A stretch of 64,000 nt of DNA from positions 62,001 through 126,000 of the forward strand of contig JACTMI010000028.1 of NCBI GenBank assembly GCA_014584695.1. Direction: 5' to 3'. The position numbers were made by a program, and so were the translations under genes. Origin of the DNA: Acidobacteriota bacterium. Its GTDB lineage: Bacteria > Acidobacteriota > Thermoanaerobaculia > Multivoradales > JAGPDF01. Under the pieces are notes generated by a model. It saw only the letters and a list, made by a program, of their open reading frames with translations, made no database searches and had not been told where the DNA came from. This document shows positions 1 through 64,000 of the stretch, piece after piece (the stretch's first letter is position 1; each line of letters starts with the position of its first letter).

Positions 1-475
1 CTCCGCGCACGTCGCCCACGACTGCCAGGTGGGCAGCCGCACCATCTTCGCCAATTGCGCCACGCTGGCCGGCCACGTCGAGGTGCACGACGACGCGATC
101 ATCGGCGCCTTCGCGGCGGTTCAACAGTATGGCCGGGTCGGCCGCCACGGCTACATCGGAGGCTTTACGCGGCTGCTCACCGACGCCCTTCCCTTCGTCA
201 AGACCGTCGGCCTGCGACCGGTGGTGCTGGGCGTCAACCGTATCGGGCTCCAGCGCAAGGGCTTCGACGCCGAGCGCGTGCGCACGCTCCAGCGCGCCTT
301 TCGCATCCTGCTTCGCTCCGGCCTCAACTCGAGCCAGGCGCTGGAGCGGCTGGCGGTGGAGTTTCCCGGCCAGGAGGACGTCGCCTACCTGATCGACTTC
401 GTGCGCAGCGCCCGCCGCGGCGTCGTCCGGGCGCTGCCGACGCGACGGGGCGAAGAAGGTCTGGCGGAGGAGTAG
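1..475 (+). CDS. lpxA: UDP-N-acetylglucosamine acyltransferase LpxA, 3' part (5' end outside window)
   Basis: LpxA adds the first 3-hydroxyacyl chain to UDP-GlcNAc in lipid A synthesis, in the cytoplasm. The frame is open from the window edge, and about 157 C-terminal residues are visible. They begin at the end of the hexapeptide left-handed beta-helix with AHVAHD, which matches the catalytic His pair of E. coli LpxA (His122/His125). NCATLAGHVEV and a GVN.IGLQRKGF stretch follow, then the helical C-terminal domain. The gene ends with TAG and the next gene starts one base later, so the two are probably cotranscribed. The identification is firm; only the N-terminal part is unseen. Confidence 0.95.
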   Translation, partial: SAHVAHDCQVGSRTIFANCATLAGHVEVHDDAIIGAFAAVQQYGRVGRHGYIGGFTRLLTDALPFVKTVGLRPVVLGVNRIGLQRKGFDAERVRTLQRAFRILLRSGLNSSQALERLAVEFPGQEDVAYLIDFVRSARRGVVRALPTRRGEEGLAEE

Positions 476-476
476 C

Positions 477-1409
477 GTGAGGGCCGGGGTCTTCGGTGTC
501 GGCGCGCTCGGACGCCATCACACCCGCATCCTGGGCGACCTCCCGGGCGTGCGACGGATCGGCGTCTATGATCCCCGCGCGGACACGGCGGCGGCGGTCG
601 CGGCCGAGTTCGGGACCGTCGCATATCCGAGCTTCGACGAGCTCGCCGATGGCATCGAGGCTGCCGTGCTCGCCGTACCCACGGTGCGGCACGCGGAGCT
701 CGGCATCGCGCTGCTCGAGCGTGGCATTCACCTGCTGGTGGAGAAGCCCATCACCTCGACGCTCGAGGAAGCCGACCGGCTGCTCGCGGCGGCGGAGAGC
801 GCCGGCCGGGTGCTGGCGGTCGGACACGTCGAGTTCCACAACCCGGTGGTCGAGGCCTTGATCGCGTCGGGGGGGCGGCCGCGGTTCGTCGAGATCGAAA
901 GGCTGGGCGTTTTCTCGCCGCGCAGCCTCGACGTCGACGTGATCCTCGATCTGATGATCCACGACCTGCAGATCCTGCACGCGCTCGATCCGTCGCCGGT
1001 CGTGGAGGTGAGGGCCACCGGCGTGCCGGTGCTCTCGGATCGCATCGACATCGCCAACGCTCGACTGGTTCTCGCCTCCGGGCTGGTGGCGAACCTGACC
1101 GCTTCGCGGGTGTCGGCGGAGAAAACGCGCAAGCTGCGCGCGTTCCTCGCCGATCGCTACGTATCGCTCGACTTCCAGGCCCAGGAGATCAAGGGCTTCC
1201 GCCTGGATCGCGCGGGTGAAGGGCGGCGCGTGGTCCCCGATCACCGGGCGGTCGAGCGCGCCGAGCCCCTGCGCCGCGAGCTCGAGAGCTTCTTCGCCGC
1301 CTGCCGCGGCGAGCCGGCGCGCGTCGTCTCGGGTGCCGAGGCGCGCCGGGCGCTCGCCACGGCACTCGAAGTCGTCGCCGCGACGGCGGCAGTGCCAGCC
1401 TCGTGGTAG
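477..1409 (+). CDS. Gfo/Idh/MocA family NAD(P)-dependent oxidoreductase, possible UDP-GlcNAc 3-dehydrogenase (GnnA-like)
   Basis: The 310-residue protein starts at GTG, one base after the lpxA stop. It has an N-terminal Rossmann fold (GVFGVGALGRHH at residues 4-15), the family signature EKPIT near residue 90, and a C-terminal alpha/beta domain with DLMIHDLQILHAL. In some bacteria a Gfo/Idh enzyme encoded beside lpxA (GnnA) oxidises UDP-GlcNAc at C3; the aminotransferase GnnB then makes the 3-amino sugar used for N-linked acyl chains in lipid A. Position supports that role. No aminotransferase follows here (mtnP does), so substrate and function are inferred. It could be another sugar-nucleotide dehydrogenase. 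Confidence 0.75.
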   Translation: MRAGVFGVGALGRHHTRILGDLPGVRRIGVYDPRADTAAAVAAEFGTVAYPSFDELADGIEAAVLAVPTVRHAELGIALLERGIHLLVEKPITSTLEEADRLLAAAESAGRVLAVGHVEFHNPVVEALIASGGRPRFVEIERLGVFSPRSLDVDVILDLMIHDLQILHALDPSPVVEVRATGVPVLSDRIDIANARLVLASGLVANLTASRVSAEKTRKLRAFLADRYVSLDFQAQEIKGFRLDRAGEGRRVVPDHRAVERAEPLRRELESFFAACRGEPARVVSGAEARRALATALEVVAATAAVPASW

Positions 1410-1485
1410 ATTCCGCCGGGCCACGGCGGTCCCGTCGCGGCCACGTCCCCACGCGACGAAGGTCCCGCGGCAGCGGAGGATTTCG

Positions 1486-2379
1486 ATGAGCGAGTACCGC
1501 ATCGGTGTGATCGGTGGCAGCGGCCTGTACGAGATGGCCGGATTGACAGTGAAGGAGGAGCGGCGCATCACGAGCCCCTGGGGCGAGGCGTCGGACGCCT
1601 ACGTCCTCGGGGATCTCGACGGCCGGCCAGTCGCCTTCCTCGCTCGCCACGGCCGCGGTCACCGGCTGCTGCCCACCGAGCTCAACTACCGCGCGAACGT
1701 CTACGGCTTCAAGAAGCTGGGCGTCGAGTTCCTGATCTCCGTCTCCGCGGTCGGCTCGATGAAGATCGAGTACGTGCCCGGCCATATCGTGGTGCCGGAC
1801 CAGTTCTTCGACCGCACTCGCCACCGGCCCGACACGTTCTTCGGCGACGGACTGGTCGCGCACGTGTCGATCGCCCACCCGATCTCCGCGACCCTCGCCG
1901 AGGTTCTGGTGGGCGCGGCCAGCGACGAGAGCGCGACCGTGCACGCGGGCGGTTGCTATCTCAACATGGAGGGGCCGCTGTTCTCGACCAAGGCGGAGTC
2001 CATGGTGTACCGCCAGTGGGGCATGGACGTGATCGGCATGACCAATCTCCAGGAAGCGAAGCTGGCGCGCGAGGCCGAGATCGCCTATGCCTCGCTCTCG
2101 ATGGTGACGGACTACGACTGCTGGCACGAGGAGGAGGAGAACGTCACCGGTGAAGGGGTGATGGAGGTGTTGCGGAAGAACGTCGCGCTGGCGCAGCGGG
2201 TGGTGCGGGCGGCGATCGGCCGCCTCGACGAGAGCGTGGTCAACGACTGCGCGGACGCCCTCCGGATGTCCTTGATCACGGACCCCAACCTGGTGCCGGC
2301 GGAGACGCTGGATAAGCTCGAACCACTGGTCGGCAAGTACCTCGACCGCTCCGGCGAACGGCTCGCCTGGCGGCGGTGA
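1486..2379 (+). CDS. mtnP: S-methyl-5'-thioadenosine phosphorylase
   Basis: MtnP splits methylthioadenosine with phosphate into adenine and methylthioribose-1-phosphate (methionine salvage, polyamine by-product recycling). The 297-residue product is the usual family length. It shows GGSGLYEM near the N-terminus, RHGRGHRLLPTELNYRAN, the NMEGPLFSTKAES phosphate/ribose segment and TDYDCWH, whose two Asp-region residues favour adenine nucleosides and so MTAP over guanosine/inosine PNP. The ATG at 1486 was chosen because GGAGGA lies five bases upstream (1475-1480) and the signature motif follows at once; a longer open frame upstream looks like noise. Adenine released here could be recycled by the nearby apt product. 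Confidence 0.93.
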   Translation: MSEYRIGVIGGSGLYEMAGLTVKEERRITSPWGEASDAYVLGDLDGRPVAFLARHGRGHRLLPTELNYRANVYGFKKLGVEFLISVSAVGSMKIEYVPGHIVVPDQFFDRTRHRPDTFFGDGLVAHVSIAHPISATLAEVLVGAASDESATVHAGGCYLNMEGPLFSTKAESMVYRQWGMDVIGMTNLQEAKLAREAEIAYASLSMVTDYDCWHEEEENVTGEGVMEVLRKNVALAQRVVRAAIGRLDESVVNDCADALRMSLITDPNLVPAETLDKLEPLVGKYLDRSGERLAWRR

Positions 2380-2422
2380 ACGCATCGCGCCCGGGCGCCG
2401 GCCGCCCGGTGGAGCCGAGCTC

Positions 2423-3193
2423 GTGACGCGCATCCTGGTGACCAACGACGACGGCGTCTTCTCGGAGGGCATTCGCCTGCTCGCCCGCGAGCTGGGGCGT
2501 CTGGCGGAGGTCGTGGTGGTGGCGCCCGACCGGGAGCAGAGCGCCACCGGGCACAGCCTGACGCTGACGCGACCGCTGCGCATGGTGAAGCTCGAGGAGG
2601 GCTGGTACTCGGTCGACGGCACGCCCACCGACTGCGTCAACCTGGCGGTGCTCTGGCTGCTGAAGGAGGCGCGGCCGGACCTCGTGGTCTCGGGCATCAA
2701 CTTCGGCCTCAACGTCGGAGACGACGTGACCTACTCGGGGACGGTCTCCGCCACGTTCGAAGCGACCCTGTTGGGGATCCCCTCGATCGCCTTCAGCCAG
2801 GAGGTCGCGGAGGGATTTTCCTTCGCGCGCTCGGCGACGCTCGCGGCGCGTTTCGTCGAGACCGTGCTGGCCGAGCCGGAGCTGCCCGCCGACCTGCTGC
2901 TCAACGTGAACTTCCCGGCCGGGGCGGTGCGCGGCTTGGCATTCACCCGCCTCGGCAAGCGGGTCTATCGCCAGTCGGTGATCGAAAAGGAGGATCCGCG
3001 GGGTCGCAAGTACTACTGGATCGCCGGCACTCCGGAGTGGCAGGAGGACCGCGGTACCGACCACGAGGCGGTGCAGAGCGGGATGGTCTCGGTCACGCCG
3101 CTGCACCTGGACCTCACGGATTACCGCGGCCTGGAAGCCTACGCCGGGCTGGCCGGGCGGCTGGCTTCGCGCGCCGGAGAGCGCTCCGGGTGA
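2423..3193 (+). CDS. surE: 5'/3'-nucleotidase SurE
   Basis: SurE is a metal-dependent nucleoside monophosphate phosphatase of the cytoplasm, linked to stationary-phase survival. The protein has 256 residues. The family signature ILVTNDDG sits at the very N-terminus and carries the metal-binding Asp pair. VVAPDREQSATGHSLTL, VDGTPTDCV and VSGINFGLNVGDDVTYSGTV follow in the expected order. The start is GTG at 2423. Its stop overlaps the next start (GTGA), giving the classic surE-pcm pair. Confidence 0.95.
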   Translation: MTRILVTNDDGVFSEGIRLLARELGRLAEVVVVAPDREQSATGHSLTLTRPLRMVKLEEGWYSVDGTPTDCVNLAVLWLLKEARPDLVVSGINFGLNVGDDVTYSGTVSATFEATLLGIPSIAFSQEVAEGFSFARSATLAARFVETVLAEPELPADLLLNVNFPAGAVRGLAFTRLGKRVYRQSVIEKEDPRGRKYYWIAGTPEWQEDRGTDHEAVQSGMVSVTPLHLDLTDYRGLEAYAGLAGRLASRAGERSG

Positions 3194-3849
3194 TCGGCGA
3201 GACGCTGCTGCGCGACCGGATGGTGCGCGAGCTGGTCGAGGCGCGCGGGGTCCGGGATCCGCGCGTGCTCGCCGCGATGCGCGAAGTCCCGCGTCATCTC
3301 TTCGTGCGCGACCACTTGATGAGCCAGGCCTACGAGGACCACGCCCTGCCGATCGGGGAGGCACAGACGATCTCGCAGCCCTACGTCGTGGCGCGCATGA
3401 CGGAGTTGCTGGAGGTGGCCGCGGAGCACAAGGTGCTGGAGGTCGGCACGGGCTCCGGCTATCAGACCGCGATCCTGGCCCGCCTGGCCCGCTGGGTCTA
3501 CAGCCTGGAGCGGATCCCCGACCTGGCCCACCAGGCGATCCGCAGGATGCGTCAGCTGGGCATCGTCAATGTCAAGATCCAGGCCTTCGACGGCACCGTC
3601 GGCTGGAGCGAAGTGGCGCCGTTCGACCGGATCCTGGTGACCGCCGGTGCGCCCGCCGTGCCGAAGCCTCTGCTCGAGCAATTGGCGCCGCGCGGCCGGC
3701 TGCTGATTCCCGAGGGGGAGAAACGGCGCCAGCGGCTGGTGCTCTACGAGCGGATCGCCCACCGCGTGCGGCGGCTCGAGGGCGAGGAAGTGGCGTTCGT
3801 GCCGCTGATGGGGCGGCACGGCTGGGGTTCGGGCGAGCCGAGCGAATGA
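3190..3849 (+). CDS. pcm: protein-L-isoaspartate O-methyltransferase
   Basis: Pcm methylates abnormal L-isoaspartyl residues with S-adenosylmethionine and so repairs aged proteins. The 219-residue product has the helical cap FVRDHLMSQAYEDHALPIG, the substrate segment QTISQPYVVARM and the SAM-binding loop VLEVGTGSGYQTAILA. The start was set at the GTG at 3190, which overlaps the surE stop by four bases; a longer frame reaching back into surE is ignored. It forms a translationally coupled surE-pcm-acyP block. Confidence 0.94.
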   Translation: MIGETLLRDRMVRELVEARGVRDPRVLAAMREVPRHLFVRDHLMSQAYEDHALPIGEAQTISQPYVVARMTELLEVAAEHKVLEVGTGSGYQTAILARLARWVYSLERIPDLAHQAIRRMRQLGIVNVKIQAFDGTVGWSEVAPFDRILVTAGAPAVPKPLLEQLAPRGRLLIPEGEKRRQRLVLYERIAHRVRRLEGEEVAFVPLMGRHGWGSGEPSE

Positions 3850-4112
3850 CCGCCTCGCGCTTCCGGATCGAGGGGCGCGTGCAAGGCGTCGGTTTCCGCG
3901 CCTGGACGCTGCGACGGGCGCTCGCGCGCGGGCTCTCCGGTTGGGTCCGCAACGAGAGGGACGGTTCGGTGAGCGTGCTCGCCGCCGGCCCGGCGGAGCA
4001 GGTCGCGGCCTTCGCGGCGGAGCTCGCTCTTGGCCCCGCGGCGGCCCGCGTGGAGGGCGTTTCGGAGGAGCAGGCGGAGCCGCCGACGGCAACCGGGTTT
4101 CGAGTCGTCTGA
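3846..4112 (+). CDS. acyP: acylphosphatase
   Basis: This small cytoplasmic enzyme hydrolyses carboxyl-phosphate bonds such as acetyl phosphate. At 88 residues it has the standard length. It carries the family signature GRVQGVGFRAW with the phosphate-binding loop and Arg, then GWVRNERDGSV with the catalytic Asn. The ATG overlaps the pcm stop (ATGA). Confidence 0.92.
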   Translation: MTASRFRIEGRVQGVGFRAWTLRRALARGLSGWVRNERDGSVSVLAAGPAEQVAAFAAELALGPAAARVEGVSEEQAEPPTATGFRVV

Positions 4113-4125
4113 GAGGAGAGGCGAG

Positions 4126-4644
4126 TTGGACGATCTGAAGAGCTACATCCGCGAGGTCAAGGACTTCCCCAAGCCGGGCATCAACTTTTACGACATCACC
4201 ACGTTGCTCAAGGATCCGCACGCCCTGCGCATGACCGTCGATCGCTTCGCCTGGCTGTTCACCCGCCAGCCCCGGATCGACAAGGTGGCAGCCATCGAGT
4301 CGCGCGGCTTCATGTTCGGTCCCTCCCTCGCCTACAGCCTCAATGCCGGTTTCGTGCCGGTGCGCAAGCCGGGCAAGCTCCCGGCGCGGGCCGTCCAGCA
4401 GAGCTACGACCTCGAGTACGGCACCGATCGGGTGGAGATGCACGCCGATGCTCTGGAGCCCGGGGAACGCGTGTTGATCGTCGACGACGTCATCGCCACC
4501 GGCGGCACCGCGCTCGCGGCGGCGAAGCTGGTCGAGTCGCTCGGTGCCGAGGTCGTGGCGCTCGGTTTCATCATCGAGCTGTCGTTCCTGCCCGGCCGCA
4601 GCCGCCTCTCCGGGTACGAGGTCGACTCCCTGATGAGGTACTGA
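4126..4644 (+). CDS. apt: adenine phosphoribosyltransferase
   Basis: Apt converts adenine and PRPP to AMP (purine salvage). The 172-residue product matches the family length. It opens with the typical LKSYIREVKDFPKPGINFYD, then has ESRGFMFGPSLAY, VRKPGKLPA and the PRPP-binding loop VLIVDDVIATGGTA. The start is TTG at 4126, chosen because GAGAGGAGAG lies just upstream (4111-4120) and the conserved N-terminus begins there; a longer frame overlapping acyP adds only low-complexity residues. The pairing with mtnP, which releases adenine, is sensible. Confidence 0.93.
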   Translation: MDDLKSYIREVKDFPKPGINFYDITTLLKDPHALRMTVDRFAWLFTRQPRIDKVAAIESRGFMFGPSLAYSLNAGFVPVRKPGKLPARAVQQSYDLEYGTDRVEMHADALEPGERVLIVDDVIATGGTALAAAKLVESLGAEVVALGFIIELSFLPGRSRLSGYEVDSLMRY

Positions 4645-4754
4645 ACGCCCCGGCCGACCACGCGAAGCGGCCTGCCCTCGCGGGTAGCGGCGGCTTCCCT
4701 TCGTCCCGGCTAGCGTTGCTTCCGCGCGGTTCCACGGGCCGCGGGAGGTGGCGG

Positions 4755-6896
4755 ATGGCGACGGCGGAGCAAAGGAAGATTCGAGAAGCGCCGGAACGGG
4801 CGCGCACCGTGTGTCTCTTGCGCGCGACCCTTCTGATCGCCACCTCGTACCTGCTGATCGCCGAGGCGGGCTGGCGTGGCCTCGGCTCCGGATTGCTGGC
4901 CCTTCTCGCGTTGGGAGGGCTCTCGAATCTCGCCCCCATGTGGTTCTCGCGCGCGACGGTCGAGAGCAATCGGTTCCTGGCGCTGGCCACGATCGTGGAT
5001 GCTGCGTGGGTCACTGGAGCCCTGCTCTTGACCGGGCGCCTCGAGGCCGAGTTCTTCTTCCTCTACTTCTTCGTCATCTTCCTCGCCGCGACGGGCGAGA
5101 GCCTGCGCTGGATCGTCCTCGGCTCGCTGGTGGTCGGTGGCGGTTATCTAGCAGCGATCACCGGAGTGGCCGGCTCGGCGCGCTTAGCGGACCACTCGTT
5201 GTTCATGAGGATTCCGTTCCTGTTCACGATCGCGTTGGTCTACGGCCACCTGGTCGAGAGAATTCGCAGAGAGCGGGGGATGGCCGAGCTGGAGCGCCGC
5301 GCCGCGGCACAGTCGGAGGCGCGTCGTGTCGAGGCTGCGGAGGCGAATCTGGCGCTGGAGAGAGAGGTCGCCGAGCGGCGGCGGGTGGAGGAAGAGCTCC
5401 GCAAGTTCGCGCGCGCGGTGGAGCAGAGCCCGAGCGCGGTGCTGTTCCTGGACGGCGACGGTCGTATCGAGTACGCCAACCCCCGCAGCGCGGCGATCAC
5501 CGGTATGAGCCCGGAGAGGCTCCGGGGCCGAGCTCTCACGGAGCTCGCCGGCGTGGAGCGCGGGGGCGAGTCCCTGGAAAGTGCCGCCGCGGCATTGTGC
5601 AGCGGTGTCGGCTGGAGCGGCGAGCTCGCGCTGGAGGCCGCGGACGGTTCGCGTCGCTGGCTCGCCCTCGAGCTGGCGCCCGTGCGCGATCCGCTCGAGG
5701 CGGGAGCGCAGTTCGTGGCGGTCGGCGCCGACGTCACGGCGAGGATCGAGGCCGACGAGGCTTTGCGCCGCGCGAACCTAGAGCTCGAGCGGACCAGCGA
5801 GATGAAGTCGACCTTCGTGTCGACGGCGAGTCACGAGCTGCGGACTCCGTTGACCGTGATCCGCGGCGTGCTCGACCTGCTGGAGGGACTGCGGGGGGCG
5901 GCGTTGACGGAGCCCGAGCGCCGGTTCATCGCGATCGCGCGACGGAATGCCGATCGGCTGACTCGGATCGTTCGCGACCTGCTCGATCTGTCGAAGGTGG
6001 AAGCTGGACGAATCGAGCTGCGCTTCGGGAGAGTCGACCTGCCGCCGCTGGTCAACGCCATGGTGGCGGGATTCGAGGCGACGGCGGCGGCCGCAGGGGT
6101 CAGGTTGCGAGCCCACTTCGGGCGGGAGCTACCGCCCGTGTGGGCGGACACGCACCGGCTGGAGCAGATCCTGACCAACCTGGTCGGCAACGCACTGAAG
6201 TTCACGCCGCGTGGTGGAGCGGTCGATGTGCGGGTCGAGAGCCAGGCGGGAGAGGTCCAGATCGAGGTCGCCGACAGTGGCGTGGGAATCGCCCTCGAGC
6301 AGCAGCGACGAATCTTCGAGCCGTTCTATCAGGTTGGCGATGGACTCACCGGAAAGTCGCAAGGGGCCGGACTCGGGCTCTCGATCGCCCAGGACCTGGC
6401 CCACGCCCACGGTACGCGAATCGAGGTCGAAAGCGAGCCGGGACGCGGGAGTCGGTTCCGGTTCGGACTGCTTCCGCCGGGCCCGCTGGCGGAGGAGGCG
6501 ACCGAGCTGGAGGCGGAGCTGCGCACGTTGCGGCCCTATCCGTTCTCGTGCCTGCTGGTCGCTCGTGCCCTGCCCGGATCGGAGGGAGACCGTGATCCGA
6601 GCTTTCCGATCCTGGTCGCGACCTTCCTGCGCGAATGCATGCCCAGGCAATCGGACCGGGTGCTGATCCAGTCGGGTTGGGGCCAGGTCGTCCTGCTCCT
6701 GCCGATGACGACCCGCGAAGGTGCCGAGGTGCTCGCCACCAAGCTCCGGACGGCGCTGGCCACTCTCGGAGCCGGCCGCGACGAGCGGCTGGCTGGCGTC
6801 GAGATACTGGGCCCAGCGGTGTTGCCCGAGGATGGGCGCTCCGGAGCTCAACTGCTCGCGCGCGCGGTAGTCGAGACCCGCGCCGAGGCTGCCTAG
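4755..6896 (+). CDS. membrane PAS-domain sensor histidine kinase with degenerate GGDEF-like C-terminus
   Basis: The protein has 713 residues from the ATG at 4755, with GGAGG about seven bases upstream; a TTG at 4716 is a weaker alternative. Residues 20-170 contain about five or six membrane segments. A coiled-coil linker and a PAS domain (ARAVEQSPSAVLFLDGDG) follow. The kinase core is complete: H-box STASHELRTPLT with His360, N-box NLVGNALKFTPRGG, DSGVGIALEQQ and GAGLGLSIAQDLA. The last 120 residues resemble a GGDEF fold whose signature is replaced by SGWGQ (RQSDRVLIQSGWGQVVLLLP), so it is not expected to make c-di-GMP. The response regulator starts nine bases downstream. Confidence 0.9.
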   Translation: MATAEQRKIREAPERARTVCLLRATLLIATSYLLIAEAGWRGLGSGLLALLALGGLSNLAPMWFSRATVESNRFLALATIVDAAWVTGALLLTGRLEAEFFFLYFFVIFLAATGESLRWIVLGSLVVGGGYLAAITGVAGSARLADHSLFMRIPFLFTIALVYGHLVERIRRERGMAELERRAAAQSEARRVEAAEANLALEREVAERRRVEEELRKFARAVEQSPSAVLFLDGDGRIEYANPRSAAITGMSPERLRGRALTELAGVERGGESLESAAAALCSGVGWSGELALEAADGSRRWLALELAPVRDPLEAGAQFVAVGADVTARIEADEALRRANLELERTSEMKSTFVSTASHELRTPLTVIRGVLDLLEGLRGAALTEPERRFIAIARRNADRLTRIVRDLLDLSKVEAGRIELRFGRVDLPPLVNAMVAGFEATAAAAGVRLRAHFGRELPPVWADTHRLEQILTNLVGNALKFTPRGGAVDVRVESQAGEVQIEVADSGVGIALEQQRRIFEPFYQVGDGLTGKSQGAGLGLSIAQDLAHAHGTRIEVESEPGRGSRFRFGLLPPGPLAEEATELEAELRTLRPYPFSCLLVARALPGSEGDRDPSFPILVATFLRECMPRQSDRVLIQSGWGQVVLLLPMTTREGAEVLATKLRTALATLGAGRDERLAGVEILGPAVLPEDGRSGAQLLARAVVETRAEAA

Positions 6897-6905
6897 GAGA
6901 CTGTC

Positions 6906-7313
6906 ATGAGCCGCGCGAAGATCCTGGTGGTCGACGACGAGCCGGACGTCGTCGAGACGCTGCAGTTCCGGCTGGAGCAGGAGGGCTACGATGTCGTGAC
7001 CGCGAGCAACGGGCTCGAGGCGGTCGGCTCCGCGCGAATTCACCGGCCCGACCTCGTGCTGCTCGACGTCATGCTGCCGGGCGAGAACGGCTACCGCGTA
7101 TCCCGCATTTTGCGGGAGGAGGAGGCCGCCGGCCTCACCGCGCCGCGCCTGCCGATTGTGCTCGTGACCGCCCGCGACCTCTCTTCCGAGCCGGACCGAG
7201 AGCGGATGTTCCTCGAGTTCGCCGGCGCCAACCTGGTGATCTACAAGCCGTTCGATCTCAACGAACTGGTCGAGGCCGTCGAACGACTGCTCGAAGCCCG
7301 CCGCGCCGCCTGA
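6906..7313 (+). CDS. single-domain response regulator (CheY-like receiver)
   Basis: This 135-residue receiver has no output domain. The acidic pair is in LVVDDEPD, the phospho-acceptor is Asp54 (LVLLDVMLPGENG), the conserved Thr is in VLVTARD and the conserved Lys is Lys114 (IYKPFD). It lies nine bases after the hybrid-looking histidine kinase and is almost certainly its partner. Output must pass through protein contacts or a phosphorelay, since no DNA-binding domain is present. Confidence 0.92.
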   Translation: MSRAKILVVDDEPDVVETLQFRLEQEGYDVVTASNGLEAVGSARIHRPDLVLLDVMLPGENGYRVSRILREEEAAGLTAPRLPIVLVTARDLSSEPDRERMFLEFAGANLVIYKPFDLNELVEAVERLLEARRAA

Positions 7314-7342
7314 GGCCACCTCGTCCGCTCGGGCCGGAGCCG

Positions 7343-7366
7343 ACCAGCGCGAGGTATTGCGCTGGT
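7343..7366. terminator. perfect 8-bp inverted repeat after the response regulator
   Basis: The arms ACCAGCGC and GCGCTGGT pair around an 8-base loop, 30 bases after the response regulator stop. No T-tract follows, so intrinsic termination is uncertain; it could simply stabilise the 3' end of the kinase/regulator transcript. Confidence 0.3.
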
Positions 7367-7397
7367 GCTCGATCGCATCGCGGGCTCGACCTTCGTG

Positions 7398-7403
7398 TAG
7401 ACT
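7398..7403 (+). promoter_or_regulatory. -10 box (TAGACT) of tRNA-Arg
   Basis: TAGACT lies 11 bases before the mature tRNA 5' end, in the form seen before several other genes here (TAGANT). No convincing -35 element is visible 16-18 bases upstream. Confidence 0.4.
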
Positions 7404-7414
7404 TCGAAGTCCGG

Positions 7415-7491
7415 GCGGCTGTAGCTCAGCTGGATAGAGCAGGAGCTTCCTAAGCTCTTGGTCGGGGGTTCGACTCCTCCCAGCCGCACCA
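7415..7491 (+). tRNA. tRNA-Arg (anticodon CCT)
   Basis: A full cloverleaf of 77 bases. Acceptor GCGGCTG pairs with CAGCCGC, the D-arm is GCTC/GAGC, the anticodon stem is GGAGC/GCTCT with loop TTCCTAA (anticodon CCT, codon AGG), the T-arm contains GGTTCGACTCC, and CCA is encoded at the 3' end. Confidence 0.96.
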
Positions 7492-7543
7492 GCCAACCGA
7501 CACGAGATTCGTAGCCGCGCGGGAACGCGGAGAAGGCAGGAAC

Positions 7544-8275
7544 ATGGCCGATCATCTTTCGAGACAGGACCTCAAGCGCAACGAGCTCGGAGAGGCGCTC
7601 GAGGCCGGAATCCACTATGCCGAGGACCATCTGCGGACGATCCTGCTCGCGGCCGGCGGGCTGCTGGTCGTCGCCCTGGCGGGCTGGGGCGTCTTCGCCT
7701 GGCAGAGCGGCCGCAAGGCCAACGCCAACGAGCTGCTGGCCCGCGCGCTCAGCGTTGCGGGAGCGGAGGTGGTCGAGAGCGGTGCCCGCCCGGACGATCC
7801 GCTGCGTCCCAGCTTCGCCAGTGAATCGGCGCGCCGCGCCCGCGCCCTCGAGCTCTTCACCGAGCTCGAGGACCGCTACGGCTCGACCTCGGTGGGTCGC
7901 GTCGCCAACGTCTACCTCGGCGAGGCTGCTTACGAAGCCGGAGACCGAGAGCGTGCCCGCCGCTATTGGGAGGCCTACCTCGAAGGCGACGCCCGGTCCG
8001 CGGTGGCGGCGACGGTGCGGGTGAACCTCTTCCGGCTGGATCGCGAGGAGGGGAAAGCCGAGGCGCTGGCGGCCACGCTCCAGAAGCTACTGGAGGACCC
8101 GGCGCGGTCGCTGCCGGGAGACGTGCTCCTGTATCAGCTGGCGTTGACCCACGACCAGCTGGGTCGCACCGCCGAGGCGCGCGCCGCCTACCGGCGTATC
8201 GTGGACGAACACCCCCAGTCGCCTTACTACCAGACCGCGCAGCAGCAGAGCTCGTCCCTCGGCCAGGGAAGTTGA
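7544..8275 (+). CDS. membrane-anchored tetratricopeptide-repeat protein (YfgM-like)
   Basis: The protein has 243 residues. A short cytoplasmic N-terminus is followed by one membrane helix (about residues 35-57, LAAGGLLVVALAGWGVF), then a soluble region with TPR-like helical pairs (AYEAGDRERARRYWEAYL; ALTHDQLGRTAEARAAYRRI). This single-helix-plus-TPR plan is that of YfgM and related factors, which sit at the inner membrane with a periplasmic TPR domain and act with envelope chaperones or the Sec machinery. The family role here is inferred from architecture only. It overlaps the thymidine phosphorylase start by four bases. Confidence 0.75.
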   Translation: MADHLSRQDLKRNELGEALEAGIHYAEDHLRTILLAAGGLLVVALAGWGVFAWQSGRKANANELLARALSVAGAEVVESGARPDDPLRPSFASESARRARALELFTELEDRYGSTSVGRVANVYLGEAAYEAGDRERARRYWEAYLEGDARSAVAATVRVNLFRLDREEGKAEALAATLQKLLEDPARSLPGDVLLYQLALTHDQLGRTAEARAAYRRIVDEHPQSPYYQTAQQQSSSLGQGS

Positions 8276-9564
8276 GCCGGCGCGGCCCGTACGCCATCCT
8301 GGCCGACTTGCGCGCCGGACGGCGCTTGGAGGCGCGGGACATCGCCGCGGTGGCCGCCGGAGCCGCGAGCGGCGCCTGGAGCGACGCCCAGCTGGGTGCC
8401 TTCCTGATGGCGGCCGCGATCCGCGGGCTGGACGGAGAGCAGACTCTGGCGCTGACGCGGGCCATGCTCGATTCCGGCGAGCGGTGGGATCTGTCCAGCG
8501 TCTTCCCGCGGCTCGGCGACAAGCACTCGACCGGCGGCGTTGGGGACAAGACGACGCTGATCGTCGGGCCCCTGGCGGCCGCGGCCGGGCTGCCGATGGC
8601 CATGCTGACGGGCCGCGGGCTGGGGCATACCGGTGGCACGGCCGATAAGCTCGAGGCGATTCCCGGGATCCACCAGGAGCTCGACCGCGAGCGGGCGCTC
8701 GAGCTCCTCGCCTCGACCGGGCTGGCCCTGGGCATCGCCACCGCGGGGATCGCGCCCGCCGACCGCAAGCTCTATGCGCTGCGGGACAGGACCGCGACGG
8801 TCGACTCCCTGCCCCTGATCGTGGCCAGCATCCTGTCGAAGAAGCTCGCCACCGGGGCCGCCGGAATCGTCTTCGACGTCAAGGTCGGCGATGCCGCCTT
8901 CCTGCCACGACTCGACGAGGCGCGGCAGCTCGCGACGTCGCTGGTGGAGATCTCGCGCGGTCTCGGCATCCGGGCGGTGGCGCTCCTGACCGACATGAAC
9001 CAGCCGCTGGGCGACTGGGCAGGCCACGCCTGCGAGGTCGCCGAAGCGCTCGATTGCCTGGCGGGACGGGGGCCCCGTGAGACGGTCGACCTCGCCATCG
9101 CGCTGGCCCGCGAGCTCGGACACGCCCTGGGCATGGACTGGACGGAGGCGGAGCTCCGCTCCCGGCTCGCCTCCGGCGCGGCGCGGGAGTGCTTCGTGCG
9201 CTGGGCGGTGGCCCAGGGCGCGCAGCCGGGTTGGTTCGACGCTCCGGAGCTGCCGCTGGCGCCCTTCGAGTCCGTGATCGAAGCCCCCCGCGCCGGCTGG
9301 GTGGGGCGGGTGGCGACACGCCGGCTCGGCCACCTGCTCGCCGACGCGGGTGCGGCCCGACCGGTGATCGGTGCCGACCTCGACCTCGGCGTCTCGCTGC
9401 GCTACACGACGCGCCTCGGGCGCCGGGTGGAGCCGGGAGACGAGCTCGCCCGGCTCTACCTGCGCCGCGAGGATCCGGCGCTGGTGGCGCGCGTCGGCGC
9501 CTGTTTCGAGATCGTCGAGCGGCCCGTCGCCGCGCCGCCGCTCATCGTCGAGCGGGTCGCCTGA
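8272..9564 (+). CDS. deoA: thymidine/pyrimidine-nucleoside phosphorylase
   Basis: The enzyme cleaves thymidine or uridine with phosphate to base plus (deoxy)ribose-1-phosphate. The 430-residue product shows the family signature region: DKHSTGGVGDKTTLI around residues 83-97 (phosphate and nucleoside binding) and TGRGLGHTGGTADKLEAIPG, followed by the lower-lobe SKKLATGA. The start is the TTG at 8272, whose TTGA overlaps the stop of the TPR gene. From sequence alone I cannot separate a strict thymidine phosphorylase from a broader pyrimidine phosphorylase. Confidence 0.92.
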   Translation: MSRRGPYAILADLRAGRRLEARDIAAVAAGAASGAWSDAQLGAFLMAAAIRGLDGEQTLALTRAMLDSGERWDLSSVFPRLGDKHSTGGVGDKTTLIVGPLAAAAGLPMAMLTGRGLGHTGGTADKLEAIPGIHQELDRERALELLASTGLALGIATAGIAPADRKLYALRDRTATVDSLPLIVASILSKKLATGAAGIVFDVKVGDAAFLPRLDEARQLATSLVEISRGLGIRAVALLTDMNQPLGDWAGHACEVAEALDCLAGRGPRETVDLAIALARELGHALGMDWTEAELRSRLASGAARECFVRWAVAQGAQPGWFDAPELPLAPFESVIEAPRAGWVGRVATRRLGHLLADAGAARPVIGADLDLGVSLRYTTRLGRRVEPGDELARLYLRREDPALVARVGACFEIVERPVAAPPLIVERVA

Positions 9565-9591
9565 CGGCGCCGGGCTCGCCGCCCCGCAGCG

Positions 9592-10740
9592 TCAGAACGA
9601 GCTCTTGCCGAAGTTCGCCGCCAGGATGGCGAGGTCGGAGCCGTCGATCCGGCCGTCGGAGTCGAGGTCGGCGGCGGCGCTGTAACGGCTCTCCCCGGCG
9701 CGACTGCCGAACGCGAGGGCGAGCCGGACCAGATCGAGCCCGTCGACGCGTCCGCTGCGGTCGATGTCGCCGGGCAGGAAGGTGGTCCCCGCGATCAGGA
9801 ATTCCGAGACGACGCGGTCGATGGTGTTGGGCGGCGACGCCAGATCGCGGCTGCGTATGGTCAGCGACTGACGACCGGTCAAGGGAGCGATCGGGCGATA
9901 GCGCAAGGTCACCGACTTCGCGTCACCGGTCACGGAGGCGGTCAACGTCGAGTCGCCGAGCAGGAGCACCGTGGCCTCGGTGTCGATTCCGGTGCCCAGG
10001 TCGTAGAGCACCACCTGCAGCTGCGGCGTCGAAGAGACGTCGATCGAATCGTCCACTGGCAGGACGAAGGCGGGCACCGGCGGCACGCGGTCGCGCCCCA
10101 GCAGGAGGTCGGCGAAGACCCCGGCCAACAGGTCGTAGCCCGCGGCGTTGGGATGGAACTCGTCCGCGTAGAAGCGGGCGAAGAGATCGTCCGTCTGCGA
10201 CAGCACCTCGTAGGGATCGACCAGCGGGGCCTCCAGCTCGTGGGCGATGCGCCGCACCTGCCAGGCCAGGTACTCCGTTTCGCGCAGGCGGGCGGCATTG
10301 GTGCCGCTCGGCCGCCGCGGCACGATGGTGGCGATCGCCACGGTCGCGAAGCCGCGCTGGCGCCCGCGCCGGACCAGGCTCTCGAGGTTCGTCGCCACGG
10401 TCTCGGCCGAGATGCCCTGCGCGATGTCGTTGGTGCCCTCCATCAGCAACAGGGTGGCCGTGCCGCCGCCGGAGAGCGTCGAGAGCCGGGAGAGGCCCTC
10501 GACGGTCGTCTCGCCGTCGACGCCGCGGTTCTCGACCACCGCGTCGCGGCCGGCGCCGTTGAGGAGCACCTGCAGCCGCGCCGGATAGCCCCCCTTGTCC
10601 GGATCGTCGCCGAGGCCGCGGGTGATGGAGTCGCCGAAGGCGACGTAGCGGCTCGACTGGGCTTCGAGGGCGGCGCCGCCGCAGAGGGCGGCGAGTCCGA
10701 GCGCGAGCGGGAGGCGGCGCAGGCCTGCCCTCACCGCCAT
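9592..10740 (-). CDS. secreted SGNH-family hydrolase with C-terminal dockerin domain
   Basis: The 382-residue protein has an N-terminal signal peptide (RLPLALGLAALCGGAALEAQ). A GDSL/SGNH esterase domain follows: block I FGDSITRG with nucleophile Ser38, block III GTNDI, and block V DEFHPNAAG with the catalytic Asp/His. A beta-rich stretch leads to two dockerin-type calcium loops at the end (DIDRSGRVDGLDLV and DLDSDGRIDGSDLA). Substrate is unknown; SGNH enzymes act on acetylated glycans, lipids or esters. The ATG lies inside the last codons of the upstream gene (10-base overlap), so the two are cotranscribed. The start was set by the signal peptide. Confidence 0.88.
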   Translation of the reverse strand: MAVRAGLRRLPLALGLAALCGGAALEAQSSRYVAFGDSITRGLGDDPDKGGYPARLQVLLNGAGRDAVVENRGVDGETTVEGLSRLSTLSGGGTATLLLMEGTNDIAQGISAETVATNLESLVRRGRQRGFATVAIATIVPRRPSGTNAARLRETEYLAWQVRRIAHELEAPLVDPYEVLSQTDDLFARFYADEFHPNAAGYDLLAGVFADLLLGRDRVPPVPAFVLPVDDSIDVSSTPQLQVVLYDLGTGIDTEATVLLLGDSTLTASVTGDAKSVTLRYRPIAPLTGRQSLTIRSRDLASPPNTIDRVVSEFLIAGTTFLPGDIDRSGRVDGLDLVRLALAFGSRAGESRYSAAADLDSDGRIDGSDLAILAANFGKSSF

Positions 10741-11636
10741 CCGCTTTCGAGGCGCTGCTCCCCCCAGGAGAGCTCCACCGTCGCGCCGTCGACGCGGACG
10801 GCGGGCCGAGCGCGGTCGGCCGTCTCGAAGAAGGCGGTGCGGCGCGTCTCGCCGGAGCGATCGAGCTCCGTGATCGTCCAGCCGGCTGGGCGCGCGTTGC
10901 GGAACAGCAGCCGAGGCGTCTCCGCGGCCGGCACGAAGCTGGGGAAGAGCGAGCCTGCAGGGCCGGCCCAGCGCGCGGGCCGGAAGCGCTCGCCATCGAA
11001 GCGGGCGACGGCGACGCGGTACTCGCCCTCGGCGTAGCGGCTCCAGGCCACGAGTGCGCCGGTCCCCACGGCCGTCACCGCGGGGGTGATGTCGGGCGTA
11101 TCGTTGTCCTCGGCGATGCGCGTCGGTTCGCTCCAGCGGCCGTCCGGGACACGCAGCGCCGCCACGATCTCGTCGTCCGATCCGTCGTAGGCCGCCCAAA
11201 CGAGCAGCAGCCGGCCATCCTCCAGGCGCACGCCAGCGAGCGCGAGCTGGCTGCCTGGGCCGGGGGCCGAGATCTCCTCGACCTCCCCCCAGCCGGCACC
11301 CAGCCAGGGGGCGAAGCGGACACCGTAGGACTCCCGGCTCTCCCCCTCGAGCCAGGCCAGGCCGACCAGCTCACCGCCGGCGGTGAACGGCAGCGGCCCG
11401 TCGACGAGCGAGGCGCGGCGCTCGAGCGGCTGAGGGAGCTCGATCGCGGCGCCCGCGGGGTTTTCGAGCCGGAGCGCGAGGGTCCGGCCCGCAGGGGTGG
11501 CGCGGGTGCCTGCGACCAACGTGCCGCCAGCGAGCGCGACGCGGAGCTCGGATTCCCCGGGCACGGCCGAAGCGCTGGGCGGGAGGAGCAACGCGCCGGC
11601 CACGAGAGCGAAGCAAATGCAGGGGCTGGTCTTCAC
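10731..11636 (-). CDS. secreted protein with beta-propeller-like repeats, function unknown
   Basis: The protein has 301 residues with a clear signal peptide (ICFALVAGALLLPPSASA). The mature part consists of repeated beta-strand units such as LAGVRLEDGRLLLVWAAYDG, AVTAVGTGALVAWSRYAEGE and PSFVPAAETPRLLFRNAR, reminiscent of sialidase/BNR-type propeller blades but lacking clear Asp-boxes. No catalytic motif is visible. It is the first gene of a two-gene unit with the dockerin-bearing SGNH hydrolase. A strong promoter (TTGACA, 18-base spacer, TACCAT) ends eight bases before the ATG. Confidence 0.7.
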   Translation of the reverse strand: MKTSPCICFALVAGALLLPPSASAVPGESELRVALAGGTLVAGTRATPAGRTLALRLENPAGAAIELPQPLERRASLVDGPLPFTAGGELVGLAWLEGESRESYGVRFAPWLGAGWGEVEEISAPGPGSQLALAGVRLEDGRLLLVWAAYDGSDDEIVAALRVPDGRWSEPTRIAEDNDTPDITPAVTAVGTGALVAWSRYAEGEYRVAVARFDGERFRPARWAGPAGSLFPSFVPAAETPRLLFRNARPAGWTITELDRSGETRRTAFFETADRARPAVRVDGATVELSWGEQRLESGWR

Positions 11637-11644
11637 GACAGCGG

Positions 11645-11674
11645 ATGGTACGAACCCCGCGGACGCACTGTCAA
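11645..11674 (-). promoter_or_regulatory. promoter of the propeller/SGNH unit (leaderless arrangement)
   Basis: On the minus strand TTGACA (11674-11669) and TACCAT (11650-11645) are separated by 18 bases. The -10 box ends eight bases before the ATG at 11636, so transcription should begin at or next to the start codon. Confidence 0.6.
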
Positions 11675-11697
11675 ACGTCGACGCGTGGAGGCTCTGC

Positions 11698-11703
11698 TAT
11701 CCT
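11698..11703 (+). promoter_or_regulatory. -10 box (TATCCT) of cinA, leaderless arrangement
   Basis: TATCCT is followed by seven bases and then the GTG start of cinA. A -35 element is not obvious; the region also carries the -35 of the divergent unit. Confidence 0.45.
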
Positions 11704-11710
11704 GCCGCGC

Positions 11711-12982
11711 GTGCTCGCGGCGATCGTCGCGGTCGGGTCCGAGCTGCTCTCGACCGACCGGCTGGACACCAACTCACTCCAGATCACGGCCCTGCTCGAG
11801 CGCCATGCCGTCGAGCTCCAGGGCAAGTCCGTGGTCGGCGACGATCCGGTGGCGCTCGCCGCGGAGCTGCGGCACCGTCTCGACGAGGTCGATCTGGTGG
11901 TGGTCTGTGGCGGCCTCGGCCCGACCGCGGACGACGTCACGCGCGAGGCCGCGGCGGCCATGCTCGGCCGCGAGCTGATCGAGGATCCCGAGGTCTGGGC
12001 CCGCATCGAGCGGCGGTTCCGCTCGTTCGGCAGGGTGCCGAGCGAGAACAACCGCCGCCAGGCCCAGGTGATTGCCGGCGGGCGAGTGCTCCCCAACCGC
12101 CACGGCACCGCGCCCGGGATGATGATCGAGGAGCGGGGAAAGACCCTGGTGCTGATGCCAGGGGTGCCGTTCGAGCTCACGGCCCTGCTCGCCGAGCATC
12201 TGGAGCCCTGGCTCGCCGAGCGCAGCCGCGGGAGTGAGATCGAGCGCGTCACGCTGCGAACGGCGCTGCGGCCCGAGTCCGAAGTGGACCGTGCCCTCGA
12301 GCCAGCCTACCGGGAGCTCGGCCGCGAGCGGATCACCGTGCTCGCGTCGCCCGGGGAAGTGAAGGTGCGGCTCGAGGCGGCCGGCACGGCTGCGGAGCGC
12401 CAGGAGCGGCTCGCGGTGATGGAACGACGGATTCGCGAGCTGCTCGGCGCGGCGATCTACGGCCGCGGCGAATCGACGCTGGAGGCGGTCGTCGGTGAGC
12501 TGCTGGCGACTCGTGGCGCCACGCTGGCGGTGGCGGAGTCGTGCACGGGGGGGCTGCTCGCCGAGCGGCTGACGCGCGTGCCCGGGAGCAGCCGCTATTT
12601 CCCGGGCGGCCTGATCTGTTACTCGGACGCCGCGAAACAGGCGCTGGCCGGTGTGCCAGCCGACCTTCTCGCGCGTTACGGGGCGGTCTCGGAGCCGGTC
12701 GCCCGCGCGCTCGCCATGGGAGCTCGCGAGCGGTTCGCGGCCACGTACGGTGTCGGCATCACCGGCATCGCCGGGCCCGGGGGCGGCAGCGCGGAGAAGC
12801 CGGCCGGGACCGTGCACTTCGCGGTCGCGGGTCCCGGCGGCTCGGTACGCCACCACCATCTGCGCTTCCCGGGTGACCGCGAACGAGTTCGCACCTTTGC
12901 CGCCACGGCGGCGCTCGAGCTGGTCCGACGGCTCCTGCTCGACATCGACGAGCCGCTCTGGAGCGGAGAGCGCCCGACGTGA
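11711..12982 (+). CDS. cinA: CinA family protein: nicotinamide-nucleotide amidohydrolase with MoCF-like N-domain
   Basis: The 423-residue product has both domains. The N-terminal competence/damage-inducible MoCF-type domain (AIVAVGSELLSTDRLDTNS, VVCGGLGPTADDVTRE) matches bifunctional enzymes with ADP-ribose/CoA pyrophosphatase activity. The C-terminal PncC domain (VAESCTGGLLAERLT near residue 275; GITGIAGPGGG) deamidates NMN to nicotinate mononucleotide. The GTG at 11711 is the only plausible start that keeps the conserved N-terminus, and a -10 box lies just before it. The stop overlaps thpR (GTGA). Confidence 0.92.
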   Translation: MLAAIVAVGSELLSTDRLDTNSLQITALLERHAVELQGKSVVGDDPVALAAELRHRLDEVDLVVVCGGLGPTADDVTREAAAAMLGRELIEDPEVWARIERRFRSFGRVPSENNRRQAQVIAGGRVLPNRHGTAPGMMIEERGKTLVLMPGVPFELTALLAEHLEPWLAERSRGSEIERVTLRTALRPESEVDRALEPAYRELGRERITVLASPGEVKVRLEAAGTAAERQERLAVMERRIRELLGAAIYGRGESTLEAVVGELLATRGATLAVAESCTGGLLAERLTRVPGSSRYFPGGLICYSDAAKQALAGVPADLLARYGAVSEPVARALAMGARERFAATYGVGITGIAGPGGGSAEKPAGTVHFAVAGPGGSVRHHHLRFPGDRERVRTFAATAALELVRRLLLDIDEPLWSGERPT

Positions 12983-13542
12983 GGGCTTTCGTTGCACTGT
13001 CGCCGCCGGCCGCCGTGCGGGCCGAGATCGCGAGCTGGGCAGCGCGCCTGGCCGGTCGGCTACCCGAGGCCCGATGGGTCCGGGCCGAGAGTCTCCACCT
13101 GACCCTCCTCTTCTTGGGCGAGGTCGAGACCGGCGCGGCGGCGCAGCTGAGCGCCGCGCTGGCCGCCGGGCTGTCCGACCGCCGGGCCTTCACCGCCCGG
13201 CTCGGCCGACTCGGCTGTTTCCCCGCCCGGGGGCCGCTGCGCGTTCTCTGGCTGGGCGTCGAACCCGAGCCGGCACTCGCCGGGCTGGCCGAGTCGGCGG
13301 TTGCGGCGGCCGAGCAGGCGGGTCGGGATTTCGATCGCCGCCCCTTCCACCCGCACCTCACCCTGGCACGCTGCAAGTCGCCCTGGCCCGCGGCGCTGCG
13401 CGAGCGGCTGGCGGCGCCCCCGATCGCCCCACCGAAGCTCGAGTTCGAGGTGGCGTCGATCGAGCTGATGGCGAGCGAGCTGGCTCCCGGTGGCTCGCGC
13501 TACTCCGTGCTCGCGTCGCTGGCCTTGGGGGCCCCGGCTTGA
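12979..13542 (+). CDS. thpR: RNA 2',3'-cyclic phosphodiesterase
   Basis: ThpR (LigT/2H family) opens 2',3'-cyclic phosphates on RNA ends. The protein has 187 residues and the two HxTL catalytic motifs that define the 2H fold: HLTLLFLGEV near residue 35 and HPHLTLARCK near residue 125. GTG start, overlapping the cinA stop; its own stop overlaps the TTG of plsY. Confidence 0.92.
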   Translation: MRAFVALSPPAAVRAEIASWAARLAGRLPEARWVRAESLHLTLLFLGEVETGAAAQLSAALAAGLSDRRAFTARLGRLGCFPARGPLRVLWLGVEPEPALAGLAESAVAAAEQAGRDFDRRPFHPHLTLARCKSPWPAALRERLAAPPIAPPKLEFEVASIELMASELAPGGSRYSVLASLALGAPA

Positions 13543-14159
13543 CCCGCTCCTGGCTGCTGCTCGCCGGGTCCTACCTGCTCGGATCGGTCTCCTTCGGCCT
13601 GATCGTGGTCTGGAGCCTGCGTCGGGTCGACCTGCGTGCGCTCGGCAGCGGCAATGCCGGCGCGACCAACGTCCTGCGCGCCAGCGGCCGCTGGCCGGCG
13701 CTCGTGGTGCTCGCGCTCGACATCGCCAAGGGCTACCTGCCAGTACGGCTGGCCCGCCACCTCGAAGCTACGCCCGAGCTGATCGCCGGGGCGGCGCTCG
13801 CCGCGGTGCTGGGCCACGTCTTCCCGCTCTTCTTCGGCTTTCGCGGCGGCAAAGGGGTGGCGACCGGGTTCGGCGCTTTTCTGGCGCTCGTCCCGCTCGC
13901 CGCGGCGGCAGCCGCGGCCCTCTTCGTGGGGCTCGTGCTGCTGTTCCGCTATGTCTCTGTCGGCTCGATCGGGGCAGCGCTCTCCGTGGCGGCCTTCGCG
14001 GCGCTGTTCGCGCGGCTCGGCTGGACCGAGGAGCTGCCGGCGGGGGCGCTCGCGCTCACCGTGGTCACCGCGGGGGTCGTCCTGGTGCGCCATGCCGAGA
14101 ACGTCCGCCGCCTGCTGAGCGGCCGCGAGCGGCGACTGGGGGAGGGGAGGCGAGCATGA
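13539..14159 (+). CDS. plsY: glycerol-3-phosphate acyltransferase PlsY
   Basis: PlsY moves an acyl group from acyl phosphate to glycerol-3-phosphate, the first step of phospholipid synthesis at the inner membrane. It has 206 residues and several hydrophobic helices, with the conserved loops LGSGNAGATNVLR, DIAKGYLPV and FRGGKGVATGFG. The start is TTG at 13539, overlapping the thpR stop (TTGA). It sits directly before gpsA, which supplies its substrate. Confidence 0.94.
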   Translation: MTRSWLLLAGSYLLGSVSFGLIVVWSLRRVDLRALGSGNAGATNVLRASGRWPALVVLALDIAKGYLPVRLARHLEATPELIAGAALAAVLGHVFPLFFGFRGGKGVATGFGAFLALVPLAAAAAAALFVGLVLLFRYVSVGSIGAALSVAAFAALFARLGWTEELPAGALALTVVTAGVVLVRHAENVRRLLSGRERRLGEGRRA

Positions 14160-15169
14160 GACCGATCGGCATCCTCGGCGCGGGCTCCTTCGGCACCGCG
14201 CTGGCGGTTCACAGCGCGCGCACCGGGCAGCCGACCCGGCTCTGGGTTCGGCGGCGAGACGCCTGCGCGGAGCTCGCCCGCGACCGGGAGAATCGGCTCT
14301 ATCTGCCGGGCGTGCCGTTCCCGGAGCCGCTCGAGGTGACCCACGACCTGACTCGCCTCGCCGAGACAGAGCCGCTGGTGGTGGCGGCGCCGTCGCACGG
14401 CTACCGCTCGGTGCTCGCCGAGCTGCTGGCGGCGCGGGTCTCTCGCGAGCCGCTGACCGTGGTGTCGGCGACCAAGGGCATCGAGGTCGAGAGCCTGGCA
14501 CGGATGAGCCGGGTGTCAGAAGAGGAGTGTGCCCGCGCCGGCGTCGCCTGCCGGTTCGCGGTGCTCTCCGGGCCCACCTTCGCCGCCGAGCTGGCGCGCG
14601 CGGCACCCTCGGCCGCGGTCATCGCATCGGCCGACGGTGCCCTGGCGGCGGCCCTGCGCCACTCCATGGCGAGCCCGACCCTGCGCCTCTACAGCTCCAC
14701 GGACGTGGTCGGCGTCGAGATTGCCGGCACCGCGAAGAACGTCATCGCGATCGCCGCCGGGGTGGTGGCCGGGCTGGGTCTCGGGCACAACACGCTCGCG
14801 GCGCTGATCACGCGCGGGCTGCACGAAATGACCCGCCTGGTCGTCGCTTCGGGCGGCGAAGCCGAGACGCTGCGCGGCTTGGCTGGCCTCGGCGACCTGG
14901 TGCTCACCTGCACCGGTGGGTTGTCGCGCAACCGGCGGACCGGCGTCGAGTTGGCGCAAGGGCGCAGCCTGGAGTCGATCGTGGGTGGCACCACGGAGGT
15001 CGCGGAGGGAGTGCGCAATTCGCGCGCCATCCAGAGCCTGGCGCGCGCGTGTGAAGTCGAGATGCCGATCATCGAGCAGATGGTCGCGGTGATGTACGAG
15101 GGCAAGGCGCCGAAGGCCGCGGTCCACGAGCTGATGACGCGGGATCTGAAGCGTGAATCCCAACTCTGA
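14156..15169 (+). CDS. gpsA: NAD(P)-dependent glycerol-3-phosphate dehydrogenase
   Basis: GpsA reduces dihydroxyacetone phosphate to sn-glycerol-3-phosphate for lipid synthesis. The 337-residue protein has the Rossmann motif GILGAGSFGTALA, SATKGIE, LSGPTFAAELA, the catalytic region GTAKNVIAIAAGVVAGLG, and GLAGLGDLVLTCTGGLSRNR. The ATG overlaps the plsY stop (ATGA), and GGAGGGGAGG just upstream gives a strong ribosome site. The 3' end overlaps the next gene by 17 bases. Confidence 0.96.
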   Translation: MRPIGILGAGSFGTALAVHSARTGQPTRLWVRRRDACAELARDRENRLYLPGVPFPEPLEVTHDLTRLAETEPLVVAAPSHGYRSVLAELLAARVSREPLTVVSATKGIEVESLARMSRVSEEECARAGVACRFAVLSGPTFAAELARAAPSAAVIASADGALAAALRHSMASPTLRLYSSTDVVGVEIAGTAKNVIAIAAGVVAGLGLGHNTLAALITRGLHEMTRLVVASGGEAETLRGLAGLGDLVLTCTGGLSRNRRTGVELAQGRSLESIVGGTTEVAEGVRNSRAIQSLARACEVEMPIIEQMVAVMYEGKAPKAAVHELMTRDLKRESQL

Positions 15170-15896
15170 GCCAGTGCCGGCGGGGCGAAGTACGAGGAGC
15201 GACCGCGCGGCGGCCCTCGCCGCGCTCGAGGCGGAGATCATCGCTTGTGAGCGCTGTCCCCGTCTCCGCCGTTGGTGCCGGCAGGTCGCGAGCGAGAAGG
15301 TGCGGCGCTTCGCCGCCGAGACCTACTGGGCCCGCCCGGTCCCCGGCTTCGGCGATGTCTCGGCACGCCTGATGGTCGTCGGCCTCGCTCCGGCGGCGCA
15401 CGGCGGCAACCGGACCGGCCGCGTCTTCACCGGCGACCGGTCGGGGGACTTCCTGTTCGCCGCGCTGCACCGCGCCGGCTTCGCCGACCGGCCGGAGTCG
15501 ATCCGGCGCGGAGACGGTCTCTCGCTCGCCGACGCCTGGATCGCGCCGTTGGTCCGCTGCGCGCCACCGGCCAACCGGCCCGAGCCGGCAGAGATCGAGC
15601 GCTGCCGGAGCTTCCTGGCGCGCGAGCTCGACCTGCTCGCCGGCGTGCGGGCGGTGTTGGCTCTCGGCGGCGTGGCCTGGAGGGGCTTCGTCGGTCTGGA
15701 GCGGCGGGCTGGCCGCCTCCAGGGACCGGCTCCCGCCTTCGCGCATGGCGCCGAGGTCGCGGTCGGCGCCTACCGGCTCTTCGGCTCGTACCACCCCTCG
15801 CAGCAGAACACGTTCACGGGTCGGCTGACGGCGGCGATGCTGGACGAGGTGCTGGCGCGGGTTCGTCGATATCTGGAGGGGCCTGCCCGGTGCTAG
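15153..15896 (+). CDS. family 5 (UDGb) uracil-DNA glycosylase, iron-sulfur type
   Basis: The enzyme removes uracil (and in this family other deaminated or damaged bases) from DNA. The 247-residue product has motif A GLAPAAHGGNRTGRVFTGD, where family 5 enzymes lack the usual polar catalytic residue, and motif B SYHPSQQNTF. Four cysteines (about 32, 35, 136, 151) are placed as in the 4Fe-4S UDGs. The start is the GTG at 15153, inside the last codons of gpsA, which implies translational coupling with the lipid genes. Confidence 0.88.
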   Translation: MNPNSEPVPAGRSTRSDRAAALAALEAEIIACERCPRLRRWCRQVASEKVRRFAAETYWARPVPGFGDVSARLMVVGLAPAAHGGNRTGRVFTGDRSGDFLFAALHRAGFADRPESIRRGDGLSLADAWIAPLVRCAPPANRPEPAEIERCRSFLARELDLLAGVRAVLALGGVAWRGFVGLERRAGRLQGPAPAFAHGAEVAVGAYRLFGSYHPSQQNTFTGRLTAAMLDEVLARVRRYLEGPARC

Positions 15897-15927
15897 TCTG
15901 CCCCCCGCAACCAACGGAGGCCTGAGA

Positions 15928-17217
15928 ATGCGTGTCCTGTTTCGTGTCGCGGTGGTTCTGTGGCTGTCGACACCGGCCCTGGCGTCCGAAGTGGTCCAGA
16001 TCGTCCATGTCGGCCACCTGATCGACGGCCTGGGCGGAGCGCCACGGGAGCGGGTGACGGTCGTGGTCCGGGGCGAGCGGATCGCCGAGGTCCTCGAGGG
16101 ATTCCGCCCCGCCGGCGCGGACGAGCGGCTGGTCGACCTGTCGGCGGCCTGGGTGATGCCGGGGTGGATCGACCTGCACGTCCACCTCGGCGGCGAGATG
16201 TCGCCGAGCTCCTACCTCGAAGAGTTCACTTCGAATCCCGCGGACTTCGCGTTGCGCGCCGCGCTGCACGCGCGCCGGACCCTCGAGGCGGGCTTCACCA
16301 CCGTGCGGCAGCCGGGCGACATGGCGGGGGAGTCGCTGGCCCTGCGTGACGCGATTCGCAAGGGCTGGGTGCCCGGTCCACGGATCTTCTCCGCGGGCAA
16401 GTCGATCGCGACCACCGGTGGACACGCCGACCCCACGAACGGCTGGTGCGACCTGATCGTCGGCGACCCGGGGCCGAAAGAGGGGGTGGTCAACGGACCG
16501 CACGAGGCGGCCAAAGCGGTGCGGCAGCGCTACAAGGAGGGGGCCGACTTCGTCAAGATCACCGCGACCGGCGGCGTCCTGTCGCTGGCGCGCAGCGCGG
16601 ATGCGCCGCAGTTCTCGGACGAGGAGCTCGCGGCGGTGGTGCGGACGGCGCGCGACTACGGCTTCCACGTCGCCGCGCACGCGCACGGGGCCGAGGGGAT
16701 GAAGCGGGCGATCCGCGCCGGCGTCACCTCGATCGAACACGGCACGTTTCTCGACGCCGAAGGCATCCGGTTGATGAAGGAGCGGGGCACCTGGTACGTG
16801 CCCACTCTCTCGGCCGGCATCTTCGTCGGCGAGAAGGCGGTGATCGAGGGCTTCTTCCCGGAGATCGTGCGGCCGAAAGCCGAGAAGGTGGGCCGTCAGA
16901 TCCGGGAGACCGCCGCCGAGGCGCATCGCGCGGGGGTGCGGATCGCGTTCGGTACCGATGCCGGCGTCTCTCCGCACGGGGAGAACGCGAAGGAGTTCCG
17001 CTACCTGGTCGAAGCCGGGATGTCCCCGCTCCAGGCGATCGTCGCGGCCACTTCGAGCGCCGCCGCCGTGCTCGGCGCCGAGGCGGACCTCGGCGCGGTG
17101 GCGCCCGGCCGCCTCGCCGACCTGGTGGCGGTGGGCCGCGACCCGCTGGCCGACGTCGGCGCGCTCGAGTCCGTGACCTTCGTCATGAAAGGCGGAAAGG
17201 TCGTCGTCGCGCGCTGA
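15928..17217 (+). CDS. exported metal-dependent amidohydrolase (COG1228 type)
   Basis: The protein has 429 residues with a signal peptide (RVLFRVAVVLWLSTPALA) and so acts outside the cytoplasm. The amidohydrolase TIM barrel is complete: metal ligands in WIDLHVHLGG, the carboxylated Lys in FVKITATGGV, His in AAHAHGAEG and IEHGTFLD, and the Asp in FGTDAGVSPHG. Relatives include bacterial Xaa-Arg/Xaa-Pro type dipeptidases and imidazolonepropionase-like proteins; the signal peptide argues against HutI. A GGAGG ribosome site and a TAGTCT box (15894-15899) precede it. Substrate unknown. Confidence 0.85.
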   Translation: MRVLFRVAVVLWLSTPALASEVVQIVHVGHLIDGLGGAPRERVTVVVRGERIAEVLEGFRPAGADERLVDLSAAWVMPGWIDLHVHLGGEMSPSSYLEEFTSNPADFALRAALHARRTLEAGFTTVRQPGDMAGESLALRDAIRKGWVPGPRIFSAGKSIATTGGHADPTNGWCDLIVGDPGPKEGVVNGPHEAAKAVRQRYKEGADFVKITATGGVLSLARSADAPQFSDEELAAVVRTARDYGFHVAAHAHGAEGMKRAIRAGVTSIEHGTFLDAEGIRLMKERGTWYVPTLSAGIFVGEKAVIEGFFPEIVRPKAEKVGRQIRETAAEAHRAGVRIAFGTDAGVSPHGENAKEFRYLVEAGMSPLQAIVAATSSAAAVLGAEADLGAVAPGRLADLVAVGRDPLADVGALESVTFVMKGGKVVVAR

Positions 17218-17246
17218 ATCTCGCCGGCCGGGCCCCGGGGCCGCGA

Positions 17247-17252
17247 TAGACT
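17247..17252 (+). promoter_or_regulatory. -10 box (TAGACT) of guaA, near-leaderless arrangement
   Basis: TAGACT ends ten bases before the guaA ATG, and no Shine-Dalgarno sequence fits in between. The -35 is not recognisable in the GC-rich sequence upstream. Confidence 0.4.
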
Positions 17253-17262
17253 CGCGTTCTCC

Positions 17263-18807
17263 ATGGCGGAACACCAGCTCGTCCTGATCCTCGATTTCGG
17301 CAGCCAGTTCACCCAGTTGATCGCGCGGCGGGTGCGCGAGAACCGCGTCTATTGCGAGGTGCATCCCTTCGACCTCGATCTGTCCGAGATCCGGCGTCGC
17401 GCGCCGGTCGGCATCATCCTCTCCGGCGGACCGCAGAGCGTCTACGACGAAGCGGCCCCCCTGCCGGTCGCCGGGCTGTTCGAGCTCGGCGTGCCGGTGC
17501 TCGGCGTCTGCTACGGCATGCAGGCGGCGGCGCGGCTGCTCGCCGGCAAGGTCGAGGGCGCGACACGCCGCGAGTACGGGCGGGCCGAGGTCGACCTGGT
17601 GGGGGAACCGGGGGTGCTCTTCGCCGGGCTCGAGCGCCGGCAGACGGTCTGGATGAGCCACGGTGACCACGTCGTGGAGCCGCCGCCGGGCGCCGTCGTG
17701 ACCGCCCGTTCGGCCAACGCCGGAATCGTCGGTTTCGAGGACTCGGACCGTGGGCTCTACGCCATCCAGTTCCACCCGGAGGTCTCGCACACCATCGCCG
17801 GCGCCGCGATGCTCCACAACTTCCTCTATCGTGCTTGCGGCGCCCGCGGCGACTGGACGATGGCGGGCTATCTCGAAGAGGCGGTCGCGACGATCCGCGC
17901 CCGGGTCGGCCGGAGACGGGTGCTCTGCGGCATCTCGGGGGGGGTCGACTCGGCGGTGACGGCGGCCCTGCTGAAGCGGGCGATCGGTGACCAGCTGGTC
18001 TCCGTCTTCGTCGACACGGGACTGCTGCGCAAGGGCGAGCGACGGCAGGTCGAGATGAGCCTGACCGAAGGTCTCGGGATCCCCGTCGTCACCGCCGACG
18101 CTGGAACGGATTTCCTCTCCGCGCTCGCCGGCGTCGAGGATCCGGAGGTCAAGCGCAAGACGATCGGCCGCCTGTTCATCGAGGCCTTCGAACGCGAGGC
18201 GCGGCGGCAGGCGGGCATCGAGCTGCTGGCCCAGGGAACGCTCTATCCCGACGTCATCGAGTCGACCTCCGTCAAGGGCCCCTCGGCGGTGATCAAGTCG
18301 CATCACAACGTCGGCGGACTGCCGGAACGTCTGGGCTTCGAGCTGGTCGAGCCGTTGCGTTGGCTGTTCAAGGACGAGGTGCGCCAGCTGGGGCGCGAGC
18401 TCGGGCTGCCCGAGGAGTTCATCGGCCGGCATCCCTTTCCGGGTCCCGGCCTGGCGGTCCGCATCCTGGGCGCGGTGACCGCGGAAAGGGTGACGCTGCT
18501 CCAGGCGGCGGACGCCATCTTCCTCGCCGAGCTGCGCGAGAGCGGGTGGTACGACAAGGCATCCCAGGCTTTCGCCGTGCTGCTGCCGGTCAAGTCGGTC
18601 GGCGTCATGGGCGACTTCCGCACCTACGAGAACGTCGTCGCGCTGCGTTCGGTCGAGACCCACGACTTCATGACCGCGGACTGGAGCCATCTGCCCTACG
18701 AGCTCCTGGGCCGCGTCGCCAACCGGATCGTCAACGAAGTGCGCGGGGTCAACCGGGTGGTCTACGACGTCACCTCGAAGCCGCCAGCGACGATCGAGTG
18801 GGAATGA
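17263..18807 (+). CDS. guaA: GMP synthase (glutamine-hydrolysing)
   Basis: GuaA aminates XMP to GMP with glutamine and ATP. The 514-residue product has the class I glutamine amidotransferase domain first (nucleophile Cys83 in GVCYGMQ, His172/Glu174 in FHPE). The ATP pyrophosphatase P-loop [10 protein letters not shown] and the C-terminal dimerisation domain ([21 protein letters not shown] at the end) follow. No Shine-Dalgarno is visible before the ATG. The stop overlaps the hutH start. Confidence 0.97.
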
Positions 18808-20363
18808 TGGGCGAGGCGGGCGACGGAACCGTGCTCGATCCGACCGCTGCGGCGGTCGCTCTCGATGGCCTGTCGCTCGATCTCGCCAGGTTCGAGACCA
18901 TCGTGCGGGACGGCCGTCGCGTCTACTTCGACCGCGGCGCGCGGGCCCGCGTGCGCGCCGCGCGCGAGGTGATCGAGCGCGCCGTGGCCTCCGGCGACGC
19001 CGTCTACGGCGTCAACACCGGCTTCGGCAATCTCGCCGACGTGCGCATCCCCGCCGACGACCTGGCGACCTTGCAGGAGCGGCTGGTGATGTCGCACGCG
19101 GCCGGCATGGGCGAACCGCTGGCCGAGCTCGAGGTTCGCGGCATGATGCTGCTGCGCGCCAACACCTTGGCGCGCGGGCACTCGGGCGTCCGCGAAGTGG
19201 TGGTCGAACGCCTGCTCGACCTGCTGAACCACCGACTCCATCCGGTAGTGCCCTCCCGGGGATCGGTGGGCGCCTCGGGTGACTTGGCGCCACTCGCGCA
19301 CCTCGCCCTGCCGCTGATCGGCCGCGGCGAGATCGCGACCGCCTCGGGCCGCCAGCCAGCTCGGGTGGCGCTCGCCGCGGCGGGACTGGAGCCCCTCGCG
19401 CTCGCGCCGCGCGAGGGGCTGGGATTGATCAACGGCACACAGGCGATGACCGCACTGCTCGCGCTCGCGGCGCTGGAGGCGCGACGGCTGGTGCGAGCGG
19501 CGGACCTGATCGGGGCGCTCTCGGCTGACGCCCTGCGCGCGACCGACGCCGCCTTCGACCCGCGCATCCACGCCGTCCGCCCGTACCCCGGTCAGCGCGC
19601 CTCGGCAGCCAATCTGTGGCGGCTGCTCCAGGGCTCGGCGATCCGGGAGTCGCACCGCGTCGGGGACGTGCGGGTCCAGGATCCCTACTCGATCCGCTGC
19701 ATGCCCCAGGTGCACGGAGCGGTCCGCGACGTGCTCGCCGACATCGAGGCGAAGCTGGCGATCGAGATGAACGCCGCCACCGACAATCCGCTGGTCTTCG
19801 CGCGGGAGGGCGAGGTGCTGTCGGGAGGCAACTTCCACGGCGAGCCGATGGCCTTCGCGGCCGACTTCCTGGCCATCGTGATGGCCGAGCTGGCGTCGAT
19901 CTCCGAGCGCCGGACGGAGAAGCTGACCAACGAGGCGTTCTCCGGGCTGCCGCCGTTCCTGGTCGAGCACGCCGGGCTCAACTCCGGTTTCATGATGGCC
20001 CAGGTGACCGCGGCGGCGCTGGTCGCCGAGAACAAGATCCTCGCGCATCCCGCCTCGGTGGACTCGATTCCGACCTCGGCCGACAAGGAAGATCACGTTT
20101 CGATGGGCATGACGGCGGCGCTCAAACTGCGTGACGTGATCGCGAACGCACGCCGGATCCTGGCGATCGAGCTGGTAGCGGCCGCGCAAGGGGTCGACCT
20201 GCGCCGTCCGCTGGCCACCAGCCCGGCCCTGGAGGCGCTGCACGCGCGCGTCCGCCAGCGGATCGCCCCGTGGACCGAAGACCGGGAGATGAGCCCAGCG
20301 CTGCTGGCCGCCGAGGAGCTGCTGCGGGGTGGACTCGATCCGCTGCTCGCCCCGTTGAAATGA
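18804..20363 (+). CDS. hutH: histidine ammonia-lyase
   Basis: HutH removes ammonia from L-histidine to give urocanate. The protein has 519 residues. The Ala-Ser-Gly triad that forms the MIO cofactor is at residues 157-159 ([14 protein letters not shown]), and [15 protein letters not shown] and the C-terminal [22 protein letters not shown] are all present. Two adjacent ATGs (18804, 18807) are possible starts; the first overlaps the guaA stop (ATGA). Its partner hutU lies 4.5 kb away behind unrelated genes. Confidence 0.95.
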
Positions 20364-20427
20364 AGGTGGTGGCGCCGGCTTCCCAGCGCGCCGCTGCGAT
20401 GCTACTTTCGGCGCTCGGCTGGCCAAT

Positions 20428-21330
20428 GTGACGGAGATGACGGCAACGACCGACTCGACACCGCTGTTCGGTCCCGGGCTCGACGTGGAGGTGGCCGCGG
20501 CGACCCATCCGGGACGAGTGCGCAAGAACAACGAGGACCACCACCTGGTCGGCCGGCTCGGCCGCTCGCTCGAGGTCCTGACCAGCAACCTGCCGGAGGG
20601 CGATCTGCCGCCTCGCTTCGACGAGGCGGGATGGTTCTTCGTCGTGGCCGACGGCATGGGCGGGGCGGAGGCGGGCGAGGTCGCCAGCCGCATCGCGATC
20701 GAGGCGGGCCTCTTTCATCACCTCGCGCGGCCGGCTTGGTACCTGGGCTCGGACGAGGACGCGGCCCAGCGGGTGCTGGACCGGATGCGCGAGCTGCTGG
20801 ATCGCGTCCACTCCGACGTGGTGCGCGTGGCGTCGAACAATCGGGCGCTCGCCGGCATGGGCACCACGCTCACGGCGGCCTACGCGACCGGCCCGCACCT
20901 GTTCGTCGCCCACGTCGGAGATTCACGGGCCTATCTGTTCCGGCGTGGCCGCCTGGTCCAGCTCACCCGTGACCAGACCCTGGTCCAGGAGCTGGTCGAC
21001 CAGGGCAGCTTGGCCGCCGAGGCGGCGAGCCACCACCCGCTGCGCCACGTGCTGACCCATGCCGTCGGCTCGGAGCGGCTCGAGCGCCTGCCGGCCGACT
21101 TGCAGCACCTCTCTCTCGCGGACGGCGACCGCCTCCTGCTCTGCAGCGACGGCCTGACCGATCCGGTCCAGCACGCCGAGATCGAGCGCTTGCTGACCAC
21201 CCACGCGGAACCGGCGGCAGCCTGCGACGCGCTGCTGGCGCGCGCGCTCGAGCGGGGAGGGCCCGACAACGTCACCTGCATCGTGGCGCGATTCCAGCTG
21301 CCTGGCGGTGCGGTGACCGTGGTGGGCTGA
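20428..21330 (+). CDS. PP2C-family serine/threonine protein phosphatase
   Basis: This cytoplasmic metal-dependent phosphatase has about 300 residues and all core motifs in order: RKNNEDHH, VVADGMGGAEAG, GMGTTLTAAY, AHVGDSRAYLF, LCSDGLTD and GPDNVTCIV. It probably reverses Hanks-type Ser/Thr kinase phosphorylation, but no kinase gene is in the window. GTG at 20428 was taken as the start; an ATG nine bases later is equally possible. A TACTTT box lies at 20403-20408. Confidence 0.9.
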   Translation: MTEMTATTDSTPLFGPGLDVEVAAATHPGRVRKNNEDHHLVGRLGRSLEVLTSNLPEGDLPPRFDEAGWFFVVADGMGGAEAGEVASRIAIEAGLFHHLARPAWYLGSDEDAAQRVLDRMRELLDRVHSDVVRVASNNRALAGMGTTLTAAYATGPHLFVAHVGDSRAYLFRRGRLVQLTRDQTLVQELVDQGSLAAEAASHHPLRHVLTHAVGSERLERLPADLQHLSLADGDRLLLCSDGLTDPVQHAEIERLLTTHAEPAAACDALLARALERGGPDNVTCIVARFQLPGGAVTVVG

Positions 21331-21337
21331 GGTCTCG

Positions 21338-21760
21338 ATGGGTGAGCGCACGCCGTTGCGCGAGATCCCCCCCGAGGAGCTACGGATCGAGTTCCTGCGC
21401 GCGTCGGGTCCCGGTGGACAGAACGTCAACAAGGTGGAGACCGCCGTCCGGCTGCGCTTCGACGTCGCCGCTTCGCCGAGCGTGCCGGAAGAGGTCAAGT
21501 CGCGGTTGCTCTCGCTGGCGGGCCGGCGTGCCACCGAGTCGGGCGAGATCCTGATCGTCGCCCGGCGCCACCGGACCCAGGCCCGCAATCGGGAAGACGC
21601 CATCGCCCGCTTGGCCGCTCTGGTCGAGCGGGCGTCGCGGCCACCCACGAAACGCCGGCCGACCCGGCCGGGCGCCGCGGCGCGGGCTCGTCGGCTGGGT
21701 GAGAAGAGCCGGCGCGCCGAGGTCAAGCGGGAGCGTCGCCCGCCGCGAAGAGAGGACTGA
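21338..21760 (+). CDS. arfB: ArfB-like peptide chain release/ribosome rescue factor
   Basis: ArfB (YaeJ) frees ribosomes stalled without a stop codon by hydrolysing peptidyl-tRNA. At 140 residues the protein has the release-factor GGQ loop (RASGPGGQNVNKVETAV) near the N-terminus but no codon-recognition domain. It ends in a long Arg/Lys/Pro-rich tail, the part that in ArfB enters the empty mRNA channel. It begins seven bases after the phosphatase gene with GAGG upstream. Confidence 0.88.
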   Translation: MGERTPLREIPPEELRIEFLRASGPGGQNVNKVETAVRLRFDVAASPSVPEEVKSRLLSLAGRRATESGEILIVARRHRTQARNREDAIARLAALVERASRPPTKRRPTRPGAAARARRLGEKSRRAEVKRERRPPRRED

Positions 21761-21827
21761 GTCGACCGCAAGCGCCGGCCGGCCTCAACCTGGAGCCGGT
21801 TCGGACGTAACAAGCGGGGGACCCCGC

Positions 21828-22973
21828 ATGAGCGCCGCCAGGACCCGCAGCTCCGCCACCGACACGTTTCGCCGGCTCGAACAGTTCGTCCGCGAGTACG
21901 CCGGTGGCTTCTCGGCTGCGGACCTGCGCCGGACGCTCGACCGCGACGCCACGCGGGCGTGGGGAGTCCTGGCCGCCGACCGCGGCGGCGAGCCAGAGCC
22001 GGGGCCGGGATTCAAGCGCTGGCTCCACCGCGCGAAGATCCTCTTCCTCGGCGTCTCCTATCGGCTCTCTCCGCCGCGGCGGCTGGTCTTCCTGTTGGCG
22101 GTGGTCGCCGGCCTGGCTGCGCTCGGGGACTCCACCATCCGTTTCCGCTCGGGTGAGGCGGTTCAGCTGTCGATCGACCTGTCGGGATTCTGGTTCCTGA
22201 TCTCGTTCTCGGCGCTGCTCTACCTGCTGGTGGTCGAGTTGGTCGAGCGGGCCCTGGTGCGGGACGAGCTGGAGATCGCGCGCGGCGTCCAGCGCGACCT
22301 GATGCCCGCCGCGGCGCCGGAGATCGAGGGCTGGAGTTTCGCCCACTCCTACCGGACCGCCAACGAGGTCGGCGGCGATGCCTACGACTTCCTGCCGCTC
22401 GAGGATGGCCGGCTGGCGCTGGTCATCGCCGACGCCTCCGGTCACGGCATGGCCGCCGGGTTGGTCATGGCGGTCGCTTCGGCCACCTGGCGATCCGCGG
22501 TCGAAGTCGACCCTTCGCCAGCCCGGGTGGCCGGCGCCGTGCACCGCGCCCTGCGGCGGGCACCCGGTCGCCGCAGCTTCCTCTCGCTCTTCTTCGCCCT
22601 GCTCGACCCGCGGACGGGCGCCCTCGAAGGATGCATCGCCGGGCACCCGTTTCCGTTGGTGCTGCGGACTTCGGGGCTGGTCGAGGAGCTCGGCAGCGGC
22701 GCTCTCCCACTCGGCCTGCGGCACGCCGCGGAGCCGGCGCCGCTCGCCGGCGAGCTGGGTCCAGGCGATCTGCTGGTGCTCTACACCGATGGCTTGGTGG
22801 AGACTCTGGGTCGCGATGGCTCGGCCTTCGGTCACGAGCGACTGCGGGGTGCGCTCGAGCCCGGGGGCTCGGCCGCTGCGGTGCACGACCGGATCCTCGC
22901 CGCCTTCACGGTCCACCTGGGCGACGAACCCCTCACCGACGACCTGAGCCTCATCGTCCTGGCCCGCGGCTGA
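21828..22973 (+). CDS. membrane RsbU/SpoIIE-type PP2C phosphatase
   Basis: The protein has 381 residues from the ATG at 21828. An N-terminal cytoplasmic region is followed by two membrane helices (about residues 85-105 and 120-140) and a C-terminal PPM domain: ARGVQRDLMP, EVGGDAYDF, IADASGHGMAAGLVMA, YTDGLVE and DDLSLIVL. Such enzymes dephosphorylate anti-sigma-factor antagonists in partner-switching regulation. No anti-sigma factor or antagonist is encoded nearby, so the target is unknown. It ends the block that starts with the other PP2C enzyme. Confidence 0.88.
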   Translation: MSAARTRSSATDTFRRLEQFVREYAGGFSAADLRRTLDRDATRAWGVLAADRGGEPEPGPGFKRWLHRAKILFLGVSYRLSPPRRLVFLLAVVAGLAALGDSTIRFRSGEAVQLSIDLSGFWFLISFSALLYLLVVELVERALVRDELEIARGVQRDLMPAAAPEIEGWSFAHSYRTANEVGGDAYDFLPLEDGRLALVIADASGHGMAAGLVMAVASATWRSAVEVDPSPARVAGAVHRALRRAPGRRSFLSLFFALLDPRTGALEGCIAGHPFPLVLRTSGLVEELGSGALPLGLRHAAEPAPLAGELGPGDLLVLYTDGLVETLGRDGSAFGHERLRGALEPGGSAAAVHDRILAAFTVHLGDEPLTDDLSLIVLARG

Positions 22974-22997
22974 GGCGCGCCAGCGCCGCAAACGAAA

Positions 22998-23021
22998 GGG
23001 CCGGGAGTTTCCTCCCGGCCC
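22998..23021 (-). terminator. intrinsic terminator of the IPTL-tailed surface protein gene
   Basis: A perfect 10-bp stem (GGGCCGGGAG with CTCCCGGCCC) and 4-base loop lie 30 bases after the minus-strand stop. On that strand it is followed by TTTCGTTT. It may also stop plus-strand transcription from the phosphatase gene. Confidence 0.75.
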
Positions 23022-23050
23022 CAATAGCGAAACCCTCTGGGGGTACCTGC

Positions 23051-24697
23051 TCAGCCAGCCGAGCGTCGGCGGCGAGCCATCAGCGCCATACCGGCGAGCA
23101 GGAGCGCTCCGGCCGCCGCGGCGAGCCCGGCGCGCGAGAGCGTCGGGATCTCCTGGATGACCGGCGGCACGTAGCCGACGACGGTGAGCGATACCGGCAC
23201 GACAACCAGGTCCGTGCCGTTGCCCGGTCCGACGTCCGGATCGTTGCTCGAAACGCATAGCCTGCCGGTGTAGGTACCGTCCGCGAGGCCCGTCGAGTCG
23301 AAGGTGACGTCGACCGGCGTCGAGGTCGCAGGCGCGGTCGTGCCGCCGTTGGGGCTGACGCTCAGCCAGGGGATGTCGACCGCCGCCTGGCAGGGTCCGC
23401 CCACCAGGCTGACGTCGTCGACGAAGAAGTTCGTGGTACCGGATCCCTGAACGACCGAATTGAAGACCAGGGGACGCGCGACGCCGTCGGCGTAGGCCGA
23501 GACGTCGAGGATCACCTGGCGGTAGCCGAGGACGCCGCAGGCCGCGTCCGCCCCGGTGGTCACCCAGAGCTGGGTGCCGCCCAGCGTGACCTCCATGAAG
23601 TCGGCGGCGTTGCCGCTGCAGACGAACTGCTCGACCCAGAAGCTCAATTCCGCCGGGTCTCCGGCCGGGATCGTCACGCTCTGGGCGACGCTCCCGGCCT
23701 CGAAGGCCGCGATGCCGCCGAACCAGGCCCACCAGCTGCCCGAGAGCGGGCCCGTTCCCGTGCCCGTGCCGCAATCGGCGACCGTGCAGAGGGGGGTGCC
23801 GAAGTTCGTCGAGGCTTCGGTCCAGAAGGGGTTCGGCGAGCCGGCCTCGAAGGAGCCGTCGGCGACGACCTGCTGGGCCAGGGGCGCGGGCGGATCGAGC
23901 AGCTCCTTGCCGGCGAGAGGCGCGCCGGCGGGCGCTCCGAGGCGGAGCGGGCTGCCGGTCGACGCATACCGCGTCCGCGGCAAGGACGCCTGCTCGTCGA
24001 TCGACCAATTGAGCGTGCCGGTGCCCGTGTTGCCGATCGCCATCGGCAGCGTCACGACGCTGTCCTGCGGCTGCGTGCTGGCGAGAGCGAGCGGCGAGAC
24101 GTCGATGTTCGAAGGCTCGCCCGCGGTGATGTCGAGGCACCAGCCGCCGGTCATCGAGCCGGAATCCCCACCGGTGTCGTCGACGATGTAGAGGCTCCAG
24201 GTGCCGTTCGGGTTGGAGCCGTTGAAGGTCGCCAGCGTCGTCGCCGCGCTGGGCGCCGGTGCGGGTGCGGGGAAGGTATCCCCGGCGCCGGCATTGGTCG
24301 GCTGGTAGCTTCCGGTCGGGATGTTGGTATTGGTCGTCGGGAATGGACCGGGCGCCGAATCGTCGATCGTCAGCGTGACACCGAGCAGGTCGCCGCTGCC
24401 TCCCACGTCCGACATGATGATCAGGTTCTGCCCCTGCGGACCGACGAGGAGAATGTCGATGTCATCCGTCCAGGTGTGGTTCATGCCGATCAGCCGGACG
24501 TCGACGTCGGTCAGCAGCGTGGGCATGGCGGCGACGGCGATGTCGGTCGGGTACACCGACGCCGCGCCGCTCGACGGAATGGTCACCGGCGTGGTGTTGC
24601 AGAACGATGTCGGCTGCGCCTGCGCCGGTACGGCTGCCAACGCCAACAGCAGCGCGCCCGCGACCACTGCCGCGAGCGGGTTCCACGATCTCCTCAT
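23051..24697 (-). CDS. secreted surface protein: P-domain-like module, Ig-like repeats, IPTL-CTERM sorting tail
   Basis: The 548-residue protein has a signal peptide (residues 1-28, ending AQAQ). A region resembling the proprotein-convertase P domain follows (DDIDILLVGPQGQN, GTWSLYIVDDTGGDSG), then an Ig-like segment, a carbohydrate-binding-like region (VVADGSFEAGSPNPFW), and a second Ig-like segment. It ends with EIPTLSRAGLAAAAGALLL plus an Arg cluster. That end is the IPTL-CTERM tripartite signal handled by exosortase-like systems in diderms. ATG at 24697 has AAGGAGGG upstream. No protease or exosortase is adjacent. Confidence 0.8.
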   Translation of the reverse strand: MRRSWNPLAAVVAGALLLALAAVPAQAQPTSFCNTTPVTIPSSGAASVYPTDIAVAAMPTLLTDVDVRLIGMNHTWTDDIDILLVGPQGQNLIIMSDVGGSGDLLGVTLTIDDSAPGPFPTTNTNIPTGSYQPTNAGAGDTFPAPAPAPSAATTLATFNGSNPNGTWSLYIVDDTGGDSGSMTGGWCLDITAGEPSNIDVSPLALASTQPQDSVVTLPMAIGNTGTGTLNWSIDEQASLPRTRYASTGSPLRLGAPAGAPLAGKELLDPPAPLAQQVVADGSFEAGSPNPFWTEASTNFGTPLCTVADCGTGTGTGPLSGSWWAWFGGIAAFEAGSVAQSVTIPAGDPAELSFWVEQFVCSGNAADFMEVTLGGTQLWVTTGADAACGVLGYRQVILDVSAYADGVARPLVFNSVVQGSGTTNFFVDDVSLVGGPCQAAVDIPWLSVSPNGGTTAPATSTPVDVTFDSTGLADGTYTGRLCVSSNDPDVGPGNGTDLVVVPVSLTVVGYVPPVIQEIPTLSRAGLAAAAGALLLAGMALMARRRRSAG

Positions 24698-24865
24698 CGA
24701 GCCCTCCTTGGGATCATCAGTCGGCGAATCGCCGGGATCGAACCGCTTGCCACACGATACTTTGACGCTACCAGCATCGACGCGGCCTGTCCAGAAGCGC
24801 GCAGGAGCGCTGCCCGAGCGGGCCCCCCGTCGGCCAATTCGCCGAGCGGCGACTACGGTGAGGTC

Positions 24866-24871
24866 TAGAAT
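24866..24871 (+). promoter_or_regulatory. -10 box (TAGAAT) of hutU, leaderless arrangement
   Basis: TAGAAT ends seven bases before the hutU ATG, so the transcript should begin at the start codon. No -35 match is clear. Confidence 0.45.
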
Positions 24872-24878
24872 GTAGGTC

Positions 24879-26552
24879 ATGACCTCGCCCACCCTCAGCG
24901 CCACCCGGACTGTCCGCGCGCCGCGCGGCACCGAGCTCTCCTGCCGGGGCTGGCTGCAGGAGGCCGCGCTCCGGATGCTGATGAACAACCTCGACCCCGA
25001 GGTCGCCGAGCGGCCGGAGGAGCTAGTGGTCTACGGCGGCTCCGGCCGTGCGGCCCGGAGCTGGGAGTGCTTCGACGCCATCGTCGCGGCGCTGCGGCGG
25101 CTGGGCGACGACGAGACGCTGATGGTCCAGTCGGGCAAGCCGGTGGCGGTGCTCCGGACCCACGCCGACGCCCCCCGGGTGCTGATCGCCAACTCGAACC
25201 TGGTGCCGAAATGGGCGACCATCGACGAGTTCCGCCGCCTCGAAGGGCTGGGCCTGACCATGTACGGCCAGATGACCGCCGGGTCGTGGATCTACATCGG
25301 CACCCAGGGCATCCTCCAGGGCACCTACGAGACGCTGGCGGAGCTCGCGCGGCAGCGCTTCGGCGGTTCGCTCGCCGGTCGCCTCACCGTCACCGCCGGG
25401 CTCGGCGGCATGGGCGGCGCGCAGCCGCTGGCGGTGACCATGAACGAGGGGGTCTGCCTGGTTGCCGAGGTGGACCGGAGCCGGATCGACAAGCGGCTCG
25501 AGACCCGCTACCTCGACGAGCTGGCGCCCTCGCTCGAGGCCGGAATCGATCGCGCCCTCGCCGCGCGCGAGGCGCGGACCGCGGTGTCGATCGCGGTCGA
25601 GACGAACGCGGTCGACCTGCTCGAGCGGCTGCTCGCGCGCGGCGTCCTCCCCGAGGTCGTCACCGACCAGACCTCCGCCCACGACAACCTCCACGGCTAC
25701 GTGCCGCACGGCATCTCCTTCGCGGCCGCTCTCGAGCTGCGCGCGCGCGATCCGCGGGCCTATGTCGAACGGGCGATGCGCTCGATGGCCGATCACGTCC
25801 GGGCCATGCTCGAGCTGCAAGCTCGCGGCGCGGTGGTCTTCGACTACGGCAACAACCTGCGCGGCCAGGCGCGCGACGCCGGCGTCGCGCGGGCGTTCGA
25901 GATCGGCGGCTTCGTGCCGTTGTTCATCCGGCCGCTGTTCTGCCGGGGCAAAGGGCCGTTTCGGTGGGCGGTGCTCTCGGGTGACCCGGAAGATCTGCGC
26001 GCGACCGACGAGGCGATCCTCGAGACCTTTCCGGCGGACGGCGCGCTCCATCGGTGGATCCGCATGGCGCAGCGCCGCGTCGCCTTCCAGGGTCTGCCGG
26101 CCCGCATCTGCTGGCTGGGCTACGGCGAGCGGGCGCTGGCGGGGCGGGTCTTCAACGAACTGGTGGGCTCCGGCGCGGTCTCGGCACCGATCGTCATCGG
26201 TCGCGATCACCTCGACTGTGGCTCGGTCGCGTCGCCGCACCGCGAAACCGAGGGGATGCGCGACGGCTCCGACGCGATCGCCGACTGGCCGATCCTCAAC
26301 GCGCTGGTCAACGCGGTCAACGGCGCCACCTGGGTGTCGTTCCATCACGGCGGCGGCGTCGGCATCGGCAATTCTCTGCACGCCGGGATGGTGGTGGTCG
26401 CCGACGGCACGCCGAGCGCCGAGCGGCGCCTGGACCGCGTGCTGACCAGTGATCCAGCCATGGGTGTCGTGCGGCACGCCGACGCCGGCTATCGCGAGGC
26501 GCTCGACTGCGCCCGTGAGAGCGGTCTGGACCTGCCGATGCCGGGCGCCTGA
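24879..26552 (+). CDS. hutU: urocanate hydratase
   Basis: HutU adds water to urocanate with tightly bound NAD+ to give imidazolone propionate. The 557 residues match the family length. The NAD site [10 protein letters not shown], the TDQTSAHD segment, the active-site Cys411 in [12 protein letters not shown] (equivalent to Cys410 of the Pseudomonas enzyme), and [19 protein letters not shown] are all visible. It has its own promoter-like box and lies apart from hutH; hutI and hutG are not in the window. Confidence 0.96.
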
Positions 26553-26608
26553 CCGGGATCCACCGGCCGGCAAGGGGCTTGCTGTCCCGGATCGGCGGGG
26601 AGAACCAG

Positions 26609-29600
26609 ATGCCGCGCGACCCTCGCCACCCGACCGTCGAGCTGGCCCTGCTCGCCGGCCTCGTCGTTGCGCCGTTCACGCGGCCGGCTCTCCTCGCCGC
26701 GCTCTTGGTGATGCTGGTGGCGCTGCTCTGGGGCCGGGACGGCGTCCGGCCCCGCCGTGAGTCGGTGGTCGGATGGCTCGGCTTCGGTGGGGCCGCCGTC
26801 CTCTTGCTGCTGGCCGCCGCGGGCGAGCGAGGCCGCGCCCCGGACGGGGCGGCGCTCGAGCGCGGGAGCCGGGTCTTCTGGTCCGAGCTGGCGGCGGACG
26901 CCGAGCGAGCGTCGACCCAGCTGCCGACGCCGCCTTTCGAGGGGACAGAGTTGCGCGCAGCCTTCCGGGCACTCGAGGACGCCGTGCGCGCGCACGACCA
27001 CGCCGGCAGAACCCTCGTGTTGCTCGATCCCAGCGGCGAACCGGTGGTTTGGGCTGGGGCCGGGCTCCTTCATCGCCTGGGCGCCGACCGGCTGCCGGAA
27101 ACCGGTTTCGCCCTGCGGCAGAGCGCGACCTCCGTCTCCACCCTGGCGGTTCGGCCGGTGCCGCGAGCGCCTGGCTGGCGCTTGGTCGCCGGCGAGAGCC
27201 GGGCGCTCGACGCCTTACCGCCGGTGGCCGGGAGCGGCGCGGAGGGCCTGCGTGGCGCCGAGTGGCGGCTGGAGGCGTCGACCAGCCCCGACGAGCCGCC
27301 CACGCTGCGGGTGCGGACGCACGCTCGGCCGCTCGTACCGCAGCCCTCCGGGCTGCTTGCGCGCGCCGCCGCGGCGCTCGCTGGCTTGACCGCTTGCGTG
27401 CTGGCGGTGCTGCGGGGCGTCGGCTTGGCGCTGCTCGCCGGCACGGTAATGCCGAGACGCCATCCCGCGTGGGCGGTCGGAGTCTCGGCAGCGCTCGGAC
27501 TGATTGCCCTGGCCGCCGCCTCTGGCGCCAGCGCACCGGTGCTCTCCGGCCTCGGTCTCGCGCTGGCGGTCGCTCTCGCGGGCTGGTTCCTGGGCAGCGG
27601 CGGGCGCGGCCCGAGGGTCGGCGTGCTGGTGGCGGCTGTGGCACCGGTGGTGATCGCGGCGATCGCGGCGGGGACCCGGCTGGGCGCCTTCGACCTGGGG
27701 CTCGGGCTCGCGGGCGGCGTCGACGCGGTCACGCTCCGGTTCGCGCTCGTGGTCGGCACGGCCGGGCTGCTCGCCTGCGGCGCGGCGCTGCGCGCGCCCC
27801 GCCGCTCGGAAGCCGCATTGTGGATCTCCCTCGCGGCCGCCGCCACCGCCGCGGTGCTCGCCGACCGTCCCCTGCCGGCGCTCGGCAGCGCGGCGCTCGC
27901 CGCCGCGGCGGCGAGCGTCTGGGTCCAGCCGGGCCGGCTGCGCTCTCCGGCTTCGCTCGCGGCGCTGGCGCTGCTCGCCGCGCTCGCTGGAGGAGCGGGC
28001 TGGATGGCGGGCGAGCGCTGGCGCCTGCGGACCGATCTGGTCGAGGCGGTCGAGCGCCTGCTGCCTCCCGGGCGCGCCGAAGTCGTGCAGGTCGCGGAGG
28101 ATGCCGAACGGGAGCTGGCGCGGCTCGGCGCGGAGGTGCTGCTCTCCGGATCGACCTGGAACGAAGCGGGGGACCTGGGCTATGCGCTCTGGCGCCGCTC
28201 GCCGCTCGCGCGCCCGGACCTGCTCTCGGCGCTCGTCGTCTGGCGCGAGGACGGCCCGCCATCGAGCTTCTCCTACGGACTCCCGCTCGACGAGCGCTTC
28301 GAGCTCGACACCGCGGCGGTCCGCTGGGTCGATCTGGTGCCCGAGCCCTGGCGGGTCTTGCGGCAGGAGGGGGGACTGCTGCTGCCGGCGGGCGCGGAGG
28401 TCCGGTTCTGGGTCGTCCCCCGGCCCGGCTTCGGGGGGACGGTCCCGGTGGTCTCCGAACTGGCCGCCGGGCTCTTGCGCGGCGGGCCCGGCGCGAGCCG
28501 AGGGGAGGCCGTGGGCCTGCCCGAAGGCGCGGCCTGGGTCGCGTGGGATGCGGCGGGCCGGCTCCTCGCCTCGCCCTGGCGGGAGGGCACGCCGCCGCGG
28601 GCGGCCTTCGAGCGGGCACCCGGCGAGACGGGCACGATCGACAGCCCCGCGGGTGCCAACCAGTACGCTTTCAGCGAGCGGGACGGAATCGCGGTCGCGC
28701 TGCTGGTCCCCAGGCTCACCCTGGCCACCGCGTTCGAACGCCTCGGCCTCACGAGCGCCGCGGGGCTGGGCGTGGCCGCCGCGCTCGTCCTGCTCGGCGC
28801 CGGTGTCGCGCTGCCTCGGGCGGCGGCACGCGACCTCGCCCGGCGCGCGGTCCGCAGCTACTCGACACGGCTGGTGCTGGTCTTTGGCCTCCTGCTGCTG
28901 GTCCCCCTGGTGCTCCTCTACGCGCTCCTGTCGCAGACCCTGGGGCGGCGGGTCGCGGCCGAGCAGGGCGCGTCCGCGGAGGCTGCCCTCGTCTCGGTGC
29001 AGCGAGTGCTCGGCGAGTACGTGCTCTCGCTCGAGCCGGGGTTCGGCCTCGGCACCGCGATCGACGACGAGCTGATGGTCTGGCTCTCGCGGGTCGTCCG
29101 GCACGAAGTGAACCTCTATTGGGGCAGCGAGGTCTACGCCTCGTCGAAACTCGACCTGTTCAGCGCCGGGTTGCTGCCGCGCCGGATTCCGGGCGAGATC
29201 TGGGAGCGGATCGCCCTCGGGGGAGAGGCCCTCGCTCGCCGGACGGGCCGCGCCGGCGGAGCGGAATACCTGGAGCTGTTCGCGCCGCTCGAGCTGCCGG
29301 GCACGCCGAGCGGGTCGTCGCGCCTGTTCCTCGCCATGCCGCTGCTCGCTCAGCAGGAGGAGGTGTTGGCCGAGACCGGTCGCATCCGGCGTCGCGCCCT
29401 GCTCGCCTCCCTGGCGCTGTTCCTGATCCTGGCCGCGAGCGGGTCTCGACTGGCCGCCAGCTTCACCCGGCCGATCCAGCAGTTCGTCGCCGGCACGCGC
29501 CGGATCGCCGCGGGTGACGCGGAGCTCGGCTTCCGGCCGGCGGAGCTCGAGCTCGTGGCCCTGGCGGAGGCGATCGACCGGATGGCGGCGCACATCGCCG

Positions 29601-30628
29601 ACGGACGGGCACGCCTGGTCACCGAGAAACAGCTAGTCGAGCGGATCGTCGAGACGGTGACCGCCGGCGTGGTCGGCCTCGACTCGGAAGGGCGCGTGCT
29701 GCTCGCCAACCGCGTCGCCCGCGATCTGCTGGGAGCACGGCCCGGCGAGGAGCTCGGCGCGCAGCTCGCTCGCGATCCCGGGCTCGACCCGGTCGCGCGC
29801 TTCCTCGCCGGCCGGGTGGCCCAACCGGCCCGCGCCGCCGTGCGCCTGGCGGTCGCGGGCGAAGAGCAGGAGTGGACGCTGGTGTGGGCGCCGCTGCCGG
29901 GGCCCGCGGACCCGGCGGCGCTCCTGGTGCTGGAGGACGTTACCGAGGTGGTGCGCGGCCAGCGCCTCGAGGCTTGGGCTTCGATGGCGCGCATCATCGC
30001 CCACGAGATCAAGAACCCCCTGACCCCCATCCGACTCTCCGCGGAGCACTTGAAGGAGGCCTGGGCCCGGGACCGGGTTCACTTCGCGACCGTCTTCGAG
30101 CGCTGCACCGAGAACATCCTCGGGCAGGTCGAGGAGCTGCGGCAGATCGCCTCGGAGTTCTCGATCTACAGCCACATCCCGCGCATCGACCTGCAGCTCG
30201 GCGATCTCGGCGCGGCGGTCCGCGAGCTGGTCGATGTCTATCGCGCGGCGCCGCCGCCCGGAGTCGGCATCCGCTTCGTCGCTTCCGGCGGCGAGCTGCT
30301 GACTCGCTTCGACGGCAAGCTCCTGTCGCGCGCGCTGCGCAATCTGATGGAGAACGCCGTCCGTGCGTCGACGGGGCGTGGCGACGTCGAAGTCACGGTG
30401 GAGCGCGAGGGGGACCGGATCCGGATCGCGGTGTCCGACAGCGGCCCGGGCGTGCGCGAGGAGCACCTGGCCAGAATCTTCGAGCCCTACTTCTCGACCC
30501 ACGCCGGTGGCACCGGGCTCGGCCTGCCGATCGCCCGCCGCGTGGTCGAGGAGCATGGCGGCACGCTGATCGCGCGCAATCGGCCCGGCGGCGGGCTCGA
30601 AGCCGTGATTACAATTCCGGTGGCATGA
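26609..30628 (+). CDS. very large NtrY-type membrane sensor histidine kinase
   Basis: The protein has 1339 residues from the ATG at 26609 (GGGGAG six bases upstream). The N-terminal half holds many membrane helices (about 10-70 and 255-470) with two extracytoplasmic segments. More helices follow near 720-785 and 930-950, then HAMP (FTRPIQQFVAGTRRIAAGDA), PAS, and the kinase core with H-box ARIIAHEIKNPLTPIRLSAE (His1132), NLMENAVRAS, DSGPGVREE and GGTGLGLPIARRVV. The H-box is of NtrY type. Most NtrY proteins are about 700-750 residues, so the sensor half is unusually large. No response regulator is adjacent; a lipoprotein gene overlaps its stop. Confidence 0.88.
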   Translation: MPRDPRHPTVELALLAGLVVAPFTRPALLAALLVMLVALLWGRDGVRPRRESVVGWLGFGGAAVLLLLAAAGERGRAPDGAALERGSRVFWSELAADAERASTQLPTPPFEGTELRAAFRALEDAVRAHDHAGRTLVLLDPSGEPVVWAGAGLLHRLGADRLPETGFALRQSATSVSTLAVRPVPRAPGWRLVAGESRALDALPPVAGSGAEGLRGAEWRLEASTSPDEPPTLRVRTHARPLVPQPSGLLARAAAALAGLTACVLAVLRGVGLALLAGTVMPRRHPAWAVGVSAALGLIALAAASGASAPVLSGLGLALAVALAGWFLGSGGRGPRVGVLVAAVAPVVIAAIAAGTRLGAFDLGLGLAGGVDAVTLRFALVVGTAGLLACGAALRAPRRSEAALWISLAAAATAAVLADRPLPALGSAALAAAAASVWVQPGRLRSPASLAALALLAALAGGAGWMAGERWRLRTDLVEAVERLLPPGRAEVVQVAEDAERELARLGAEVLLSGSTWNEAGDLGYALWRRSPLARPDLLSALVVWREDGPPSSFSYGLPLDERFELDTAAVRWVDLVPEPWRVLRQEGGLLLPAGAEVRFWVVPRPGFGGTVPVVSELAAGLLRGGPGASRGEAVGLPEGAAWVAWDAAGRLLASPWREGTPPRAAFERAPGETGTIDSPAGANQYAFSERDGIAVALLVPRLTLATAFERLGLTSAAGLGVAAALVLLGAGVALPRAAARDLARRAVRSYSTRLVLVFGLLLLVPLVLLYALLSQTLGRRVAAEQGASAEAALVSVQRVLGEYVLSLEPGFGLGTAIDDELMVWLSRVVRHEVNLYWGSEVYASSKLDLFSAGLLPRRIPGEIWERIALGGEALARRTGRAGGAEYLELFAPLELPGTPSGSSRLFLAMPLLAQQEEVLAETGRIRRRALLASLALFLILAASGSRLAASFTRPIQQFVAGTRRIAAGDAELGFRPAELELVALAEAIDRMAAHIADGRARLVTEKQLVERIVETVTAGVVGLDSEGRVLLANRVARDLLGARPGEELGAQLARDPGLDPVARFLAGRVAQPARAAVRLAVAGEEQEWTLVWAPLPGPADPAALLVLEDVTEVVRGQRLEAWASMARIIAHEIKNPLTPIRLSAEHLKEAWARDRVHFATVFERCTENILGQVEELRQIASEFSIYSHIPRIDLQLGDLGAAVRELVDVYRAAPPPGVGIRFVASGGELLTRFDGKLLSRALRNLMENAVRASTGRGDVEVTVEREGDRIRIAVSDSGPGVREEHLARIFEPYFSTHAGGTGLGLPIARRVVEEHGGTLIARNRPGGGLEAVITIPVA

Positions 30629-32112
30629 AGGCGTCCGTCGAGACCGCCCTGCGCTGGACCTGCCTGGCGATCGCGCTGGTCGCGACCGGCTGCCTCGGTG
30701 GCGAGCGAGCCGAGCGGGGGAAGGGGTCGGCGCTCTGGCTGGGACCGGATTCGGCGCCGGTCGATGCCGCGCAGCTCGGCAGGCTCGAGGGACTCGGGGT
30801 GTCGGGGCTCTTCCTCGAGGCGGCGACGCTCGAATGGGCCGGTGCCGAGCCGCGACTCGAGGCGCGCCGCCTCGCGGCGCCCGCTCGCCGCATGCCGGTG
30901 ACGCTGGTGCTCTCGGGTCAGTGGCCGAGCCGCGAGCTCGAGCCGAAGCGGGTGGCGGCGGCGCTCGGCGAGCAGCTCGATTCGCTGCGGGTCGGTGTCG
31001 AGCGCGGCGGCATCCTGCCGGTCGGCATCCACCTCGACCTCGCGGCCGAGCCGGCGGGTTTCCGGAGCCTCGCGGAGGTCGCCAACCGCCTGCGCCGCCG
31101 CTTCGAGGGACGCTGGCTGGTGTCGTTGGCCGTCGACCGGCGGGCGCTCGGCGAGGAGCGCGCGCGGGAGCTCGCCCGCGGCGCCGATTTCCTGGTCTGC
31201 TTCCTCTACGGTCAGCGGCCGGGCGAGCCGGAGGATCCGGGGGCCTGGGATCTGCAGTCGGTCGAGGCCAACGTCGGCCGGCTCGAGCGGCTGGGCCGGC
31301 CCTATCTGCTCGGCGCCGCGATGACCGGGCAGGCGACCTGGAGAGCCTCCGGCGGCGCCGCGCGAGCGGTGACCTCCGAGCTCGATCTGCGGCGCCTGGT
31401 CGACGACCGGCGGCTCGAGCTGAGACCCGGTTTCACGCTCGAGGGAGTGGACCGCCAGACCTTCGAGTTCGTCGCCCGCTCCGGTGCCGCCGTCGGGTCC
31501 TGGAAGCTCGGCGCCGGCGAATCGGTGCGCGTGGTCAAGACCTCGACGCCGTTCCTCGAGGAGTTCCTCCGGCGAGTCGGCGCCTGGAACTCGCCCAACC
31601 GTCTCGGCGAGCTCTTTTACCGCGTGCGAGGCGCCGCCGAGCGGCTTTCCCTCGATACCGCGAGCTTGGAGGCGGCCCTGGCGCTCGAGGCCGCCGCGCC
31701 GCGGCTGGATCTGCGCCTCGAGCGTCCGTTCCGCTCCGACCGGCTCTGGCGCGTGAAGATCCAGCTGATGAACCAGTCCGCGGAGCCCACCGACCTCGCC
31801 TTCTTCGACACCAACTACGTCGAGCTGCGTCTGACCGAGGCCCTCGTCGGTGAAGTCGTGCCGGGCCAATTCCGGCGCTTCGAGCTCCTCTACGAGGGTC
31901 GCGAGCGCGGCACCATGAGAGCCGTACGGTGGCCCGACACGCTTCGCCTCTACGCGCCGATCGTCGAGGGCAAGGAGACGGTGACGAGCGGGGAGATCGA
32001 AATCCGGCTGCACGGGCGCTCGCCGAAGCTGGTAGCCTCCGCGGTCTTCTTGCTGCCGGAAGGGCGGCTGGCGACGGTCGAACCGATCGAATGGACTTTC
32101 GAAGAGCCATGA
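30625..32112 (+). CDS. lipoprotein of unknown function with TIM-barrel-like N-domain
   Basis: The 495-residue protein has a lipoprotein signal (LAIALVATGCLGG, lipidation at the Cys). The next 250 residues look like an alpha/beta barrel (SGLFLEAATLEW; LPVGIHLDLAAEPAGF; DFLVCFLYGQRPG), vaguely like DUF3142-type or glycosidase-like barrels without a clear catalytic pair. The last 130 residues are beta-rich (FFDTNYVELRLTEALVGEVV). The ATG overlaps the stop of the giant kinase, so the two are translationally coupled; a sensory or accessory role in that pathway is a guess. Confidence 0.65.
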   Translation: MKASVETALRWTCLAIALVATGCLGGERAERGKGSALWLGPDSAPVDAAQLGRLEGLGVSGLFLEAATLEWAGAEPRLEARRLAAPARRMPVTLVLSGQWPSRELEPKRVAAALGEQLDSLRVGVERGGILPVGIHLDLAAEPAGFRSLAEVANRLRRRFEGRWLVSLAVDRRALGEERARELARGADFLVCFLYGQRPGEPEDPGAWDLQSVEANVGRLERLGRPYLLGAAMTGQATWRASGGAARAVTSELDLRRLVDDRRLELRPGFTLEGVDRQTFEFVARSGAAVGSWKLGAGESVRVVKTSTPFLEEFLRRVGAWNSPNRLGELFYRVRGAAERLSLDTASLEAALALEAAAPRLDLRLERPFRSDRLWRVKIQLMNQSAEPTDLAFFDTNYVELRLTEALVGEVVPGQFRRFELLYEGRERGTMRAVRWPDTLRLYAPIVEGKETVTSGEIEIRLHGRSPKLVASAVFLLPEGRLATVEPIEWTFEEP

Positions 32113-32837
32113 GTGGGTGGCTGCATCGCGGGGCGCGGCACCTGCTGGCGCCGCTGCGGGATCTGCTCGAGGGGCTCGACCTCGTGCTCGCGGGGCGTCT
32201 GCCAGCGCTGGCGTGGGTGTTCGCCGGCCTGGCGGTGGGCTGGTGGCTTTACGTGCCCGTGCACGAGCTGCTCCACGTCGCCGGCTGCCGGCTCGCCGGC
32301 GGCACCGTCGAGCGGCTGGACCTCGACCCGATCTACGGCGCGGACCTGCTCGCTCTCTTGCTGCCGTTCGTTCACTCGGGGAGCGAGTACGCCGGCCGCC
32401 TGAGCGGTTTCGACACCCGCGGCAGCGACTGGATCTATCTCGCCACCGATCTGGGGCCCTTCGTCCTGGCTTTCCTGCCGGGCCTCTGGGCGGTGCGCCG
32501 CGCGGCGCGCGCGGCACGACCGTTCTGGTTCGGGGCGGCGCTGCCATGCGCCTACTCGCCCTGGCTGTCGGCGACCGGCGACGCCTACGAGATCGGCTCG
32601 CTGGCGGTGAGCCAAGTGCCGCCGTGGTCGCCTCAGCGAGAGCTCCTGCTCGGCGACGACCTGTTCTTGCGCGCCAGCGAGCTGGCCCAGCTGGAGCAAC
32701 CGCCTTGGTCAGGGTTCGCGCTGGCCGTGATCCTGGGACTGCTGTGGGCGGTGGCGATGACCGCTGGCGGGAGCGCGCTCGCTGCCAGGCTCGGACAGCC
32801 CCCGCTGCAAGCCCCCGCGCCGCCTGCCGCGCGGTAG
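32109..32837 (+). CDS. integral membrane protein with HExxH motif, putative metallopeptidase
   Basis: The 242-residue protein has several hydrophobic segments (about residues 33-52, 75-90, 110-130, 205-225). In the first helical region it has VPVHELLHVAGC, an HExxH zinc motif inside or at the edge of the membrane, as in site-2 or similar membrane proteases. A second metal ligand such as the NxxPxxxxD motif of M50 proteins is not obvious, so the enzyme class is uncertain. It overlaps the lipoprotein stop (ATGA) and precedes a zincin lipoprotein. Confidence 0.6.
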   Translation: MSGWLHRGARHLLAPLRDLLEGLDLVLAGRLPALAWVFAGLAVGWWLYVPVHELLHVAGCRLAGGTVERLDLDPIYGADLLALLLPFVHSGSEYAGRLSGFDTRGSDWIYLATDLGPFVLAFLPGLWAVRRAARAARPFWFGAALPCAYSPWLSATGDAYEIGSLAVSQVPPWSPQRELLLGDDLFLRASELAQLEQPPWSGFALAVILGLLWAVAMTAGGSALAARLGQPPLQAPAPPAAR

Positions 32838-32840
32838 CAT
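32835..32840 (+). promoter_or_regulatory. -10 box (TAGCAT) before the zincin gene
   Basis: TAGCAT is followed by six bases and a GTG (32847) in frame with the zincin. This would make that GTG a leaderless start, against the SD-preceded ATG at 32862 chosen in the gene call. Confidence 0.35.
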
Positions 32841-32861
32841 CGATCCGTGCCCGAGGCAACC

Positions 32862-35402
32862 ATGTCCCTGCCACGATCCGCTCTCGCTCTGTTCGCCGCG
32901 CCGCTGGTCCTGGCGCTCGGATGCGCTTCATCGCCGCCGGCTGCCAGCCCGGTCGCCGGACCGGTCGCCGAGCGCGCCGGCGGTGCGCTCGACCGATTGT
33001 CCGGGCTGGAGCGCCGCGCCGGCCTGATCGACCTCTACCTCGACCGGAGCACGGGGAAGCTGCTGGCGCTGCTGCCCGAACCCGACGCCGGCGGTCGCAT
33101 CGGCCGCTTCCTCTACGTCGAGGGGATCCTGACCGGCCTCGGCTCGAACCCGGTCGGGCTGGACCGTGGCCAGCTCGGCGCGACGCTGGTGGTCGATCTA
33201 CGGCTCCTCGGGCCGCGGTTCCTGATCGAGGCGCAGAACCTCCGCTACCGCGCCGGTACTGCCGATGCGGACGAGGTCGCCGCGGTGCGCGAGTCGTTCG
33301 CCACCTCGGTGCTGTGGGCCGGCGAAGTCCTCGCCACCGATCCGGCCGGGCGCCCGCTGGTCGACCTGTCGGGTTTCCTGCTGCGCGACGCCCACGGCGT
33401 GATCCAGCGCCTCGCCGAGACCGGCCAGGGGAGCTTCGCCCTCGACCGCGAGCGCAGCGCCATCGATCTCGAAGCCTGCCTCGCGTTCCCGGCCAACGTC
33501 GAGCTCGAATCCGTGCTCACCTTCTCGGCGTCGACTCCGGGTCCGGAGGTGCGGGCCACCGCGCCGGCGCCGACGGCGGTGACCCTGACGCTCCACCAGT
33601 CCCTGCTGGCGCTGCCGGACGACGGCTATCGCCCCCGCCGCTTCGATCCCAGGATGGGCTCGCACGCGATCGCCTTCGCCGACTATGCGGCGCCGCTCGC
33701 GGGCGAGGTGGAGCAGCGCTGGATCGAGCGGCACCGGTTGGAGAAGATCGACCGTGACGCGGCCCGCTCCGGGGTCCGTCGGCCGATCGTCTACTACGTC
33801 GATCGCGGCGCGCCAGAGCCGATCCGGTCGGCGCTGATCGAGGGCGCGAGCTTCTGGCGCGAGGCCTTCGAAGCGGCAGGTTTCGAGGACGCTTTTCGGG
33901 TCGAGCTGCTGCCGGAGGGGGCCCACCCGCTCGACGCGCGGTACCACGTCATCCAGTGGGTCCACCGCGCGACGCGGGGATGGTCCTATGGCGGCGGCGT
34001 GGTCGATCCCCGAACCGGCGAGATCGTCAAGGGCCACGTCACGCTCGGCTCGCTGCGCGTGCGCCAGGATCGCCTCCTATTCGAGGCGTTGTTGGGCGCC
34101 GAGAAAACCGGCAGCGGCGCTGCGGACGATCCGGTCGAGCTGGCGCTGGCACGCATCCGTCAGCTCGCCGCCCACGAGGTCGGACACACGCTGGGGCTCG
34201 CCCACAACTTCGCCGCCTCGACGCGCGACCGGAGCTCGGTGATGGACTACCCGGCGCCGCTGGTCACGGTCGCGGCCGATGGCTCGCTCGATGTCTCCCG
34301 TGCCTACACCCGCAGCATCGGCGCCTGGGACATGGCGGCGATTCGTTGGGCCTACTCCGAGTTCCCCGACGAGACTGACGAGGCGGCGGAGCTGGAGCGG
34401 ATCGTCCGCGCGACGCTCGAGGCGGGGCAGATCTTCCTCACCGAGGGCGACGCCCGCGCGCCCGGCACGGCTCACCCCGCCGCCAGCCTCTGGGACAACG
34501 GCGGCGACCCGGTCGCTTTCCTGGCCGAGGTCTATCGCGTGCGGGAGCGCGCGCTGGCTCGGTTCGGCGCGCGCAACCTGCGCCCGGGCGTGCCCTTGGC
34601 GCGGCTCGAGGAGACGCTGGCGCCGCTCTACCTCTATCACCGCTTCCAGCTGGTGGCGGCGGCGAAGGCGCTCGGCGGCATCGACTACCGGCACGCGCTC
34701 GCGGGCGACGGCCAGCGGGGCGTCCGCGTGGTCGGCGCGGAGCGGCAACGGCGTGCGCTCACGCTCCTGCTCGCCGCCCTCGAGCCCAAGTTCCTGGACC
34801 TGCCCGACGAGGTCCTCCGCCTGCTGCCGCCTCGCCCGCCGGAGCATCCGGAGAGTCGCGAGCAGTTCGGGGCGCGGACCCGACCCGCCTTCGACGCGCT
34901 CGGCGCGGCGGCGACCGCGGCGGACCTGGCGCTCGGCGCGCTCTTCGAGCCGGCACGCGCCGCGCGCCTGGTCGACTTCCACCGCCGCGACGCCGAGTTG
35001 CCTGCGCTCGAGGAGGTGCTCGAGCGGACGGCGGCCGCGGTATTCGCGGACACGACGCAGCTGCCGCCGCGCCAGGTCGAGATCGCGCGTGTCGTCCAGA
35101 GCGCGCTGGTCGATCGTTGGATCCAGCTGGCGCTCGACGCTGCGGCGGCGCCGTGGGTGCGCGCCCGCGTCAACGGGGCGCTCAGCAACCTGTTGCAGGC
35201 GATCGACAAGATCGAGCCCATCGACGCCGGCGAGAGGGCTCAGTTGGCGGCGCTCGCCGCCGACATCGGCCGCCATCTGGCGCGGCCAGAACCACCGGCG
35301 GAGTCGCCACGAGCCGCTCGACCGGCGCCACCCGGCGAGCCGATCGGAGCGACCGCGGCCGGGCTCGGACGGGGAGCGTGCGACGCCGGGGCCTGGCCCT
35401 GA
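32862..35402 (+). CDS. zinc-dependent metalloprotease lipoprotein (zincin; DUF5117/DUF4953-like)
   Basis: The protein has about 846 residues. A lipoprotein signal (LALFAAPLVLALGC) precedes a long N-terminal beta domain and a zincin catalytic domain with the extended motif HEVGHTLGLAHNF (first His near residue 438) and the Met-turn region SSVMDYPAP. That makes it a metzincin-like endopeptidase anchored to the envelope. The helical C-terminal region is large. Start options are ATG 32862 (GAGG five bases upstream) and GTG 32847. Substrates are unknown. The glutaminyl cyclase gene begins 25 bases before its end. Confidence 0.85.
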   Translation: MSLPRSALALFAAPLVLALGCASSPPAASPVAGPVAERAGGALDRLSGLERRAGLIDLYLDRSTGKLLALLPEPDAGGRIGRFLYVEGILTGLGSNPVGLDRGQLGATLVVDLRLLGPRFLIEAQNLRYRAGTADADEVAAVRESFATSVLWAGEVLATDPAGRPLVDLSGFLLRDAHGVIQRLAETGQGSFALDRERSAIDLEACLAFPANVELESVLTFSASTPGPEVRATAPAPTAVTLTLHQSLLALPDDGYRPRRFDPRMGSHAIAFADYAAPLAGEVEQRWIERHRLEKIDRDAARSGVRRPIVYYVDRGAPEPIRSALIEGASFWREAFEAAGFEDAFRVELLPEGAHPLDARYHVIQWVHRATRGWSYGGGVVDPRTGEIVKGHVTLGSLRVRQDRLLFEALLGAEKTGSGAADDPVELALARIRQLAAHEVGHTLGLAHNFAASTRDRSSVMDYPAPLVTVAADGSLDVSRAYTRSIGAWDMAAIRWAYSEFPDETDEAAELERIVRATLEAGQIFLTEGDARAPGTAHPAASLWDNGGDPVAFLAEVYRVRERALARFGARNLRPGVPLARLEETLAPLYLYHRFQLVAAAKALGGIDYRHALAGDGQRGVRVVGAERQRRALTLLLAALEPKFLDLPDEVLRLLPPRPPEHPESREQFGARTRPAFDALGAAATAADLALGALFEPARAARLVDFHRRDAELPALEEVLERTAAAVFADTTQLPPRQVEIARVVQSALVDRWIQLALDAAAAPWVRARVNGALSNLLQAIDKIEPIDAGERAQLAALAADIGRHLARPEPPAESPRAARPAPPGEPIGATAAGLGRGACDAGAWP

Positions 35403-36208
35403 GCCGTTGCCGGCTGGCGGTTCTGGCCGGGGCCGCCGCCGTGGTCGCCGCGGCGTGTGGTGGCGTCGAAGCCCGTCGAGCGACCGCGGCGCCGGGGGAT
35501 CTCCAGCCACCGCCGCCGCGACTCCCGGTCCGCGTGGTGGCGGTTCACCCCCACGATCCTAGTGCCTTCACGCAAGGGCTGCTCTGGCACGGTGGCAGGC
35601 TCTACGAGTCGACGGGTCTCGCCGGAGCGTCGCGTCTGCGCGAAGTGGAGATCGCGACGGGCAGAGTCCTGCGCGAGGTCGCGCTCGATCCGACCGAGTT
35701 CGGCGAGGGGCTGGCGAGAGTGGGGGAGCGGCTGGTTCAGCTCACCTGGCGCAACGGGCGAGCCCGCCTCTGGCGCATGGCGGATTTCGCGCCCCTCGGC
35801 GTGCATGCCTACGAGGGCGAAGGGTGGGGGCTGACGTTCGACGGCACCGACCTGGTGCAAAGCGACGGCAGCGAGCGTCTGACTTTCCGCGACCCCGAGA
35901 GCTTCGCACCGCGCCGCACGCTCACGGTCACCCGCGGCGGCGCGCCGCTCGCTTACTTGAACGAGCTCGAGTTCGCGCGCGGTCGGATCTTCGCCAACGT
36001 CTGGATGAGCGAGGAGATCGTGGCCGTCGATCCGGCGACCGGCGTGGTGCTGGCGACCTACGAAGCGCCTGGGCTGCTGGCGCGGGACGAGGCGGCGGCG
36101 GCGGACGTCATGAACGGCATCGCCTGGAACCCCGAGAGCGACCGCTTCTATCTCACCGGCAAGTGGTGGCCGAAGCTGTTCGAGGTCGAGCTGCCGCCGA
36201 CGCCCTGA
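35378..36208 (+). CDS. glutaminyl-peptide cyclotransferase (propeller type)
   Basis: The enzyme turns N-terminal glutamine of peptides and proteins into pyroglutamate, capping them. The 276-residue product has a lipobox-like signal (AAAVVAAACGG), so it probably acts as an exported lipoprotein. It has the family hallmarks GEGWGLTFDGTDLVQSDGS, YLNELEFARGRIFANVW, VDPATGVVL and the C-terminal MNGIAWNPESDRFYLTGKWW. The GTG at 35378 overlaps the zincin gene by 25 bases; it was chosen because it alone gives the signal sequence. Coupling to the protease suggests action on cleaved substrates (inference). Confidence 0.9.
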   Translation: MRRRGLALSRCRLAVLAGAAAVVAAACGGVEARRATAAPGDLQPPPPRLPVRVVAVHPHDPSAFTQGLLWHGGRLYESTGLAGASRLREVEIATGRVLREVALDPTEFGEGLARVGERLVQLTWRNGRARLWRMADFAPLGVHAYEGEGWGLTFDGTDLVQSDGSERLTFRDPESFAPRRTLTVTRGGAPLAYLNELEFARGRIFANVWMSEEIVAVDPATGVVLATYEAPGLLARDEAAAADVMNGIAWNPESDRFYLTGKWWPKLFEVELPPTP

Positions 36209-36285
36209 GTCGCTCGCGCGGCGCCTTGGCTTGTCGGTCGGCTGCGGCCGCCGTACACTCCGGGCGCGCCGACGGAGGGGCGAGA

Positions 36286-38436
36286 ATGAGCGGAGCAGCG
36301 TGGCAGAGCGCCGAGAGGAGTCGGCAGTTGAGGGTCTTCTCGAGGCGGACGGCCGGCGCCGTGCGGGTCTCGCTGGCGTTGGCGCTGGCCTGCGTGCCGT
36401 CGCTGGCCCAGGAAGCCGGAACCGTCGCCGAAGTCCAGGACATGGCGATCGCCGAGCCCGCGCGCCCGACTCCGGAACGGGTCGAGCGGGCCCTCGCCGA
36501 GGTCTATCCGGCGCTGGTCAACATCACCGCCGTCACCCGCCAGTTCGCCGAAGGGCGCGCCATGCGCTTTCCGAGCGCCGGCAGCGGCGTGATCGTCGAC
36601 GCCGCGGGACACGTCCTGACCAACTTCCACGTCGCCGGCAACACGACGCGCATCCGCTGCACGCTGACCTCGGGCGAAGTGGTGGAGGCGGACATCGTCG
36701 CGCACGATCCGCTGACCGATCTGTCGGTGCTTCGCCTCCGCCTGGAGCGGGCCGGCCGCGCGGCGCCACTCTTCCGGCCGGCGAGATTGGCGGTCGACGT
36801 CGAGCTGTCGGTCGGAGATCCGGTGCTGGCGATGGGCAACCCTTTCGCGCTCTCCTCCTCGGTCACGCTCGGGATCGTCTCGAATCCGCGCCGGGTATTC
36901 ACCGACTTCGCCGCCAGCGAGATCTCGGAAATGGACCTCGGCGACGGCGAGACCACCGGCCGCTTCACGCAGTGGATCCAGCACGACGCCCTGATCCTGC
37001 CCGGCAACTCCGGAGGTCCGCTGGTCGATCTCGAGGGGCGCGTGGTCGGGATCAACCAGCTCGGCGGCGGCGGCATGGGATTCGCGATCCCGGCGCGCGT
37101 CGCCGCCGACGTGCTGCGGCGGGCGCTATCGCAGGAGGGTCTTCGCCGCGGGGATCTAGGCTTGCGGGTGCTACCCGTCGCGAAGCTCGGGAGACTGGCG
37201 GGAGCGCTCGTCTCGGCCGTGCTGCCCGGCTCGGCGGCGGCCGCCGCGGGCGTCGAGCCGGGCGACCTGCTGCTGTCTCTCGACGGCACTCCGGTCACGG
37301 TCCGGTTCTTCGAGCAGGTGCCGGAGCTCTACGAGCGGATTGCCGAGCTCACCGTCGGCGCGGCCGTGAAGCTGGAGATCGATCGCGCGGGGGAGCGGAA
37401 GGTCCTGCCCGCGGTCGTCGACGCGCTCGAACGGACACGCGGCGAGGAGGGGGAGTTTCGCGCCCTCGGGCTTTCCGCCCAGGAGCTGACCGGGCCGATG
37501 GTGCTGGCGCGCAACCTGCCGGTGCGGCGTGGGCTCCTGGTCACCGGGTTGCGGCCTGGCCAGGCCGCCGCGGCTGCGCGGCCCCAGATCCAGGCCGGCG
37601 ACGTGGTCACGGCGCTGGCCGGCCGCGAGGTGGCTCGCCTCGAGGACCTGGAGCGCGCGCTGGCGGTGACGGGCGGTCCCGATCTGCTGATCGAGCTGCG
37701 CCGCGGTGAGCAGCGGTTGATGAGCGTCCTGCGGCTTCCGGATCGCCGCAACGGGCGCCAGGGCGGCGAGCTGCCGAAGGCCTGGTTGGGAGTGCGCACC
37801 CAGGTGTTGACCCCCGAGCTCGCCGCCGCGCTCGGCCGGGCCGGTGAGACCGGCTTCCGGATCACCGAGGTCTTTCCGTGGACCGAGGCTGCGCGCGCCG
37901 GCCTGGAAGTGGGGGACCACCTGCTGGCCCTGGACGGAGAGCCGCTGGACGCCTCGCGCGTCCAGGACGCGGAGGATCTGCGGCGCGCGATCGAGGAGCG
38001 CGGCATCGGCGACCGGATCGAGCTCGAGCTGCGCCGCGGGGAAGCCCATCGGACGCTGGCCGTGACGCTGGAGCCGCGGCCCCTGGGGGCCGAGCAGGCA
38101 CGGCGCAGCCGTCAGGAGGATTTCGAGCTCGCGGTGAGGGATCTGACCTTCCTCGACCGGATCGAACAGCATTGGGAGCGCGAGCAGGCTGGAGTCGTGG
38201 TCACCGAGGTGACCAGCGGCGGCTGGGCGCACATGGCGGGCCTGCGGACGGGAGACCTGGTGGTCAGGGTCGGCACGGTCGAGGTTCCGGATGTCGCCGC
38301 CTTCGAGCGCGCGATGGCCGGCGCGGTGGCGGAGCGGCGGGAGCTGGTGACGCTTTTCCTGCGCCGCGGCCCGCGCACGCACTTCGTCTTTCTGGAACCC
38401 GAATGGCCCGAAGCTCCGGGAGGTGCGGCGCCATGA
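36286..38436 (+). CDS. HtrA/DegP-type periplasmic serine protease with several PDZ domains
   Basis: The 716-residue protein has an N-terminal export signal (SLALALACVPSLAQ). The trypsin-like domain has an intact triad: His115 in LTNFHVAG, Asp145 in DPLTDLSVL, Ser242 in LPGNSGGPLVD. Three or four PDZ-like modules follow (GALVSAVLPGSAAAAAGVEPGD; VTGLRPGQAAAAARPQIQAGD; ITEVFPWTEAARAGLEVGDH; VTEVTSGGWAHMAGLRTGD), against two in DegP. The ATG at 36286 has GGAGGGG upstream and a TACACT box some 30 bases before it. The stop overlaps a catalytically dead paralogue. Confidence 0.9.
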   Translation: MSGAAWQSAERSRQLRVFSRRTAGAVRVSLALALACVPSLAQEAGTVAEVQDMAIAEPARPTPERVERALAEVYPALVNITAVTRQFAEGRAMRFPSAGSGVIVDAAGHVLTNFHVAGNTTRIRCTLTSGEVVEADIVAHDPLTDLSVLRLRLERAGRAAPLFRPARLAVDVELSVGDPVLAMGNPFALSSSVTLGIVSNPRRVFTDFAASEISEMDLGDGETTGRFTQWIQHDALILPGNSGGPLVDLEGRVVGINQLGGGGMGFAIPARVAADVLRRALSQEGLRRGDLGLRVLPVAKLGRLAGALVSAVLPGSAAAAAGVEPGDLLLSLDGTPVTVRFFEQVPELYERIAELTVGAAVKLEIDRAGERKVLPAVVDALERTRGEEGEFRALGLSAQELTGPMVLARNLPVRRGLLVTGLRPGQAAAAARPQIQAGDVVTALAGREVARLEDLERALAVTGGPDLLIELRRGEQRLMSVLRLPDRRNGRQGGELPKAWLGVRTQVLTPELAAALGRAGETGFRITEVFPWTEAARAGLEVGDHLLALDGEPLDASRVQDAEDLRRAIEERGIGDRIELELRRGEAHRTLAVTLEPRPLGAEQARRSRQEDFELAVRDLTFLDRIEQHWEREQAGVVVTEVTSGGWAHMAGLRTGDLVVRVGTVEVPDVAAFERAMAGAVAERRELVTLFLRRGPRTHFVFLEPEWPEAPGGAAP

Positions 38437-39356
38437 ACTCGACTCGACTTCGTCTCCGGCGACTCTGGCCGATTCTCGGGGTGGCGGTTTGCCTCCTCGC
38501 GCTCGCGCGCGGCGCGGGTGCATCCGACGGCGCTGACTACGCGCGACTGCTCGAGCGCGTGGCTCCCGCCATCGTCAACGTCAAGGTAGTGCTCAAGACC
38601 GAGATCGACTTCGGCGGATCGATGCAGGATCAGGAGTCGACCCTGGAGGCGCGCGGCGCACTGGTGGATCCGCGCGGATTGGTCCTGGTCTGGAATTCGC
38701 AGATCTCGGCCGGCCGGCTGCTCGAGGCGGCACGGCAGATGGGTGCCGCCGAGGGCTTCCAGATCAAGATCACGCCGACCGATTTCCGGGTCTCGGTGGC
38801 CGGCCGCCCGAAGGAGTACCGCGCCTTTCTCGCCGGGTCCGATTCCGACCTCGATCTCGCTTTCCTGCAGATCGAGGACGAGATCGAGGCGCCCCTGCCG
38901 GCGATCGACTTCGACGAGGCGCGCCCGGCTCGCCTGGGGGAGACGGTCGTGGGCGTCTCCCGGCTGCTGCCCACCTTCGATCGCGCGGCCTTTTTCGAGG
39001 CCGGCCGCGTGGCCGGCGAAGTTCGCAAGCCACGCCGCGCCTGGGTGCTCGATATCTCCCCGGCACTGCTCGGCCTGCCGGTGTTCAACCTCCGTGGCGA
39101 GCCGGTGGGCGTGGTCGCCACCATTCTCTCGAGCGTCGGCGAAGGGGCCATGCCGGGGGCCGGCATGATGGGGATGTTTCTCGGCGGCGAGGGGCGCGAC
39201 ATCGGCCCCTTGGGCGTCTTCCTGGTTCCCGCGGATCGGGTTCGGGGGGCGTTGACCCAAGCGCGGAAGCGGGCGCTGGAATTGCTGGCCGAGAGGGCGG
39301 CTTCACCCGAGCCGGCGCCGGCGGCGACCGCCGAGCCTTCGCCGCCCCGTCGTTGA
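38433..39356 (+). CDS. catalytically inactive HtrA-like paralogue (pseudoprotease)
   Basis: The 307-residue exported protein (signal residues about 10-31) keeps the trypsin-like core pattern APAIVNVKVVLKTE, SDLDLAFLQIEDE and LPVFNLRGEPVGVV. The catalytic His region reads VLVWNSQIS (no His), and the Ser site reads PALLGLPVFN, with Leu in place of the nucleophile. The Asp region is kept. No PDZ domain is present. The ATG overlaps the stop of the active HtrA, so the two are made together; a regulatory or scaffold role for the active enzyme is inferred. Confidence 0.75.
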   Translation: MNSTRLRLRRLWPILGVAVCLLALARGAGASDGADYARLLERVAPAIVNVKVVLKTEIDFGGSMQDQESTLEARGALVDPRGLVLVWNSQISAGRLLEAARQMGAAEGFQIKITPTDFRVSVAGRPKEYRAFLAGSDSDLDLAFLQIEDEIEAPLPAIDFDEARPARLGETVVGVSRLLPTFDRAAFFEAGRVAGEVRKPRRAWVLDISPALLGLPVFNLRGEPVGVVATILSSVGEGAMPGAGMMGMFLGGEGRDIGPLGVFLVPADRVRGALTQARKRALELLAERAASPEPAPAATAEPSPPRR

Positions 39357-39387
39357 CCTCGGCGAGGAGACCTCGAGGGGTCGCAGC

Positions 39388-39684
39388 TCAGCGTTCGCGG
39401 ACCGGCTCGGGCTCGATCTTGAGCATCCGCGCCCAGGCGGCGCGGAGATTGTCGGGCAGGTCGAGCCGAGGGAACAGCTCCCGCACTTCGTCGCGGCTCA
39501 CGAAGGTCCAGATGTCGTCCCAGTCGGCGTAGCGGAGCAGCTGCGAAATCGCCCAAGCGCGCTGCTCGGCCGGCTCTTCCGCGAGCAGGCGGCGCAGTTG
39601 CTCCGCGGTCATCGGCCGATCCGGGAAGAAATAGAGCGTATCGCCGCTCTGGACATCGGGCAGATCGGTTCCGGGAGCGTGCAT
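39388..39684 (-). CDS. small protein of unknown function (98 residues)
   Basis: I do not recognise a family. The protein is acidic to neutral, helical and without a signal or membrane segment, with a Trp-rich middle (RAWAISQLLRYADWDDIWTFV). The ATG at 39684 follows TATACT by only nine bases, which supports this start over a longer frame that runs back through the tRNA gene. It stands alone, convergent with the HtrA pair. Confidence 0.65.
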   Translation of the reverse strand: MHAPGTDLPDVQSGDTLYFFPDRPMTAEQLRRLLAEEPAEQRAWAISQLLRYADWDDIWTFVSRDEVRELFPRLDLPDNLRAAWARMLKIEPEPVRER

Positions 39685-39693
39685 CCGCCGATC

Positions 39694-39721
39694 AGTATAG
39701 CGGCTCGCCGAGCCGACGCAA
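39694..39721 (-). promoter_or_regulatory. promoter of the 98-residue protein gene, leaderless arrangement
   Basis: TTGCGT (39721-39716) and TATACT (39699-39694) have a 16-base spacer on the minus strand. The -10 ends nine bases before the ATG. It lies back to back with the tRNA-Gly promoter. Confidence 0.6.
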
Positions 39722-39726
39722 GCCGC

Positions 39727-39755
39727 TTGACCGGGCCGGGGGCGTTCTGTAGATT
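39727..39755 (+). promoter_or_regulatory. promoter of tRNA-Gly(CCC)
   Basis: TTGACC, a 17-base spacer and TAGATT: the clearest sigma-70-like promoter in the window. The -10 ends 21 bases before the tRNA. Confidence 0.75.
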
Positions 39756-39776
39756 GTCCCGAGAGCGCGCAGGCGC

Positions 39777-39852
39777 GCGGGCATAACTCAGCTGGTAGAG
39801 TGCAAGCTTCCCAAGCTTGATGTCGCGGGTTCGAATCCCGTTGCCCGCTCCA
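39777..39852 (+). tRNA. tRNA-Gly (anticodon CCC)
   Basis: A 76-base cloverleaf. Acceptor GCGGGCA pairs with TGCCCGC, the anticodon stem is CAAGC/GCTTG with loop TTCCCAA (anticodon CCC), the T-loop is GGTTCGAATCC, and CCA is encoded. Confidence 0.96.
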
Positions 39853-39867
39853 AACCGACTCTCCTCC

Positions 39868-39890
39868 GGCGGCCGTTTGGCCGCCGTTTT
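39868..39890 (+). terminator. intrinsic terminator after tRNA-Gly
   Basis: A 7-bp GC stem (GGCGGCC with GGCCGCC), loop GTTT, then GTTTTC. It separates the tRNA from the bactofilin gene, which has its own ribosome site. Confidence 0.65.
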
Positions 39891-39904
39891 CACTGGAGGC
39901 GCCG

Positions 39905-40345
39905 ATGTCCTTCTTTCGCCGCCGGGCCGAACCGGAGCGGACCGCCGCGAAGGCCTCCGTGCGCACCGAGACGAATGCGGAGGGCGAGACGCGGCTGGCA
40001 CGCGGCATCCGGATCGAGGGAGAGGTGGAGGGCTCCGCCCCCGTCGTCGTCGAGGGCGTGATCCTAGGTCAGATCCGGCTCGGCAGCCGACTCACCGTCG
40101 CGCCGGGCGGCAGGGTGGCCGGTGCGGTCGAAGCCGACGTGGTGCGCGTCGAAGGGGTGCTCGAAGGTGATGTCCGCGCGCGGGAGCGTTTCGAGCTTCT
40201 CGCCGGCGGCTCGATGTCCGGGGAGGTTTCGGCGCCCAGGATCGTGATCGCCGAAGGGGCTCACCTCGAGGGCCAGATCCAAATGGAAAGCGGGGCCGCC
40301 GAAGCCCTCGGCGCAGCCGCCGCACGCCAACGCGACGCAGGCTAG
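39905..40345 (+). CDS. bactofilin family cytoskeletal protein
   Basis: Bactofilins polymerise without nucleotide into filaments that organise the cell envelope and polarity. The 146-residue protein has the short basic, disordered N-terminus and the DUF583 beta-helix with a hydrophobic residue every few positions (GIRIEGEVEGSAPVVVEGVI; VVRVEGVLEGDVRARERFEL; RIVIAEGAHLEGQIQM). The start ATG follows GGAGG by about five bases. Confidence 0.92.
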   Translation: MSFFRRRAEPERTAAKASVRTETNAEGETRLARGIRIEGEVEGSAPVVVEGVILGQIRLGSRLTVAPGGRVAGAVEADVVRVEGVLEGDVRARERFELLAGGSMSGEVSAPRIVIAEGAHLEGQIQMESGAAEALGAAAARQRDAG

Positions 40346-40354
40346 CCGGCCCCC

Positions 40355-41332
40355 TCAGAGCCTCGGGGACTCGCCACCGAGGTTGGTCCAGAGCTCCACC
40401 AGATCGGAGGGTACCGGCGCTTCGAGGCGCAGAGGCTCGCCGGTGACCGGGTGCTCGAGGGCGAGGCGCCAGGCGTGCAGCGCCGGCCGAGGAAAGCGCG
40501 AGACCAAGGTCCGATCGGCGCCGGCGAGCGCGCGCCAGCGATTCTCCCCGTAGACCGGATCCCCGATCAGTGGATGCCCGAGGTGCTTGAGGTGGACCCG
40601 GATTTGATGGGTTCTGCCGGTGTGCAACTCGATTTCGAGCCAGGCGGCGGCGGCACAGGTGGCGCGCACTCGCCAGCCGGTGCGCGCCGGCCTGCCGGCC
40701 GCCCGGACCGCCATCCGCTGCCGCTCGGTCGCGTGCCGTCCGATCGGCGCTTCGATCGATCCTGCCGCCGTGCGAGGTCGCCCGTGGACGATCGCGAGGT
40801 AGCGCTTGTCGATCCGCCGCTCGGCGAATTGCCGGACGAGGGCGCGATAGGCGGCCTCGGTGCGTGCCACCAGCATCACGCCCGAAGTGTCCCGGTCGAG
40901 CCGGTGCACGATTCCGGGGCGGCCCGGGCCGCCGACTCCGGCGAGCTCCGGAAAGCGAGCGAGAAGGCGGTGGACCAGAGTCCCGGTCGAGCGACCAGCG
41001 CCCGGATGCACGACCAGGCCGGCCGGCTTGTCGATGGCCAGCAGGTGCGGATCGACGTGCAGCAGGGCGAGCGCGCCCGCCTCCGGCTCGATTCGGTCCT
41101 CGGCGCGCGCCGGTGGATCCCAGCGGATCTCGGCACCCTCCCGCAGTGCCTCGCTCGGCCTGGCCGCCGGTCGGCCGTCGACGAGGACGCGGCCGCTCCG
41201 GATCCAGGCCTGGATCTGATTGCGCGCGACGCCGAGGTGCGCGGCGAGGAAACTGTCGAGGCGTCCGGCTGCCGCATCCGCCGCGACGTGAATCGCGGCG
41301 CCGGCCGGTGGCGCTCCGAGGGGAGCGGTCAC
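40355..41332 (-). CDS. rluD: RluA/RluD-family pseudouridine synthase
   Basis: The 325-residue enzyme isomerises uridines in rRNA. An N-terminal S4-type RNA-binding domain (RLDSFLAAHLGVARNQIQAWI) precedes the catalytic domain with HRLDRDTSGVMLVART, where the Asp after HRL is the nucleophile, and HTGRTHQIRVHLKHLGHPL. RluD acts on helix 69 of 23S rRNA; assignment within the RluA family is by length and the S4 domain. The GTG start overlaps the lspA stop (GTGA), the common lspA-rluD pairing. Confidence 0.9.
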   Translation of the reverse strand: MTAPLGAPPAGAAIHVAADAAAGRLDSFLAAHLGVARNQIQAWIRSGRVLVDGRPAARPSEALREGAEIRWDPPARAEDRIEPEAGALALLHVDPHLLAIDKPAGLVVHPGAGRSTGTLVHRLLARFPELAGVGGPGRPGIVHRLDRDTSGVMLVARTEAAYRALVRQFAERRIDKRYLAIVHGRPRTAAGSIEAPIGRHATERQRMAVRAAGRPARTGWRVRATCAAAAWLEIELHTGRTHQIRVHLKHLGHPLIGDPVYGENRWRALAGADRTLVSRFPRPALHAWRLALEHPVTGEPLRLEAPVPSDLVELWTNLGGESPRL

Positions 41333-41850
41333 GTCCGGTCGGCCGCCGGCGCGGTCGCGGGCCGGGCCCGGAAGGCGTCGAGCAGCAGCAGCACGAGCCC
41401 AACGGAGATGGCGCTGTCGGCGACGTTGAAGTCCGGCCACCGGTAGCTGCCGAGATAGACACCGACGAAGTCCGTGACGGCTCCCGTGCTCACCCGGTCC
41501 AGCAAGTTGCCGACCGCGCCACCGAGCACCAGCGACAGGGCCCAGAGCAGGAGGCGGTCGGAGGCCGGCGTCCGTCGGAAATACCAGACCACCACGGCGA
41601 TCGCGGCCGCGCCGAGCAGCGCCAGCAGCCAGGCGGCGCCCGCGGCGCCGTGATCGGCGAACAGGCCGAAGGCGACACCGGTGTTCTTGACGTGGGAGAG
41701 ATGGAGCAGGCCGGGCAGGATCTCGCGCGAGCTCGGTGTCGGCAGGTGCCGTTCGACCAGCCACTTGGTCCACTGGTCGAGCGCCAGCACGGCGAGAGCG
41801 AGCAACAGGAATCGCGCCTTGATCGCGCGCGCCGGGAGGGACCCGCTCAC
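41329..41850 (-). CDS. lspA: lipoprotein signal peptidase (signal peptidase II)
   Basis: LspA cuts the signal peptide from prolipoproteins at the inner membrane, and this window encodes several such substrates. The 173-residue protein has four hydrophobic segments. The conserved motifs are LDQWTKWLVE, HVKNTGVAFG, and the catalytic Asp pair in GNLLDRV and FNVADSAIS. GTG start overlapping the acpS stop. Confidence 0.95.
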   Translation of the reverse strand: MSGSLPARAIKARFLLLALAVLALDQWTKWLVERHLPTPSSREILPGLLHLSHVKNTGVAFGLFADHGAAGAAWLLALLGAAAIAVVVWYFRRTPASDRLLLWALSLVLGGAVGNLLDRVSTGAVTDFVGVYLGSYRWPDFNVADSAISVGLVLLLLDAFRARPATAPAADRT

Positions 41851-42236
41851 CGAGCCGCGCGCTCCAGGACCACCACCGCCGCCGCCGTGCGGGCGTCGTG
41901 CGTGATCGAGAGGTGGATCGAGCCGACACCGAGTGCCGCCGCCCGTTCGGCGGCGGCGCCGTGCAGCTCGAGGCGCGGGACGCCGCCGGTCCCGCGGACG
42001 ATCTCGATCTGGCGGAACGTCACGCCGAGCGCCCAGCCGGTGCCGAGGGCCTTCATCGCCGCCTCCTTGGCGGCGAACAACCCCGCCAGGTGAGCCACGC
42101 GCGGCGCGCCGGTCAGCGGGCGAGCCTCCCCAGGACGACAGATCCTCGCCACCGCGGCCTCGCCATGCCGGTCGAGCAGCCGGGCCATCCGGTCGAGGTC
42201 GACGAGGTCGATGCCGATGCCGAGGATCTGGGACAT
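41847..42236 (-). CDS. acpS: holo-[acyl-carrier-protein] synthase
   Basis: AcpS loads 4'-phosphopantetheine from CoA onto acyl carrier protein. The 129-residue product has the Mg-binding motif GIGIDLVDLDRM and LFAAKEAAMKALGTG. The ATG at 42236 was chosen because the conserved N-terminus begins there; a longer frame upstream adds unrelated residues. It leads the acpS-lspA-rluD unit. Confidence 0.94.
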   Translation of the reverse strand: MSQILGIGIDLVDLDRMARLLDRHGEAAVARICRPGEARPLTGAPRVAHLAGLFAAKEAAMKALGTGWALGVTFRQIEIVRGTGGVPRLELHGAAAERAAALGVGSIHLSITHDARTAAAVVVLERAAR

Positions 42237-42303
42237 GACGAAGCGAGAACCCGCCCGAGTGAGGATATCGCGCAGCGCCAGGAGACCGTGAGTTTCGGAG
42301 TCG

Positions 42304-42579
42304 TCAGACTCCGCGCTCCGGAGGAGCCGGCGGGCCTCCGGCCGGCACACGGCGCAAGAGCAGGTCGAGGTCGTGGAGCGCCCAGATCAGGTGGACGAGT
42401 CCGAAGCCGGCGATCGCGCCCCGCGCCCAGGGGGCGAGCGCCAAGTGCCGGAGCTGGGCCCAGGGGAGTAGCTCGAAGAGGCGGCTCCAGGATGGTGTCC
42501 AGGGCGAGACGAGGAGGAACAGCCCGGCTTCGACGCAGTAGACGACGAAGAGCAGGCGAAAGAGCGATTCGGCGCGCAC
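42304..42579 (-). CDS. small membrane protein of unknown function
   Basis: The 91-residue protein has two or three hydrophobic segments (LFRLLFVVYCVEAGLFLLVS; AIAGFGLVHLIWALHDLDLL) and a Pro-rich C-terminus. I recognise no family. The start is a GTG at 42579. It may share a transcript with acpS downstream (67-base gap) or with the long FecR-like gene upstream (42-base gap). Confidence 0.55.
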   Translation of the reverse strand: MRAESLFRLLFVVYCVEAGLFLLVSPWTPSWSRLFELLPWAQLRHLALAPWARGAIAGFGLVHLIWALHDLDLLLRRVPAGGPPAPPERGV

Positions 42580-42621
42580 GGAAGGCCGGATCCTAACCCA
42601 GCCCTCCGGGCCCGCCGTCGA

Positions 42622-44955
42622 TCAGCCATCGCCGTCCTTGTTCTTGCGCTGCTCGCCGCCCCGCCGGGCGGGCGGCGGCGAGGACTCCTTCGGTTTCGTG
42701 GGGGCCGGCGAGGCCTTGGCCGGAGCGGAGGAGGGCGGCCGCTGCGCGGGGGCGGGTCGCGCGGCGGGGGTGCCGGAACCGCCGCGTGGGCCCGCAGCCG
42801 GCGCCGGCGAGGAGACTCGGGGCGTCGCCGGAGTCACGCCGGGCGATCCCGGCCGCGGCGCCGGGGCCGGCGGAGCGACCGAGGGCGTACCGCTGCCTCG
42901 CGGTGTCCGGTCCGGAGCCGGGGCCTCGTACCGGCGTCGACTCTCCCGACCGACCTCGGCGTCCCGCTCCCGCTGCGGAGACGGTGCCGGCCGGGTCTCG
43001 GCGCCGGACGCCGGCCGTGCCGGAGCCTCCGTGCCGGGGCTCTGGGGGCTCCTGCGCACGCCGCCGACGACGCGGCGGACGGGATCCTCGCGCGGCGCCG
43101 GCGCCTCGTAGCCGCCCGAGCGCGGCGCCGGAGCCCCATCGACCCGGGGCCTGGTCCCCGGCCCCGGCGTAGCGGGGGAGGTCTCCGATCCCCGCTCCCG
43201 CCGCCAACCCTGACGATCTTCCGTGCTTCCGGCCGCCGGCGCGTCGGGAGCGCCCGTCGGACGAGGCGCGACCTCCGGGCGGGGCGTGGGAGCGCGGTCG
43301 ATCTCCGGCCGCGGCCGGACTTCACGGTTCGGCCGGCGCTCCTCGACCGCGGGCGTGCCGTCGGTCACCGGCGGGGCCGGTGCGGCCCGCGGGATGGCAC
43401 GGCCCACGGGCCTCTCGCCGCGCTCGCGCGCGACCGGCGTCTCACCGCTCGAACCCGGCGCGACCGCGGGAGCGCCCTCCGGGCGGGGGGCCCTTTCGAG
43501 CCTCGCCGGGCGAGGGGAATCGGGTGCCAGCGGCGTGCCGGCCAAGCGGATGGGACCCTGCTCGGGAGCCTCGACGGCGCGACGCACCGCGGGCGGCAGG
43601 TCCTGCTTGCGGGCGACGAACTCGGTGACGTCGGCGAGCTCCTCGCGCTCCCCGCGCCCCCGCCGGGCGAGCAGCGCCGGGATCTCCTCCGGCCGTTGCA
43701 GGCGCTCGCGGCTCAGGCTTCGCGTGTCCGTGGTCAGGACGCCTCGCGGCTGTTCACCAGGGGCTTCGCGCGCGAGATCGCGTCCGGTCCGCTGGTGCGG
43801 GCGCCAGTCGCGGCGGCGGACGTGGCGGCTCGGCACGAAGTTCCAGTCGGCGTAGATTCCCCAGCCCCCGCGGGCCCAACCGTAGGTGCCGAAGCGGAAT
43901 CCCCGGTGGTGCCGGAAGCCGTAGTAGCCGGTGTAGTAGCCGACCGGGCACCAGCCGGTCCACCGGTCACCCCAGCTCCAGTAGACCCAGGCCGGCGAAT
44001 AGACGCGGCCGGGCCGCCAGCACCAGCCGTAGGAAGAGGTCATGACCCAGGTGCCATAGTGATAGGGCACCCACCCCCAGGGCTCGTAAGAGACCCAAGT
44101 CAGACCGCTCGGGGTCCAGTGCCACCGGCCGTCCCAGTACGGGCGCCAGTCCACCGCCACCCGCGGCCGCCAGTGCCAGCCGGCGTCGACGTAGATCCAA
44201 GTGCCGTGATCGGCGAGCGGAGCGGCCGCGTAGGCCAGCTCCGGCTCGACGTAGACGACGCGGCGCGCCGCGTCCGCGGCGGTCGCGTCGAGCTCCCGGC
44301 CCCAGACCTCGAGGTCGTCCTCGGGGCCGGCGGCGGCGAGTCGAACCCGCCCGGAGGCGTCGCCGCTGGTGCGCGCCGATTCGCCACCGCGAACGATCGT
44401 CGAGCCGCGGTCGGTGAGCAGCTCCGCGTAGCCGGCGCGGACCACCACCTCGGTCCACCCCCGCGCGTCGGCTTCGATGCGGTAGGTGCCCGGCTCGTGG
44501 ATGTAGACCGCCGCCCCCATCGTCCTCACCTCGGGCAGCGCATCCCCGAGCGCCTCGTTGGTCACCACCAGCACCAGTTCCCCTTCGGTCAGCGAGAGCT
44601 GTGTGCTGCGGTCCTGGCTGTCGGCCGAGAACGCCACGCGGTCGAGCGTCAGCACGGTGCCGCCGGCCAGGCGAAGGAGATTCCGGTCGGCGAGCAGAAC
44701 TTCGGCCCGGGTCGCGCGTGCGAGCCGGAGCTGATCGCCCGAGAGCAGCGGCTGGAGCGGATCGCCGGTCTCGCCTGGGCCCTGCCCGGGCGCGGCCACC
44801 GTCACCGTCCCCTCGATGGTACGCAGGTAGGAGTAGCTCTCGCGCTCGTCGGCCACGGCCCCGACTCCGTGGTCGAAGTCGGAATGGGCCGGAAGCGCCC
44901 AGATTGCGGCGATTCCGAGACCAGCGAGTGCGGCGATGCGGGGAATCCGGTTCAT
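42622..44955 (-). CDS. secreted FecR-like protein with W/Y-rich repeats (DUF6600-like) and long Pro/Arg-rich tail
   Basis: The 777-residue protein has a signal peptide (residues 1-26). Residues 40-215 form a FecR/LPS-transport-like beta domain (EGTVTVAAPGQG; LRLAGGTVLTLDRVAFSADS). Residues about 255-400 are packed with Trp and Tyr (GWHWRPRVAVDWRPYWDGRW; YGTWVMTSSYGWCWRPGRVY), the DUF6600 type of repeat. The last ~370 residues are Pro, Arg, Ala and Glu rich and surely disordered. The ATG has GGGAGG about nine bases upstream. Function unknown; cell-surface or envelope location is likely. Confidence 0.75.
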   Translation of the reverse strand: MNRIPRIAALAGLGIAAIWALPAHSDFDHGVGAVADERESYSYLRTIEGTVTVAAPGQGPGETGDPLQPLLSGDQLRLARATRAEVLLADRNLLRLAGGTVLTLDRVAFSADSQDRSTQLSLTEGELVLVVTNEALGDALPEVRTMGAAVYIHEPGTYRIEADARGWTEVVVRAGYAELLTDRGSTIVRGGESARTSGDASGRVRLAAAGPEDDLEVWGRELDATAADAARRVVYVEPELAYAAAPLADHGTWIYVDAGWHWRPRVAVDWRPYWDGRWHWTPSGLTWVSYEPWGWVPYHYGTWVMTSSYGWCWRPGRVYSPAWVYWSWGDRWTGWCPVGYYTGYYGFRHHRGFRFGTYGWARGGWGIYADWNFVPSRHVRRRDWRPHQRTGRDLAREAPGEQPRGVLTTDTRSLSRERLQRPEEIPALLARRGRGEREELADVTEFVARKQDLPPAVRRAVEAPEQGPIRLAGTPLAPDSPRPARLERAPRPEGAPAVAPGSSGETPVARERGERPVGRAIPRAAPAPPVTDGTPAVEERRPNREVRPRPEIDRAPTPRPEVAPRPTGAPDAPAAGSTEDRQGWRRERGSETSPATPGPGTRPRVDGAPAPRSGGYEAPAPREDPVRRVVGGVRRSPQSPGTEAPARPASGAETRPAPSPQRERDAEVGRESRRRYEAPAPDRTPRGSGTPSVAPPAPAPRPGSPGVTPATPRVSSPAPAAGPRGGSGTPAARPAPAQRPPSSAPAKASPAPTKPKESSPPPARRGGEQRKNKDGDG

Positions 44956-45063
44956 TTCTTACCTCCCGATCCAGCCTTCCAGTCCCCGATACAGCAAAGT
45001 GCGCGCCAGCTCGCCCCGGAGTGGGTCGAAAGGCCACGCGCCGGCGCTGAACCCGAGGGACGC

Positions 45064-45093
45064 TCGACAATCGGCGATCTTCGTTGGTAGCGT
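45064..45093 (+). promoter_or_regulatory. promoter of the TPR/cNMP-binding protein gene
   Basis: TCGACA, an 18-base spacer, and TAGCGT. The -10 ends 27 bases before the ATG, leaving room for a ribosome site. Confidence 0.45.
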
Positions 45094-45120
45094 CGCGCCT
45101 TCCGGATCCCGGGTGAGTGG

Positions 45121-46023
45121 ATGCTGAAGAAGTTCTTCGGAGGCAAGGGGAGCGAAAAGACCGGCCCAAGTCGACCGGAGGCCACGCACTCGATCGACGA
45201 CCTGATCACCCTCGAGCGCTACGACGAAGCGATCGCGGAGCTCGAGCAGCGGACCAAACGGCAGCCGCGCGACCTCCACTCCCACCTCAAGCTCGCCAAC
45301 GTCTACGCCGCGACCCGGCAGGCGGCCAAGGCGCTCGACCGCTATCTCTTCGTCGCCGACTCCTACACCGAGGACGGCTTCTACGACCGCGCCCTGGCGC
45401 TGCTCGCCAAAGTCGCCAAGTTAGCTCCCCACGACGACTCGGTGCTCGCCCGGACCACGCGGATCCAGAAACTCAAAGCGCTCGAGCACAGCCGGGTCCA
45501 GGTGGTCCAGGGTCTGGTCCGGGGTGGCGAGGGAGAGAGTCCGCTCGAACGCACCTCGCCGGTCGACGCCCAGCGGGTCTGGCAGGGGATCGCCGGCTCG
45601 AAGCTCGTCGAACGGCTCGGTCCCGACCAGCTCAAGCGGCTGATGAGCGCGGTGGCGATCACCGACTGGGATGTCGGCGAGACCGTGGCCGCCAGCGAGA
45701 GCGGCGTGGCACGGATGTTCATCGTCGTCTCGGGACAGGTGGAGGCGGTCTTGCCGGATCCCGCCACCGGCAAGAACCTCCAGCTGCGGACCTTCGCGCC
45801 CGGCGATCTGTTCGGCGAGAGCGTTCTGCTCGAACACAAGCTCTGGCCGGCCACCTACCGGGTGGTCGAACGGGCGCGGCTGCTCCGGCTCGACCGGGCG
45901 GGGCTCGAGAAGGCGATGACCGGGAATCCGGATCCGCGGGCCTTGCTCGAGGCCCTGCGCGTCCAGCACTCCGACCGGGACGTGGCGGCGGCGGTGGCAA
46001 AGCTGCTAACTTCCCCCGGCTGA
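45121..46023 (+). CDS. TPR protein with C-terminal cyclic-nucleotide-binding domain
   Basis: The 300-residue cytoplasmic protein has two or three TPR-like units (residues 25-125; RYDEAIAELEQRTKRQP, FYDRALALLAKVAKLAP) followed by a CAP-type cyclic nucleotide-binding beta-roll (about 160-285). In the roll, FAPGDLFGESVLLEHKLWP matches the phosphate-binding cassette pattern except that the usual Arg two residues further is not in place. No DNA-binding domain follows. It is probably a sensor or scaffold. Its stop overlaps def (TGATG). Confidence 0.8.
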   Translation: MLKKFFGGKGSEKTGPSRPEATHSIDDLITLERYDEAIAELEQRTKRQPRDLHSHLKLANVYAATRQAAKALDRYLFVADSYTEDGFYDRALALLAKVAKLAPHDDSVLARTTRIQKLKALEHSRVQVVQGLVRGGEGESPLERTSPVDAQRVWQGIAGSKLVERLGPDQLKRLMSAVAITDWDVGETVAASESGVARMFIVVSGQVEAVLPDPATGKNLQLRTFAPGDLFGESVLLEHKLWPATYRVVERARLLRLDRAGLEKAMTGNPDPRALLEALRVQHSDRDVAAAVAKLLTSPG

Positions 46024-46535
46024 TGCCGGTCCGCCCGATCGTCCTCTACCCCGATCCGATCCTGCGCACCCCCTGCCCGGAGGTCGAGACGTTCGATCTC
46101 CGCCTGGCCGAGCTGGTGGACGACCTGGTCGCCACCATGTACGCGGCGCCGGGCGTGGGCCTGGCCGCGCCACAGATCGGCGTCGGTGCCCGGGTGGCCG
46201 TGGTCGACGTCCGCCCCGGGGGGGAGGGCTCCGAGCTGCACGTGCTGGTGAACCCCCGCATCGTCGCCAGCGAGGGGCGCGAGAGCGATACCGAGGGCTG
46301 CCTGTCGATCCCGGGTCTGGCCGAGCGAGTCGACCGGCCGGAGCGGATCCGAATCGCGGCGCGCGACCTGCGCGGTGAACTGTTCGAGGTCGAGGCGGAG
46401 GGATTCCTCGCGCGCGCGTTCTGCCACGAGATCGACCACCTCGACGGCATCCTGTTCATCGATCGCCTGACCGGCCTGCGCAAGGAGCTGGCGCTGCGCA
46501 AGCTGCGGCGCCAGACCGCCGGGGTGCCGGCGTGA
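46023..46535 (+). CDS. def: peptide deformylase
   Basis: Def removes the formyl group from nascent proteins. The 170-residue product shows the three motifs: GVGLAAPQIG, EGCLSIP (metal-binding Cys) and HEIDHLDG (metal-binding His pair and catalytic Glu). The ATG overlaps the previous stop and its own stop overlaps the next start (GTGA). Confidence 0.95.
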   Translation: MPVRPIVLYPDPILRTPCPEVETFDLRLAELVDDLVATMYAAPGVGLAAPQIGVGARVAVVDVRPGGEGSELHVLVNPRIVASEGRESDTEGCLSIPGLAERVDRPERIRIAARDLRGELFEVEAEGFLARAFCHEIDHLDGILFIDRLTGLRKELALRKLRRQTAGVPA

Positions 46536-47074
46536 GCCGCGGGCTCGCGCTCGTCCTGGCGGCAGCGCTGGTTGCCTGTGGCGGCGGCGGGGGGGGCGGG
46601 GGCGGCGGGCCGACGGTGCCGACTTCCAGGCTGACCTTCGCGCCGTCGAGCGTCGCCGGTCCGGGCTCGATCGCCCTTTCGACCGGTGCCGGCAGCTCGA
46701 CCGCGGCGCTGCGCCTGGACCTGGTCGCGACCGGCGTCGCGGGTCTCTATGGGGTCGCCTTCGACCTGACCTATCCCAACGCGGTGTTGCGCTTCGCCGC
46801 CGCCACGGAGGGGCCGTTCCTGTCGGGCGGCGGGGCCGCGGCGACCAGCTTCCAACTGTTCGAGAGCTCGCCGGGGCGGCTGGTGGTGGGCATCTCCCGC
46901 CTCGGCCCCGTCGGCGGTGTCGATGGCTCGGGCGTCCTCCTGTCGCTCGAGCTCCGGCCGGTCGCCCAAGGCGGCGGCAGCGTCGGCTTCGCGCTCCCCC
47001 GGGCTCTCGACGCCAGCGGGCGCGAGATCAGCGGTCTGAGCTGGATCGGAGGCAGCGTCGAGTACGTGCCATGA
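46532..47074 (+). CDS. lipoprotein with cohesin-like domain
   Basis: The 180-residue protein has a lipobox (LAAALVACGGG), then a run of ten glycines as a flexible tether, then one beta-sandwich of about 140 residues with the cohesin pattern (LRLDLVATGVAGLYGVAFDL, then YPNAVLRFA, SGVLLSLELRP). Cohesins bind dockerins, and a dockerin lies on the SGNH hydrolase in this window; any pairing is inference. GTG start overlapping def, ATGA overlap with cysS. A run of eight G in the Gly tract is noted. Confidence 0.7.
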   Translation: MSRGLALVLAAALVACGGGGGGGGGGPTVPTSRLTFAPSSVAGPGSIALSTGAGSSTAALRLDLVATGVAGLYGVAFDLTYPNAVLRFAAATEGPFLSGGGAAATSFQLFESSPGRLVVGISRLGPVGGVDGSGVLLSLELRPVAQGGGSVGFALPRALDASGREISGLSWIGGSVEYVP

Positions 47075-48504
47075 GCCAGCTTCCGATCCGCTTTTTCAAC
47101 ACTCTCGGGCGCCGGGTCGAGACCTTCGAGCCGCTGCGTCCGGGTGAGGTCCGCCTCTACACCTGCGGCCCGACGGTCTACAACCACGCCCACATCGGCA
47201 ACCTGCGGACCTTCCTGTTCGAGGACCTGCTGAAGCGCGCCCTGACGCTTCTCGGCCTGCGCGTCCTCCACGTCATGAACCTGACCGACGTCGACGACAA
47301 GACGATCCAGGGCGCCGGCGCGCGGGGCGTCGGGCTCGACGAATTCACCGCCCCGTTCATCGACTCCTTCTTCGAGGACCTGCGAACGCTCAACGTCGTT
47401 CCCGCGGATCACTATCCCCGGGCGACGCGGCACATCGCGAAGATGATCGAGATCGTCGCCGCGCTGGTGGAGCGCGGCCACGCCTACGAGAGCGGTGGCT
47501 CGGTCTGGTTTCGCATCACCTCCGACCCCGACTACGGCAAGCTTTCGGGGGTGCGCCCCGACGCGACGCGAGTGGGCGAGCGGGTGGCCAACGACGAGTA
47601 CGAAACCGAGGACGTGCGCGACTTCGTGCTCTGGAAAGGCGCGAAACCGGGTGAGCCCTCCTGGGACTCCCCCTGGGGGCCGGGGCGTCCGGGTTGGCAC
47701 ATCGAGTGCTCGGCGATGAGCGCCGAGCTGCTCGGCCCGACTTTCGACATCCACTGCGGCGGCGTCGACAATCTCTTTCCGCATCACGAGAACGAGATCG
47801 CGCAGAGCGAGTCGGCGACCGGGCAGCCGTTCGTCCGCTTCTGGCTCCACTCCGAGCACCTGATCGTCGATGGCCAGAAGATGTCGAAATCGCTGGGCAA
47901 CTTCTTCACGCTCAAGGACCTGCTGGCCCGCGGCGTCTCGCCGCGCGCGCTCCGCTACCTGCTGATCTCGGTCCATTACCGGCAGAAGCTGAACTTCACC
48001 TTCGCGGGTCTCGACGCCGCGGCAGCGGCGCTCCGGCGGGTCGACGAGATGCGATTCCGGCTGCGACATGCCGCCGTGGGCCAGGAGCCTTCGGCGGCGC
48101 TCCAGGGCAGGATCGATGCGTTCCTGGAGCAGTTCCGCGCCGGGCTGGCGGAGGATCTGAACGTCTCCTTCTCGCTCGCGGCGCTGTTCGACTTCGTCCG
48201 GGACGTCAACAAGGCCATCGAGGAGCGGGCGCTCGGGCCTGGCGACGTCGGCCGCGTCGAGGCCGCGCTCGCCGCCGCCGACTCGGTGCTGGGCGTGCTC
48301 GACGCCGGGGTCTGGCGGGCCGCCGAAGCGGCGCCCGGGGAGTCCGATCTGGCCGCGGAGGTGGCGGCGGCGATCGCCCAGCGGCTGGAGGCGCGCAAGC
48401 GCCGGGACTTCGCCCGCGCCGACGCGATTCGCGCCGAGCTCGCCGCCCGCGGCGTGGTCCTCGAGGACACGCCCGAGGGCACGCGCTGGAAGCGCGTTAC
48501 CTGA
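47071..48504 (+). CDS. cysS: cysteinyl-tRNA synthetase
   Basis: CysS charges tRNA-Cys with cysteine. The 477-residue class I enzyme has the zinc-binding YTCGPTVYN, the HIGH-type motif HAHIGN, the cysteine-pocket segment WHIECSAMS, HHENEIAQSE and the KMSKS loop (QKMSKSLGN). The C-terminal anticodon-binding region is complete. ATGA overlap with the cohesin-like gene. A tRNA-Cys gene lies 2 kb downstream. Confidence 0.96.
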   Translation: MSQLPIRFFNTLGRRVETFEPLRPGEVRLYTCGPTVYNHAHIGNLRTFLFEDLLKRALTLLGLRVLHVMNLTDVDDKTIQGAGARGVGLDEFTAPFIDSFFEDLRTLNVVPADHYPRATRHIAKMIEIVAALVERGHAYESGGSVWFRITSDPDYGKLSGVRPDATRVGERVANDEYETEDVRDFVLWKGAKPGEPSWDSPWGPGRPGWHIECSAMSAELLGPTFDIHCGGVDNLFPHHENEIAQSESATGQPFVRFWLHSEHLIVDGQKMSKSLGNFFTLKDLLARGVSPRALRYLLISVHYRQKLNFTFAGLDAAAAALRRVDEMRFRLRHAAVGQEPSAALQGRIDAFLEQFRAGLAEDLNVSFSLAALFDFVRDVNKAIEERALGPGDVGRVEAALAAADSVLGVLDAGVWRAAEAAPGESDLAAEVAAAIAQRLEARKRRDFARADAIRAELAARGVVLEDTPEGTRWKRVT

Positions 48505-48506
48505 AC

Positions 48507-48902
48507 ATGGCCCGCCCGCCGCTCGGCGACTTCGACCGGCTGCCTCACGACCGCGCCCGCGGCGCCGCCGCCGAGGACGCGGCGGAGGAGCACTTGCGCT
48601 CGCTGGGGATGAAGATCGTCGCCCGCAACGTGCAGACGCACGTCGGCGAGCTCGACCTGGTGGCGCTCGACGGGGAAACGCTCTGCTTCGTCGAGATCAA
48701 GGCGCGAACCCGGCAGGACTTCGGCCAGGCGATCGAGGCGGTCGGCCCGCGCAAGCGTCAACGGATCGCCCGCGCCGCATCGCTCTTCCTCGCCAAGAAC
48801 CGCTCCCAGCGGCCCTGCCGGTTCGACGTCGTCGGGTTGGACCGGCTCGAGAACGGCTCCTGGCGGGTGACCTACCTCAAGGACGCGTTCCGGCTCGGCT
48901 GA
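48507..48902 (+). CDS. YraN/UPF0102 family endonuclease-like protein
   Basis: The 131-residue product has the family core: RGAAAEDAAEEHLRSLG, ARNVQTHVGELDLVALD and CFVEIKAR, the last two carrying the Asp and Glu-x-Lys of a restriction-endonuclease-like fold. Family members are linked to DNA processing, but the role is not settled. It starts two bases after the cysS stop. Confidence 0.88.
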   Translation: MARPPLGDFDRLPHDRARGAAAEDAAEEHLRSLGMKIVARNVQTHVGELDLVALDGETLCFVEIKARTRQDFGQAIEAVGPRKRQRIARAASLFLAKNRSQRPCRFDVVGLDRLENGSWRVTYLKDAFRLG

Positions 48903-48974
48903 TTCCCGAGCCCCGGCCTGCCCTGCGGCTCGCCGTTTGTGGACGGCGTCACCAGCGGGCGGACAAAGCCGGAC

Positions 48975-48980
48975 TAGAAT
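48975..48980 (+). promoter_or_regulatory. -10 box (TAGAAT) before the M28 peptidase gene
   Basis: TAGAAT contains the first two bases of the annotated ATG (48979) and ends seven bases before an in-frame GTG (48988). A transcript from here would start at the GTG. Confidence 0.35.
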
Positions 48981-50430
48981 GCGGGTCGTGAGTGTCGCTC
49001 GAACTGGAGGGGCGGTGGCAGTCCTCCTGCTGCTCTCCGGTTTGACTCCCGCTCCGGCTCCGGCCGCTCCGCTGCACTGTTTCGAGATCTCCCCAGCTGC
49101 GGAGAGCCGAGCCTCGGCGCTGCTGGTGATCGAGCTCACGCTCGAGGCGGGGGCGCGGAGCATCGTCTGCGCCGACGGCTCCGCGCGCACCGCCTCCGAG
49201 CTCGGCCTGCAGCTACGAGCCGGTGGTGTCCAAGCCGGGCGTGCGTGGGCGGCGGTCGAGCGCTCCCGACTCGTCGTCGTGCGGGGCGCGAGGGGCGATC
49301 GAGTGGGTACCCTGGGGCGGGTCCTGGCGCTGGCCGGCCGGCGGGCGGTGGTCGAGCTCGCCCCGGAGCGTGCGCTCGAAGACCCTTGGAGCAGCTTCCA
49401 CGCCGCGGAGTGCGGCGCGGAGAGCGCCCAGCGGCTCGCGGAGGTCGCCGAGCCGGTCGTCGGGGAGCGGGTGGTCCTCGCTCGACGGCTGCGGCGAGGC
49501 GACCGCGTCGCGGCCTCGGGCCCAGTGACGCCAGCGCTGGAGCGCGCGGTGGGGCGGGTCGACCGCGACCGCTGGTTCGCCGCCGTCGAGGCGCTCGCCG
49601 GCTGGAACCGCTGGACCCGCGGCTCGCAAATCCTGCTCGCCCGGGACTGGCTCGTGGCGCGCTTCGGAGAGCTCGCGGGAATGGAGGTCTGGACCGAGAG
49701 CTTCCCGGTGACTACCAGCACCGGCTGGAACGTCTTCGCCCGGCTGCCCGGGACGGCCGATCCGTCGACCTGGGTCTTGGTGGGGGGCCACTACGACTCG
49801 ACGTCACAGAGCCCGCAAACGGCCGCGCCGGGCGCGGAGGACAACGCCAGCGGTTGCGCCGGCGTGCTCGAGCTGGCGCGAGCCTTCGCCGCGACGCCGC
49901 CGCCCTTCACCATCCTCTTCATCTGCTACTCGGGGGAGGAGCAGGGTCTCCACGGTAGCAACGATCACGCGGCGGACCTGGTGGCCTCGGGCGGCACCGC
50001 GGGTCTGGCCGGCGTTCTGATCTACGACATGATCGGCTACTCCGCCGACGCCGAGCTCGACGTGCTGCTCGAGACCTCGCTCCTCGGCGAGGATCTGGTC
50101 GAGCTCTTCGCGGTCGCGGCGGCGGACTTCACCGGGCTCGAAGTCGACATCTCGTGGAACCCCTTCGGCTCGGACCACATGCCCTACCTGAACCGCGGCA
50201 TCCCGGCGCTGCTCGCGATCGAGAACGACTGGGACATCTATCCCCACTACCACCGGACCACGGACGTGCCAGCGCACCTGTCGCTGGCGATGGGCGAGGG
50301 GATCCTGCGCATGGGAGCGGGGGGGCTCGGCCGCTTGGCCGGGCTGGCCGCGCCACCCGGCCTCCTGGCGCGCGACGGCTTCGAGCGCGGGGACCTCTCG
50401 GCCTGGTCCGAGGCGGTCCTCGAGCCTTGA
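48979..50430 (+). CDS. secreted M28-family zinc aminopeptidase
   Basis: The 483-residue protein has a signal peptide (GAVAVLLLLSGLTPAPAPA). After a 200-residue N-terminal domain comes the M28 dizinc core: GGHYDS, AEDNASG (bridging Asp), SGEEQGLHGS (catalytic Glu pair), YDMIGY and the final His in YPHYHRTTD. M28 enzymes release N-terminal amino acids from peptides. The last residues, DGFERGDLSAWSEA, form a short conserved-looking motif outside the peptidase fold. Start choice is ATG 48979 or GTG 48988; an overlapping -10 box favours the GTG. Confidence 0.87.
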   Translation: MRVVSVARTGGAVAVLLLLSGLTPAPAPAAPLHCFEISPAAESRASALLVIELTLEAGARSIVCADGSARTASELGLQLRAGGVQAGRAWAAVERSRLVVVRGARGDRVGTLGRVLALAGRRAVVELAPERALEDPWSSFHAAECGAESAQRLAEVAEPVVGERVVLARRLRRGDRVAASGPVTPALERAVGRVDRDRWFAAVEALAGWNRWTRGSQILLARDWLVARFGELAGMEVWTESFPVTTSTGWNVFARLPGTADPSTWVLVGGHYDSTSQSPQTAAPGAEDNASGCAGVLELARAFAATPPPFTILFICYSGEEQGLHGSNDHAADLVASGGTAGLAGVLIYDMIGYSADAELDVLLETSLLGEDLVELFAVAAADFTGLEVDISWNPFGSDHMPYLNRGIPALLAIENDWDIYPHYHRTTDVPAHLSLAMGEGILRMGAGGLGRLAGLAAPPGLLARDGFERGDLSAWSEAVLEP

Positions 50431-50456
50431 CACCCCGTCGGACGCTTCGCTATCTT
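50427..50456 (+). promoter_or_regulatory. promoter of tRNA-Gly(GCC)
   Basis: TTGACA, an 18-base spacer, and TATCTT. The -35 overlaps the stop codon of the M28 gene. The -10 ends 13 bases before the tRNA. Confidence 0.7.
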
Positions 50457-50469
50457 GTCGGCTCCCTGG

Positions 50470-50544
50470 GCGGGAATAGCTCAGTGGTAGAGCACAACCT
50501 TGCCAAGGTTGGGGTCGCGGGTTCAAGTCCCGTTTCCCGCTCCA
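50470..50544 (+). tRNA. tRNA-Gly (anticodon GCC)
   Basis: A 75-base cloverleaf. Acceptor GCGGGAA pairs with TTCCCGC, the anticodon stem is CAACC/GGTTG with loop TTGCCAA (anticodon GCC), the T-arm is GGTTCAAGTCC, and CCA is encoded. Confidence 0.96.
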
Positions 50545-50560
50545 AGATTTGTTAGACTTC

Positions 50561-50590
50561 GAAGGCCGCTCCCGAGCGGCCTTCGTCCTT
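50561..50590 (+). terminator. hairpin between tRNA-Gly and tRNA-Cys
   Basis: A perfect 10-bp stem (GAAGGCCGCT with AGCGGCCTTC), loop CCCG, then GTCCTTCC. The tail is weakly T-rich, so partial termination or processing is possible. Confidence 0.45.
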
Positions 50591-50594
50591 CCGG

Positions 50595-50669
50595 GGCGAC
50601 GTAGCCAAGTGGTAAGGCAAGGGTCTGCAAAACCCTCATTCGTCGGTTCGATTCCGACCGTCGCCTCCA
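50595..50669 (+). tRNA. tRNA-Cys (anticodon GCA)
   Basis: A 75-base cloverleaf. Acceptor GGCGACG pairs with CGTCGCC, the anticodon stem is AGGGT/ACCCT with loop CTGCAAA (anticodon GCA), the T-arm is GGTTCGATTCC, and CCA is encoded. Confidence 0.95.
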
Positions 50670-50764
50670 ACCCAACCCCCGCAGCAGCACGACCGGAAAC
50701 TCGGTCTGACCGGCGGCGCCCGCCCGCGGGTGACTGCCGCTAAGATCCTCCCTGCCCGACCCAC

Positions 50765-50847
50765 GCCGGAGTGGCGAAACGGTAGACGCAGCGGACTTAA
50801 AATCCGCGGCCCGCGAGGGCGTGCAGGTTCGACTCCTGCCTCCGGCA
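50765..50847 (+). tRNA. tRNA-Leu (anticodon TAA), CCA not encoded
   Basis: An 83-base class II tRNA. Acceptor GCCGGAG pairs with CTCCGGC, the anticodon stem is GCGGA/TCCGC with loop CTTAAAA (anticodon TAA), there is a long variable arm (GCCCGCGAGGGC), and the T-arm is AGGTTCGACTCCT. After discriminator A the DNA reads CGG, so CCA must be added after transcription, unlike the other four tRNAs here. A TAAGAT box at 50741-50746 may be its -10. Confidence 0.94.
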
Positions 50848-50893
50848 CGGGATCCCGCGGCGGCGGGCGCCGCGTGCTCCGGGGCGTCCGGGC

Positions 50894-51310
50894 TCAGTTG
50901 GGTGGGGCGGTGGGGCGGGGGGCGACGAGCTCGAGGCCGATCGGCGGGGGAGTGGCGACGAAGCGCTTGACGGCGCACTGGTCGACGGCGCGGCGGATGG
51001 CGTCGCGGTAGCGGTCGGGGAACTCGTCGGGCAGCTCGAGGCGCAGGTCGACGCGCTCGATCCCGGGGCGGCCCGGGTCCCGCACCACTTCGAGCTCGAC
51101 CCCCAGCCCCGCGGTCGACAGCTCGCGGCTCTGGCAGAACCGGAGCGCGTAGTAGCCGGCGCAAGTGGCGAGCGAGGCCAGGAAGAGGTCGAACGGCGCG
51201 GGGGCGCTGTCGGCGCCGCCCGCTCCGAGCGGCTGATCGGTAGCGATCACGTGGCCGCGCACTCGCGTGTCGACGCGCAGGCCACCGGGAAACTCGACCT
51301 TCATGTTCAT
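50894..51310 (-). CDS. OsmC family peroxiredoxin-like protein
   Basis: OsmC/Ohr proteins reduce organic hydroperoxides through a Cys pair. At 138 residues the protein has both cysteines in context: Cys50 in LATCAGYYALRFCQ and Cys112 in VDQCAVKRF. Family members of the YhfA/OsmC-like branch are not all peroxidases, so the exact activity is uncertain. The ATG at 51310 overlaps the upstream Usp stop (ATGA); a second ATG six bases later is possible. Confidence 0.88.
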   Translation of the reverse strand: MNMKVEFPGGLRVDTRVRGHVIATDQPLGAGGADSAPAPFDLFLASLATCAGYYALRFCQSRELSTAGLGVELEVVRDPGRPGIERVDLRLELPDEFPDRYRDAIRRAVDQCAVKRFVATPPPIGLELVAPRPTAPPN

Positions 51311-52215
51311 CCGGATCCCTCTCCGCCCGCCGGCCGGGTCGCCGCCTCGTGGCGCGGCACGATCAGCAGGTTGGTGGCGGCGCGGCGCAGCACGCCGGTC
51401 GCGACGCTGCCCAGCAGCCAACGCTCGATGCCCGAGCGGCCGTGGGTGCCGAGCACGATGAGGTCCGCTTGCCGGCCGGAGGCCTCCTCGAGGATCGCGT
51501 CCCGGGCATCGCCGGTGCGCACGCAGAGGTCGAAACGATCCGCGAATGCCGGCGCGGCCGCCGCCGCGAAGCGGCGCAGCTCGTCGACCGCGAACGCCCG
51601 CACCCGCTCGGGCGCGAAGTGAATCGACGCCGCGAGCTCCTGCGGGTGGAGCACGAAGAGCAGCTCGACGGCGGGCGGTCCGCCGGGTAGCGCGGAGAGC
51701 AGTCGGATCGCCTCGGCGAGCGCCTTCTCGGCCGGCGGCGAGAGATCCACCGCGACCAGCACGCGGCTCGGCGGCAGCCGGTCGGGGCGCCGGACCACCA
51801 GCACCGGGCGCTGCGTCCGGCGCAGCAGGCGGTCGGCCGTGGTGCCGAGCTCGGGGTGCCGCGGCGGTCCGAGCACGATCAGCTCGGCGTCGCGCTCGTC
51901 CGCGATCGAGGCCAACACGAGATCGGCCGGGCCGAGACGGACCAGCGATTCGACCGCCGCCGCGCCGGTGCGCTCGACCTGGTCGCGCAGAGCCGCCGCC
52001 AGCTCCAGGCGCTGTCGGTCCAGCAGTGCCGCGTCCGGAACGAACCCGCCGCCGGGTGAACCGAGGAGGATCGGCGGCGGCGACTCCGCGTGAACCACCA
52101 TCGCCAGCCGGTGCAGGGCGGTGGCGAGGGCTCGCGCCGCCTCGACGAACGGGTCGCTGTCCGCCCCGAGAGGGGTCGCGATCAGGACCGGCCGATCCCA
52201 CGCCTCCGCGCCCAT
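51307..52215 (-). CDS. tandem universal stress protein (two Usp domains)
   Basis: The 302-residue protein has two UspA-like domains. The second keeps the ATP-binding loop VLGTHGRSGIERWLLGSVA; the first has VLGPPRHPELGTTADRLL, a weaker version. Each starts with a beta strand (VLIATPLGADSDP; VLVAVDLSPPAEKAL). The start at 52215 has AGAGAGG eight bases upstream; a further ATG at 52284 would add 23 residues. It sits in a run with OsmC and a two-component pair, as in stress or redox regulons. Confidence 0.88.
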   Translation of the reverse strand: MGAEAWDRPVLIATPLGADSDPFVEAARALATALHRLAMVVHAESPPPILLGSPGGGFVPDAALLDRQRLELAAALRDQVERTGAAAVESLVRLGPADLVLASIADERDAELIVLGPPRHPELGTTADRLLRRTQRPVLVVRRPDRLPPSRVLVAVDLSPPAEKALAEAIRLLSALPGGPPAVELLFVLHPQELAASIHFAPERVRAFAVDELRRFAAAAAPAFADRFDLCVRTGDARDAILEEASGRQADLIVLGTHGRSGIERWLLGSVATGVLRRAATNLLIVPRHEAATRPAGGEGSG

Positions 52216-52287
52216 GCTCGAAGCCTCTCTTGCGCGCTCGACCGCGTCCACACCCGGCCGGGTGGGCCGGCCGGGCCGGAGCATCGG

Positions 52288-52932
52288 TCAGCCCTTGGGC
52301 GGCTCGACGATGCGGTGCCGGAGGGCGAAGGCCACCACCTGCGCCCGGTTGTGCAGGTGGAGCTTGTCCAGGATGTTGCGCACGTGGAACTTGACGGTGT
52401 TTTCCGAAACGCCCAGGCGATGGGCCAGCTTGCGGTTCGAGGTCACGCCCTCGACCAGGCAGCGCAACACGTCGAGCTCGCGCTCGGTCAGCGCGTCGGG
52501 ATCCTCGCGCGTCGCCGCCGGCTTGGCCAGCTCGCGCATCAGCTTGCGGGCCAGCGAAGGGGTGATCGCCGGTTCTCCCCGCGACAGGCCCTCGAGCTGG
52601 GCGAAGAACTCGGCAGCTTCGAGGTTCTTGAGCAGGTAGCCCTGGGCTCCGGCCTTGATCGCTTCGAACAGGTTCTGGTCGTCGTCGGAGGCGGTGAGCA
52701 CGACGATCTTCACCGTCGTCAGGTCCGCCGCGATCAGCTTGGTGGCGGCGAGGCCGTCGAGCTCCGGCATCGCCAGGTCCATGAGCACGACGTCGGGCTT
52801 GTGCCGGTGAGCGAGCTCGACCGCCTCGCGGCCGTTGCGGGCCTCCCCGACCACCTCGTAGGACCGCGCCTGGAGCAGGCTCTTCAGACTCTCCCGGAAC
52901 AGCGCGTGGTCGTCCGCGATCAGGATGCGCAT
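52288..52932 (-). CDS. NarL/FixJ-type response regulator
   Basis: The 214-residue product has a receiver domain (acid pair in IADDHALF, phospho-acceptor Asp52 in VVLMDLAMPELDG, Lys102) and a C-terminal LuxR helix-turn-helix (LTERELDVLRCLVEG; SNRKLAHRLGVSENTVKFHV). It binds DNA when phosphorylated, most likely by the GAF kinase encoded just upstream. GGGAGACC precedes the ATG. Confidence 0.94.
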   Translation of the reverse strand: MRILIADDHALFRESLKSLLQARSYEVVGEARNGREAVELAHRHKPDVVLMDLAMPELDGLAATKLIAADLTTVKIVVLTASDDDQNLFEAIKAGAQGYLLKNLEAAEFFAQLEGLSRGEPAITPSLARKLMRELAKPAATREDPDALTERELDVLRCLVEGVTSNRKLAHRLGVSENTVKFHVRNILDKLHLHNRAQVVAFALRHRIVEPPKG

Positions 52933-52951
52933 CTGGTCTCCCTTCCCATGG

Positions 52952-54298
52952 TCATCCAGCGCCCACCGAGGCCGCCGGCAGTCGCAACTTCACACTCGTC
53001 CCGAGCCCTGGGGCGCTCTGGATCTCGAGCTCGCTTCCCACCGTCCGGGCCCGCTCGCGCATGGTCGCCAAGCCGAAGTGGTCGGGACCTGCCCGCCGGA
53101 CGTTGGCGGGATCGAACCCCGATCCATCGTCACTTACTTCGAGGAGGATCTCACGGTCCCGCCTCTCGATGACGATTTCGACCCGACTCGCCCCCGCGTG
53201 CTTGCGCACGTTGGCGAGTGCCTCTTGCGCGATGCGCAGCACCTGGGTCTCGTGGCCGGGTGCCAAGCGGATCCCCTCGGTGGCGTGGAACTCGACGGCG
53301 ATACCGGTCTGGTCCTGCCACTGTCGAACATAGTCCTGTACCGCTTGGACGAGGTCCTTGCCCACGTTGCCGGCGGACCGGAGCGCGAGGATCCCTTCCC
53401 GCACGTCGGTGTAGGTCTCGCGCGCCGCCGAGGAGAGCTGATCGAGCTGCCGGACCGCCTCCTCGGCGCGGTTCGAGCGCACGTACTCGGCGATCGCCTG
53501 CGTCTTCGCGTTGACGAACGCAAGCACCTGGGCGACTCCGTCGTGCATCTCATGGGCGATGCGAAGTCGCTCCTCGGCCACGGCGCCAGCGCGCATCCGT
53601 TCGTGCAGGTAGGTGGTGTCGATGGCGATCGCCGCCTGAGTCGCGAATCGCACCAGGGTCTCCTCGTCCGAGACCGAAAACTCCGCCTCCCCCTCCTTGT
53701 CGGCCAGGTAGAGATTGCCGAGGAAGGGGCTCTCGCAGAGGATGGGCACGGCGAGCAGGGAGCGCATCGGGGGGTGACCGGGAGGAAAGCCAACGGAGAG
53801 CGGGTGCTTCGCGATGTCCCTCAAGCGGAGCCTCTCGCCCGCTCGCAGCACCACGCCGAGCAAGCCGCGGCCTTGCGGTGGGGAGCCCAGGCGACGCCGA
53901 GATTCCTCGCTGATACCGCTGGTCACGAAGGCATCGACGCGACCCTCGCGGTCGACGACCGTCACTGCGCCGTAGCGTGCGCCGATCAGGATCCTCGCGG
54001 CATCGACCGCCTTCTGCAGCAGAGTCTCCAGCTCCAGCTCGCCGTAGACGTCGACGGCCGCTCGATGGAGCGCCAGCAGCTCGGCGTTCTGGCGCTCGAG
54101 CTGCGTATGGAGCCGCCGTACGTACTGGAAGAGAAGCCCCAGCAGGACGACTCCACCGGCCACCGTCATTCCGGCGAGCAGGATGCGGGCCTGTGTGGTT
54201 CGGATCTGGGGATAGATCTGGATGCGGACCACATCCTGGGCCAGGGCGAACAGCACCAAGCCGGCAACCGCCGTCCATTTGAGGCGCGCTAGCGTCAT
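52952..54298 (-). CDS. GAF-domain sensor histidine kinase, HPK7/NarX type
   Basis: The 448-residue protein has two membrane helices (about 8-28 and 38-60), a short coiled coil, and a GAF domain (ETLLQKAVDAARILIGARYG; VPILCESPFLGNLYLADKEG). The NarX-type dimerisation domain has RIAHEMHDGVAQVL (His252), and the ATPase domain has EALANVRKHA, DDGSGFDP and FGLATMRERA. The ligand of the GAF domain is not evident. It lies 19 bases from its response regulator. Confidence 0.92.
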   Translation of the reverse strand: MTLARLKWTAVAGLVLFALAQDVVRIQIYPQIRTTQARILLAGMTVAGGVVLLGLLFQYVRRLHTQLERQNAELLALHRAAVDVYGELELETLLQKAVDAARILIGARYGAVTVVDREGRVDAFVTSGISEESRRRLGSPPQGRGLLGVVLRAGERLRLRDIAKHPLSVGFPPGHPPMRSLLAVPILCESPFLGNLYLADKEGEAEFSVSDEETLVRFATQAAIAIDTTYLHERMRAGAVAEERLRIAHEMHDGVAQVLAFVNAKTQAIAEYVRSNRAEEAVRQLDQLSSAARETYTDVREGILALRSAGNVGKDLVQAVQDYVRQWQDQTGIAVEFHATEGIRLAPGHETQVLRIAQEALANVRKHAGASRVEIVIERRDREILLEVSDDGSGFDPANVRRAGPDHFGLATMRERARTVGSELEIQSAPGLGTSVKLRLPAASVGAG

Positions 54299-54331
54299 CG
54301 GCCCGGGCGGGATGGTACCACCGCCGAGGAA

Positions 54332-54538
54332 TCAGGGCCGACGAGTCCGAATTCCCAGGATCTCGTAGAGCGGTGACCAGCCAGCGAGGCCGGTCAGCAA
54401 CGGAAGCCATGCGAATACGAAGGCGGAAAGCGTCTTGATCTCGCCGGGAGCGCCCGCCAGCCCGTAGGCCAGCAGGGCCATGCCCAGCAGGATCCGTACG
54501 GCTCGGTCCCAGCGCGCTAGATTTCTCCGGATCGGCAT
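54332..54538 (-). CDS. DUF2892 (YgaP-like) small membrane protein
   Basis: The 68-residue protein has two hydrophobic helices. The family pattern is clear: RNLARWDRAVRILLGMALLA near the start and LLTGLAGWSPLYEILGI near the end. In most members the second motif is GxCPLY; here Ser replaces Cys. It lies 33 bases upstream of the GAF kinase and probably heads that operon. Confidence 0.85.
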   Translation of the reverse strand: MPIRRNLARWDRAVRILLGMALLAYGLAGAPGEIKTLSAFVFAWLPLLTGLAGWSPLYEILGIRTRRP

Positions 54539-54796
54539 CGTTCGTGGCCTTCGGCGCCCGGTCAGAGCGTGCTTCAGGTTGGCGCGGACTCCATCCTGTC
54601 GGCAGGCGGCGGGCGACGCGTTGCCGGGCGGGTTGGTTCCCGCCTGTTCGGGTAGGGTCGAGCAGCGTAAGATCGGTCCTCACCGAGACCCGCCGATGCC
54701 GTTTCTCGCTTCCTCCGCACCCGCTCTCGAGCCTCCGAACGGCACCCACCGCCCCGCGGCGGCGGCCCGGGCCGGAAGGTGGGGCCGCTGACCGAG
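54539..54796. other. intergenic region before dnaB
   Basis: This is the longest gap in the window (258 bases). It contains a short GC hairpin (GGCGGG, loop TTGGTT, CCCGCC near 54627-54644) and a TAAGAT box at 54668-54673 that could be the -10 of the dnaB transcript. Open frames here look like GC-driven noise. Confidence 0.4.
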
Positions 54797-56146
54797 ATGC
54801 TGGACGTACTGCCCTCCGCGAAATCGCTGCCGCAGAGCGAGGAGTCCGAACGGGCCGTGCTCGCCGCCGTTCTGCTCGATGCGCGGCTCCTGCCCACGGT
54901 CTCCGGCCGCCTCAAGGTCGAGGACTTCTACCTCGACCGCCACCGCCGCCTCTACGGCGCCATGCTCGAGCTCCAGGACGTCGACTCGCCGATCGACCTG
55001 CGCACGTTGCAGGCACGCCTCGAACAGCGCGGCGAGCTCGAGCAAGCGGGCGGCCTCGCCTACTTGGCCGGCCTCGACATCGATCTGCCCGACCTCGGCC
55101 GTTTCGAAACCTATGTCGAAATCGTCAAGGAACGCTCGATCCGGCGGCGCCTGATCGACGTCTGCCGACAGGTCACCGCCGATAGCCTGGACGGCGGTCT
55201 CGACGCCGCGGCGGTGCTCGGACGCGCCGAACAGGGGATCTTGTCGCTCGGCGAGGAAGCGATCCGGCGCGGCTTCGTGCCGCTCATGACCATTCTCGAG
55301 GAGACGCTGCAGGTGCTCGAGGAGAGCCCCGGCAAGGGGCTCACCGGCGTGCCGACCGGCTTCCACGATCTCGACCGCATGACGCACGGGCTCGGCCGCG
55401 GCGCCCTGATCATCATCGCCGGCCGGCCGGGCATGGGCAAAACGAGCCTCGCGCTCAACATCGCCCAGCACGTGGCGACCCGGCTGGCGCGGACGGTGGG
55501 GATCTTCTCGCTCGAGATGGGGCAGCAGGAGCTGGCGCTGCGGATCCTCTGCTCGCTCGCCGACGTCAGCTTCTCGGCGCTGCGCAAGGGGCACCTGTCG
55601 CAGCAGCGCTGGACGCGCGTGGTGCAGACTATGTCGGAGATCGGTCGGGCGCCGCTGTTCATCGACGACTCGGCGTCGCCGACCATCCTCGAAGTCGCCT
55701 CCAAGGCGCGCCGCCTCAAAGCGGAGAAACGGTTGGAGCTGCTGGTCGTCGACTACCTGCAGCTGATGCAGGCCGGGGGGCGCTTCGAGAACCGCAACCT
55801 CGAGATCTCCGCCATCACCAGGTCGATGAAGCAGTTGGCCAAGGAGCTCGACATTCCGGTCGTCCTGCTGTCTCAGCTCTCCCGCATGCCGGAGCGGCGC
55901 GGCAGCGACCACCGGCCGCAGCTCGCGGACCTGCGGGAATCGGGCGCGATCGAGCAGGACGCCGACATGGTGGCGTTCGTCTACCGCGACGAGATCTACA
56001 ACGAAGAGGCGGTGCGCGGCGAAGCGGAGCTCATCATCGCCAAGCATCGCAACGGCGAGACCGGCACCATCAAGCTGATCTTCCAGGGCGACCGCACGAC
56101 TTTCCTCAATCCCGCCGCCGAAGGCTACGAGGGGATGGTTGGCTGA
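54797..56146 (+). CDS. dnaB: replicative DNA helicase DnaB
   Basis: DnaB unwinds the replication fork. The protein has about 449 residues: an N-terminal domain (SEESERAVLAAVLLDARLL), a linker and the RecA-like motor with Walker A GRPGMGKTSLA, FSLEMGQQEL, Walker B LLVVDYLQLM and LRESGAIEQDADMVAFVYR. The ATG at 54797 was preferred to a GTG 18 bases earlier. No intein is present. It leads a co-directional run with alr, the mla genes and radA. Confidence 0.95.
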   Translation: MLDVLPSAKSLPQSEESERAVLAAVLLDARLLPTVSGRLKVEDFYLDRHRRLYGAMLELQDVDSPIDLRTLQARLEQRGELEQAGGLAYLAGLDIDLPDLGRFETYVEIVKERSIRRRLIDVCRQVTADSLDGGLDAAAVLGRAEQGILSLGEEAIRRGFVPLMTILEETLQVLEESPGKGLTGVPTGFHDLDRMTHGLGRGALIIIAGRPGMGKTSLALNIAQHVATRLARTVGIFSLEMGQQELALRILCSLADVSFSALRKGHLSQQRWTRVVQTMSEIGRAPLFIDDSASPTILEVASKARRLKAEKRLELLVVDYLQLMQAGGRFENRNLEISAITRSMKQLAKELDIPVVLLSQLSRMPERRGSDHRPQLADLRESGAIEQDADMVAFVYRDEIYNEEAVRGEAELIIAKHRNGETGTIKLIFQGDRTTFLNPAAEGYEGMVG

Positions 56147-57329
56147 CGCCGGCGCAGCGCTGGCACCGCTGCGCGGCGCGCGGGTGGAGATCGACCTGGG
56201 CGCCCTGGAGCGGAATTTCGACCGCCTCGCGGCCCGCGTCGCGCCGGCCGGTGCGTGGGCGGTCGTCAAGGCCGATGCCTACGGCCACGGTGCCGTTGCG
56301 GTCGCCAGGACGCTGGAGGCCAGGGGCGCGGGTGGCTTCGCGGTGGCGCTGGTCGAGGAGGGCCAAGAGCTGCGGCGCGCCGGCATCCGGTCCCCCATCC
56401 TGGTGCTCTCTCCGGTGCCGCCCAGCGCCTATCCTCTGCTGCGGCGAGACGAGCTCGTGCCGGCGCTGTCGAGCCTGGACCAGGTGGCGACGCTCGAGGC
56501 CTTCGCGCGCCGGGCCGGCTGGTCTCTGCCGGTGCACCTGAAATTCGATACCGGCATGACCCGGCTGGGCATCCCTTGGCGGGCGGCGGGCGAGGCGGTG
56601 CGGGCGGTGGGGGAGTCCGCGTGGCTCCGGTTGGCGGGGGTCATGTCCCACCTCGCGGAGGCGGAGGTGCCGGAGAGCGCCGCCAACCGCGAGCAGCTCG
56701 AGCGCTTCTCGACCGTCGTCGCGGCCCTGTCCAGCGAGCAGCGAGCGCGCGTGGCCGTCCATCTGGCCAATAGCGCGGCGGCGCTCCACCAGGCCCCCAC
56801 GCGGCTCGATCTGGTCCGTCTGGGGCTGTCGCTCTACGGCGTGGATCCGGCCAGCCCGGTCGCGCCGGGAGAGCTGGAACCCGTGCTCTCGGTCGTGGCC
56901 GAGATCGTCCAGTGCCACTCCGTCGCGCGCGGCGATCGCGTGGGCTACGGCGGCCGCTGGGTGGCGCAGCGGTCGAGCCGGATCGCGATGGTCCCGGTGG
57001 GTTACGCGGACGGCTACTCCTGGCGGCTGGGCAACCGTGCCGAGGCCATCGTGCGCGGCCGCCGCGTGCCGGTCGCGGGCTCGGTATCGATGGACCTGTT
57101 GGCGCTCGACGTGACCGACTCGGGCGGCGAGGTGGGAGAGCCCGCCGTGCTGGTGGGCAGGCGCGGCGAGGCGGAGGTCACCGTCGGGGAGCTCGCCGGC
57201 GCGGCTGGCACCATCGCGTACGAGCTGCTCTGCTTGTTCGGCCTGCGGCTTCCCCGGCGTCACCTGCGCACGTCGGCGTCGGCGGGCGTGAGCCGTCCGG
57301 CCGCCGCGGGAGCGGGCGCGACGAGATGA
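56139..57329 (+). CDS. alr: alanine racemase
   Basis: Alr makes D-alanine for peptidoglycan. The 396-residue product is PLP-dependent: Lys44 in AVVKADAYGHG binds the cofactor, and the second base is the Tyr in VPVGYADGYSW. HLKFDTGMTRLG and the C-terminal GSVSMDLLALDV are standard. The TTG at 56139 overlaps dnaB by eight bases; an internal start would lose the conserved N-terminus. Confidence 0.94.
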   Translation: MADAGAALAPLRGARVEIDLGALERNFDRLAARVAPAGAWAVVKADAYGHGAVAVARTLEARGAGGFAVALVEEGQELRRAGIRSPILVLSPVPPSAYPLLRRDELVPALSSLDQVATLEAFARRAGWSLPVHLKFDTGMTRLGIPWRAAGEAVRAVGESAWLRLAGVMSHLAEAEVPESAANREQLERFSTVVAALSSEQRARVAVHLANSAAALHQAPTRLDLVRLGLSLYGVDPASPVAPGELEPVLSVVAEIVQCHSVARGDRVGYGGRWVAQRSSRIAMVPVGYADGYSWRLGNRAEAIVRGRRVPVAGSVSMDLLALDVTDSGGEVGEPAVLVGRRGEAEVTVGELAGAAGTIAYELLCLFGLRLPRRHLRTSASAGVSRPAAAGAGATR

Positions 57330-58081
57330 AGCTGCCGGGTCTGGCCGAGACCTTCCTCACCGAGGTCGGACGCTTCTTCCAGATGCTCTGGCGGGTCCTG
57401 CTCTGGACGCCGCGGCCGCCCTACGATCTGCGCGAGCTCACCCGGCAGATGGTGCGAGTCGGCGTCGACTCGCTGCCAGTGGTGCTGTTGACGACGCTGT
57501 TCACCGGCATGGTGATGGCGCTCCAGACCTTCTCGACCCTCAAGCGCTTCAATGCCGAGGCTTACGTCGGCTCGCTGGTCGCCCTCTCGATGGTGCGGGA
57601 GCTGTCGCCGGTGATCGCCTCGCTGCTGATCGCCGGCCGCTGCGGATCGGCGATGGGAGCCGAGCTCGGAACCATGCGGGTCACCGAGCAGATCGACGCC
57701 CTCGAGGTCCTGGCCACCGACCCGATCCACTACCTGGTGGTGCCGCGGGTCTGGGCCACGGTCCTGACACTGCCGCTGTTGATCGTCATCGGCGACGCGG
57801 TCGGTATCGCCGGCGGCTACCTGGTCTCGGTGGTCTACTTCGGGGCCAATCCGGTCACCTACATGGCCAACACGTTCCAGTTCATGGATCTGGACGACGT
57901 CACCTCGGGCCTGATCAAGGCGGCGGTGTTCGGCCTCATCATCTCGGTGGTGGGCTGCCAGAAGGGGTACTTCACGCGCGGTGGCGCCGAAGGCGTGGGC
58001 CGTGCCACGACGCGCGCGGTGGTGCTCGCCTCGATCGCCATCCTGATCGCCGACTTCTTCCTCACCAAGATCCTGTTCTGA
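57326..58081 (+). CDS. mlaE: MlaE-type ABC transporter permease
   Basis: This is the inner-membrane permease of an Mla/MCE system that moves phospholipids between membranes. The 251-residue protein has several hydrophobic helices and the family segments TLFTGMVMALQ, VRELSPVIASLLIAGRCG and GAELGTMRVTEQIDALEVLA. ATGA overlap with alr; four bases to mlaF. Confidence 0.94.
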   Translation: MKLPGLAETFLTEVGRFFQMLWRVLLWTPRPPYDLRELTRQMVRVGVDSLPVVLLTTLFTGMVMALQTFSTLKRFNAEAYVGSLVALSMVRELSPVIASLLIAGRCGSAMGAELGTMRVTEQIDALEVLATDPIHYLVVPRVWATVLTLPLLIVIGDAVGIAGGYLVSVVYFGANPVTYMANTFQFMDLDDVTSGLIKAAVFGLIISVVGCQKGYFTRGGAEGVGRATTRAVVLASIAILIADFFLTKILF

Positions 58082-58085
58082 GCCG

Positions 58086-58847
58086 ATGCCCGCTTCCTCG
58101 ACGACGAAGATCCGCCTCGACCAGGTATCGAAGGCGTTCGGTGACAAGCAGGTCCTCGACCGGCTCGACTTCGAGGTCTACACCGGGGACTCCGTTGTCG
58201 TACTCGGCGGCTCGGGCACCGGCAAGAGCGTGCTGCTCAAGCACATGATCGGGCTGCTGCGGCCCGACTCCGGCCGCGTGCTCGTCGACGGCACCGATCT
58301 CGCCACGCTCGACGAGCGGTCGATCACCGGCTTCCGCCGCCGCTTCGGCATGGCGTTCCAGGAGGGGGCGCTTTTCGACTCCATGACGGTCTTCGACAAC
58401 GTCGCCTTCGCCTTACGGCGCGCCAAGCGGTCGCCGCGAGAGGTCGCCGAGCGGGTCGCGGCGTGCCTGGAGATGGTCCACCTGGAGGGCGCCGAGCGGA
58501 AGATGCCAGCGGAGCTGTCGGGCGGCATGCGGCGGCGAGTCGGCTTCGCGCGGGCGATCGCGCTCGAGCCTGAGATCCTGCTCTTCGACGAGCCGACCAC
58601 CGGTCTCGATCCGGTGATCAAGGCGGTCATCGACGAGCTGATTCTCGAGCTGCAGGACAGGCTCAGGTCGACCGCGGTGACGATCACGCACGACCTCGGC
58701 AGCGCCTTCCGGATCGCCGACCGCATCGCGCTGCTGTTTCGGGGCAGGATCGTCGCCTACGCGCCGCCGGAGGAGTTCCGGCAGCTCGAGGACGCGCGCG
58801 TCCAGCAGTTCATTCGCGGGCTGGCGAGCGGCCCGCTGACCGAGTGA
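58086..58847 (+). CDS. mlaF: MlaF-type ABC transporter ATP-binding protein
   Basis: The ATPase of the lipid transporter, 253 residues: Walker A LGGSGTGKSVLLKHM, Q-loop AFQEGALFDSMTV, signature LSGGMRRRVGFARA, Walker B ILLFDEPTTGLDP and switch His in ITHDL. It lies between the permease and the MCE gene. Confidence 0.94.
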   Translation: MPASSTTKIRLDQVSKAFGDKQVLDRLDFEVYTGDSVVVLGGSGTGKSVLLKHMIGLLRPDSGRVLVDGTDLATLDERSITGFRRRFGMAFQEGALFDSMTVFDNVAFALRRAKRSPREVAERVAACLEMVHLEGAERKMPAELSGGMRRRVGFARAIALEPEILLFDEPTTGLDPVIKAVIDELILELQDRLRSTAVTITHDLGSAFRIADRIALLFRGRIVAYAPPEEFRQLEDARVQQFIRGLASGPLTE

Positions 58848-58870
58848 GACGGGGAGTCCTGGAGAACGAG

Positions 58871-60340
58871 ATGCCGCAAACGCTCAAGGTCGGTCTGTTC
58901 ATGACCATCGCCATGCTGCTGCTGGCCTGGCTGATCCTCTCGGTCGAGGACCTGCGACTGTTCGGCGGGCCCGGCACGCGGATCGATGCCCGTTTCGACT
59001 CGGTGGTCGGACTCGACGACAAGGCGGCGGTTCGTCTCGCCGGGGTGCGCGTCGGCCGCGTCGACGGGATCCGCCTCGAGGGTCGGCGGGCGCGCGTGAC
59101 GCTGCTGCTCGACGAGCCGCTGCCGCTCACCGAGGGCACGGTGGCCGCGATCGCCAACCAGGGGCTCCTGGGCGACAAGTTCGTCGAGCTCCTGCCCGGG
59201 CCGGAGGGCGCGCCGCCGCTGGCGCCGGGCGCGGTGCTCGACGGGCGGACGCCGATCTCCTTCGACCAGGCGATGGCCAAGATCGAGGAGATCGGGTCCT
59301 CGATCCAAGGGGCTCTGGGCGGGCTCGGCGGAGAGGGCGGCGGCGGCTTCGGCTCCCTGGTCACTTCGATCCAGGCCACCGCGGACGAGCTGCGCGCCGT
59401 GATCGCCGAGAACCGCGCCCAGTTCGCCGGCACGATGCGGAACTTCGAGCGCTTCAGCGGCACGCTCGCCGACGAGCTGCCGCGGTTGACGGCCCGGATC
59501 GAACAGGTGCTCGCCCAGGTCGACGAGGTGGTGGGCGAGAACCGCGGCGATCTGCGCGAGTCGATGGCCAACATCCGCGAAGTATCGGAGCGGGTCCAGA
59601 CTTCGGTCGACAATCTGAACCTGATCACCGACAAGATCGCGCGTGGTGAGGGCACGATCGGCAAGCTGGTCAATTCCGACCAGGCCCACGACGAGCTGAT
59701 GAGCGCCTTGGGCAGCGTCGAGAAGGGTGTCACGGCGCTGGGCGACACGCTCGGGCGGGTGCAGAAGCTGCGCCTCGACCTCGGCTTCGACGGCGTCTAC
59801 CTCGCCGACCTCGACGACTCGCGTAGCGCCTTCCGGCTCGACCTCCTGCCGCGCGGCGAGGAGAGCCCGCGGCTCTACCGCGTCGAGCTGGTTTCCGACC
59901 CCCGCGGCCGCCTCTACGAGAGGTCCGAGACGGTGACCGTGCGGCTGCCGGACGGGACGGAAGAGACCACGGTCACCGACCGGCTGGTGCGCGACGAGCG
60001 CCGCTACAACTACTCCGTGCTGTTCGGCGTTCCTTTCGCCGAGCGTCGGGGCGCCTTGTGGGCAGGCCTGATCGAGAACACGGGCGGCGTGCAGGTCGAC
60101 TACAGCTTGCTCGACCGCCGCTTCTGGCTCACTTTCGAGGCCTTCGATTTCGGCCGCGAGCGCGACCTCGATCCGCACCTGCGACTCACCGGGCAGTGGA
60201 ACTTCCACCGCAACCTCTACCTCAAGGCCGGCTACGACGACCCGCTGGTGGACGAGTTCAAGAGCCCCTTCTTTGGCGCGGGCGTTCGCTGGTCGGACGA
60301 TGACCTGAAGTACCTGCTGGGCTCGGCGCCGAAGTTCTGA
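58871..60340 (+). CDS. mlaD: MlaD-type MCE protein with long C-terminal beta-rich extension
   Basis: The protein has about 489 residues from the ATG at 58871 (a GTG at 58844 overlapping mlaF is an alternative). One membrane anchor (FMTIAMLLLAWLILSV), one MCE domain (IDARFDSVVGLDDKAAVRLA; GLLGDKFVELLPG), and a long helical stretch (residues 140-300) are followed by about 180 residues of amphipathic beta strands (YSVLFGVPFAE, DYSLLDRRFWLTFEAFDF, LYLKAGYDDPL, FFGAGVRWSDDDLKYLLG). E. coli MlaD is only 183 residues. The extension may contact or enter the outer membrane (inference). Confidence 0.88.
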   Translation: MPQTLKVGLFMTIAMLLLAWLILSVEDLRLFGGPGTRIDARFDSVVGLDDKAAVRLAGVRVGRVDGIRLEGRRARVTLLLDEPLPLTEGTVAAIANQGLLGDKFVELLPGPEGAPPLAPGAVLDGRTPISFDQAMAKIEEIGSSIQGALGGLGGEGGGGFGSLVTSIQATADELRAVIAENRAQFAGTMRNFERFSGTLADELPRLTARIEQVLAQVDEVVGENRGDLRESMANIREVSERVQTSVDNLNLITDKIARGEGTIGKLVNSDQAHDELMSALGSVEKGVTALGDTLGRVQKLRLDLGFDGVYLADLDDSRSAFRLDLLPRGEESPRLYRVELVSDPRGRLYERSETVTVRLPDGTEETTVTDRLVRDERRYNYSVLFGVPFAERRGALWAGLIENTGGVQVDYSLLDRRFWLTFEAFDFGRERDLDPHLRLTGQWNFHRNLYLKAGYDDPLVDEFKSPFFGAGVRWSDDDLKYLLGSAPKF

Positions 60341-60377
60341 GCGCGCGGCCGAGGGTCGTCGGACCCCGCCGATGAGG

Positions 60378-60383
60378 TAGCGT
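60378..60383 (+). promoter_or_regulatory. -10 box (TAGCGT) of radA, near-leaderless arrangement
   Basis: TAGCGT is nine bases before the radA ATG with no Shine-Dalgarno between. It is a weaker match than the other boxes. Confidence 0.3.
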
Positions 60384-60392
60384 TGCCGCCCG

Positions 60393-61745
60393 ATGGCCTC
60401 GCCGCGCACGATTTACGCCTGCCAGTCCTGCGGATTCCAGTCTTCGAAGTGGCTCGGCCGCTGCCCGGAATGCGGCACCTGGTCGAGCTTCGTCGAGGAG
60501 ACCCGCGAGGCGCCGCGGCGGTCGCCGCGCGCCGGCGTGCCGGCGACCGGGCTGGTGCCGCTCGCCGAAGTGGAACAGGAGGGGGTCGCCCGTGCGCCGT
60601 CGGGTCTGGCGGCGCTCGACCGGGTGCTCGGCGGCGGCGTGGTCGCGGGCGCCGCGGTGCTCCTCGCCGGCGAGCCCGGCATCGGCAAGTCGACGCTCCT
60701 GCTGCAGCTCGCCGAGCGGCTGGCGGCGGCCGGCCGGCCCGTGATCTACGCCAGCGCCGAGGAGTCGCCCCGCCAGCTGCGGCTGCGCGCGGAACGGCTG
60801 GGCGCGCTCTCCGGCGGCGTGCTGGTGGCGGGCGAGACGCGCCTCGAAGCGCTGCTGGAGGCCGCTTCGAGAGCCGCCCCGGCGGCGCTGCTGGTCGACT
60901 CCATCCAGGCGCTGAGCAGCGACGAGCTGGAGAGCCCGCCCGGCTCGATCGGCCAGGTGCGCCATTGCGCGAACCGGCTGGTCGAGCTGGCGAAGCGGAG
61001 CGAGACCGCGCTCTTCCTGGTCGGGCATGTCACCAAGGAGGGGACGATCGCCGGGCCGAAGTCGCTCGAGCACCTGGTCGACACCGTGCTCGCCTTCGAG
61101 GGCGAGCGCGAGAGCGACTACCGCATCCTGCGCGCGACCAAGAACCGTTTCGGGCCCACCGGCGAGATCGCGATGTTCGAGATGCGCGAGTCCGGACTCG
61201 AGGCGGTCGGCGACCCCTCGGGGGTGCTGCTTGCGCGCCGGCGCGGCGGCGCGCCGGGCTCCGCGGTGCTGCCCACGATGTCGGGTTCCCGACCGCTGCT
61301 GGTCGAAACGCAGGCTCTGGTGGTGCCGACGGCCTTCCCGGCGCCGCGCCGGATGAGCGTCGGGCTCGACCCGAACCGGGTCATCCTCCTGGTCGCGGTC
61401 CTCGACCGCTTCGCTCGCCTGGGCCTGGGCGATCGGGACGTCTTCCTGAACGTCGTCGGTGGCTTGGCCTTGCGCGAGCCCGCCGCCGACCTCGCGGTCG
61501 CCGCGGCCCTGATATCCGCGGCGCGCGGCACCGCGCTGCCGGAGCGAGCGGTCTTCCTCGGCGAGGTCGGCCTGTTGGGCGAAGTGAGGCCGGTGGGGCA
61601 GGCGGAGTCCCGCTTACGCGAGGCCGTGGCGCACGGCTTCTCGGCCGCATACCTGCCACGCGCCGCGAGCGTGCCGCGGCGGTCGGACCTGGAGTTGGTC
61701 GAAGTCGAGAGCGTCGAGGACCTGGCGGCGCGAATCGCGGGCTGA
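60393..61745 (+). CDS. radA: DNA repair protein RadA
   Basis: RadA helps branch migration in recombination. The 450-residue product has the N-terminal zinc finger (CQSCGFQSSKWLGRCPECG), Walker A GEPGIGKSTLLL, the RadA motif TKNRFGPTGEI, and the Lon-like C-terminal domain (DRDVFLNVVGGL; FLGEVGLLGEVRPV). Confidence 0.96.
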   Translation: MASPRTIYACQSCGFQSSKWLGRCPECGTWSSFVEETREAPRRSPRAGVPATGLVPLAEVEQEGVARAPSGLAALDRVLGGGVVAGAAVLLAGEPGIGKSTLLLQLAERLAAAGRPVIYASAEESPRQLRLRAERLGALSGGVLVAGETRLEALLEAASRAAPAALLVDSIQALSSDELESPPGSIGQVRHCANRLVELAKRSETALFLVGHVTKEGTIAGPKSLEHLVDTVLAFEGERESDYRILRATKNRFGPTGEIAMFEMRESGLEAVGDPSGVLLARRRGGAPGSAVLPTMSGSRPLLVETQALVVPTAFPAPRRMSVGLDPNRVILLVAVLDRFARLGLGDRDVFLNVVGGLALREPAADLAVAAALISAARGTALPERAVFLGEVGLLGEVRPVGQAESRLREAVAHGFSAAYLPRAASVPRRSDLELVEVESVEDLAARIAG

Positions 61746-61747
61746 GC

Positions 61748-61774
61748 CCGGAAGCCTGGCGTACGGCCTTCCGG
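61748..61774. terminator. hairpin between convergent radA and EAL genes
   Basis: CCGGAAG and CTTCCGG (7 bp, extendable past a bulge) lie just after the radA stop, between two convergent genes. The plus-strand tail TTCGACCCTCCTT is only partly T-rich. Confidence 0.35.
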
Positions 61775-61786
61775 TTCGACCCTCCT

Positions 61787-62518
61787 TCAGCGCAGCGTGC
61801 CGGGCCAGATCAGGTCGGGCGGCGGGTTCGCCGGTCGACCGAAGACGTAGCCCTGCGCGTAGTCGACGCCGAGGTCGATCACGCTGTGCAGCTCGGTCTC
61901 GGTCTCGACGCCCTCCGCGATGACTTCCGCGTCGAGCTCGTGACAGAGCTCGATCAACGAACCGAGCAGACGGTACTGGCGCGTGTCGCCGTGCACGCCA
62001 GCGATCAGGTCGCGGTCGAGCTTCACGACCTCGGGCTCGAGGTCCGAGATGTACTTGATATTCGAGAAACCCGCACCCAGGTCGTCGATCGCAAGCGAGA
62101 TCCCCTTCTGGCGGATCTCCGCCAGCACCGAGTGGCACTGCGAGAAGTACTTGATCGGCACCGACTCCGTGATCTCGACCGTGACCGCGTAGCGGTGGCG
62201 GAACATCGGATCGTCCGGGCGCACCAGCCAGCCGAAGTCGAACTCGTGGGGCTCGACGTTCAAGAACAGGGCGTGGCCAGCGCAGTAGCGGACGGCCTGG
62301 TCGCGGTGGAGTCGGCCCAACTCGGCGACGCGTCCGGCCTGCACCGCCGCCTCGAACATCTCGGGCGTCGAAGCGAAGGTCGAGGTGGTGCGCCGAGCCA
62401 GCGCCTCGTAGGCGTGGAGGCGCCGCCGCCGCAGCTCGACGATGGGCTGGAAGACGATTCCGACGTCCTGCCGGTCCAGCAGGTCGTGAACCGCGCGGAC
62501 CTTCTCGGCGTCGAGCAC
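61787..62518 (-). CDS. EAL-domain c-di-GMP phosphodiesterase
   Basis: The 243-residue stand-alone EAL domain has the residues needed for catalysis: YEALAR, LFLNVEP, VEITES, AIDDLGAGFSN, VKLDRDLI, IAEGVET and AQGYVFGRP. It should therefore hydrolyse c-di-GMP. It has no sensor or membrane part. GTG start at 62518, 16 bases after the purC stop, so it is probably cotranscribed with purC. Confidence 0.9.
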   Translation of the reverse strand: MLDAEKVRAVHDLLDRQDVGIVFQPIVELRRRRLHAYEALARRTTSTFASTPEMFEAAVQAGRVAELGRLHRDQAVRYCAGHALFLNVEPHEFDFGWLVRPDDPMFRHRYAVTVEITESVPIKYFSQCHSVLAEIRQKGISLAIDDLGAGFSNIKYISDLEPEVVKLDRDLIAGVHGDTRQYRLLGSLIELCHELDAEVIAEGVETETELHSVIDLGVDYAQGYVFGRPANPPPDLIWPGTLR

Positions 62519-62534
62519 GGCCGCCGAGGCTACC

Positions 62535-63440
62535 TCAGAATCTCGGTTCCCCGCCGGTCAGGCGGCGGAACGCCTCCGCGTAGCGGTCGCGGGTCCCGAC
62601 CACGACCTCCACCGGCAGCTGCGGCGGCTCGGATTCGTGATCCCACCCCGAGCGGTCCAGCCAATCGCGGACGAACTGCTTGTCGAAGGAGACGGGCTCG
62701 GTGCCGGGTTGCCAGGCCGCGGCGTCCCAGTACCGGGACGAGTCGGGCGTGAGCACTTCGTCGATCAGAACCAGCTCGTCCTCCACCCAGCCGAACTCGA
62801 ACTTGGTGTCGGCGAGCAGGAGACCGCAACTCTCGGCGTGGCGCGACGCGTCGGCGTAGAGCTCGAGGGTCAGGTCGCGGAGGCGACCCGCCAGATCCTC
62901 GCCGAGCGCGCCCGCGAGATGACCGAAGTCGACGTTCTCGTCGTGCCCGGTCTCCGCCTTGGTCGCCGGGGTGAAGATCGGCTCCGCCAGTCGGCTCGCG
63001 CGCACCAGCCCGGGTGGCAGCGCCGATCCGCAGACCGTGCCGGCGGCTCGGTACTCCCGGTAGGCGCTGCCGGCCAGGTAGCCGCGCGCCACGCACTCGA
63101 AAGGGATCACCTCGGCCTTGCGCGCCAGAATCGTGCGTCCTTCCAGCAGCGCGTGGTGGGCGGCGACCTCGGCGGGAAAGTCCGCGGTTTCGGTGGCGAC
63201 GAGATGATTCGGCACCAGGTGGCTCGTTCTCTCGAACCAGAAGTTCGCGAGCTGGGTGAGGATCTTCCCCTTCTGGGGAATGGCAGGCCGCAGGACGTGG
63301 TCGTAGGCCGACAGCCGGTCGGTGGCGACGATCAGCAGCTGGTCACCGAGGTCGTAGACGTCGCGGACCTTGCCCCGTTTCGGGGATCGGAGGCCGGCGA
63401 TCTCGGTGCTCCAAACGGCGGCGATGTCCACTGCGCGCAT
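62535..63440 (-). CDS. purC: phosphoribosylaminoimidazole-succinocarboxamide synthase
   Basis: PurC joins aspartate to CAIR in purine synthesis. The 301-residue protein is of the longer, yeast-like type: GKVRDVYDLGDQLLIVATDR, SAYDHVL, PFECVARGYLAGSAYREY, LLLADTKFEFGW and the C-terminal WDAAAWQPGTEPVSFDKQFVR region shown in part. GAGGAGAG lies just before the ATG. Confidence 0.95.
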   Translation of the reverse strand: MRAVDIAAVWSTEIAGLRSPKRGKVRDVYDLGDQLLIVATDRLSAYDHVLRPAIPQKGKILTQLANFWFERTSHLVPNHLVATETADFPAEVAAHHALLEGRTILARKAEVIPFECVARGYLAGSAYREYRAAGTVCGSALPPGLVRASRLAEPIFTPATKAETGHDENVDFGHLAGALGEDLAGRLRDLTLELYADASRHAESCGLLLADTKFEFGWVEDELVLIDEVLTPDSSRYWDAAAWQPGTEPVSFDKQFVRDWLDRSGWDHESEPPQLPVEVVVGTRDRYAEAFRRLTGGEPRF

Positions 63441-63461
63441 GGTCTCTCCTCGTCTCGTCTT

Positions 63462-64000
63462 TCAGGCCTCGCCACGCAGGCCGGCATTGAACTCGCGCTC
63501 GATCAGCTCGACCAGCTGCACCCCGCGCAGCTCCATCAGGGTGGCGTCGCCCCAGATCGCGGCGTCGACCACTTCGTAGATCGGCAGCCGGTCGAGCCCC
63601 TTGAGTTGCGCGACACCCAGCTTGCGGATGCCGACCAGCACGCTGGAGGCGTGCAAATCGAGCTTGACGGCGATGTAGGTGCGCGGGCCGTCGATCAGGC
63701 GGAAGACGCGGTGGAAGGCGTTCTCCTTCGCCAGCCGGGAGACGAAGTCCCAGGTCGCGACGATACCCTCGTTCACCAGCGAACCGTTCTGGTTGATATA
63801 GGCGTGGAAGGCCCGCGCCTCCTCCCGCTTGTCGACCACGTCGACGTTGTGGCGGGTCATCGGCGCGAAGAAGCGGTTGACGGTCGATTCCGGGTAGCCG
63901 TTGGTGATGAGGAGGTTCTTGATCTCCTCGATCTCGCGCGTCGACTTGCCGGTGGTCAAGCGGGTCAGCTCGACCACGCCGTGGCCGAAGAACTCGTAGC
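63462..64000 (-). CDS. unrecognised protein, C-terminal part (5' end outside window)
   Basis: At least 179 residues are open to the window edge. I do not recognise the family. The sequence is mixed alpha/beta with FFGHGVVELTRL at the visible start, then VNRFFAPMTRHNVDVVDKRE, AYINQNGSLVNEGIVATWDF, YIAVKLDLHASSVLVGIRKL and a short C-terminal helix. There is no membrane segment. It is less GC-extreme in amino-acid content (more Asn, Lys, Ile) than its neighbours. The purC start lies 22 bases downstream of its stop, so they may share a transcript. Confidence 0.6.
   Translation of the reverse strand, partial: YEFFGHGVVELTRLTTGKSTREIEEIKNLLITNGYPESTVNRFFAPMTRHNVDVVDKREEARAFHAYINQNGSLVNEGIVATWDFVSRLAKENAFHRVFRLIDGPRTYIAVKLDLHASSVLVGIRKLGVAQLKGLDRLPIYEVVDAAIWGDATLMELRGVQLVELIEREFNAGLRGEA

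Follow-up and report, generated by a model that had tools for sequence, protein, structure and literature searches.

Two overlapping genes within the window (the whole 64,000-nucleotide stretch of DNA that was analysed) probably encode the two subunits of one HtrA-type machine, in which a catalytically dead subunit would serve the active protease as its non-catalytic partner. On balance, we also favour the broader reading that they represent an ancient and near-obligate two-subunit HtrA, forming an undescribed family in three phyla, in which a pair of PDZ domains was passed once from the dead to the active subunit.

The two genes and their products

The features of the pair, all in window coordinates, are given below.

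36286..38436, forward strand: gene 1 (ATG 36286 to TGA 38436), active HtrA with four PDZ domains, 716 aa, N-terminal signal-like segment
36463..37131, forward strand: gene 1 trypsin-like protease domain, residues about 60-282
36628-36630, forward strand: gene 1 His115 codon, catalytic triad
36718-36720, forward strand: gene 1 Asp145 codon, catalytic triad
37009-37011, forward strand: gene 1 Ser242 codon, catalytic triad
37138..37731, forward strand: gene 1 PDZ1 and PDZ2, about residues 285-482
37768..38400, forward strand: gene 1 PDZ3 and PDZ4, about residues 495-705, the module found on the dead protease in the split arrangement
38419..38423, forward strand: Shine-Dalgarno-like GGAGG within the end of gene 1, the gene 2 start lying nine bases on
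38433..38436, forward strand: ATGA overlap of gene 1 stop and gene 2 start
38433..39356, forward strand: gene 2 (ATG 38433 to TGA 39356), predicted HtrA-fold pseudoprotease, 307 aa, signal-like N terminus, without PDZ
38697..38699, forward strand: gene 2 Ser89, at the catalytic His position by alignment
38853..38855, forward strand: gene 2 Asp141, at the catalytic Asp position by alignment, retained
39069..39071, forward strand: gene 2 Leu213, at the nucleophilic Ser position by alignment

From the domain matches (Trypsin_2, E 2.6e-26, and four PDZ) and the AlphaFold model, in which one protease and four PDZ domains make up five folded units behind a disordered segment (residues 1-57), it is clear that gene 1 has four PDZ domains, where a preliminary description of this DNA had counted three or four. 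The triad His115, Asp145 and Ser242, on which that description had based its reading of the first protein as an active HtrA, is present and invariant among 11 order-level orthologues. Gene 1 thus has the make-up of the HtrA/Do family, namely a trypsin-like domain with a His-Asp-Ser triad and C-terminal PDZ domains. Since it scores below the NCBIfam cut-off for the Do family (TIGR02037, 331 against 416 bits), it appears to be a divergent branch of HtrA, and it stands in a clade of its own against generic HtrAs (support 100). It also falls short of the MamE model (NCBIfam NF040960, 149.5 bits against a cut-off of 800). Residues 231-235 of gene 1 (IQHDA, window 36976-36990) precede the nucleophile loop and hold a QHD shared by its homologues, in place of the QTD of common HtrAs; across the order-level orthologues, His233 is invariant.

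The gene 2 product gave a divergent Trypsin_2 match only (E 3e-8), and the domain search found no PDZ in it. Its AlphaFold model is confident (pLDDT 88, pTM 0.82) and has the HtrA fold, as had been supposed from the sequence pattern: the protease domains of HtrA1, Deg5, Deg1, DegQ, DegS and DegP match it with Z of 18-20 at 17-28% identity, and all 994 PDB chains aligned in the structure search reached Z of at least 8. Deg5 (4ic5) ranked second, tied with others (Z 19.5, rmsd 3.3, 191 residues aligned). No curated family covers gene 2, the best NCBIfam match being the Do family with 26 bits against a cut-off of 416; against the MamO model (NCBIfam NF040961) there was no match at E 1, and the protein stops after the protease domain, a TauE-like C-terminal domain being absent. 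Members of the gene 2 family match HtrA models only, with modest E-values (26 of 66 match the Do family).

To compare the catalytic sites, we have placed both genes and their homologues in one joint alignment of 98 rows each, in which about nine genes are present twice. All 98 gene 1 rows keep an intact triad. Among the readable gene 2 rows, the catalytic His is found in 0 of 97 and the Ser in 0 of 96, and the Asp is retained in 64 and lost in about a third. Since neither His nor Ser occurs in any of these rows, gene 2 is best read as a pseudoprotease rather than a protease. The missing His and the Leu in place of the nucleophile, both claimed in the preliminary description, are thus borne out by the alignment, and the intact triad that homologues of the second gene might have shown was found in none of them. 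The Ser is also missing from all 20 of a further set of long-form, more distant gene 2 relatives, one of which has a lone His.

Both proteins start with signal-like segments and are therefore probably exported, and a machine made of them would probably be periplasmic. The window's genome encodes two other HtrA-type proteases with an intact GNSGGP (G000:C23:59174-60256 and G000:C1:242277-243371), and the pair is therefore not its only quality-control protease.

Pairing across three phyla

By scanning the contigs of relatives with gene 1, we have collected 80 named loci from Acidobacteriota, Planctomycetota and Armatimonadota. Most genomes in the survey are metagenome-assembled genomes (MAGs), among them the named relatives from the window's own genus and family, which belong to the Thermoanaerobaculia (Acidobacteriota). 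A gene 2-like frame lies downstream of gene 1 in 69 of the 80 loci, although the copy in L156 is 2.5 kb distant, and five of the other 11 loci run out at a contig end within 700 bases. Whole genomes were checked for seven of these 11 (six cases on longer contigs and one at a contig end), and every one of the seven carries a gene 2 elsewhere, together with a single full-length four-PDZ gene 1; the reading that gene 2 is missing where it is not adjacent was thus rejected. Order-level gene 2 orthologues adjoin a gene 1 orthologue wherever the contig extends.

The phylum-wide counts point the same way. Four-PDZ gene 1 occurs in 32 of 199 Planctomycetota genomes, with gene 2 directly downstream in all 32; gene 2-like matches stand alone in 21 more, many of them in frames of 480-610 aa. 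Among 151 Armatimonadota genomes, 45 have gene 1, with gene 2 adjacent in 39, elsewhere in five and cut off by a contig end in one, and three more genomes with gene 2 only hold pieces of gene 1 just upstream. In the window's class, gene 1 is found in 16 genomes and a gene 2 match in 13; G022 also has an adjacent gene 2, and G029 and G033 carry gene 1 fragments (that of G033 at a contig end). The apparent exceptions to pairing are contig ends or fragments. Fisher values for the co-occurrence (3e-23 and 3e-33) are illustrative only, since the samples are not independent and the values carry no correction for kinship.

The idea that the two genes are always adjacent therefore holds nearly universally for the four-PDZ type (32/32 and 39/45), but not for the five Armatimonadota pairs that are unlinked. 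The overlap of stop and start, rightly described before as an ATGA in the window, had also led to the proposal that the two proteins are made in a fixed ratio. As a conserved property this finds no support, since the genes of relatives are separated by anything from −14 to more than 300 bases and in a few cases are not linked at all.

Gene 2 is the only neighbour of gene 1 that recurs widely across the phyla. In the window, a Met-zincin gene (DUF4953/DUF5117, 32847-35402) and a glutamine cyclotransferase gene (35645-36208) lie upstream, and they are found near the pair only in close relatives. A protein with GYF_2 and AIM24 domains (L078:2877-3896) is encoded directly upstream of gene 1 in L078 and likewise in L079, L080 and L088; it is absent from the window.

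Over 66 pairs, the pairwise distances among gene 1 sequences correlate with those among gene 2 sequences at r = 0.81, to be compared with 0.79 for the two ends of gene 1 itself. This value exceeds the best of 1000 within-cluster permutations (0.68 and 0.71).

Several loci hold more than one dead copy. In Planctomycetota, one active four-PDZ HtrA is followed by four tandem pseudoprotease genes in L101 (11950-15654) and by three in L097 (11955-14788), several of these tandem genes overlapping by a few bases, and in Armatimonadota one active gene is followed by two dead ones (L109). Such multiple dead copies fit a modular non-catalytic subunit.

Other dead relatives stand apart. Dead proteases with PDZ domains and no adjacent active partner occur in L171, L181, L183, L184 and L187, and in L189 (4529-5857) a dead trypsin-like domain is joined in one protein to EF hands and part of a DUF3179. 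In a Planctomycetota group of dead trypsin-like proteins (L173, L175-L178 and L180; frames of about 480-500 aa), an SNQP motif is conserved where the His would stand, the C terminus carries a weak PDZ, and no active HtrA partner of this type is adjacent. Fusions apparent in very long frames (L073, L184) were rejected and read instead as overlapping open frames in GC-rich DNA.

The PDZ pair and the proposed role of the dead partner

In a split arrangement, found in four Acidobacteriota loci (L074-L077) and seven of Planctomycetota (L170, L172, L174, L179, L182, L185 and L186), gene 1 has PDZ1 and PDZ2 only, and two PDZ domains are found on the dead protease beside it. We have scored PDZ pairs against tandem models built from window-type PDZ1-2 and PDZ3-4. 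The pair of 16 split-type dead proteases, five of which have no adjacent active gene, favours PDZ3-4 by +52 to +105 bits, and 12 split-type active partners favour PDZ1-2 by 37 to 91 bits. For 17 generic HtrAs the PDZ3-4 minus PDZ1-2 score is −6 to +25 bits, so that the groups separate with no overlap. A match to the PDZ3 model alone was rejected as proof of a module swap, generic HtrA PDZ domains often having that model as their best match. Because of the tandem-model scores, PDZ3-4 of gene 1 can be equated, at the level of sequence, with the two PDZ domains that the dead partner carries.

In the protease-domain tree, the pseudoproteases form one clade (support 100, which could be inflated by long branches), and so do the active partners, apart from the generic HtrAs (support 100). 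The four-PDZ active form is a single group (support 99), and the bare pseudoproteases group weakly (57). The simplest history would thus be an ancient active-dead pair with two PDZ domains each, followed by one later transfer of PDZ3-4 to the active subunit.

A domain that changes polypeptides while the pairing is kept suggests that both chains act in one assembly, and the swap therefore points to one complex. Gene order alone may reflect shared regulation, and some gene 2 relatives stand without an adjacent active partner; beyond the near-universal adjacency, a partner role is supported by the co-occurrence of unlinked genes, the correlated distances and the swapping PDZ module. We regard it as quite probable that a gene 1-gene 2 complex exists.

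In such a complex, the catalytic protease domain would come from gene 1, as would the four PDZ domains. Gene 2 would contribute an HtrA-fold domain without the catalytic His and Ser, which would occupy HtrA positions together with the gene 1 protease domains, most likely in mixed or stacked trimers. Several residues are conserved specifically in gene 2, namely Glu68 (94%), Arg177 (97%), Asp183 (84%), Pro200 (100%) and Arg201 (94%). By sequence alignment with MucD only, Arg177 and Asp183 can be placed in the region of loop LD, and Pro200-Arg201 in that of loop L3. Both loops belong to the cluster that passes activation between the subunits of DegS, where Arg178 of L3 touches Pro161, Tyr162 and Leu164 in the LD loop of the neighbouring subunit (PMC11642142). 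The gene 2 residues in these regions may therefore serve inter-subunit contact, and gene 2 might set gene 1 activity or substrate handling through the loops that relay activation between HtrA subunits. An allosteric action of the dead subunit on the active one is a tentative proposal; the stoichiometry of the machine, and whether the dead subunit would activate or restrain its partner or hold substrates, are points that we infer.

An unlikely alternative is that gene 2 stands outside the HtrA oligomer as an independent, repurposed ligand or metal binder in the same pathway as gene 1. MamO, whose protease domain has traded catalysis for metal binding (PMC4794232), is a precedent, and some long-form relatives have no adjacent active partner, one of them carrying EF hands; however, the near-obligate pairing with matched rates and the movement of PDZ3-4 between the two polypeptides speak against independence, and the conserved residues of gene 2 include no His pair. 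Rather improbable too is a gene 2 product docked through the PDZ domains as a substrate adaptor or inhibitor of gene 1, outside a protease trimer. The window arrangement would suit this, with four PDZ domains on gene 1 and none on gene 2, but the C termini of gene 2 (SPPRR in the window) are variable and mostly non-hydrophobic, unlike usual PDZ ligands, and in the split arrangement the dead protease bears a PDZ pair of its own. It is very improbable that gene 2 has remained a hydrolase by means of other catalytic residues (the conserved Asp141, Arg177, Glu68 or Asp183): several gene 2-specific polar residues are indeed conserved in 84-97% of rows and Asp141 is mostly retained, yet there is no conserved Ser, Cys, Thr or His set at the nucleophile and base positions, and roughly one row in three has lost the Asp. 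A decaying, functionless duplicate, for which only the lost catalytic residues could speak, is already refuted by long-term conservation, given an open frame with a signal-like start, occurrence in three phyla, invariant and gene 2-specific residues, a single clade and the expansion to four tandem copies in L101.

Relation to known systems

HtrA proteases are textbook homo-oligomers, activated by signals between identical subunits. If the two-subunit machine is real, one subunit would be confined to passing or receiving the signal, the other being able to cut as well, so that cis and trans activation become separable; an uncharacterised gene of many uncultured bacteria would become a testable part of envelope quality control, and pseudoprotease biology would reach beyond the magnetosome case. 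A search of the open-licence literature for an inactive HtrA paralogue in bacteria beyond magnetosomes found nothing relevant.

Bacterial HtrAs are activated in trans between subunits through loops L3 and LD (PMC11642142). DegP, DegQ and DegS resemble gene 1 in fold, triad and PDZ organisation, but they assemble from identical subunits, each with one or two PDZ domains, and have no dead partner. ClpP/ClpR and similar ring proteases combine catalytic and non-catalytic paralogous subunits, sometimes with several dead copies. This active-dead pairing, and the several dead copies as in L101, recall the present system, although the fold and compartment are unrelated.

The nearest precedents are MamE/MamO and Deg5/Deg8, the latter two being partners. 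Deg5 of the plant thylakoid lumen has an HtrA domain without PDZ, and protease activity was undetected (PMC3640471). It is thus like gene 2 in domain make-up but differs in retaining the catalytic triad, and Deg8 has one PDZ where gene 1 has four. In magnetotactic bacteria, the active HtrA MamE works together with MamO, an HtrA-like pseudoprotease; MamO is required for MamE-dependent proteolysis while its own triad is not (PMC4794232). MamO keeps His and Asp, with Thr for Ser, whereas gene 2 has lost both His and Ser, and MamO differs further in its TauE domain, its di-His metal site and its role in magnetite formation. Neither gene 1 nor gene 2 reaches the level of the MamE or the MamO model. 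Compared with MamE/MamO, the gene 1-gene 2 pair spans three phyla, and two of its PDZ domains have changed sides.
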